Shown here: positions 1 to 32,461 of the stretch, piece by piece
Position numbering within the stretch: position 1 is the stretch's first letter
How the letters are laid out: every line of letters begins with the position of its first letter
NCBI RefSeq assembly: GCF_015207255.1
Contig: NZ_JADEXG010000060.1
Location: 1-32,461 of the forward strand
DNA: 32,461 bases
Source of the DNA: Vasconcelosia minhoensis LEGE 07310
Lineage (GTDB): Bacteria > Cyanobacteriota > Cyanobacteriia > Phormidesmidales > Phormidesmidaceae
Reading direction: 5' to 3'
Notes under the pieces: model-generated
The model's input: only the letters and a program-made list of their open reading frames with translations
What the model was told of the DNA's origin: nothing
Database searches by the model: none
Position numbers and translations under genes: made by a program

Positions 1-298
1 ACAGGGTGAGAATGCCGCCGACCAGGCCAATCAGGACGCTCAAAAAAGTGCCGCAGACGGCATAGGCCAGCGTCGTCAGCGTCGCCTGACCAATCACGCC
101 AAGGAAAGCCGCATCTAGGGCGGGCGTCAGGCTAGCGCGTAAGAACTGGCCCAGCAGCGGCAGGCCGCCCCAGTTGAAGATGGCCTCCCGTCCGACCCCG
201 GCCAGCCACAGTGACCCCAGCAGCGCCCCCACCCAGGCCGCAATCCAGAGCCCTCGGCGGGGAACCGATTCAGAAAATGTTTTTAACCCTTTGAGCAC
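1..298 (-). CDS. phnE: Phosphonate/phosphite-type ABC transporter permease PhnE, N-terminal part (cut by window edge)
   Basis: About 99 codons are visible before the window edge. I chose the GTG at 298: the frame is open from there and lies 16 bases after the phnC stop. The product starts with a short basic stretch, then a hydrophobic segment (about residues 18-36), then a run holding GQATLTTLAYAVCGTFLSVL, typical of the inner-membrane permease that moves phosphonate, phosphite or phosphate with PhnC. No phnD (binding protein) lies between phnC and this gene, so it must sit further left or elsewhere. The permease fold is clear; the exact substrate is inferred from the neighbour. Confidence 0.75.
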   Translation of the reverse strand, partial: MLKGLKTFSESVPRRGLWIAAWVGALLGSLWLAGVGREAIFNWGGLPLLGQFLRASLTPALDAAFLGVIGQATLTTLAYAVCGTFLSVLIGLVGGILTL

Positions 299-314
299 AG
301 TGGTTCAGCAGCAG

Positions 315-1067
315 TCAGGCAGCCCTGTCTAAAGCATAAAGGGTCGCTAGCTGACCCGGACTGACTTCGGTGCTGGGCTGGTCAAAGTAAATCTCGCCCT
401 GGCGCAGGCCGACAACGCGATCGCAGTACCGCAGCGCCAGATCGACGTCGTGCAGGCTGACAATCAGGGTTTTGCCCTGCTGGGTAAGCCGCTGGAGATG
501 CTGCATGAGATTGTGCGATCGGGCTGGGTCAACGCTAGCTACCGGCTCATCGGCCAGAATTAGCGCCGGGTTCTGCACCAGCACCCGGGCCAGCGCCAGC
601 CGCTGCTGCTGCCCGCCCGACAGCCGCTCCGTCCGGGCGTAGAGCTTCTCAGCCAGGCCTACCTGCGCCAGGGCCTGGCGGGCCGTCTCTACCTCCTGCG
701 GCCAGACCAGAGACCCTACCGCCTTCCACAGCGGCCAGCGGCCCAGATGACCGGCATTGACGTTATGAATGGCGGCCAGATTGCCAATTAGATGGTGCTG
801 CTGATAGACCATGCCAATCTGACGCTGAACCCGACGCTGCCGTCGGGCATTTAGTCGGGATAGATTTTCGCCCAGCACCCACACCTCTCCTGAGGACGGT
901 CTCAAAGCGCCGCCAATCAGGCTCAGCAGCGTAGTCTTGCCTGCCCCGCTCGGCCCGACCAGCGCTACCCGCTCCCCCGGCTGCACCCGTAGCGAAATCT
1001 GGTTCAGCGCCAGCAGCGGCCCAAACTGGCGAGAAACCTGCTTTAACTCAAGCATAGGGATAGACAT
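315..1067 (-). CDS. phnC: Phosphonate-type ABC transporter ATP-binding protein PhnC
   Basis: 250 residues, the usual length for PhnC. Walker A GPSGAGKTT is at about residues 38-46, the ABC signature LSGGQQQR near 149, Walker B ALILADEP near 167 and the switch His in IVSLHD near 205. It would energise import of a phosphorus compound through the adjacent permease. A GAGG lies about ten bases before the ATG at 1067; a second in-frame Met five codons later is the alternative start. phnE follows after 16 bases, so the two are probably cotranscribed. The family assignment is firm; phosphonate versus phosphite or another substrate cannot be told. Confidence 0.85.
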   Translation of the reverse strand: MSIPMLELKQVSRQFGPLLALNQISLRVQPGERVALVGPSGAGKTTLLSLIGGALRPSSGEVWVLGENLSRLNARRQRRVQRQIGMVYQQHHLIGNLAAIHNVNAGHLGRWPLWKAVGSLVWPQEVETARQALAQVGLAEKLYARTERLSGGQQQRLALARVLVQNPALILADEPVASVDPARSHNLMQHLQRLTQQGKTLIVSLHDVDLALRYCDRVVGLRQGEIYFDQPSTEVSPGQLATLYALDRAA

Positions 1068-1093
1068 ATCAGGCTAAACCTCGGACCCAGACC

Positions 1094-1107
1094 CCCCAAA
1101 ATTGGGG
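1094..1107. repeat. Short inverted repeat between AI-2E gene and phnC
   Basis: CCCCAA-AA-TTGGGG forms a six-base-pair dyad in the 158-base gap between two minus-strand genes. It could be an operator, part of a weak terminator, or an interspersed C-rich repeat. No poly-T tract follows in the gene direction. Confidence 0.35.
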
Positions 1108-1225
1108 TGTAGGGGAGCGGATAGTACCCCCATTTCAGTCATGATGCTAGGCTGACCCCCCCTGAATGCAAGCATTTGAGTATTCGAAATCATTATCTGT
1201 GGAGCACTACCAAAGTTTTCTGTTC

Positions 1226-2257
1226 CTAAGATTTTTTCGAATGGGGCAACCCGCTGAGTAAAATTGCAATTCCCTGGGTCGGCGCAAACTCCTGGCAGAG
1301 CAAAACGATAAAAACCGTCATGGGAATGCCGATCAGGGCACCCGGAATGCCCCAGACCCAGCCCCAAAAGATAATTGAGACGAGGGCGACGAACGGCGAG
1401 AGCTGGAGCGACTTGCCCTGGAGTTTTGGATCGACAAAGTTGCCAAAAAAGAACTGGAGCGCCATCAGTCCCAAGAGCGTCGCAATCCCTGTCCCAATTC
1501 CCTGAGAAAGCCCCACCAGGGTAGGTGGAATGACCGCAATGATTGAGCCCAGGGTAGGCACAAAGTTCAAAACAAAGGCAACCAGCCCCCAGACAATGGC
1601 CAGATTAACGCCCAGCAGCCAGCACCACAGAACAGTCGAAATCCCGGTCAGCAGGCTGGTAAAACCCATCACGGCCAGATAGCGCCGCAGCTTACCGCTG
1701 GTGTTGCTGATCGCGTCGCTGATGCGGCGGCTAGCGCTAGCGGGAAACGCCTGCTTGAGTTTCTCCTGGTACTCGCCCACTTCTAGCAGCAGCAGCACCA
1801 GCATTGAAACCATGAGCGTGAAAAGGCTCAGGGCCGATAGCACCGACTTAGCCCCGCCTAACGCCTGCTGTGAAACCTGCTCAACCAGCCGCTGGGTTTG
1901 GGCATCTGGCTCAATCGGCAATCCCTGCGACTGGGCCCAGGACTGGATTGAAGTCCAGAGCTGATCGAGCTGCTCCAGATATTGCAGCATTTGCTCGTTG
2001 GCAATGTCAATGCTAAGGTATAGGACCCCAATGCCAATTCCCAAGATTGCCGCCAGCAGCAGCAGGACGATCGCTAGGCTCAGCCCGCGCGGCAGGCGGC
2101 GGTTCAGCCGCGCTTGCAAAGGATGAACTAATACGGCAATAAAGAAAGCAAATGCCAGGGGGACGGTAATCGACTGCGTGGCGCGCAGCGCCGCAACCAC
2201 TAGGATTACGGCAATAATCGCGGTTAAGACCGGCAGAAGCTGTTTAGGCAGTTGCAT
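1226..2257 (-). CDS. AI-2E family (PerM-type) membrane transporter
   Basis: 343 residues with paired hydrophobic helices at the N-terminus (about 7-50), a central soluble amphipathic part (about 75-130), and a C-terminal bundle of helices including the run WGLVAFVLNFVPTLGSIIAV. The NFVPTLGSII stretch and the GIPGALIGIPM segment near the end are hallmarks of the AI-2E/PerM superfamily. Members have been linked to autoinducer-2 export, Na+/H+ antiport or unknown solutes, so no substrate can be named. The small gene before it ends nine bases upstream, which suggests one transcript. The family call is firm; the function is open. Confidence 0.85.
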   Translation of the reverse strand: MQLPKQLLPVLTAIIAVILVVAALRATQSITVPLAFAFFIAVLVHPLQARLNRRLPRGLSLAIVLLLLAAILGIGIGVLYLSIDIANEQMLQYLEQLDQLWTSIQSWAQSQGLPIEPDAQTQRLVEQVSQQALGGAKSVLSALSLFTLMVSMLVLLLLEVGEYQEKLKQAFPASASRRISDAISNTSGKLRRYLAVMGFTSLLTGISTVLWCWLLGVNLAIVWGLVAFVLNFVPTLGSIIAVIPPTLVGLSQGIGTGIATLLGLMALQFFFGNFVDPKLQGKSLQLSPFVALVSIIFWGWVWGIPGALIGIPMTVFIVLLCQEFAPTQGIAILLSGLPHSKKS

Positions 2258-2266
2258 AGGCCGGGG

Positions 2267-2650
2267 TCAGTCTGCCTTCTCCTCATAGTATTCGGAGATA
2301 TTTTCATAGACTTCGGTCGGGAACTGGAGGTCTTGATAGACGTTGCAGCTATCGGGGGCATCCGGGTTAGGGCAGATAGGAAAGTCCTGATGCTGCTGCC
2401 AGTCTAAGATGCTCTCCCGCTTGGGCGGGCTGTAGCCCTTGCTTTCAACCTGCTGATAGAGTCCCTTGGCCTCGTCTGCGCTAAAATCTTTATCGTTTTG
2501 CAAATAGTCCACCAGCGTGGCTTCGTCTAAGAAGTGGCGAGCTATCATCGTAAAGGTGAGGCGGCCATAGTGGCCGATATCTTTGCCCGCGTCTAGCGCA
2601 TCGAGCAGGTGAGCCATCATCGGGCTTTGCTTGAGATCGTCAACAGCCAT
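2267..2650 (-). CDS. Conserved-looking small soluble protein of unknown function
   Basis: 127 residues, acidic, with no signal peptide or membrane segment. The N-terminal half looks helical (AHLLDALDAGKDIGHYGRL). The C-terminal half holds a CPNPDAPDSCNVY stretch, two Cys nine residues apart that could bind metal or form a disulfide. It lies nine bases ahead of the AI-2E-family gene and reads the same way, so it is probably cotranscribed. Codon use matches the backbone. I do not recognise the family. Confidence 0.7.
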   Translation of the reverse strand: MAVDDLKQSPMMAHLLDALDAGKDIGHYGRLTFTMIARHFLDEATLVDYLQNDKDFSADEAKGLYQQVESKGYSPPKRESILDWQQHQDFPICPNPDAPDSCNVYQDLQFPTEVYENISEYYEEKAD

Positions 2651-2749
2651 AGTGCGAAAAATAATTGCGAGTTGCTGCTTTGGTTATAGGGCGCGATCGC
2701 AATTTTTCCGTCTGCCCAAAGACAGCTCTTCACCCGCTTTTACCCGCTT

Positions 2750-3415
2750 TTACCAGGGCAGCTCTTCGCCGTTAGCATGCCAGAAAGTGCCGGTATTCTC
2801 TAAAGTCAGCTGATCGATCCGCTGGAGTAAATTTTTCACCGCTGCCTCCGGCGAAATGCCGCTGTCCGTATGTCCCGTCATTCGAGTGCTAACCAGACCG
2901 GGATGCAAAATTGCCACGGCAATGCCCCGGGGCTTGAGGTCGTGGGCCAGGGATTTGCCCGCCATCGAGGTCGCCGCCTTAGACATGCGATAGCCGTAGG
3001 AGCCGCCGGAGGTATTGTCGCCAATCGACCCCATGCGGCTGGTCATAATCGCCACCTTCGAGCCGTCGTGCATGAGCGGCAAAAGCGCCTGGGTCATCCG
3101 CAGCATCCCCAACGCATTCACCTCGAACTGCTGACGCATACTGTCAAAATCAAGATCGTCGAGGCTAACCCGTTCCAGAATGCCTGCATTATTGATTAGC
3201 CCGTCGATTGGGGTTCCAGCTAGTCGATGGGCCAGGGCGCTGACATCTTTTTCGGCGGTGATGTCTACCCCGTCTTCGACCTGGATGCCCAGCTGCTGGA
3301 GCGGCTCAGAGATAGAGCGGCAGACTGCGATGGCGCGATCGCCCCGCTCGGTGAGCTGGCGGCAGTACTCATAGCCGATTCCCCGATTGGCCCCGGTCAC
3401 TACATAGGTTGCCAT
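2750..3415 (-). CDS. Short-chain dehydrogenase/reductase (SDR), C-factor-like
   Basis: About 221 residues from the ATG at 3415. This start is preferred over an upstream TTG at 3433 because GGAGG (3424-3428) sits eight bases before it and the Rossmann strand follows at once. The NAD(P)-binding motif TGANRGIG is at residues 7-14, INNAG follows the fourth strand, and the catalytic Tyr and Lys are in YGYRMSK. A C-terminal HPGLVSTRMTG is typical of small single-domain SDRs. It should be a cytosolic NAD(P)H-dependent oxidoreductase; the substrate is not predictable. Confidence 0.85.
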   Translation of the reverse strand: MATYVVTGANRGIGYEYCRQLTERGDRAIAVCRSISEPLQQLGIQVEDGVDITAEKDVSALAHRLAGTPIDGLINNAGILERVSLDDLDFDSMRQQFEVNALGMLRMTQALLPLMHDGSKVAIMTSRMGSIGDNTSGGSYGYRMSKAATSMAGKSLAHDLKPRGIAVAILHPGLVSTRMTGHTDSGISPEAAVKNLLQRIDQLTLENTGTFWHANGEELPW

Positions 3416-3472
3416 TGGCATAGCCTCCGTCAATTCCTGTTTCAGGCAATTCCTGTTTTAGGATAGCGGTTA

Positions 3473-3604
3473 GACGTAGGGATAGCCCTCGGCTAGGGCC
3501 AGCGGCTTCAGCGTATCGTGCAGCTCGCCCTTGCAGAAATAGCAGCGGTTAGTCGGGTTTGAGGTGTAGTTGGGGTTGTCCATCTCGTGGGTGACGACCA
3601 TCCG
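3473..3604 (-). pseudogene. larE: larE internal fragment (about 44 codons) at left edge of island 1
   Basis: This stretch matches 12006-12137 inside the intact larE with few differences. Translated on the minus strand it gives the same peptide around MDNPNYTSNPTNRCYFCK, with two changes (Val to Met, Ser to Gly) and mostly synonymous base changes. It ends in TAA directly after TYR-Val and has no start. The pattern of synonymous change means it evolved as coding DNA before being cut off, so it is more likely a homologue from a related strain than a recent copy. AT-rich island DNA starts right after it. Confidence 0.85.
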
Positions 3605-4134
3605 ATTTGAAGGTATTAAAAACTAAATTATTCAAAACATAAATGGAACAAATTAAGATAATTATCTTTTCTTATTGTACTAGGGTGTGAAAATACTCTA
3701 AACGAAATCTAAAATTGTCACAGTTCGATTTAAGAACGATAGTTGTGGCGAAACTAAAGACAAAAGACATCGCAGGTCAAGTGTAGAGATGGATTGAAGC
3801 TATTCAACTCTAAAATTTTTGCATTTACTTTATAAATCCTTCATGTTATCTTCATGTCTAGCGATTGGCGATTTACTTTGCCATTTTGTGACTGATTTAG
3901 TTGTTTTACTGTTTTCTGATAGCTGTCAAGATTGGCACAAGTGAAACCGAAATTTGTTGTATATCTCCACACAAAGGTATTGTAGTGCGCGCAACAAACA
4001 AACAGCTAGTGAAGTTTTACCCTCTCATTTCTCTCCTTTTTTTTGAAGCTACTTCTAGCTACAATAATTTCGTTCGGTTTGATACAGAAGCTGTTTTCAC
4101 TCAGATGTCAGATGAGGATAGATTGATCGCCTAA
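3605..4134. other. AT-rich gene-poor stretch at the start of island 1
   Basis: Strikingly richer in A+T than the DNA on either side of the island. It holds a perfect 14-base palindrome AAGATAATTATCTT at 3655-3668. The only sizeable frame (from a TTG at 3901) has no ribosome binding site and no recognisable domain. It may carry the promoter of the following peptide gene; I cannot point to a definite -35/-10 pair. Confidence 0.5.
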
Positions 4135-4151
4135 CTCATCTCTGAGATGAG
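4135..4151 (+). promoter_or_regulatory. Perfect 17-base dyad upstream of the peptide gene
   Basis: CTCATCTC-T-GAGATGAG is an eight-base arm repeated in inverse order around a single T, ending 45 bases before the start codon at 4197. The placement in a leader or promoter region suggests an operator or a hairpin in the 5' leader. There is no T-run after it, so a terminator is unlikely. Confidence 0.45.
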
Positions 4152-4196
4152 CCTAGTCAATCGAACACAGAAAAAAAGAAAACGAAGGAACGTAAA

Positions 4197-4457
4197 ATGA
4201 AAAATTCAGTTTGTTTTGAACCCATCAATGTTGAAGATGAGCAGTACACTAGCGGCGGAGCTATAGGAGCTGGGAGAGGCGTCATAACTTCTTTCGCGGT
4301 TGATGCCGCTAATATAATGGGTACCGGAAGGACTAACTTTCGCACGAGTGCGTATAGAACCCTTGCATTCGCTGGGATAGGTGCAGCCTATGGGCTTGCT
4401 GGTGCCGGACCAGGTGGAGCACTTGCTGGCGCAGCTTTGAGCAGCCCGGAAAAGTAG
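4197..4457 (+). CDS. Candidate double-glycine-leader peptide precursor (class II bacteriocin/microcin-like)
   Basis: 86 residues; AAGGA lies eight bases before the ATG. The first 21 residues look like a C39-type leader: a hydrophobic/acidic pattern (PINVEDEQYTSGG) ending in Gly-Gly at positions 20-21, followed by Ala. The predicted core of 65 residues starts AIGAGRG, and its C-terminal half is a Gly/Ala-rich hydrophobic stretch with GxxxG spacing (AGIGAAYGLAGAGPGG), as in pore-forming or two-peptide bacteriocins. A C39-peptidase exporter is encoded 3.3 kb downstream on the same strand. No homologue is recognised by name; the function is inferred from architecture and context. Confidence 0.65.
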   Translation: MKNSVCFEPINVEDEQYTSGGAIGAGRGVITSFAVDAANIMGTGRTNFRTSAYRTLAFAGIGAAYGLAGAGPGGALAGAALSSPEK

Positions 4458-4466
4458 GATAGTGAT

Positions 4467-4490
4467 GCCGCTGAGTGCGAACTCGGCGGC
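4467..4490 (+). terminator. Strong hairpin with GNRA-type loop after the peptide gene
   Basis: GCCGCTGAGT pairs with ACTCGGCGGC (one G-T pair) around the tetraloop GCGA, ten bases after the peptide stop codon. A T-containing stretch (GATTCTCGTTT) follows, though not a clean T-run. It probably works as a partial terminator or as a 3' stabiliser that keeps precursor mRNA in excess over the downstream genes. Confidence 0.5.
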
Positions 4491-4726
4491 GATTCTCGTT
4501 TAACCTCTAAGGTAGTTGATGCAGATAACTGTCACAGGAAATTAGTTTCTTCCAAGTTTTAACATACATGCTCAACCAGCATATCTCTTTTTCCCTGCTC
4601 AGTTTCGTATGATCAGGGTTTAGGGAGTCGCCGTTTAATCACGTACCACCCATATCGCTCAATATTTCGAAAACGCTTGGTTTGATAGGTATTCTATTTG
4701 AACGCAAGCCCCTTAGGTCATTCTTT

Positions 4727-5068
4727 ATGTACTCATATCAGGTCTCAATGGTCGCAGCACTGTATGGGCTCTTTACTGGAGTCACTTGCGCAATAGCAGT
4801 TGTAGCTTTTCGCTCAGCCCAAAGTGGACTAGGCATTCTAAAGAACGTGCGTTTTGTAGCTTTATCAGGTCTGCTTACAGGTTTGTTTTTTGGATTAAGT
4901 GCCTATCCTATGTATGCGAGAGGTAAAATTTCAGAAGAACAGATTACAGCCTATCTAGCCGGCTTGGGATTATGCTTGTCTATAGGTTCTATTGCTTTTC
5001 AGCTACTTTACGCAGTTATCCATAAGGTTCGAGAGGTCGAATACGATGTCTCGGATCGCTCGGAATAA
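4727..5068 (+). CDS. Small four-helix membrane protein, copy 1 (candidate immunity or accessory protein)
   Basis: 113 residues from the ATG at 4727. A TTG at 4682 would extend it, but the ATG gives exactly the length of its paralogue at 6955-7296 and has AGG upstream. Four hydrophobic segments are visible (about residues 5-27, 40-60, 72-90 and a weaker one), and it ends in a charged tail after HKVR. The paralogue shares the spacing of the helices, the (L/F)FGL stretch and the terminal HKVR. Small multi-helix membrane proteins beside bacteriocin genes often give self-immunity, so that is a plausible role, but it is inference. Each copy precedes a subtilisin-like gene. Confidence 0.7.
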   Translation: MYSYQVSMVAALYGLFTGVTCAIAVVAFRSAQSGLGILKNVRFVALSGLLTGLFFGLSAYPMYARGKISEEQITAYLAGLGLCLSIGSIAFQLLYAVIHKVREVEYDVSDRSE

Positions 5069-5520
5069 TAGGCGTTAGAAAGCTAGACCCTGGATGGAGC
5101 TAACTGCTGCTCTTTATACTTAACTTAGATGCTTGGAGGCGTTTAAGATGATTAGTGAACACTTTTATGTCTGATGAAAACATAAGTATGATTTTTGTCA
5201 TGGGTGTAGGGTTTGTTAGTATTTCTGCGATAGCCACCTCGTCTGGTTTTCCTGGCTCGTCGCTTGAGTGAATCTGATAATAATAATGCTGGAAATATAG
5301 CCGAGAGGAAACCCTTCTTTCTTCACGCACATTAGTTAGCGCGCTTTTTACAACATCTGTCTCTCTTGTTTTTAAGATGACTTCTACGGAAATTAGGTAG
5401 TTAGAATCGAGAATTTATTAAGTGATTCAACTTGATATCAGAAAGCCTGGTGCTCAGACTATTTCTAATAAAAAAGCTGAATAAACTATTTCATCCTTGA
5501 TCCTTAGGAGGCTTAAGCAG
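5069..5520. other. 452-base AT-rich gap between membrane protein and subtilisin-like gene
   Basis: No convincing long gene. It includes one possible 34-codon ORF (5167-5271), listed separately. The last 15 bases carry the AGGAGG (5506-5511) that sets the start of the next gene. Promoter elements for the downstream gene may lie here but are not clear. Confidence 0.5.
5167..5271 (+). CDS. Possible 34-residue membrane peptide
   Basis: ATG-initiated; begins MSDENISMIFVMGVGFVSIS, so a short acidic N-terminus is followed by one hydrophobic segment and a Ser/Gly-rich tail. There is no good Shine-Dalgarno sequence. It lies between two genes of the cassette on the same strand, so a small leaderless peptide is conceivable, but an ORF this short in AT-rich DNA can arise by chance. 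Confidence 0.2.
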   Translation: MSDENISMIFVMGVGFVSISAIATSSGFPGSSLE

Positions 5521-6930
5521 ATGTATTTGTCAAGAGCAGAAGACAATAAGCTCCTAGACCCAAAATTTTTGAGAGGAGTGTTTGATATAACGGGAGAAGG
5601 TATTAAACTAGGTATAGTGTCTACTAGTTTTGGAGCTTCTTCTGATGTGAAAGAAAATGTCACAGATCAGAAGTTGTCAAGCGTCAAGGTTTTGAAAGAT
5701 ATACCGAGTGAGTCTGTGTATGCCACAGGCGAGGGAAGGGCTCTAGCTCAACTAGTGTACAAGGTCGCCCCAGGTAGTGAAATTCTCTTTCACACGGGAG
5801 TTAGTGGTAGTGGCAGCAGTCTAAGTGACCTAAACGAGTCTAGCTTCATCACTGCTGTACGTGAACTACAGAAAGCGGGTGCCGACATTATCTTCGATGA
5901 TATAGCAGGCTTATCGCCTCCTCTGTTCGAAGATGGAGAGGCAGTAGAGGCCATTGATGATGCAGTGGCTGATGGTATCGTCTACCTAACGGCTGCTGGT
6001 AACAACGGAACGATCACATATGAGGATGAATATCGTCCAAGCAAAGAATTTGAGTTAGATAACGTAATTTTTCAGGCTCATGATTTCGACCCAACTGATC
6101 GCGTAGATCTATTTCAAGACATCGTAGCTGGTGAGAATGGAGCACTGTTGAAGCCGTTATTATCCTGGGATTCCTCGACCAGAGAAGAAAGTTCAGAACT
6201 TTTTCTCTTCGTGTTAGACAGTCCTGAACTTCCTACCGAAAGTAATATCGTAAATATTTCGACTATACCTTCTAAAGAAACTGTCGAAGAAGCTGTCACA
6301 ACTCAGTTGTACAGCGCTGCTCCCAATCAGAAGCTTTATTATACTATTGGTCATGTAGTCAATGAGAACAAGAAACCTCCTAGCCTTATTAAGTGGGTGA
6401 GTGCCGCCAATGGGTCAGATAGAAGCGTCGAGTATGAGTATATTGATCCTCTTCTAGGGCTGCCTACCGTGTATGGTCCAGCAAATTCTGATGCCGCTAT
6501 TACTGTTGGTTCTGCCAGTGATGACGGAACTGAGTACGATAGCTTTGCCAGTCGAGGCGGTGTTCCGATTCTCTTCGATGAGATGGGTAACCCTCTACCA
6601 AAACCCATCATTAGGAGAAAACCTGACGTAATCGGCCCGGACAATGTGACGACAGCTTTCCCGGAAGGTAGCCCGTTTAATCCTTTCGTCGGCACATCAG
6701 CCGCCGTTGCGAATGTCGCTGGTGTAGCCGCCCTGATGGAACAAGCAGCGGGCGGCCCGGACGTGCTATCTCCCGAAGTCATCAAAACAATTTTGGGCGC
6801 AACCGACAAACCTGTCGAACCCGCGCCAGGCTTGCCCCCCTCAGCAGGACTCGTACAGCCAGACTTAGCCATTCTAGGCGCTAAAGTAACAGGCCAAATA
6901 GCCTCAATATTTCCAAATTCACTAGCTTAG
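5521..6930 (+). CDS. Subtilisin-fold (S8-like) protein with altered Asp and His motifs
   Basis: 469 residues from the ATG at 5521, nine bases after a perfect AGGAGG; an upstream TTG at 5497 lies before that ribosome site and is rejected. The order of S8 landmarks is kept: first strand IKLGIVSTSFG (Thr where the catalytic Asp is expected), the helix normally led by His-Gly-Thr reads TGEGRALAQLV (Glu at the His place), the oxyanion Asn is present in LTAAGNNG, and the Ser motif is FVGTSAAVANVAGVAALM (Ser kept, the usual Pro-His replaced by Ala-Asn). About 140 residues separate the oxyanion and Ser regions. No signal peptide. Subtilisin-like proteins with a DEGR-type motif in place of His-Gly-Thr occur in cyanobacteria; this one may be a pseudo-protease or use other chemistry. 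It lies inside the peptide-export cassette. Confidence 0.7.
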   Translation: MYLSRAEDNKLLDPKFLRGVFDITGEGIKLGIVSTSFGASSDVKENVTDQKLSSVKVLKDIPSESVYATGEGRALAQLVYKVAPGSEILFHTGVSGSGSSLSDLNESSFITAVRELQKAGADIIFDDIAGLSPPLFEDGEAVEAIDDAVADGIVYLTAAGNNGTITYEDEYRPSKEFELDNVIFQAHDFDPTDRVDLFQDIVAGENGALLKPLLSWDSSTREESSELFLFVLDSPELPTESNIVNISTIPSKETVEEAVTTQLYSAAPNQKLYYTIGHVVNENKKPPSLIKWVSAANGSDRSVEYEYIDPLLGLPTVYGPANSDAAITVGSASDDGTEYDSFASRGGVPILFDEMGNPLPKPIIRRKPDVIGPDNVTTAFPEGSPFNPFVGTSAAVANVAGVAALMEQAAGGPDVLSPEVIKTILGATDKPVEPAPGLPPSAGLVQPDLAILGAKVTGQIASIFPNSLA

Positions 6931-6963
6931 CTACCCAACAAACGCTCAAAAGTTATGCCGTTG
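6875..6963 (+). repeat. Direct repeat, copy A (end of subtilisin-like gene plus start of next gene)
   Basis: Matches 7655-7749 with scattered differences and a small length change. It covers the last codons of the subtilisin-like gene (GAKVTGQIASIFPNSLA), the spacer, and the first three codons of the next ORF. In copy B the same bases are codons of the C39 exporter, so the duplication reached into that gene. Confidence 0.85.
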
Positions 6964-7296
6964 ATTTCTCAATCAGATATAGTTATCTCAGTCTTGTCTG
7001 GCTTTCTAGCAGGTGCAATCTTTAGTATTTTAGACAACATGGTTATGTTCTTAGTAGAAAGGAAAACGGAAATCGGTCTAGCGGTTTTTGTACGTGGCTT
7101 TATTTTTCTGGGCTCAGCTATAGGTCTTTTATTTGGCCTGATAGGTGGGACACTAATTTCAACTGGTTTACTCCCAAAAGCTCAGATTAGCAATTTTATG
7201 TTCAGCCAGGGGGTTACATTGTCTTTGATAGGACTTTTTATTGGAATAGGAAAATTTTTCTTTCATAAAGTACGGAATCCTCAGGATTCTGATTAG
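6955..7296 (+). CDS. Small four-helix membrane protein, copy 2
   Basis: 113 residues, the same length as the protein at 4727-5068. Hydrophobic segments lie at about residues 8-30, 42-70 and 80-103, and it ends HKVRNPQDSD. It aligns along its length with copy 1, best over the FLGSAIGLLFGL and SLIGLFIGIG regions and the terminal HKVR. The first three codons lie inside the direct repeat, where the other repeat copy encodes part of the C39 exporter, so its start codon may have been recruited. Candidate immunity or accessory protein. Confidence 0.7.
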   Translation: MPLISQSDIVISVLSGFLAGAIFSILDNMVMFLVERKTEIGLAVFVRGFIFLGSAIGLLFGLIGGTLISTGLLPKAQISNFMFSQGVTLSLIGLFIGIGKFFFHKVRNPQDSD

Positions 7297-7319
7297 CGCA
7301 TGATGGCTAAGCCAAGGCT

Positions 7320-7716
7320 ATGACTATGCAATCCTTAATCAGTAGCGACAAGCTTATTAGGTCTGATATTACTCGACAGTTATTTTTAGTGGACAGAAGA
7401 GGCATTAGCGCTGGGTTAATTTCAACAGGGTTTAACGCTTTTGGGGGAGTCGATATTGCTGCTAAGAACTGTGACTTACCAGAAAAAAATCCGTTTGGCA
7501 GAAAATTGCCAGTCAAAATTTTCCAAGATTTAGGAGAATCAGCATTCGCAACCGACGAAGGAAGGGGCGCATCCCAATTATGCAGATTTGGACTAGCCCT
7601 CATCCTCCAGCCCTTTCTCGCCGAGGAGAAGGGGAGCCGAAACTCGGCCAGAAATAGGTGCTAAAGTAGCAGGCCAAATAGCCTCAATTTTCCCAGATTC
7701 AGATTCGCTGGCTTAA
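7320..7716 (+). pseudogene. Decayed second subtilisin-like gene (N- and C-terminal ends only)
   Basis: The first roughly 90 codons resemble the gene at 5521: RGISAGLISTGFNAFGG matches the first-strand motif (again Thr at the Asp place), and FATDEGRGASQL matches the second motif. After codon 90 comes about 70 bases of unrelated GC-rich sequence, then the last codons of a subtilisin-like gene in another frame (GAKVAGQIASIFPDSDSLA, 7657-7716). Roughly 1 kb of the middle is missing. As it stands the frame ends in TAA at 7662-7664 after 114 codons. Confidence 0.8.
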
Positions 7717-7749
7717 CTACCCGACAAATGTTCAAAAAATATGCCGTTG
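7655..7749 (+). repeat. Direct repeat, copy B
   Basis: Partner of 6875-6963. It spans the end of the decayed subtilisin-like gene, the spacer and codons 1-7 of the C39 exporter. The spacer reads CTACCCGACAAATG here and CTACCCAACAAACG in copy A, so the exporter start codon ATG corresponds to ACG in copy A. Confidence 0.85.
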
Positions 7750-9932
7750 TCAGGCAGCAAAGCGAAGAAGACTGCGGCGCTGCTTGTCTGGCCACAATTG
7801 CCAAACACTACGGACGCCACCTTTCGCTGACCCGCAGCCGCGAAGCCGTCGGCACTGGCCAGCTGGGCACAACCCTCTTAGGCATCCGGCGTGGTGCCGA
7901 AGCGCTAGGCTTCCAGGCTCAATCTGGTAAAGTCACTCCCGAAGTATTCGATAATCTGTCTCAGATAGCGCTGCCTGCTATTATTCACTGGCGTGGCTAT
8001 CACTGGGTTGTTCTCTATGGCAAAAAGGGTCGCAAATATGTCATTGCCGACCCAGCCATGGGACTTCTATATCTCCACAAAGCCGAGTTAATAGAAAGTT
8101 GGGGAGATGGCATTACGCTACTGATAGAACCTAGCGGAGAAATCTTTGAAGAACAGGAAGAAGAGCCGAAAAAAGGGATAGGTCGATACTTCAAGCAAGC
8201 ACTGAACTATCGCACAACTGTTTTTCAGGCACTGCTCTACGCCCAGGTAATTGGCTTACTAGGACTCATCTACCCATTCTTTATTCAAATACTCACCGAC
8301 GACGTTCTTATTCGAGGAGACGCCCAGCTCCTCCGCACAGTTGCTCTTGGCGTCATGGCACTCCTCGCTGTCGATAGCGTCCTCAAGCTGATCGAATATA
8401 CTTTAGTCACCCACTTTGGTCAACAGCTTCAACTTCAGCTATCGCTAGAATTCGGCAACAAGCTTCTGCGCCTCCCCCTCGCTTACTACGAATCTCGTCG
8501 CAGCGGCGAAGTGCTCAGCCGGCTGGAAGATATTACTCGAATCAATGGCCTCGTTTCCAGCAGTATCATCCAGTTCCCTACTAAGCTGTCCATCGGCCTT
8601 GTCTCATTCGCATTCATGCTCGCCTATAGCCGCTCGCTCACCCTATTTTCGGTAGGTCTCTCGGTGATGATGACTCTTGCGGCCCTAATCTTCCTCCCTG
8701 CGCTCAACCAGCGAACCCGGAGGCTCCTAGCCTTAGATGCTGACAATCAGGGCATCCTGGTCGAAAACTTCAAAGGAGCCATGACCTTTAAATCAACAAC
8801 GGCAGAACCTCAGCTTTGGGCAGAGTTAGAAGCCCGCTTTGGCCGTGTCGCACTTCAGGAGTTTTGGCTCGCTCGACTAGGCATTGCCAACACCGTTTTT
8901 TCAGGCTTAATTTCCGGTGTAGGCGGTATCGCCCTGCTATGGTTCGGCAGCTCCCTCGTGATTTCTCAAGCGCTAACCATCGGCCAGCTTCTAGCCTTCA
9001 ACGCCATGAACGCGAATTTCATTGGGCTCATCGGTTTCATCGTCGGCTTTGCCGATGAATTCGCTAAAGTAAAAGCCTCGGCAGAACGCTTTGGTGAAGT
9101 CATGGGAGTGACTAACGAAATCCTAGATGACGTTCACAAGCCACAAGTCCAACTGCCCGCCGACGGGGATATTCAATGCACTCACCTCAACTTCTTTTAT
9201 GCAGGCCGAGTCGAGCTACTCAAAGACTTTTCTCTCACTATCCACGGCGGCGAAGTCACTGCCTTGATTGGTCGCTCAGGCTGTGGCAAAAGTACCCTCG
9301 TAAAAGTTATCGCTGGACTGCACAGCGCCCAGTCTGGAAATGTTCGCATCGGCAGCTACAACCAGTCAGATCTTTCCCTCAGCTGTCTGCGCGCTCAAAT
9401 TGGCTTAGTTCCTCAAGAAACTCATTTTTGGAGCCGCTCCATCCTCGAAAACTTTCTGCTGGGTGCACCCAATATCTCATTCGAGCAGATCGTGGCCGCC
9501 TGCAAAGTTGCCGAAGCCGATGAGTTTATTAGCCGTTTACCCAATAAGTATCAAACCGTCCTTGGCGAATTCGGCTCTAACCTCTCTGGCGGACAACGGC
9601 AACGGCTAGCGATTGCCCGCGCGATCTCCACCCATCCACCCATCCTCATTCTCGATGAAGCCACAGCCGGACTCGATCCCATCAGCGAAACCCAGCTCTT
9701 ACATCAGCTCTTAACCCATCGTCAGGGCAAAACAACCCTTCTCATTAGCCACCGGCCCAGCGTCGTTGAGCTAGCTGACAGAATTGTTTTGCTAAAGCAG
9801 GGACAGCTTCAGCTACAGGGCAAGCTCAGCGAACTCAGAGGCAAACCCGGCGACCATCAGCTTTTCCTGAATAAAACTCGCACTCAAGGAAACTCCGCAA
9901 GCTCGCGCTATGTTCAACCCTCACCCATCTAA
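7728..9932 (+). CDS. C39-peptidase ABC exporter (bacteriocin/double-glycine peptide maturation and export)
   Basis: 734 residues with three domains in order. The N-terminal C39 peptidase has Cys16 in EEDCGAACLATIAKHYG, His92 in YHWVVLYG and Asp108 in IADPAMG, a complete catalytic set. Transmembrane helices follow from about residue 160 to 430. The C-terminal ATPase has Walker A GRSGCGKST (about 514-522), signature LSGGQRQR (about 619) and Walker B ILILDEAT (about 638). Such proteins cut peptides after Gly-Gly and pump the core across the inner membrane, working with a HlyD adaptor. The adaptor gene overlaps its 3' end by 23 bases. It appears intact and is the natural partner of the precursor at 4197. 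Confidence 0.93.
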   Translation: MFKKYAVVRQQSEEDCGAACLATIAKHYGRHLSLTRSREAVGTGQLGTTLLGIRRGAEALGFQAQSGKVTPEVFDNLSQIALPAIIHWRGYHWVVLYGKKGRKYVIADPAMGLLYLHKAELIESWGDGITLLIEPSGEIFEEQEEEPKKGIGRYFKQALNYRTTVFQALLYAQVIGLLGLIYPFFIQILTDDVLIRGDAQLLRTVALGVMALLAVDSVLKLIEYTLVTHFGQQLQLQLSLEFGNKLLRLPLAYYESRRSGEVLSRLEDITRINGLVSSSIIQFPTKLSIGLVSFAFMLAYSRSLTLFSVGLSVMMTLAALIFLPALNQRTRRLLALDADNQGILVENFKGAMTFKSTTAEPQLWAELEARFGRVALQEFWLARLGIANTVFSGLISGVGGIALLWFGSSLVISQALTIGQLLAFNAMNANFIGLIGFIVGFADEFAKVKASAERFGEVMGVTNEILDDVHKPQVQLPADGDIQCTHLNFFYAGRVELLKDFSLTIHGGEVTALIGRSGCGKSTLVKVIAGLHSAQSGNVRIGSYNQSDLSLSCLRAQIGLVPQETHFWSRSILENFLLGAPNISFEQIVAACKVAEADEFISRLPNKYQTVLGEFGSNLSGGQRQRLAIARAISTHPPILILDEATAGLDPISETQLLHQLLTHRQGKTTLLISHRPSVVELADRIVLLKQGQLQLQGKLSELRGKPGDHQLFLNKTRTQGNSASSRYVQPSPI

Positions 9933-10911
9933 AAAGCTTCCTTCAATTCAAGACATCACAGCCCGTCGCGCGCTTCCTCCTATTAGCCCGTGGGTCTTAG
10001 GTGGAGGTTGGTTTATGGTCATGGTATTAGCTATTTCCGCCAGCTTGACCACGGTTGTAAAATACAAGACCATTGTCCGAGCTCCTATGACTATCCGGCC
10101 AGACGGCGAACTGAGACTGGTACAGTCACCCGTAGAAGGCAGCATTGTCAGCATAGCTGTTCAAGAAAATCAACAAGTCAGTAAAGGACAAACTATTGCA
10201 ACTCTAGATAGCTCCAAACTCAGGACCCAAAAAGAGCAGATCGAAGAAAGCATTTCCGAAACTCGAAAACAACTAGCGCAAATCAACGGCCAAATCGCCT
10301 TACTTGCCGATCAAATTGCGACAGAGAAAGCGCGAGTTAAGACGACTACCGCCATGGCAGAAGCAGAGCTGGCAGGCAGCCAGAGAAGCTACAGCAATTT
10401 GCAAGTAGCCACTTCAGCAGAAGTCAGAGAAGCCCAAGCTAATCTTCAGCTAGCTGAAGAAGAACTGATGAGCTATCAGCAGCTAGTAGAGCAGGGAGCG
10501 ATCGCTCAGCTAGAGCTAGCCCAAAAGCAAGCCGTTGTAGAATCAGCCAGCGCTCAGCTAGATAAGCTGACAGCAGCCCTAAATCCAACGAACGCCGACG
10601 TTACGGTCGCTCAAGAAAAAATTGCTCAAACCCGCACTCAAGGGACCGTTGCTGTTTCTCAGCTTATGCAAACGCAGTCCCAGCTTATGCAGCAGCGCTC
10701 GGAAATGAATGAAACTTTGAATAGTAACACTCATGAACTTGAACAGGTTACAAGAGACCTTATGCGCACAGAACTAAAAGCACCAATCGCTGGAACCATT
10801 CAGGCATTGAGTTTGCGTAACACCAACCAAGTTATTCAACCTGGCGAAACGGTTGCTAAAATTTTTCCAGACGGTGCTGAGCTGAAGGTACGGGCACTCG
10901 TACCAGGGTAA
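9910..10911 (+). pseudogene. HlyD-family periplasmic adaptor, truncated by insertion (N-terminal 333 residues)
   Basis: Residues 28-52 form the single membrane anchor. The first lipoyl half (GSIVSIAVQENQQVSKGQ) is at about 79-96, a long Gln/Glu/Ala-rich coiled coil runs from about 105 to 275, and the second lipoyl half is near 290-325 (LKAPIAGTIQALSLRNTNQV). This is the architecture of adaptors that bridge an ABC exporter to an outer-membrane channel. The frame ends in a TAA contributed by the left end of a 177-bp element inserted at 10903; the last roughly 110 residues continue after it. It overlaps the exporter gene by 23 bases, so translation was coupled. Without its C-terminal domain the adaptor is probably non-functional. 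Confidence 0.85.
10895..10902. repeat. Target-site duplication, left copy (CACTCGTA)
   Basis: Eight bases repeated at 11080-11087 on the other side of the miniature element. In the uninterrupted homologous HlyD copy near 25437 there is only one such site (CACTCGTG), which confirms a duplication on insertion. Confidence 0.85.
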
Positions 10912-11079
10912 GCGCAAGAATCAATAAAGACTACCTTATTGAGAAAAATGACTACTCCTATGTCAACAGGGCAAAGCTATTGAGAACGGCAAGTACGAAA
11001 AAATGGGGCTTCTAGTCACTTCCGCATCGCCCGAAAGCCAATGCACACTTTGGATACGATTTTCTTGCGCTTACCCTGG
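10903..11079 (+). mobile_element. 177-bp miniature inverted-repeat element (MITE-like), copy 1
   Basis: Bounded by perfect 18-base inverted repeats CCAGGGTAAGCGCAAGAA and its complement, flanked by an eight-base target duplication. It encodes no transposase, so it would have moved in trans. A second copy of the same length, about nine tenths identical and in the opposite orientation, lies at 24693-24869. The TAA in the left terminal repeat stops the HlyD frame. Parts of the interior read as open frame, so it may descend from a coding fragment. Confidence 0.9.
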
Positions 11080-11087
11080 CACTCGTA

Positions 11088-11414
11088 CCTACCGAAGAAA
11101 TCAGCAAAATAGGCGTGGATCAGCCTGTCAAATTGCGAATTTCGACCTGTCCATTCTCTCAGTTTGGTACATTGCCCGGCGTTGTTCGCACCATCTCACC
11201 CGACGCTACCTCTACACCAGAGAATGAAAATAGCGGTCAAGTAGCAGATGCTTTTTATAACGTTATGATTGAACCTCAAAGGTTAGCTTTGAAAGCAGGC
11301 GACAAAGAATGTCCTATTCAGTCAGGCATAAAAGGACGTGCCGAGATTATTTCCCGTGAAGAAACGATCTTCGATTTCATACTACGCAAAACCAGTTTGA
11401 TAATAAGCCCTTGA
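11088..11414 (+). pseudogene. HlyD adaptor, C-terminal remnant after the insertion
   Basis: Continues the interrupted adaptor: PTEEISKIGVDQPVKLR, then a beta-barrel-like stretch with ISTCPFSQFGTLPGVV, a FYNVMIEPQR segment and an RAEIISREETIFDFILRK tail, which is the membrane-proximal end of HlyD-type adaptors. It has no good start of its own. It matches 25445-25770 closely, so the joined product would be about 440 residues, a normal family length. Confidence 0.85.
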
Positions 11415-11498
11415 GCATTTGTTACTTTTGATACTCAAGCGACTAGCGTAATTTATTCTTCGTACCTACCGTGGTGCCTTACTTAACTAAGTAAATGA

Positions 11499-12353
11499 CT
11501 ATTGCAATGTGTCAGGTTGAGGCCTTAGTAAAGATGACCTAGCGCTGGGTAAATCAGCGAGGACGCGGTTCAGCTTGCCGCTGCGATAGCCTTCCAGGTC
11601 TAAGGTCACGTAGGCAAAGCCAAAATCGCGAAAGGCGGTCACGAGCGAATCCAGGTCGGTTTGGCTGACGAAGGCTTGAATCTCGTCCGGAGGCAGCTCG
11701 ATCCGGGCGGTGTCGCCGTCTGAGCGCACCCGCAGGGTTTTCCAGCCGCGCTGTCGCAGGTAGCGCTCGCTGCGTCCCACCCGCTGGAGTTTCTCAGCGG
11801 TAATCAGCTCGCCGTAGGGAAAGCGGGAGCTGAGGCAGGGCTGGGCGGGCTTATCCCACCAGGGCAGGCCAAGCTGCTTGGAGATTTCGCGCACCTCTAG
11901 CTTGGTGATGCCGACTTCGGCCAGGGGCGATCGCGCTCCCCGTTCCTGAGCGGCCTGAATGCCGGGCCGATAGTCTTGCAGGTCGTCGGCGTTCACCCCG
12001 TCAACGACGTAGGGATAGCCCTCGGCCAGGGCCAGCGGCTTCAGCGTATCGTGCAGCTCGCTCTTGCAGAAATAGCAGCGGTTAGTCGGGTTTGAGGTGT
12101 AGTTGGGGTTATCCATCTCGTGGGTCACCACTACCCGGTGAGCAATCCCAATCTCAGCCGCCTGGGTGCGGGCGTCCTCCAGCTCTTCAGGCAGCAGCGA
12201 AGGCGAATCGGCCGTCACCGCTAGGGCGCGATCGCCCAGCAGATCGTAGGCAACCTTGGCCACGAGCGTGCTGTCAATGCCGCCGGAATAGGCAATCAGC
12301 GCCCGGTCCATCGAGTGAAAAAGCGATTGAAGCTGGTGGAGTTTATTAGACAT
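11499..12353 (-). CDS. larE: LarE, ATP-dependent sacrificial sulfur transferase
   Basis: 284 residues. The PP-loop motif SGGIDST is at residues 23-29, for ATP activation. RCYFCK lies near residue 92, and the conserved Cys that donates its sulfur in the well-studied LarE family is in PAQPCLSSR. LarE builds the dithiolated nickel-pincer cofactor for lactate racemase and related enzymes, acting with LarB and LarC; neither is in this window. It lies 41 bases after fraE on the same strand, so it may be read through from the fra operon. A fragment of a diverged copy lies at 3473-3604 on the far side of island 1. Confidence 0.88.
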   Translation of the reverse strand: MSNKLHQLQSLFHSMDRALIAYSGGIDSTLVAKVAYDLLGDRALAVTADSPSLLPEELEDARTQAAEIGIAHRVVVTHEMDNPNYTSNPTNRCYFCKSELHDTLKPLALAEGYPYVVDGVNADDLQDYRPGIQAAQERGARSPLAEVGITKLEVREISKQLGLPWWDKPAQPCLSSRFPYGELITAEKLQRVGRSERYLRQRGWKTLRVRSDGDTARIELPPDEIQAFVSQTDLDSLVTAFRDFGFAYVTLDLEGYRSGKLNRVLADLPSARSSLLRPQPDTLQ

Positions 12354-12394
12354 AGTTCCAGGCTAGCCAATTTGGCCTATATTGACCAATTCGG

Positions 12395-13174
12395 CTAGAA
12401 CTGGCGTCTGGCAAACACCGTCACCGTGATCGTCAGCAGTAGCGCCGTGTAGATTAGGCCGTAGCAGGCATTGAGCAGCAGCTCCTGCTGGCTGGGCAGC
12501 AGCGTCAGCCCGTAGATGGCTTCGTTCTTGAGATTCAGCCGCTCTAGGTCGGGCAGAACCAGATATAGGGTATGGGCCAGCCGCTCAAAGCTAGCGCTCT
12601 TGGCCAGCTCACCAAACCGGACGATATCCTGGCTGAGGTGACCCACCAGCCAGACGGCAAAGGTCATCATCGTCGCCAGCAGCGAGCTGGTAAACACGCC
12701 GAAGAGCATCGCCACTGCAATCAGCAGCACCATTTCCAAGAACATAAAGAGCACCGCCAGCAGCACGCTCTCCAGCGGAAAGGGGATGCTTTTTAGCTTC
12801 AGCAGGGCGATAAAGACGGCAGACAGCGCCCCGATCAGCACCGCCATCACCGCCGAGAGACCCAGGTGCTTACCCAGAATGAACTCAAAGCGGCTGACCG
12901 GCTTGGCAATCAGCACTAGCACGGTTTTTTTCTCAATCTCCTTATTAATCAAGCCGGTACCGACGAAGATCGCCACCACCAGCGCCAGCAGGTTAATGCT
13001 GGCCAGCCCCACGTCCAGGATGATCTTATTTTCCGCTCCGGCGGCGACCTCGGGCAGCATCACCACGGCCAGTACCATCAGCAGGGCAAACAGGCCGATT
13101 AGGTAGAGGACGCGATCGCGAATCACCTCTAGAAAAACATTGCGGGCAATCACCCACATCCGCGAGATAAACAT
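12395..13174 (-). CDS. fraE: FraE, ABC-2-type membrane permease of the filament-integrity operon
   Basis: 259 residues with six hydrophobic segments: one at about 20-40, a pair around the KEIEKKTVLVLIAKPVSR loop (which is typical of ABC-2 permeases), and three more toward the C-terminus. In Anabaena, fraE follows fraC and fraD and encodes an ABC-type permease of about this size, needed for filament integrity and heterocyst maturation. Here it is third in the same order, 39 bases after fraD. No ATPase gene is adjacent. The fold is clear; the fraE name rests on size and gene order. Confidence 0.85.
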   Translation of the reverse strand: MFISRMWVIARNVFLEVIRDRVLYLIGLFALLMVLAVVMLPEVAAGAENKIILDVGLASINLLALVVAIFVGTGLINKEIEKKTVLVLIAKPVSRFEFILGKHLGLSAVMAVLIGALSAVFIALLKLKSIPFPLESVLLAVLFMFLEMVLLIAVAMLFGVFTSSLLATMMTFAVWLVGHLSQDIVRFGELAKSASFERLAHTLYLVLPDLERLNLKNEAIYGLTLLPSQQELLLNACYGLIYTALLLTITVTVFARRQF

Positions 13175-13213
13175 GGCTTGTTATCCTTAAATGCTCAGCG
13201 AGCCTATCATGCC

Positions 13214-14242
13214 CTAATCCACCGCGCTCGCATCGATCCACTGCGGCTCGGGTACGGCCGTATCGCACTGCACGATAGTGGTCTCATACTCGACCGGGGG
13301 CACCGCCGGGCTGCGGCCACTGGGGGACGGACGGCTGGGGGGAGCAGGGCGAGTCCGTCGCTGGGGCGTGAGCTGGCAGGATTTTTCTAGATAGTACCCA
13401 TTTTCACGCGCGACTGGCCCCCGCCAGTAGGCCCGAAAATTGAGCCGATAGCCGCCTGCAGCCCCGATCGGCGGCGGCGCGCCGAGTTTCCAGAACAGGC
13501 TCTCTTCAGGCGCATAGAGCGCAGCGCGCGGAATCTCGCGGGCAATATCGGCGACCTGCGCTTCACTATTCAGCAGCCAGCGCTCGGTGCGCGGCCAGGG
13601 AATGCCGTTGAGCTGCTGCTCCAGGGCATCGGCCGCGCTCTCGAGCAGCAGCACTCCCTGGGGAATCCGCTCAAAGTCGCTAGAGAAATCGTAGACAAAG
13701 GCGCTGCGGTCAAAATCATTGACCAGCAGGCTGGGATAGCGGCCAAACCACGACTGAACCTGAAAGTAAAACAGAATCCAGCTGGTGAGCAGCAGATTCA
13801 GCAGTAGAATCAGCACCAGCTCCTGCTGGACCTCTGGCTTCGGTCGCTTGAATTCCAAATCCCAGCGAAAAAAGCTCGGCAAAGCCCGAATTGCGGTCGA
13901 GATTAGCGGCCAGGCGGCCAGCGCCCAGCGTAGCCGCTCCGGCGGCCAGGGGTTAAACAGGAACAGGCACAGCACCGCGCCGGTAATCCAGGCGCTAATG
14001 GAAAAGCCAGCAACCCGCACCGGGTTTCGCCACAGCGCCCACCAGATTGCTGCGGTTAGAGAAATCCAGCTACAGGTGCTGAGGATATTGACCGTCAGTG
14101 TCGCCGCGTCGAGCACTTCAGCCAGGATAGCCATCAGCCAGGAGAAAATGCTCAGCAGCAGCAGCGTCTGCCAGGCAAAATACTGCGTCGGCGTGATTAA
14201 AATTCGGATTCGGTCGAGGGAATCGCGAAAGGCTTCGATCAT
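13214..14242 (-). CDS. fraD: FraD, septal-junction membrane protein
   Basis: About 342 residues from an ATG that shares the TGATG of the fraC stop, with GGAG just upstream; a GTG nine bases earlier is the alternative. Five hydrophobic helices fill the first 175 residues. A periplasmic-type C-terminal part follows, with a predicted amphipathic helix (LLESAADALEQQLNG) and a Pro/Arg-rich tail (about residues 300-325). Anabaena FraD has five helices and a large extracytoplasmic part, sits at the septa between cells and is needed for septal junctions and cell-to-cell exchange. The length and the position between fraC and fraE agree. Confidence 0.88.
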   Translation of the reverse strand: MIEAFRDSLDRIRILITPTQYFAWQTLLLLSIFSWLMAILAEVLDAATLTVNILSTCSWISLTAAIWWALWRNPVRVAGFSISAWITGAVLCLFLFNPWPPERLRWALAAWPLISTAIRALPSFFRWDLEFKRPKPEVQQELVLILLLNLLLTSWILFYFQVQSWFGRYPSLLVNDFDRSAFVYDFSSDFERIPQGVLLLESAADALEQQLNGIPWPRTERWLLNSEAQVADIAREIPRAALYAPEESLFWKLGAPPPIGAAGGYRLNFRAYWRGPVARENGYYLEKSCQLTPQRRTRPAPPSRPSPSGRSPAVPPVEYETTIVQCDTAVPEPQWIDASAVD

Positions 14243-14808
14243 CAGCTCCACTCCCTGGCGAACGTGCGCAGCAGCAGCAGCAGCAGCAGGGCCGAAAAGC
14301 TCAGCGCATTGGCCTGGAGGACGGCATTGGAAAAGCGGCCCATCGCCTGCTGCTGGTCGGTATTGCCGCTTCTGGCCCGGGCGTAGCGTTGGATCCGGGA
14401 CAGCCGCTCGGGCTGATTGGGAATCGTCCAGGTACCGGCCGTACGCATCATCAGCTCCAGCCCCTTGAGCTTGATTAGCAGGGTGACAAAAAAGGCGGTC
14501 AGCCCGCTGATCAGTACGATTGCCCCGACCCGAGTGGTCCAGCTGTTGAAGGTCAGCCGATCGAATAGCACATAGCTGATAATCTGCGCCTCTAGGGCAG
14601 GCGGGGCCAGCGGCTCTAGCAGCAAAAAGGCGAACCAGCCCACCACCGTCGCCGCCAGGTTAATCACGGTGGCATACTGCACGCTGTCTTTGAACCCCAG
14701 GTACAGTCGCTGCCGCAGCAGGCCCGCTTCGAGCGCGATCGCGACCAGCAAAAACAGGCCCTGAAAGACAATGGCCTTGAGTGGGAAGATGGGTTCAAGC
14801 TCTCCCAT
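14242..14808 (-). CDS. fraC: FraC, filament integrity protein
   Basis: 188 residues with three hydrophobic helices (about 8-28, 45-65, 92-112) and a last hydrophobic stretch near the C-terminus (SFSALLLLLLLRTFAREW). It matches the size and layout of Anabaena FraC, a septum-located protein that with FraD keeps filaments together and supports molecular exchange between cells. First gene of the run fraC-fraD-fraE; its stop overlaps the fraD start. The fraCDE set is strong evidence that the host forms filaments. Confidence 0.85.
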   Translation of the reverse strand: MGELEPIFPLKAIVFQGLFLLVAIALEAGLLRQRLYLGFKDSVQYATVINLAATVVGWFAFLLLEPLAPPALEAQIISYVLFDRLTFNSWTTRVGAIVLISGLTAFFVTLLIKLKGLELMMRTAGTWTIPNQPERLSRIQRYARARSGNTDQQQAMGRFSNAVLQANALSFSALLLLLLLRTFAREWS

Positions 14809-16201
<1,393 letters not shown>

Positions 16202-16234
16202 GTCACCCGATCGAGGCATTTTCCATCCCCTCCC

Positions 16235-17365
16235 ATGCGTATTGCCCTATTTACCGAAACCTTTCTGCCCAAGGTAGACGGCATCGTCACCCGGCTCAAG
16301 CATACGGTCGAGCACCTGCAGCGGCTCGGTCACCAGGTCTGTGTGTTCTGCCCGGAGGGCGGCCTGACCGAGTATAAAGGCGCTCAGGTGTACGGCGTTT
16401 CGGGATTTCCCCTGCCGCTCTACCCAGAGCTGAAGCTGGCCCTGCCGCGACCCTCGATTCGCGAGGCGGTGGAGGGCTTTGAACCCGACCTGATTCACGT
16501 GGTCAATCCAGCCGTCTTAGGGTTGGCGGGTATTTACTACAGCAAGTCGTTGGAGATTCCCCTGGTCGCCTCCTACCATACCCACCTGCCCAAGTACCTG
16601 GAGCACTACGGCCTGGGGATGCTCGAAGGGGTGCTCTGGGAGCTGCTGAAGGCCATGCACAACCAGGCCCGGCTCAACCTTTGCACCTCCACCGCCATGC
16701 AGCAGGCCCTCACCGAGCACGACATTGAGCGGGTGCAGGTGTGGCAGCGCGGGGTCGATACGGAGCTATTTCGGCCCGAGCTGCGGAGTCGAGAAATGCG
16801 CGATCGCCTGTCTCGCGGCGAGCCCGACGCGCCGCTGCTGCTCTACATCGGTCGGCTTTCGGCAGAGAAGGAAATCGACCGAATCAGGCCGGTGCTCGAA
16901 GCGATCCCTGAGGCCCGGCTGGCGCTGGTCGGCGATGGCCCCTACCGGGAAGAGCTGGAAAAGTATTTTGAAGGTACCCCGGCCCACTTTGTCGGCTATT
17001 TAGAAGGGGAAGACCTGGGGGCAGCCTATGCCTCCGCCGATGCCTTTGTCTTCCCCTCTCGGACGGAAACGCTGGGGCTGGTGCTGCTAGAGGCGATGGC
17101 GGCGGGCTGCCCGGTGATTGCGGCCAATGCCGGCGGCATCCCCGACATTGTCACCGACGGCGTCAACGGCTTTATGTTTGACCCAATGGATGATGCCAGC
17201 GCGATCGCGGCGACCCAGCGGCTGCTGGCGATGCGGGCGGAGCGCGAGCTGCTGCGGCAGAATGCCCGGGTCGAGGCCGAGCGCTGGGGCTGGGCGGCGG
17301 CGACCAAACAGCTCCAGCAGTTCTATGCCGAGGTCCTGGCTGTGGAGCTGCCGCTGGCGGCCTAG
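16235..17365 (+). CDS. sqdX: SqdX, sulfoquinovosyltransferase (SQDG synthase)
   Basis: 376 residues, GT-B fold of glycosyltransferase family 4. The N-terminal domain begins RIALFTETFLPKVDGIVTRL, typical of SqdX and related lipid glycosyltransferases. The C-terminal domain has LYIGRLSAEK and the nucleotide-sugar site SRTETLGLVLLEAMAAGCPV with its two spaced Glu. It transfers sulfoquinovose from UDP to diacylglycerol at the membrane. Operon with sqdB. Its TAG stop overlaps the complementary stop of an sbcC fragment, the same overlap kept in the remnant at 25928-25930, so in the ancestor sqdX and sbcC met tail to tail. Confidence 0.93.
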   Translation: MRIALFTETFLPKVDGIVTRLKHTVEHLQRLGHQVCVFCPEGGLTEYKGAQVYGVSGFPLPLYPELKLALPRPSIREAVEGFEPDLIHVVNPAVLGLAGIYYSKSLEIPLVASYHTHLPKYLEHYGLGMLEGVLWELLKAMHNQARLNLCTSTAMQQALTEHDIERVQVWQRGVDTELFRPELRSREMRDRLSRGEPDAPLLLYIGRLSAEKEIDRIRPVLEAIPEARLALVGDGPYREELEKYFEGTPAHFVGYLEGEDLGAAYASADAFVFPSRTETLGLVLLEAMAAGCPVIAANAGGIPDIVTDGVNGFMFDPMDDASAIAATQRLLAMRAERELLRQNARVEAERWGWAAATKQLQQFYAEVLAVELPLAA

Positions 17366-17581
17366 CCCGAAATCTCCATCTGCGAAGCTGTAGCCGTTTT
17401 ACAGACGTCAATCCGGGCTTGAAAGGCTCTGTGGGAACGCCTAGATGCCTTTGCAGCTGAAGGCTTCAGTCAGCGACTGGTAGACCTGCTGCTGCCGGAC
17501 GATCTGTAGCGCTTGCTGCTGCTGGTCGAACTAGGTCTGGAGCTGGTTAAACTGAGCCAACTGCTGCTGGAGCCGCCCCCA
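17362..17581 (-). pseudogene. sbcC: sbcC 3' fragment with internal deletion, left edge of island 2
   Basis: Two blocks match the intact sbcC. 17362-17437 gives AFQARIDVCKTATASQMEISG before the stop (intact gene: AFQTRIDVCKTATGSQIEISG). 17438-17581 gives RLQQQLAQFNQLQT, a stop, then QQQVYQSLTEAF up to GI-stop-A (intact: QQQVYQSLADAFGPNGIQA). The roughly 150 codons between the blocks are missing, and there are two nonsense codons. The differences from sbcC include synonymous changes, so it is a diverged copy. Confidence 0.85.
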
Positions 17582-17810
17582 AGCGGCAAGTAGCCCTATC
17601 ACGCTATGCCCAAAGGCCACCAGCGTCATCAACAGGTTGACATGACCCGCCGGTGGCGGACCTGTGAGTCGGATGATTCCATATAGCGAGTGGCCTTTCC
17701 TCCCCACGCCTAAGGCCAGAGGCTTCCAACCCTGTCTTCTCAAACTTCCCTGCTATCGTGAATGTCAGACATTCTTGGAAACAGCTTGGGTTGATGTGTC
17801 AAGCCAAACA
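17582..17810. other. Unidentified debris between sbcC fragment and IS630 remnant
   Basis: The minus-strand frame reads through a stretch like RKGHSLYGIIRLTG and GHVNLLMTLVAFGHSVIGLL before running into the sbcC fragment at 17581. It looks like a coding remnant, perhaps of a transposase, but I cannot name it. Confidence 0.35.
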
Positions 17811-18723
17811 TAAGCCTCGTCTAAGTTGAGACCCGAAGTTTTTCGACTTCAGGGTCGAGCTGAGTAGAAACCCACAATCGCTGAGATAGGGCAAGCGGGT
17901 CGTCATTGAGTCTGAATTGAAACCGCTCAACCTGAGCGATTAGGTCAGCCTCGCGCTCGTAGCACGTGTGATAGGTGATCTCCTCGCGGAGCCAGTGCCC
18001 CAGATGTTCAACCGGCATGAAGTCAGGACTGTAGGCCGGTAAGGGAACTAAACCAATGTTGAGGTCATGGGCAGAGGCGCTGACCCGCTTAGCGCGGTGA
18101 TAAGGTGCCCCATCCCAGACTAACTTGATGGGTAAGTCAGGGAATTCAGCGCGTAGCCGTTCCAGCACCTCGACCGTATTGTCTTGATTACCCGCCTCAT
18201 AGGGCCAAATTCTAACCTGGGCTAAGTCATACAAATAGAGCCCGTAGAAAGACACCTTCAGAAACCCAGCACGCTGCTGGGGATTGGCTTTGTTCAGCAG
18301 CTTGCGGGCTTTCTTCCAAGAAAAGCCCAGCGTTTTGAGGACTTTGCGCCAGGGATCGCGAGAGCACTCAATTTGAAACCTGGTCTTCACCCATGCGACT
18401 AGACGTTTCAGCGTCTAGCGGGGGAGCACTGCTGCGGCCTGACGCTGCTGAGGGGGGGTGGCGGCAATCTCAAGACGGTCATTAATGACCGTAGCTAACG
18501 CTTGCTGGACGTGCTCGGGCAAAGGGGGGGTGGCCGCCGCCTGTGTGCCGATAAAGTAGCGCCTCTGGGCCTTTTTCATTGTAGCTAAGTGCCTCAAGTG
18601 CTCTGCGCTTTGTCCCCATTTCTCGACCTTGACTTTTAGCATCGCAATTCTCATGTACTGAGTAGATTGTCAGCTCTCTTGACGTATTTTTAAAACTCCT
18701 GGTTCCAAGATGGACGAGGTTTA
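17811..18723 (-). mobile_element. IS630-type insertion sequence remnant
   Basis: Encloses a broken IS630-type transposase (17821-18654). The ends carry TAAGCCTCGTC (17811-17821) and GACGAGGTTTA (18713-18723), an eleven-base inverted repeat with one mismatch that ends in TA, the dinucleotide that IS630 elements target. The repeats are short, so the exact ends are moderately sure. Confidence 0.6.
17821..18654 (-). pseudogene. IS630-family transposase, broken by an amber codon and an internal deletion
   Basis: One reading frame from 18654 to 17821 is interrupted by TAG at 18415-18417 (AAVLPR-stop-TLKRLVAW), probably once a Trp codon. Downstream, RDPWRKVLKTLGFSWKKARKLL is the helix-turn-helix end of IS630 proteins. 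The catalytic domain keeps the second acidic residue (KLVWDGAPYHRA) and the third (LPAYSPDFMPVEHLGHWLR). The segment holding the first catalytic Asp is missing: NPQQRAGFL joins directly to KVSFYGLYLYD. It therefore cannot be active. Confidence 0.8.
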
Positions 18724-18846
18724 GCTACGTTAGACTATGCCCACTAGCTTAATTCAAAATCTGAAAGATCCCAAATGGGTTCTATAAGCCCAGCGCCAAA
18801 GGTTTGTTGCCAGTCAGCTCCAGGTTCAGGTGTCATTGTCATACCT

Positions 18847-19389
18847 CTACTGACTCAATTCCAGGGCGAATTCTTCCCAGCGGTTACGCACCTGGCGGTA
18901 GCAGTCGGGAGGTGAGATCGCTAAGTTCTGCAATAAATTGATGTTTATCTGTCCATCGCTACATATAGCGATCAGAATGTCCTGATCGGGATGGTAGGTT
19001 TGCACTGTTGCCATCAGTCGCTCTGTAAAATTGGCCTTTACAAGGTGAGACCTCAAATAGATCGGCATCTCACCTGCAGGAATGAACCGGATGTTGTATC
19101 GCACCACATCCCTACTCCAGTCCAAGATTTTGGCATCAATGACCTCTACATTGCAGCTTACAAGTCCCTGTCCTTGGGTAACATATCCCTGCCAGGCAGC
19201 ATGACCCAAGGGCAACAGGTTTGTTTGAATGAATAGCGGCTGCCAATAGCCAAAACAGCCCTGCCAAACGCTATCGCTAACTTGCATTACGACTTCTCCA
19301 ATAGCCTGACCCGACGCTGAGACCATCTCATCCTCAGGCCCAATAGACTCAAAAGCCAGGAATGCCAGAATCAATTTTGCCCGGATCAA
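18847..19389 (-). CDS. Uncharacterised protein, start uncertain (possible frameshifted secreted protein)
   Basis: About 180 codons are open; a TTG at 19389 and an ATG at 19326 (MVSASGQAIGEV) are possible starts. The body alternates beta-type segments with Trp and Gln (SVWQGCFGYWQPLFIQ, HAAWQGYVTQGQGLV) and ends with an acidic helix (NRWEEFALELSQ). I do not recognise the family. In the next frame upstream, starting at 19495, lies a well-placed signal peptide that runs out of frame at about 19349. One base lost or gained near 19380 would join them into a secreted protein of about 215 residues. It lies downstream of the cobalamin-riboswitch operon on the same strand. Confidence 0.5.
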   Translation of the reverse strand: MIRAKLILAFLAFESIGPEDEMVSASGQAIGEVVMQVSDSVWQGCFGYWQPLFIQTNLLPLGHAAWQGYVTQGQGLVSCNVEVIDAKILDWSRDVVRYNIRFIPAGEMPIYLRSHLVKANFTERLMATVQTYHPDQDILIAICSDGQININLLQNLAISPPDCYRQVRNRWEEFALELSQ

Positions 19390-19495
19390 AAGTAGCTTTG
19401 GAGAAATTAGCGCCTAAGGCTTCACCACTCATTAGGGTGAGCGTGAATGGGATTAGAGGCAGTGCCACGCTCCAAAGAGCCTTCAGTGTATGCAT
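19349..19495 (-). CDS. 48-codon ORF encoding a signal peptide, probably the 5' end of the frameshifted gene
   Basis: ATG at 19495 with AAGGA nine bases upstream. It starts MHTLKALWSVALPLIPFTLT and has a Sec-type cleavage region near SGEALGA, followed by about 20 residues and a TGA. The overlap with the next ORF and the strong ribosome site suggest one original gene with a frameshift. A short secreted peptide is the alternative. Confidence 0.4.
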   Translation of the reverse strand: MHTLKALWSVALPLIPFTLTLMSGEALGANFSKATFDPGKIDSGIPGF

Positions 19496-19677
19496 TGTTC
19501 TATTTCCTTGGTTTAACTACGATGACTTCTCGAAGGAGGCGTCCTGACATAGAAGGTGAGCGGCCTCCACCCTGTTTTGCCGGAAATATCGGCCCAAGCC
19601 AGTCAATGCCTGAAGCCGGGGGAATCAATTCCAGCCTTACGGCCTAGTCGAGTACCTGACTGTTCTGGAAGGAGCCG

Positions 19678-20259
19678 TCAGAACTGTGCCAAATGAGTAG
19701 CCATCAGCCTACGCCACATGAGAAGACTGTGCCCTAGTATCATTGCACCTGCCCAGACAAGCTGCTTCAGGAACAGTTGGGCAATGATATTCCAGCCCAT
19801 GGTGTGTCCATCCGCCAGCAGGGGAAATGCCAGCAGAATTAAGCCTTGATAGAGCCCAAACCCGATTAAGACGGCGATCGCCGTCCACGCAAGATGTCCT
19901 GCCCAATTGGACTGGCTGAATGCCGGTCGCCAACTTGCGAACGCGACAACCATGACCGTCCCTAATCCCATCAAGGCTCCCCAAGTCAACGCAACGGATG
20001 TCAGAGGGTAGTCCCTAAGGCCAAACCCAATCCCCTGATTGACCAACCAAATTAGGAGCGACACTGCCAAGGCCCGCCGTCGGGATAGGAGTACACCCCC
20101 CACAGCGGTAAAAGCAACAAGCGGGGCATGAGCATAAATGACGTTACTGGCGGTACCTATAGCCAGTAACGAGAATGGTAAAACTCGACTTTCTGCGAGG
20201 GAGCGCCACGCCTGAGCAAAGTGGTCGGCTCTTGGCTGAGCTTCTAAAAAAGTAGCCAT
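19678..20259 (-). CDS. Six-helix membrane protein, partner of HupE in a B12-riboswitch operon
   Basis: 193 residues with about six hydrophobic segments: RVLPFSLLAIGTASNVIYAHAP, LVAFTAVGGVLL, ALAVSLLIWLVNQGIGF, then three more to the C-terminus. GGAG lies about nine bases before the ATG. It starts 58 bases after the hupE stop, so the upstream cobalamin riboswitch should control both. That context suggests a part in cobalt or cobalamin-related uptake. I do not recognise a named family with certainty. Confidence 0.65.
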   Translation of the reverse strand: MATFLEAQPRADHFAQAWRSLAESRVLPFSLLAIGTASNVIYAHAPLVAFTAVGGVLLSRRRALAVSLLIWLVNQGIGFGLRDYPLTSVALTWGALMGLGTVMVVAFASWRPAFSQSNWAGHLAWTAIAVLIGFGLYQGLILLAFPLLADGHTMGWNIIAQLFLKQLVWAGAMILGHSLLMWRRLMATHLAQF

Positions 20260-20317
20260 TTTCCCAGTCTCCGTCAGACTTCACGAGTACTGAAGCGAAC
20301 ATATTGCCTTAAAAAGC

Positions 20318-21004
20318 TTAGGCCGGTAGCATCGTATCGACAATCAGGGTCGATAAAAATGTCCCTCCGACGCCGCAAATGACAAAGCCAGCAAACCTCA
20401 GCCCGATACCGGATGGCTCAGCCGCTTGCTGCGATACGGCGCGGCCGACCCAGTACGCCATCAGCGCGATCGCCATCTGGATGACCGCAAATCCCACCAG
20501 ATAAGCCACTAGCGGCCCCATCTCAGCCCCGACAATCGCCTCGCCGTAGGCGTAGCCGTGAAAGACGCCTGCGATCGCCGCCAGCCCAGCTACAGTAGCG
20601 CGATTGGGCTGGGATTTCATGGCCAGCAAAATTCCAAATACCAGTACCGAAGCAGAAATAAAGAGTTCAGGCGCAGGCAAGTCAAGGCTCATCAGGTGAA
20701 TGCCCGTTCCAGCTAGAGATGCGATTACAAAGGCGACCGGGATGACTAAGCCGCGGCCCATCACCGCTGCCAGCAGCCCCGCTGCAATCACAAAAGCCAG
20801 GTGGTCGAGGCCAATCACAGGGTGCCCTAGCCCTGAGACAAAGGCTTCAAAAACAGAGTCAGGCGTTTCTCCCCCAAAGGGATGGTGCGCTAGCGCCGGA
20901 GAGCTGAAGAGGAGCCCCATCATCGCCAAAAACGCGACCCGCCCAGCCTGACGCAATGAGCAGCTCGCCTTTGGGAACTTTAAAGACGCAAAATATTGGT
21001 TCAT
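20318..21004 (-). CDS. hupE: HupE/UreJ-family metal transporter (probable cobalt uptake)
   Basis: 228 residues from the ATG at 21004, with GAGG just upstream. A longer frame reaches back into the riboswitch and is rejected. A signal peptide ends at SSPALA, so the mature protein begins HHPFGG, the exposed His-rich N-terminus usual in HupE/UreJ proteins. GHPVIGLDHLAFV carries the conserved His and Asp of the first membrane helices, and about six more helices follow. The family moves nickel or cobalt; the cobalamin riboswitch at 21041-21157 points to cobalt for B12 synthesis. Confidence 0.88.
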   Translation of the reverse strand: MNQYFASLKFPKASCSLRQAGRVAFLAMMGLLFSSPALAHHPFGGETPDSVFEAFVSGLGHPVIGLDHLAFVIAAGLLAAVMGRGLVIPVAFVIASLAGTGIHLMSLDLPAPELFISASVLVFGILLAMKSQPNRATVAGLAAIAGVFHGYAYGEAIVGAEMGPLVAYLVGFAVIQMAIALMAYWVGRAVSQQAAEPSGIGLRFAGFVICGVGGTFLSTLIVDTMLPA

Positions 21005-21040
21005 CTGTACCTCGCAGATAAATAAACAAACCGGATTAAC

Positions 21041-21157
21041 CATCGACGGGCATTCTGACTGGGAGGCGGAACCCTCCTTCACAGCTGCGGGACAGCGGCA
21101 GATTTTCACTGCACTTTCCCCGTTTCCTCTAGCGGCTGGTCCCCGCTAGAACCGATG
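21041..21157 (-). promoter_or_regulatory. Cobalamin (B12) riboswitch controlling hupE
   Basis: On the minus strand, from 5' to 3': closing stem CATCG, a hairpin (TCTAGCGG / CCGCTAGA), GGGGAAAGTGCAGTGAAAAT, the B12-box core CTGCCGCTGTCCCGCAGCTG, a hairpin GGAGGGTTCCGCCTCC, the conserved AGTCAGAATGCCCG, and the closing stem CGATG. This is the standard adenosylcobalamin aptamer layout. The hupE ribosome site (GAGG, 21011-21014) lies about 30 bases downstream, so control of translation start is likely; no clear terminator is seen. Confidence 0.93.
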
Positions 21158-21314
21158 AATTGGGTAAATCGTATCATTTCGACCCAGGCTTCAGTCATTT
21201 AGATTTGTAACTAGCCGTCTAAAGGCAGCGGTCGAGGCGCTATTCCAAAGGCTGTATTTCTTTCAAAGCTATTCCCAATTTATGAAGCGTGATGAAGTGG
21301 TTGCTATATTCTGA

Positions 21315-21350
21315 ATTATGAGATAATTATGAAATATGAAACGATTATGA
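21315..21350 (+). promoter_or_regulatory. Three direct ATTATGA repeats upstream of mntC
   Basis: ATTATGA occurs at 21315-21321, 21326-21332 and 21344-21350, just before the ribosome site of mntC. Regular AT-rich repeats in this place may bind a regulator. In Synechocystis the mnt operon is controlled by the ManS/ManR two-component system; whether these are equivalent sites is unknown. Confidence 0.4.
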
Positions 21351-21365
21351 AATTGGAGTGGCCTT

Positions 21366-22352
21366 ATGCAAGTACTCTTTTCAAGGAGCACTGTCTTTGC
21401 CTCCAGCCTGGCGCTGGGGGTGTGGTTTACGGGCTGTGCTGCACCAGAAGCCACCTCACCTAGCCCAGAGGGTGCTGAGACAGCAGACCTCGCGACTGAT
21501 CAGCCAGCCGATACTGACGGTAAAAAGAAGGTGTTGACAACCTTCACAGTCCTAGCGGACATGGCTCAAAACGTGGCAGGCGACAGGCTGGTGGTGGAAT
21601 CGATTACTCGCATTGGCGCAGAAATCCATGGCTACGAGCCCACGCCCAGCGACATTGCCAAAGCCCAAGATGCCGACCTGATTCTCTACAACGGCATGGG
21701 CCTGGAGCGCTGGTTTGAGCAGTTCTTAGGCAGCGTGCAGGATGTGCCCTCGGTGGTTCTGACTGAAGGCATTGAGCCGATTCCCATCGCTGAAGGGCCG
21801 TACAGTGACAAACCCAATCCCCATGCCTGGATGTCGCCCCAGAATGCGCTGGTCTACGTCGAGAATATTCGCCTAGCCTTTGTCGCACTAGACCCTGAGA
21901 ATGCCGACAGGTATAACGCCAATGCGGCGGCCTACAGCGAACAGCTCAGCGCTATTGACCAAGATCTTGAGAGCGATCTTGAGCAAGTGGCCGAAAACCG
22001 ACGTTATTTGGTCAGCTGTGAGGGGGCCTTTTCCTACCTGGCCCGCGACTACGACATGAAGGAGATTTACATGTGGCCGATTAACGCTGAGCAGCAGTTC
22101 ACACCTAAGCAGGTGAAGAACGTGATTGAGGCAGTTGAGACTAATGATGTACCCACCATTTTCTGCGAAAGCACCGTCAATGATGAAGGGCAAAAGCAAG
22201 TCGCTCAAACGACGGGAGCACGGTTTGGCGGCAACCTCTATGTGGACTCGCTGTCTACGGCAGATGGCCCGGTACCGACCTTTTTAGAACTGCTGGAATA
22301 CGATGCCCTCACCATTACCAACGGTCTGCTGGCGGGCAGCAATGCCCGGTAG
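21366..22352 (+). CDS. mntC: MntC, manganese-binding lipoprotein of the Mn ABC transporter
   Basis: 328 residues; GGAG lies seven bases before the ATG. A lipoprotein signal ends at FTGC (Cys24), followed by an acidic linker to about residue 50. The four metal ligands of cyanobacterial MntC are in place: His in GAEIHGYEP, His in PNPHAWMS, Glu in VSCEGAFS and Asp in LYVDSLS. The two Cys of its redox-sensitive disulfide are also present (VSCEG and TIFCES). The sequence is very close to what I recall of Synechocystis MntC. First gene of mntCAB. Confidence 0.95.
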   Translation: MQVLFSRSTVFASSLALGVWFTGCAAPEATSPSPEGAETADLATDQPADTDGKKKVLTTFTVLADMAQNVAGDRLVVESITRIGAEIHGYEPTPSDIAKAQDADLILYNGMGLERWFEQFLGSVQDVPSVVLTEGIEPIPIAEGPYSDKPNPHAWMSPQNALVYVENIRLAFVALDPENADRYNANAAAYSEQLSAIDQDLESDLEQVAENRRYLVSCEGAFSYLARDYDMKEIYMWPINAEQQFTPKQVKNVIEAVETNDVPTIFCESTVNDEGQKQVAQTTGARFGGNLYVDSLSTADGPVPTFLELLEYDALTITNGLLAGSNAR

Positions 22353-22410
22353 CTCAAGCTCCGATAGGGCTTAGGCATGAGCAACCAACACATACAGCCG
22401 CTTACTTTTG

Positions 22411-23202
22411 ATGAAAGATATGCAATCTACAACTTCAACGCTCAATATCACCGTAGATGACCTCAGCGTGACCTACAGCAATGCTCGACTCGCCCTCTAC
22501 AATGCCAACTGCACCGTAGAAGCGGGAACCATCACCGGCCTGGTAGGGCCAAACGGCAGTGGCAAGTCTACTTTATTCAAATCTATCATGGGATTTTTGC
22601 AGCCCAGCCAGGGGCAGATTCGGGTGGGCGGTTTCCCGGTGCAAAAAGCCCAAAAGCGACAGCTCATGGCCTATGTTCCACAGGCGGACGAAGTGGACTG
22701 GAACTTTCCCATCAACGTTTTCGACGTGGTGATGATGGGCCGCTATGGCTATATGAACCTGCTGCGGATTCCCAGCGCCAAAGACCGTCGCCTGGTGATG
22801 GAAAGCCTGGAACGGGTGAATATGAGCGACTTTCGCCATCGTCAAATTGGCGAACTCTCCGGCGGTCAGAAAAAGCGGGCCTTTCTGGCCCGGGCGCTAG
22901 CTCAGGAAGGCAAAGTGATTTTGCTGGATGAGCCGTTTACCGGTGTGGATGTGAAAACCGAGAAGCGGATGATCGATCTGCTGATGCAGCTGCGGCAAGA
23001 AGGCCATACCATCCTGGTGTCTACCCATGACCTGGCCTCGATTTCGACCTTTTGCGATCGCACTATCCTGCTCAATCAAACCATCCTGGCCTCGGGAACG
23101 ACGGCAGAAACCTTTACCGAGGAGAACCTGGCGATGACCTTTGGCGGCTTGCCCGTCAGCAGCCTGCGCCAGAAGTCCCGCCAGTCTGAGGCAGAGGTAT
23201 GA
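22411..23202 (+). CDS. mntA: MntA, ATP-binding protein of the Mn ABC transporter
   Basis: About 263 residues from the ATG at 22411; a TTG directly before and an ATG three codons later are alternatives, and none has a strong ribosome site. Walker A GPNGSGKST, signature LSGGQKKR, Walker B VILLDEPFTGVD and switch His in VSTHDL are present. Powers Mn2+ import with MntB and MntC. The stop overlaps the mntB start by four bases (ATGA). Confidence 0.92.
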   Translation: MKDMQSTTSTLNITVDDLSVTYSNARLALYNANCTVEAGTITGLVGPNGSGKSTLFKSIMGFLQPSQGQIRVGGFPVQKAQKRQLMAYVPQADEVDWNFPINVFDVVMMGRYGYMNLLRIPSAKDRRLVMESLERVNMSDFRHRQIGELSGGQKKRAFLARALAQEGKVILLDEPFTGVDVKTEKRMIDLLMQLRQEGHTILVSTHDLASISTFCDRTILLNQTILASGTTAETFTEENLAMTFGGLPVSSLRQKSRQSEAEV

Positions 23203-24119
23203 GTGATTTAGTCGCGGCCATTCCCCTTTGGGACTGGCTAGTTGAACCCTTACAGTACGGTTTTTTAAGACAGGCCATCTGGGTCAGTGCCTTTGTCGGC
23301 TTTGTTTGTGCTGCCCTCTCCTGCTACATCACCCTCAAAGGCTGGTCGCTGATGGGCGATGCGGTATCCCACGCAGTGGTGCCGGGTGTGGTGGTCGCCT
23401 ACGCACTGAATATTCCCTTTGCGGTTGGCGCTTTCCTGTTTGGATTTGGGGCGACCGTTGCGATCGGCTATGTCAAGTCAAAAACTCGGCTGAAGGAAGA
23501 TGCCGTCATTGGGGTCGTGTTTACTGGTTTTTTTGCCTTTGGGATCGTGCTGGTGACAAAAATTCCCAGTAACATCGACTTGTTTCATATTCTGTTTGGC
23601 AACGTACTGGGGATTTCCCAACAGGACATCGTCCAAACTCTAATTGCGGGAGTTATCACCCTGACCGTGATTTTTCTGCGGCGTAAAGACCTGCTGCTGT
23701 TCTGTTTTGACCCTAACCATGCTAAGGCGATCGGGCTCAACACCGAGTTTATCTATTACACCTTGCTCTCTGTACTGGCACTCACTATCGTAACGGCCTT
23801 GCAGACGGCGGGCATCATTCTCGTGATTGCGATGCTGGTAACGCCTGGGTCAATCGCCTATTTGTTGACCGATCGCTTTGACCACATGCTGGGAATTTCG
23901 ATTGCCAGCAGCGTCTTCTCTTGTGTGTTGGGCACTTATCTCAGCTATCACTTTGATGTCTCTACAGGCGGTAGCATCGTGGTGCTCCTGACGCTATTGT
24001 TTGTGATCACGATGGTATTTGCCCCTCGATATGGCATCCTGGCTCAGCGGTCTAAACAACGCTCAAATCCAATTGCAGCTGAGGCCCAAGGCCAAGAGCT
24101 TTCCCGTGACCAAGCATAG
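23199..24119 (+). CDS. mntB: MntB, permease of the Mn ABC transporter
   Basis: 306 residues with about eight to nine membrane helices and the typical metal-permease segment LKGWSLMGDAVSHAVVPGVV near residue 46. Another family mark is the run QTAGIILVIAMLVTPGSIAYLLTDR. It forms the channel for Mn2+ (family also Zn2+/Fe2+). It overlaps mntA by four bases, so translation is coupled. The C-terminal tail is basic then Gln/Glu-rich and cytosolic. Confidence 0.93.
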   Translation: MSDLVAAIPLWDWLVEPLQYGFLRQAIWVSAFVGFVCAALSCYITLKGWSLMGDAVSHAVVPGVVVAYALNIPFAVGAFLFGFGATVAIGYVKSKTRLKEDAVIGVVFTGFFAFGIVLVTKIPSNIDLFHILFGNVLGISQQDIVQTLIAGVITLTVIFLRRKDLLLFCFDPNHAKAIGLNTEFIYYTLLSVLALTIVTALQTAGIILVIAMLVTPGSIAYLLTDRFDHMLGISIASSVFSCVLGTYLSYHFDVSTGGSIVVLLTLLFVITMVFAPRYGILAQRSKQRSNPIAAEAQGQELSRDQA

Positions 24120-24326
24120 TGTCAACATTCTTCAGTACGAAGCAATCAGGGGTAATTGAAGCGAAGCTGTCACCAGGGGAAATAAGGCTGCAACGCTTTC
24201 TATCAGGGCGTTCCAGAGACCGATTTTTCCAGCTTCAGTTTTGGCAATAGTCGTTTAAACATAAGTTCAGCTTATTGTTAATCAGGGTGATCTACGCTCC
24301 AAAGCAGACGAGCCTGAGGAGCCCCT
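24120..24326. other. Non-coding stretch after mntB
   Basis: I see no gene here. It marks the change from the intact mnt operon to transposon debris and may hold an old transposon end, but no terminal repeat can be defined. Confidence 0.4.
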
Positions 24327-24690
24327 ATGAGGCGCAAGTGGTCAGCTATAGAACTGATGGAATCGTGGACACTGGAGCCCGGCGAACGAACCCTGGTGCT
24401 CCAAAAGCGCAGCGTCAACCGACTGGGGTTTGCCCTGCTGTTGAAGTTTTTCCAGCGAGAGGGGCGCTTTCCAGTCCAGAAGAACGAAATCCCGCACTGT
24501 GCTCAAATCTTTGTTGCCGAGCAGCTTGAGCTACCTATCAGCCATTAAGTACCTGAACAATGAAAATTACAAAATATTCTGCTAATGTCAACGACACGTC
24601 AGGGGCTATGGCTTTTCTGTTGTGTAATTAATTTCGACTAACTACTTACCAGGACTACGACTGGCAAGGTCGTGCCATCAGGTACCACCG
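24327..24690 (+). pseudogene. Tn3-family transposase, N-terminal fragments (DUF4158-type)
   Basis: From the ATG at 24327, 73 codons read MRRKWSAIELMESWTLEPGE, then RLGFALLLKFFQREGRFP and QIFVAEQLELP, the N-terminal domain of many Tn3-type transposases. The frame stops at 24548. After about 100 unrelated AT-rich bases, 24650-24690 gives DYDWQGRAIRYHR, the next segment of the same domain. The miniature element follows at 24693. No catalytic domain remains. Confidence 0.7.
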
Positions 24691-24692
24691 GC

Positions 24693-24869
24693 CCAGGGTA
24701 AGCGCAAGAAAATCGTATCCAAAGTATGCATTGGCTTTTGGGCGCTGCAGACGTGGCTAGAAGCCCCAGTTTTTCGTACTCGCCTTTCTCAATAGCTTTA
24801 CCCTGTTGACATAGGCGCGGCCATTTTTCTCAATAAGGCAGTCTTTATTGATTCTTGCGCTTACCCTGG
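24693..24869 (-). mobile_element. 177-bp miniature inverted-repeat element, copy 2
   Basis: Same length and same perfect 18-base terminal repeats as copy 1 at 10903-11079, in the opposite orientation and about one base in ten different. No target duplication is seen: the left flank belongs to a Tn3-type fragment and the right flank to an ISAs1-type fragment, so the site was rearranged after or during insertion. Confidence 0.9.
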
Positions 24870-24874
24870 ATTTG

Positions 24875-25001
24875 GGGTAACCCTACCATCACCGCGACCG
24901 GCACGGCCCAGACTCGCCGATGCTCCCGGCGATGATGCCCCGATTCCACCTGATGATGGCTGTGGTCTAGACCAACAAAGTCCATCGCCTCGGCCTGCTC
25001 T
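24875..25001 (-). pseudogene. ISAs1-type transposase fragment
   Basis: On the minus strand about 40 codons read EQAEAMDFVGLDHSHHQVES, then GHHRREHRRVWAVPVAV. This resembles the ISAs1 segment around HGRIERR with the following WxVP stretch. Both ends are cut, by the HlyD pseudogene and by the miniature element. Only this motif supports the call. Confidence 0.5.
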
Positions 25002-25770
25002 CAGCTGAAGAAGAATTGATGAGCTATCAGCAGCTATTAGAGCAGGGTGCGATCGCTCAGCTAGAGCTAGCCCAAAAGCAAGCCGCTGTAGAATCCAGCT
25101 AGATAAGCTGACAGCAGCCCTAAATCCAACGAACGCCGACGTTACGGTCGCTCAAGAAAAAATTGATCAGATCCGCGCTTAAGCGGCTGTTGCTGTTTCT
25201 CAGTTTAGGCAAAGGCAGTCCCAGCTTATGCAGCAGCGCTCGGAAATGAATGAGACTTTGAATAGTAACGCTCAAAAACTTGAACAGGTTACAAAAGACC
25301 TTATGCGCACAGAACTAAAAGCACCAACTGCTGGAACCATTCAGGCACTGAGTTTGCGTAACACCAACCAAGTTATCCGACCTGGCGAAACGGTTGCTAA
25401 AATTTTCCCAGATGGTGCTGAGCTGAAGGTACAGGCACTCGTGCCTGGCAAAGAAATCAGCAAAGTGAGCGTAGATCAGCCTGTTAAAATGCGAATTTCG
25501 GCCTGTCCATTCTCGCAGTTTGGCACGTTGCCTGGCGTTGTTCGTACCATTTCACCCGACGCTAACTCTACACCAGAGAATGAAAATAATGGTCTAGTAG
25601 GAGATACTTTCTATAACGTCATGGTTGAGCCTCAAAGGTTAACTTTGAAAGCAGGCGACAAAGAATGTCCTATTCGGTCAGGTATAGAGGGACGTGCCGA
25701 GATCATCGCTCGTGAAGAAACGATCTTCGACTTCATATTACGTAAATCCAGTTTGGTAATAAATCGTTGA
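25002..25770 (+). pseudogene. Second HlyD adaptor copy, 5'-truncated pseudogene
   Basis: Matches the adaptor at 9910-11414 from the middle of its coiled coil to the C-terminus. It has lost about ten bases near 25099 (frameshift) and carries stop codons such as the TAA near 25180; from 25228 the frame is open to the TGA at 25768-25770 (180 codons). It lacks the miniature element at the place where copy 1 is split, giving the uninterrupted sequence ALVPGKEISKVSVDQPVKMR. The membrane anchor and first lipoyl half are absent. Confidence 0.88.
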
Positions 25771-25847
25771 GAATTTGATAGTCAGGCGACCCCACCCTTG
25801 AGCAGGTAGTCGTTATTGTGGAACTCTGCCACTTTCCAGCTGAAGGG

Positions 25848-25930
25848 TATGCAGGCGGAGCGAGAGCTACTACAAGAGCTGCTACAACAGAACGCTTGGG
25901 TTGAGGCCGAGCGCTGCCGCTGGCGGCCTA
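25848..25930 (+). pseudogene. sqdX: sqdX 3' fragment, right edge of island 2
   Basis: Resembles sqdX from about 17229 to its stop: a MxAERELLQ-type stretch, then AWVEAER, then a jump to the last codons (LPLAA region) and the TAG, which overlaps the sbcC stop as in the ancestral layout. About 50 bases are missing and a short duplication is present. With the sbcC fragment at 17362-17581 it shows that the sqdX/sbcC junction exists twice. Confidence 0.8.
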
Positions 25931-28900
25931 GCCCGAAATCTCAATCTGTGAACCTGTGGCCGTTTTGCAGACGTCAATCCGAGTTTGAAAGGCCTCGCGG
26001 AAGTGGGGCATATGGGTAATGGTAAGAATGCAGGCAAAGTCAGACGCAATCGCGTTAATGGCGGCGACTAGGCGATCGCAGCCCGCCTGGTCCTGGGTGC
26101 CAAAGCCCTCGTCGATAATGAGCATTTGCAGCGCCGTGCCGGAGCGCTGGGCCAGCAGTCGGGCCAGCGCCAGCCGGATGGCAAAATTTACCCGAAAGGC
26201 TTCGCCGCCGGAGTAGGTTTCATAGGCCCTTGTTCCTTGAGGGTCGGCGATTAGGATATCTAACGTATCAATTAGCTTATGGCGGCTGCGCCCGGCCCGC
26301 TGAGTGACAAACTGGACATGCAGCTGGTGGGCGCTGAGCCGTCCCAAAATCTGGTTGGCCACCGCCTCCAGCTGCGGCAGCAGGTTTTCGATCATCAGCG
26401 CCTGGATGCCGTTAGGGCCAAAGGCGTCGGCCAGCGACTGGTAGACCTGCTGCTGTCGCCGGGCCTGCTGGAGGGTCTGCTGCTGCTGATCCAGCTGAGC
26501 CTGAAGCTGCTCGAACTGGGCCAGCTGCTGCTGAAGCCGTCCCAGCTGGGCCAGCTGCTGCTCACGTTTGGCTTGATCGGTCTGCCGTTGGGCTTCCAGC
26601 TGGGTCAAAGCGGTCTGCGGGTCTGGGTTAGCGTCTAGCTGTTGCTGAAGCTGAGCGACCCGAGCGGTTACGTCAGCCTGAGCCTGCTGTCGCTGGCCGA
26701 GGCGTCTGTCGAGCTCATCTAGCCGCTGATGGAGGCCGGGCTGCTGCTGCTGGGCCTGCGCTAATGCCTGATGACTTGCCTGCCAGACCCTAGCCTGGTC
26801 TAGCGCTAAGCGTAGCTGCTGATGCTGTTCTAAGTCGTAGTCGAGGGCGGCAATTTGAGCTTCGACAGCGGCGAGCTGCTGCTGCAGGGGATGGCTAGCA
26901 AACCCGTCGAGCTGGGCCTGGATCTGCGCCAGCTGCTGCTCCAGAGCGGTACGCTGGGCCTGGAGCTGGGCCAGCCGCCGCTCGGCCTGCTGGAGGCTGG
27001 CCTGCTTCACCTCGGCCCAGCGCAGCCGATCGACCTGCGATCGCGCCAGAGCATGGTCGCGGTCGTCGTAAGGCAGCTGCTCTAACTGCTGCTCAAGCTG
27101 GCCTAGCTCGGCCTGGAGGTCTTCAGCATAGCGGTTGTCGGCTAGGCACTGGGTGAGCTGCTGGCGCTCTGTAGTCAGCTCATGCAGGCGGCTTTGCAGG
27201 TCGCTGACGGTGTCGAGCCGGGCCTGCAGCTGGCCGCGCTGCTGCAAGACCGGCGCATATTTTGCCAGCTCGGTCTCCAGCTCTCGATATTCTCGCCGCA
27301 GCACCTGGATTTCTCGCTCCGAGGTGGTCAGCTGCTCGCGAATCACCCAGAGCCGGTCTTGGATTTCGCTACGCTCCTGCCGGTGACGCAGCAGCAGCCG
27401 GTCCCAGCGCGGCGGGTCGAGCGGCTGGTCGCACAGCGGGCAGCAGGCTTCCGGGGCTGAGAGCAGCTGAATTTTTTGATCGAGCTGGGCCATCTGGGCT
27501 TCGTAGTTGCGCTGATCGGCCTGCAAGCGTTCCATGAAGCCGCGCCGCTCGCTGCCCTTCTGGCGGACGTCTTCTTGGTAGCTGCGGCGCTGCTCCAGGT
27601 AGTCAATCCGGTGGGTCACTTCAACCGCCGCCTGAATCAGCTCGGGCTGCTGGGTCTGCTGGGCCTGGAGCCGCTGCTGGGCCTGCTGAATCGCCTCTAG
27701 GCGGGCGCTGAGGCTGGCTTCCGCCCGCTCGATCTGGGCCTGGAGCTGCCGCTGCCGCTGTCGCAGGGGCGCTACCCGCAGCTGCCGCTGGTCGAGGTCG
27801 CGCAGCCGGGTGCGGGCTGCCTGCAGCTGGCTGAGATGCTCCTGAATCGTCTGGCGCTGGCTGAGGATCTGCTGCTGCTCCTGCTCGGCGGCGTCCAGGT
27901 CGGCCAGCCGCTGCCGGGCCGCCTGCCCGTCGGCCTGAAGCTGGCTGAGGACGGCAGCCGTTTGCTGCTGGAGGCGCGATCGCTCGGCTTGGGCGGGCTG
28001 ATAGGTCTGAAACTTCAGCCCCTGCTGGGCGGCTTCGGCCTGGAGCTGCTGGAATTGCTGATAGCCTGTGCCAATCGCCTCGGCCTGGTCTAGCAGATGC
28101 TGCATTTGCAGCATCTGCTGCTGGATCTGGACTCGATCGTCGGACACGCGCTGGACGCTGGCCTCTAATGGTCCTAGCTGCTGCTGTTCTAACGCCAGCT
28201 GCTGCTGCCAGCCCTGCCGCTGCTGCTGCTGGTGGCGCAGCTGGCTGAGCTGCTGCTGCTGGTCTTGAGCCGTCGTTTCGGCCGCGGCGAGCTCGGCTTC
28301 CAGGGCGGTGTGGGCCACGGCGATCGCGGTGCGCTGCTGGAGCTGAGCGGTTAGACCGGCTACGGCGGTTTCGAGCAGCTGTACCTGAGCCCTAGCGTCG
28401 CGGGCCTGTTCGCGGGCCTGTTCGCCCAGCCGATCGTAGTGGTCGAGCTTGAGCAGGTCAGCCAGCACCTGCTTGCGATCGCGCGGTCGCTTCAGCATAA
28501 ATTCGTCAGCCCGGCCCTGGCGCAGGTAGGCCGAGTTGACGAAGGTGTCGTAGTCAATTTTCAGATGCTGCAAAATCTGCTGCTGGGTGGCCCGCATCCC
28601 CCGCTGGGTCAGCACCCGAAATCCATCCCCAGCCTCGACCTGGAATTCCAGCGTGCTGCCCTGATTGCGCCGCCGCGATCGCAGCACCCGATAGGTCTGA
28701 GCGCTGTGGGTAAAGACAAAGTCCACCGTCGCTTCGACTTGGCCCTGGTAGACGATGTCATCTTCTGCCGCTACCCGACTCTGGCCCCAGACGGCCCAGG
28801 CGATCGCCTCTAATAAGGAGGACTTCCCCGCCCCGTTTGGTCCGCAGATACAGGCGACATGCAGCCCGCTAAAGTCGAGCGTCAGGTCTCGATAGCTCAA

Positions 28901-28933
28901 AAAATTCCGAATCGTCAGCCGCTTGGGAATCAT
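25928..28933 (-). CDS. sbcC: SbcC, Rad50-like exonuclease subunit
   Basis: 1001 residues, a normal length. Walker A GPNGAGKSS is at about 33-41. Two very Gln/Leu/Arg-rich coiled-coil arms flank the zinc hook CPLC near residue 498. The C-terminal half-ATPase has YSGGEAFRVNFAIRLALARLL and Walker B MLIIDEGFGTQD near 935. SbcC with the nuclease SbcD cuts hairpins and processes broken DNA ends. sbcD is not in the window. The strong Gln/Leu bias makes the opposite strand appear open in many frames; those are shadows. Confidence 0.95.
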   Translation of the reverse strand: MIPKRLTIRNFLSYRDLTLDFSGLHVACICGPNGAGKSSLLEAIAWAVWGQSRVAAEDDIVYQGQVEATVDFVFTHSAQTYRVLRSRRRNQGSTLEFQVEAGDGFRVLTQRGMRATQQQILQHLKIDYDTFVNSAYLRQGRADEFMLKRPRDRKQVLADLLKLDHYDRLGEQAREQARDARAQVQLLETAVAGLTAQLQQRTAIAVAHTALEAELAAAETTAQDQQQQLSQLRHQQQQRQGWQQQLALEQQQLGPLEASVQRVSDDRVQIQQQMLQMQHLLDQAEAIGTGYQQFQQLQAEAAQQGLKFQTYQPAQAERSRLQQQTAAVLSQLQADGQAARQRLADLDAAEQEQQQILSQRQTIQEHLSQLQAARTRLRDLDQRQLRVAPLRQRQRQLQAQIERAEASLSARLEAIQQAQQRLQAQQTQQPELIQAAVEVTHRIDYLEQRRSYQEDVRQKGSERRGFMERLQADQRNYEAQMAQLDQKIQLLSAPEACCPLCDQPLDPPRWDRLLLRHRQERSEIQDRLWVIREQLTTSEREIQVLRREYRELETELAKYAPVLQQRGQLQARLDTVSDLQSRLHELTTERQQLTQCLADNRYAEDLQAELGQLEQQLEQLPYDDRDHALARSQVDRLRWAEVKQASLQQAERRLAQLQAQRTALEQQLAQIQAQLDGFASHPLQQQLAAVEAQIAALDYDLEQHQQLRLALDQARVWQASHQALAQAQQQQPGLHQRLDELDRRLGQRQQAQADVTARVAQLQQQLDANPDPQTALTQLEAQRQTDQAKREQQLAQLGRLQQQLAQFEQLQAQLDQQQQTLQQARRQQQVYQSLADAFGPNGIQALMIENLLPQLEAVANQILGRLSAHQLHVQFVTQRAGRSRHKLIDTLDILIADPQGTRAYETYSGGEAFRVNFAIRLALARLLAQRSGTALQMLIIDEGFGTQDQAGCDRLVAAINAIASDFACILTITHMPHFREAFQTRIDVCKTATGSQIEISG

Positions 28934-29503
28934 TCGGACGCAGTGCAGGCCGGGCCAAGGTTTTGCACCCTCTAGGATAGCAGTACAGACGATCTTAAGT
29001 ACATCTGATCGTGAATTGAGCGCGATCGCACCCTCAATGACAGGGCCGCCGTAGTGGTTGAAGGGACTCGTTGCGTCCCGCAGATTCGCAATATCCTTGA
29101 CCAGCTAGCAGCAGCGGGGCTGTTTCCGGTGTTTATCAGCCTCTACCGTTGGCCATGGCAAACAGCATCTGGCGACCTTTTTACTAACGCTGAACCTGTT
29201 GGCATTCTGTTTCATACAATTTTCATACAATCTTGCATCTAGCCGATGAGCGCTATCAACAGATGCGTCAGCAGCGCGGCACTCGCAAAGGCTTCTTTCA
29301 AGATATCCTGGCGCTCACCAAGTACTTATGGTTCGAGAGCTGGGCAGCGCTGATTGACTTCATGCTCGATGAGAAGAATCGGTTTCGGCTCATTTGGGAC
29401 AGCAGAGTGCGAGATTAGGTAAAGAGACTCACTAATCTGCTGGGTACCCGCACAGTGAGCAACTTCATCGATTCTAAAAAAGTGCCTCCCAAAAAGCAGC
29501 TTG
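28934..29503. other. 570-base stretch with unassigned coding remnants
   Basis: Plus-strand frames 29054-29242 (VEGTRCVPQIRNILDQLAAAG) and 29233-29418 (RKGFFQDILALTKYLWFESW) look more protein-like than chance and may be pieces of a degraded transposase or another gene. Neither has a ribosome site and I cannot name the family. The DNA just before 29054 holds the shared upstream region of sbcC. Confidence 0.4.
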
Positions 29504-30247
29504 CTAAGCATTCAGCTTTTCTAACTTAGTCTCATAGAAACGACAGGCCCCGACGCCCAGGGTGTAGATGATTCCGGCATTGCTCGATGCGCCGACGACG
29601 GCCCCGACGATGGGCAGCAGCTCGACTGCGCTCAGGCCCGTTTTGAGCGCGCCGGAGGTGCCCAGGGAAAGGCCAAAAATGGTTAGTGCCTCGCCGTTGC
29701 GAGCCGGATCGTTCACGTCAAAACCGTAGGCAGCGGCAATCCGGTAGAGCATTTCTGCCTGGATTTTGGAAACGGCGGCGATGTCTACCGCGAACAGGCC
29801 CAGCGCCACCGGTGGAATGATGTTTGTTGCCAGGCCAATGCCCCCAGCGCGGACGGTGGAATCGACCACAAGCCGATGAGCTAGCTGGTCAGGGGCCTCC
29901 AGCGGATGCTTGGCCCGCAGCGCCTCTACTTCGGTGCGGGCTTTATTCGTATCGACTTTGCCCAGCGCATTGATCAGCCAGCTCAGGCCAGGAACTTTAG
30001 CGATGTAGTCTACGGCGGGGTTCTTGGCGATCGGGTCAATCGTGCGGCCCACCGTCTCCGTCGTCTGCGACAGCACATCATGGGCTGAATCGTTAACCAC
30101 CTTCCCGGCTTTGGTGGCATGGCCCACCGCCGCGCTAGCCGTATTTTTGAAAATCTGGATGCCGAACGTTCTGATTACGTTGCTGACCTGATCAGCTGTC
30201 GCCAGCGCTTCTTCAAAGGAGGGCAGCGGCGCTTTCTGAATGCTCAT
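29504..30247 (-). CDS. EcsC-family protein
   Basis: 247 residues. The N-terminal 90 are polar and helical. From about residue 120 come alternating hydrophobic Gly/Ala-rich helices (TVRAGGIGLATNIIPPVALGL), then AEMLYRIAAAYGFDVNDPAR, the conserved part of EcsC-type proteins, and a closing helix pair (LPIVGAVVGASSNAGIIYTLG). EcsC proteins are membrane-associated and of poorly known function. Single gene; its promoter region is shared with the leuA leader on the other side. Confidence 0.75.
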   Translation of the reverse strand: MSIQKAPLPSFEEALATADQVSNVIRTFGIQIFKNTASAAVGHATKAGKVVNDSAHDVLSQTTETVGRTIDPIAKNPAVDYIAKVPGLSWLINALGKVDTNKARTEVEALRAKHPLEAPDQLAHRLVVDSTVRAGGIGLATNIIPPVALGLFAVDIAAVSKIQAEMLYRIAAAYGFDVNDPARNGEALTIFGLSLGTSGALKTGLSAVELLPIVGAVVGASSNAGIIYTLGVGACRFYETKLEKLNA

Positions 30248-30631
30248 AGGTTTAATCAGAACGGATAGAAAAAGTGGATAGCTTGAAGTGTATACAATCT
30301 AGGGCTGATTGGCTTCTGTCCAGCGGCTGAAGCTTTCATTCCTTCAGTCCTTGACGTCGCTTTTCCAGCGGGCTAAGATTTGGCTCAGCGCATATTGTGA
30401 ACCCATGTTGGCAGCTCAGCAGCGATCTCACCGTCTCCTACCCCAGTCTCTGCTTGGGCTAGGGCTGCTGCTGCCCTTGGGGCATTAATATTCTTCAAAT
30501 CGCCTCAGGCAACAAGCTTTTCAATCCTTTAAATATTTCTGTTCTAGCTGATTCATCCTGTTTGGAATTCAGCCAGTCCAGCCGGGCCGAATTCGATTGG
30601 CCCGCCCATTCTTCATTGCGAGTAATCCATC
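30248..30631 (+). promoter_or_regulatory. Leader region of leuA
   Basis: 384 bases between the divergent EcsC gene and leuA. It holds a 27-codon Leu-rich ORF (30405-30488), a small hairpin AGGGC/GCCCT over its Leu codons, and a stronger stem CGGGCC/GGCCCG around a ten-base loop (near 30578-30602), followed by CCCATTCTTC, about 25 bases before the leuA start. Promoter boxes are not clear. Confidence 0.45.
30405..30488 (+). CDS. Possible leucine-rich leader peptide of leuA
   Basis: 27 codons from ATG to TAA; ten of them are leucine, including three CTG in a row (GLGLLLPLGH at the end). It lies 144 bases before leuA, on the same strand. Leu-rich leader peptides control leucine operons by attenuation in enteric bacteria; this arrangement is not established for cyanobacteria. 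No strong ribosome site is visible, so translation is unproven. Confidence 0.3.
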   Translation: MLAAQQRSHRLLPQSLLGLGLLLPLGH

Positions 30632-32371
30632 ATGTTGACCCATCCAGAAACCAAATATCAGCCCTTTCAGCCGATTCATTTGCCCGACCGCCGCTGGCCC
30701 AGCCAGACGATTACCCAGCCGCCAGTCTGGCTCAGTACCGATCTGCGCGACGGCAACCAGGCACTAATCGAGCCGATGGACCTGGCCCGCAAGCTGCGGC
30801 TGTTCCAAACCCTGGTCGAGGTCGGCCTGAAGGAAATTGAGATCGGCTTCCCCGCCGCGTCACAGACCGAGTTTGGCTTTATCCGCCACCTGATTGAGCA
30901 GCGCCTGATTCCCGATGACGTGACCCTCCAGGTGCTGACGCCCGCCCGCGAGCCGCTGATTCGCCGCACCTTTGAGTCGCTGCAGGGGGCAGAACGGGCG
31001 ATTGTGCATGTCTACAATGCAACGGCTCCGGTATTTCGGCAGGTCGTCTTCGGGCTAGATCAAGCGGGCACCGTCCAGCTCGCGACCTCAGCCGCCCAGC
31101 TGATTAAGGATCTGGCTGCTGAGCAGCCCCAGACCCACTGGCGGTTTGAATATTCGCCCGAGGTCTTCACTTCAACCGAGCTGCCCTTTGCCCGGGATAT
31201 CTGCAATGCCGTACTCGACATCTGGCAGCCCAGCCCCGACCGCAAAGCCGTGATCAACCTGCCCGCCAGCGTCGAAGTCGCCACCCCCAACGTCTTTGCC
31301 GACCAGGTGGAATGGATGCACCGGCAGCTGAACTGGCGCGATCGCGTCGTCCTCAGCGTCCACCCCCACAACGATCGTGGCTGCGGCATCGCGGCGGCAG
31401 AGCTGGGGCAGATGGCCGGAGCCGACCGGGTGGAGGGCTGCCTATTTGGCAATGGCGAACGCACCGGCAACGTAGACCTGGTCATTCTGGCGATGAATCT
31501 CTACACCCAGGGCATCCATCCCGGGCTCGACTTTTCCCAGATCGATCGGGTGGCCCAGGTGGTGAAAGACTGCACCCAGCTGCCAATCCATCCCCGCCAT
31601 CCCTACGCCGGTGACCTGGTCTTTACCGCTTTTTCAGGGTCACACCAGGACGCGATCAGGAAAGGATTCGCGGCCAGACAGCCGGAAGACCGCTGGAACG
31701 TTCCCTACCTGCCGATGGACCCCGCCGACGTGGGCCGCAGCTATGAGTCAGTCGTCCGGGTCAATAGCCAGTCGGGCAAGGGCGGCATTGCCTTTTTGCT
31801 AGAGCAGGACTACGGCGTAGTCCTGCCGCGACGGTTACAAATAGAATTTAGTCAGGTGGTACAGCGGGTGATGGACGCCAGCGGTCGGGAGGTGAGCGCG
31901 GCAGAAATCTGGCAGATCTTCCAAACCGAATATGTCCAAGCCACCGAGCCGCTCGCCTATGACTGGCATAAAACTGTGCGGGCCGAGGATCGCGCCCAAA
32001 CCGAAGTCCTCACCGCTCAGATCAAGGTGCAGGGCCAGCCGATCCGCCTCCAGGGGCAGGGCAATGGACCGATTGATGCCTTTATTGACGGATTGGCAGG
32101 GCTGGATTTAGACATTCGCATCCGCCATTATGAAGAGCGATCGCTCACTTACGGCAGCTGGGCCAGCGCGATCGCGATCGTCGAAATCACCAGCGACCCA
32201 GTCGAAGGCTCCCTCCACGGCGTCGGCATCCACGAAAACATCGTCACTGCCTCGCTAATGGCCGTCCTCAGCGCCGTCAATCGGCTGCTCAAGCAGCTCA
32301 GCCCCGAAGCCGCTACCCGGTTCCTCAAGCGCCTGACCACTCAGCCCTTAACCATTCCCATTACTCAATAA
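30632..32371 (+). CDS. leuA: 2-isopropylmalate synthase LeuA (type II, fungal/mycobacterial-like)
   Basis: 579 residues. It starts with the KYQPFQPIHLPDRRWPSQ stretch typical of the long LeuA type, then the TIM-barrel motif WLSTDLRDGNQALIEPMD, metal-binding HPHNDRGCG with NGERTGN, and a C-terminal regulatory domain (from about 440) ending with GVGIHENIVTASLMAVLSAVN. It condenses acetyl-CoA with 2-oxoisovalerate, the first step of leucine synthesis; the regulatory domain normally senses leucine. The ATG at 30632 has only a weak ribosome site. The long type differs from the classical bacterial LeuA of about 530 residues. Confidence 0.93.
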   Translation: MLTHPETKYQPFQPIHLPDRRWPSQTITQPPVWLSTDLRDGNQALIEPMDLARKLRLFQTLVEVGLKEIEIGFPAASQTEFGFIRHLIEQRLIPDDVTLQVLTPAREPLIRRTFESLQGAERAIVHVYNATAPVFRQVVFGLDQAGTVQLATSAAQLIKDLAAEQPQTHWRFEYSPEVFTSTELPFARDICNAVLDIWQPSPDRKAVINLPASVEVATPNVFADQVEWMHRQLNWRDRVVLSVHPHNDRGCGIAAAELGQMAGADRVEGCLFGNGERTGNVDLVILAMNLYTQGIHPGLDFSQIDRVAQVVKDCTQLPIHPRHPYAGDLVFTAFSGSHQDAIRKGFAARQPEDRWNVPYLPMDPADVGRSYESVVRVNSQSGKGGIAFLLEQDYGVVLPRRLQIEFSQVVQRVMDASGREVSAAEIWQIFQTEYVQATEPLAYDWHKTVRAEDRAQTEVLTAQIKVQGQPIRLQGQGNGPIDAFIDGLAGLDLDIRIRHYEERSLTYGSWASAIAIVEITSDPVEGSLHGVGIHENIVTASLMAVLSAVNRLLKQLSPEAATRFLKRLTTQPLTIPITQ

Positions 32372-32411
32372 CCTCGCTACGCGGGCAGGGAGACCCGGCC
32401 CCTACACATTA

Positions 32412-32441
32412 CTCCTAACGCCTACGGCGACGCTTCGCGAA
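32412..32441. repeat. Cyanobacterial interspersed repeat fragment
   Basis: CGCCTACGGCGACGCTTCGCGAA after leuA resembles a short GC-rich palindromic repeat scattered in many filamentous cyanobacterial genomes. Only one copy is seen here. Confidence 0.4.
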
Positions 32442-32461
32442 CACCCCCTACCCATTCACCC

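Follow-up and report, generated by a model that had tools for sequence, protein, structure and literature searches.

The gene at 5521-6930 of Vasconcelosia minhoensis LEGE 07310 is best read, with a probability of roughly 0.45, as encoding a Glu-type peptidase derivative of subtilisin fold that is weakened or dead. The window analysed here is the whole stretch of DNA of 32,461 nt that carries the gene; its features are collected in Table 1. The gene would represent a fast-diverging, RTX-less offshoot of a bacterial subtilisin-fold family (Glu-type family) whose layout seemingly combines Glu at the His place, a kept oxyanion Asn and nucleophile Ser, and, at the strict Asp place, a Ser with an Asp after it. 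Judging from the sequences, catalysis in the family most likely relies on a Ser-Glu pair in which Glu acts as general base, and the partner of Glu would be one of the conserved Asp35, Asp70, Asp126 or Asp127. Since Asp35 and Asp70 are lost in the 5521-6930 protein, its peptidase is most likely weak or dead. The gene has probably been recruited to an island for the export of a double-glycine peptide, and its likeliest remaining role would be the binding of a peptide.

Table 1. Positions of the gene, its active-site codons and the neighbouring features in the window.
Feature	Position	Strand	Basis
86-aa ORF, leader-like VEDEQYTSGG, probable precursor peptide	4197..4457	+	Double-glycine motif by eye
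Ribosome-binding site AGGAGG	5506..5511	+	Read from sequence
Glu-type subtilisin-fold gene, 469 aa	5521..6930	+	PF00082, predicted model, VIA-align
Ser34, strict Asp32 place by gap-free count	5620..5622	+	Ser in 77/77 scan relatives
Thr35 in IVSTSF	5623..5625	+	Asp in 69/77 scan relatives
Gly70 and Glu71 (base place; TGEGRALAQ); Glu71 codon 5731-5733	5728..5733	+	Place 70 Asp in 77/77 scan relatives, motif column
Asp126-Asp127	5896..5901	+	Asp127 aligned with Ser125 of subtilases
Asn161, oxyanion place, in AAGNNG	6001..6003	+	Family alignments
Thr392-Ser393, nucleophile, in GTSAAVANVAG; Ser393 codon 6697-6699	6694..6699	+	Family alignments
Truncated paralogue (LISTGF, TDEGRGASQ), runs into genome-wide repeat	7320..7664	+	Pairwise match
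Surviving 3' end of paralogue	7655..7718	+	Match to 3' end of the 5521-6930 gene
C39-peptidase ABC exporter, 734 aa	7728..9932	+	PF03412 (113.2 bits), PF00664, PF00005
HlyD adaptor gene, interrupted	9910..11411	+	HlyD matches in the Pfam scan; two tblastn pieces versus four related HlyD proteins
173-bp mobile element inside HlyD	10905..11077	+	16-bp inverted ends, 12-bp direct repeat outside

Predicted fold of the gene product

The open frame starts with ATG at 5521, while the mechanical ORF listing starts at TTG 5497. A Pfam scan of the protein returned PF00082 (Peptidase_S8) with 46.1 bits at a cut-off of 21.8. At E values up to 1 this was the sole domain found in the ORF, with no PF09286 prodomain; likewise the protein shows no RTX tail (Pfam) and no long N-terminal region. 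The AlphaFold2 model (78 sequences) has a mean pLDDT of 89.3 and a pTM of 0.91. It places a strand at 29-34, a helix from 71, a strand at 154-158 and a helix from 392. VIA-align superposes the model on subtilisin BPN' chains with Z about 30 and 260 of 275 residues aligned; no sedolisin is among the 50 VIA-align matches listed, which excludes nothing. In Foldseek the top ranks are taken by CspB, CspA and CspC (E 2.5e-17 to 8.8e-14), with subtilisins next. The subtilisin fold is thus predicted confidently.

Assignment of the active-site residues

The original prediction had read Thr in IVSTSF, Glu in TGEGRALAQ, Asn in AAGNNG and Ser in GTSAAVANVAG, and all four residues are present as read. The distance from Glu71 to the Ala of an AP motif is 12 residues in 72 of 78 family rows, and the catalytic Glu shows the same offset in 7 of 9 sedolisin-type sequences, AP being absent at the searched offset in the other six rows and two S53 sequences. 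Because of this match Glu71 was retained as the base place, supported by the helix start at 71 in the model, and the claim of a Glu at the His place is supported. Other alignments shifted the place: an S53 profile alignment introduces a gap and displaces the Glu by two residues, and one MAFFT mode including the genome's own canonical subtilase (L150) placed Arg73 under His64.

The Asp place had been assigned to Thr. In a gap-free count from the conserved Gly25, with L150 as the sole canonical sequence, Ser34 is the residue that corresponds to the Asp of L150 (offset 9), and Thr35 comes next. The 5521-6930 protein has indeed no Asp at either 34 or 35, but Thr probably occupies the neighbouring residue rather than the place itself. 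The count likewise speaks against Asp35 of the relatives as the strict Asp32 place, which it merely adjoins. Hence the strict Asp32 place of the family is probably Ser34 with Asp35 beside it, and as Ser34 is invariant the whole Glu-type family may lack the subtilase acid. The case named as refuting the initial reading, a genuine Asp or His at another active-site position, was not seen in the alignments.

The PMC11593635 table, as far as excerpted, gives LDTG, HG, NLS, ASGN and TS for subtilases and Ile33-Thr34, Glu80-WDL-Asp84, NVS, SSGD and TS for sedolisin. Four residues after the Glu the 5521-6930 protein carries Leu75, and 77 of 77 scan relatives carry Met (a motif column). Around the Ser the similarity is stronger to two S8 sequences (E 2.8e-10) than to nine of S53 (8.6e-5). 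Comparison of an N-terminal profile with solved structures gave weak matches only (best E 0.0034), with alignments ending short of the Asp and His places.

A widespread family with Glu at the His place

A profile scan of genome contigs confirmed at least 516 loci, of which 80 were kept. Alignment A2 holds 77 of them (the scan relatives), L081 and L104 having been dropped for an internal stop and L106 for its length. They belong mostly to Bacteroidota, Cyanobacteriota and Pseudomonadota, the rest to Planctomycetota and others. The family motif order is SDS[FY]...DEGRAM...GN...GTSAAAP. Glu at place 71, Asn at 161 and Ser at 393 are found in 77 of 77 scan relatives each, as are Ser at 34 and Asp at 70. 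The columns covered by DEGR[AG]M and I[VF]DD are in part a product of selection, as both motifs belong to the scan patterns. Free of such motif-selection bias, S-D-S (with Asp35) and E-G-R are found in 19 of 19 cyanobacterial relatives that have the N-terminal half and were obtained by protein or profile search (L025-L030, L175-L183 and L185-L188; L184, the 5521-6930 gene itself, and L189, the other half of the L188 locus, stand outside this set). Ser34, Glu71, Asp126, Asn161 and Ser393 are invariant in the scan relatives together with 18 added rows, one row being masked at 393.

The family alignment that had been proposed as a check on conservation of the Glu hence returns it in all 77 scan and all 19 unbiased relatives. 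Glu is accordingly not among the changes of this lineage. By these alignments it is the norm of a widespread bacterial family, and Asp35 and Asp70 are what this lineage itself has lost.

Place 35 holds Asp in 69 scan relatives, Asn in six, Val in one and Thr in one, corresponding to five changes on the tree. All eight Asp35-less relatives retain Glu, Asn, Ser and Asp-Asp, so that Asp35 may be dispensable; on the alignments it is typical of the family rather than strictly defining. In local alignments place 70 reads Gly in L038 and L059, and place 35 reads Thr in L093; the multiple alignment has Asp at all three.

Single members deserve mention in their own right. The Asn-bearing sequences are six Bacteroidota members (L064, L074, L082, L087, L097 and L103), in which Glu, Asn and Ser are kept. 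L183, at the same place as L012, has Asn at place 127, which rejects Asp127 as a universal acid partner, and reads DEGRAL for DEGRAM like the 5521-6930 protein. A Chroococcidiopsis plasmid carries a truncated family gene annotated as hypothetical protein (L023:8563-9297).

Searches with the 5521-6930 protein gave matches in 14 of 386 phylum genomes, four of the 14 in the C-terminal stretch only, and in 7 of 63 genomes of its taxonomic family; the 78-row profile, at E up to 1e-20, gave 10 of the 386 (own genome included in each count). A plasmid search added two further relatives (L023, L024) and one S8 match (H2). The single-protein genome scan found no relative, and the phage search gave no match. 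In a literature search of incomplete coverage no paper was recognised as describing the Glu-type family. Such sequences are presumably those that CDD labels S53-like (cd05562), for which a literature search found no paper either. We know of no activity for any family member.

Divergence of the 5521-6930 protein

The tree groups the protein with L031-L036 at a support of 100, the nearest being two Elainella sequences. The grouping persists without columns 34-36 and has a support of 99 with 18 more relatives added. Its end branch is the longest of the tree (1.57 versus a median of 0.41), which makes the exact place unsure. From these comparisons the protein nevertheless descends from the Glu-type family by common ancestry.

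Outside the motif columns, 30 positions show at least 95% conservation among the relatives; the protein departs at five of them, whereas relatives average 0.61 departures and none exceeds three. Likewise, it departs at 33 of the 78 columns invariant in 15 A1 relatives (7 of them gaps); single A1 relatives, each compared with the other 14, show 0 to 11 departures. Pro397 is among the residues lost. Many family members have 100-300 residues of open frame before the core. In L031, L032 and L034-L036 the frame starts 0-51 residues before it, like some other members. RTX repeats are detected by Pfam in L031-L034 and as a motif in L035 and L036; the 5521-6930 gene has none.

Within the same clade a Hyella patelloides ORF (L033:239-3952) encodes a degenerate family domain and then an intact one, each of them followed by RTX repeats. 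In the degenerate domain Glu is replaced by Phe, Asn by Asp and Ser by Leu. It is a precedent for degenerate copies in the L031-L036 clade.

The paralogue and the peptide-export island

The truncated paralogue, previously reported with LISTGF and TDEGRGASQ, is confirmed with 34% identity to the 5521-6930 protein over 80 aa (pairwise E=4e-8). A short dispersed repeat lies at its break (7596-7655; 25 genome matches, own included). The 3' end of the 5521-6930 gene recurs at 7655-7749 with 82-89% identity and extends into the first codons of the exporter, which points to a duplication beside the exporter. The Thr common to both proteins was either inherited or copied between the two. The proposal that both changes are inherited can thus be upheld for the Thr in this form, but not for the Glu, which is no change of this lineage.

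The exporter frame is intact and its protein begins with the C39 domain, i.e. it is of the short type. The element inside HlyD has eight other near-full copies in the genome, one of them 100% identical; one copy lies in the window at 24693-24867 on the minus strand. With HlyD cut by a mobile element and the paralogue truncated, the island is decaying. The S8-like gene, the paralogue, the peptide gene and two hydrophobic ORFs have a GC3 of 0.32-0.40. Values are 0.39-0.55 for exporter and HlyD but 0.63-0.79 for the nine genes compared on the flanks, a low-GC3 stretch as expected of an acquired island.

The two small hydrophobic ORFs flank the gene upstream (4682-5068) and downstream (6955-7296). 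Neither has a clear Pfam match; as a guess they are possibly immunity-like. No relationship between the two was detected (BLASTP E=2.0), and a reading as duplicates was rejected. The 86-aa ORF has no convincing relative, weak-E matches occurring in 3 of 373 and 10 of 60 genomes, own included, so any peptide partner is a guess.

We fetched 16 loci with an orthologous exporter from 14 genomes, some on short contigs. Double-glycine leaders, judged by eye, lie near the exporter at 9 of them, and the stretches fetched contain no Glu-type family member. One orthologous C39 exporter is surrounded by numerous small ORFs that have double-glycine leaders (L140, G443; 3981-6342 and 13595-16123). Conversely, tblastn near the 80 kept family loci (46 of at least 15 kb) gave no match covering the C39 part.

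Weak, active or functionless

Taken together, the losses of Asp35 and Asp70, the further departures and the damaged neighbourhood favour a weak or dead peptidase as the likeliest reading. The Thr shared with the paralogue and the missing RTX tail, unlike the nearest clade, also speak for it. The two options offered originally divide accordingly: a Glu-dependent Ser peptidase seems to fit the family, while a pseudo-protease fits the 5521-6930 protein better, given its missing Asp35 and Asp70 and a divergence greater than that of any other row. Against a weak or dead protein stands that Ser34, Glu71, Asp126, Asp127, Asn161 and Ser393 are all kept, and that Asp35, by the gap-free count, would lie beside and not at the Asp32 place. 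Conservation is also slightly more frequent at the active-site columns than elsewhere (p=0.057, 0.028, 0.20 and 0.18), values that are not enough to claim selection to keep the active site. Placing Ser34 at the Asp32 place lowers the likelihood of a weak or dead protein and raises that of a still active Ser-Glu peptidase, in which Glu71 would be aided by the neighbouring Asp126/Asp127 or by no acid at all. We regard such an active enzyme as rather unlikely, though the strongest competitor. It agrees with the invariance of Ser34, Glu71, Asp126, Asn161 and Ser393 and with the loss of Asp35 in relatives that keep Glu and Ser. The excerpted table of PMC11593635 also has Ile33-Thr34 of sedolisin at the Asp32 place, and Asp127 aligns with subtilase Ser125, whose carbonyl contacts the base (PMC11593635, same excerpt). 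The Asn of L183 at place 127, the lack of an acid at Glu+4, the fast divergence and the lost Pro397 argue against it, and to our knowledge no family member has a known activity that would back it. A bolder version, which we hold to be doubtful, sees in the DEGRAM family a third subtilisin-fold layout with a sedolisin-place Glu, Ser for the subtilase Asp, an Asn oxyanion residue and the acid from Asp126/Asp127 or none; the 5521-6930 protein would then be a natural minimal version, active without Asp35 and Asp70. The family combines Glu with the oxyanion Asn of subtilisin, probably with neither acid at its usual place. If it is active, it would be a natural intermediate that makes the origin of sedolisins testable, and its Asp35-less members, the 5521-6930 protein included, would reveal whether the Glu depends on an acid and on which one.

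The broken paralogue and HlyD, the low GC3 of the island and the longest branch of the tree would also suit a functionless relic in a decaying acquired island. The 469-aa open frame, the good ribosome-binding site, the confident model and the intact exporter frame make this unlikely. A maturation protease cleaving the neighbouring precursor peptide is by far the least probable: the gene does sit between precursor and exporter genes, and group VI bacteriocin clusters of cyanobacteria include an S8-domain protein (PMC3140520, excerpt). Yet Asp and His are both absent, double-glycine leaders are cleaved by the C39 domain itself, and neither the 16 exporter loci nor the 80 kept family loci give conserved-context support for processing of the peptide by this protein. 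We thus prefer a weakened or dead derivative.

Comparison with known systems

With subtilases (MEROPS S8, PF00082) the 5521-6930 protein has in common the fold, the motif order, the nucleophile Ser (Ser393) and the oxyanion Asn (Asn161). It differs by having neither a catalytic Asp on strand 1 (Ser34, Thr35) nor a catalytic His, with Ser at the strict Asp place and Glu71 at the His place, and by an Asn-Ser spacing about 165 residues longer (161 to 393 versus 155 to 221). Sedolisins (MEROPS S53) share the Glu base, equally spaced from the AP motif, and a hydroxyl residue at the Asp32 place, Thr34 in the excerpted sedolisin data and Ser34 here. They differ by an acid at Glu+4, by Asp and not Asn at the oxyanion place and by PF09286, of which the LEGE 07310 genome has no match. 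A sedolisin-like layout is therefore rejected, membership being ruled out by Glu+4 (Leu75) and the oxyanion residue (Asn). As far as the sequences tell, the Glu-type family fits neither layout.

The island shares C39 exporter and HlyD, and putatively a double-glycine peptide, with the cyanobacterial bacteriocin clusters described in the excerpted PMC3140520; here, in contrast, HlyD is broken and the S8-like protein belongs to the Glu type. Group VI clusters of that source have a long-type exporter and SurA, whereas the exporter here is of the short type (734 aa, C39 first). None of the other loci examined shows a Glu-type protein linked to a C39 exporter.

The Csp pseudoproteases (CspA, CspC), among the top Foldseek matches to the model, share the subtilisin fold and reportedly have a degenerate catalytic set (PMC6636752 and PMC12880746). 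The Foldseek match to CspB has an E of 2.5e-17, and the sequence matches are weak. The Csp proteins act in spore germination of clostridia and differ in sequence and context. The nearest clade among the tree rows are the RTX-tailed relatives of Elainella/Oculatellaceae (L031-L036, 37-39% identity), in which, unlike in the 5521-6930 protein, Asp35, Asp70 and RTX repeats are all present.
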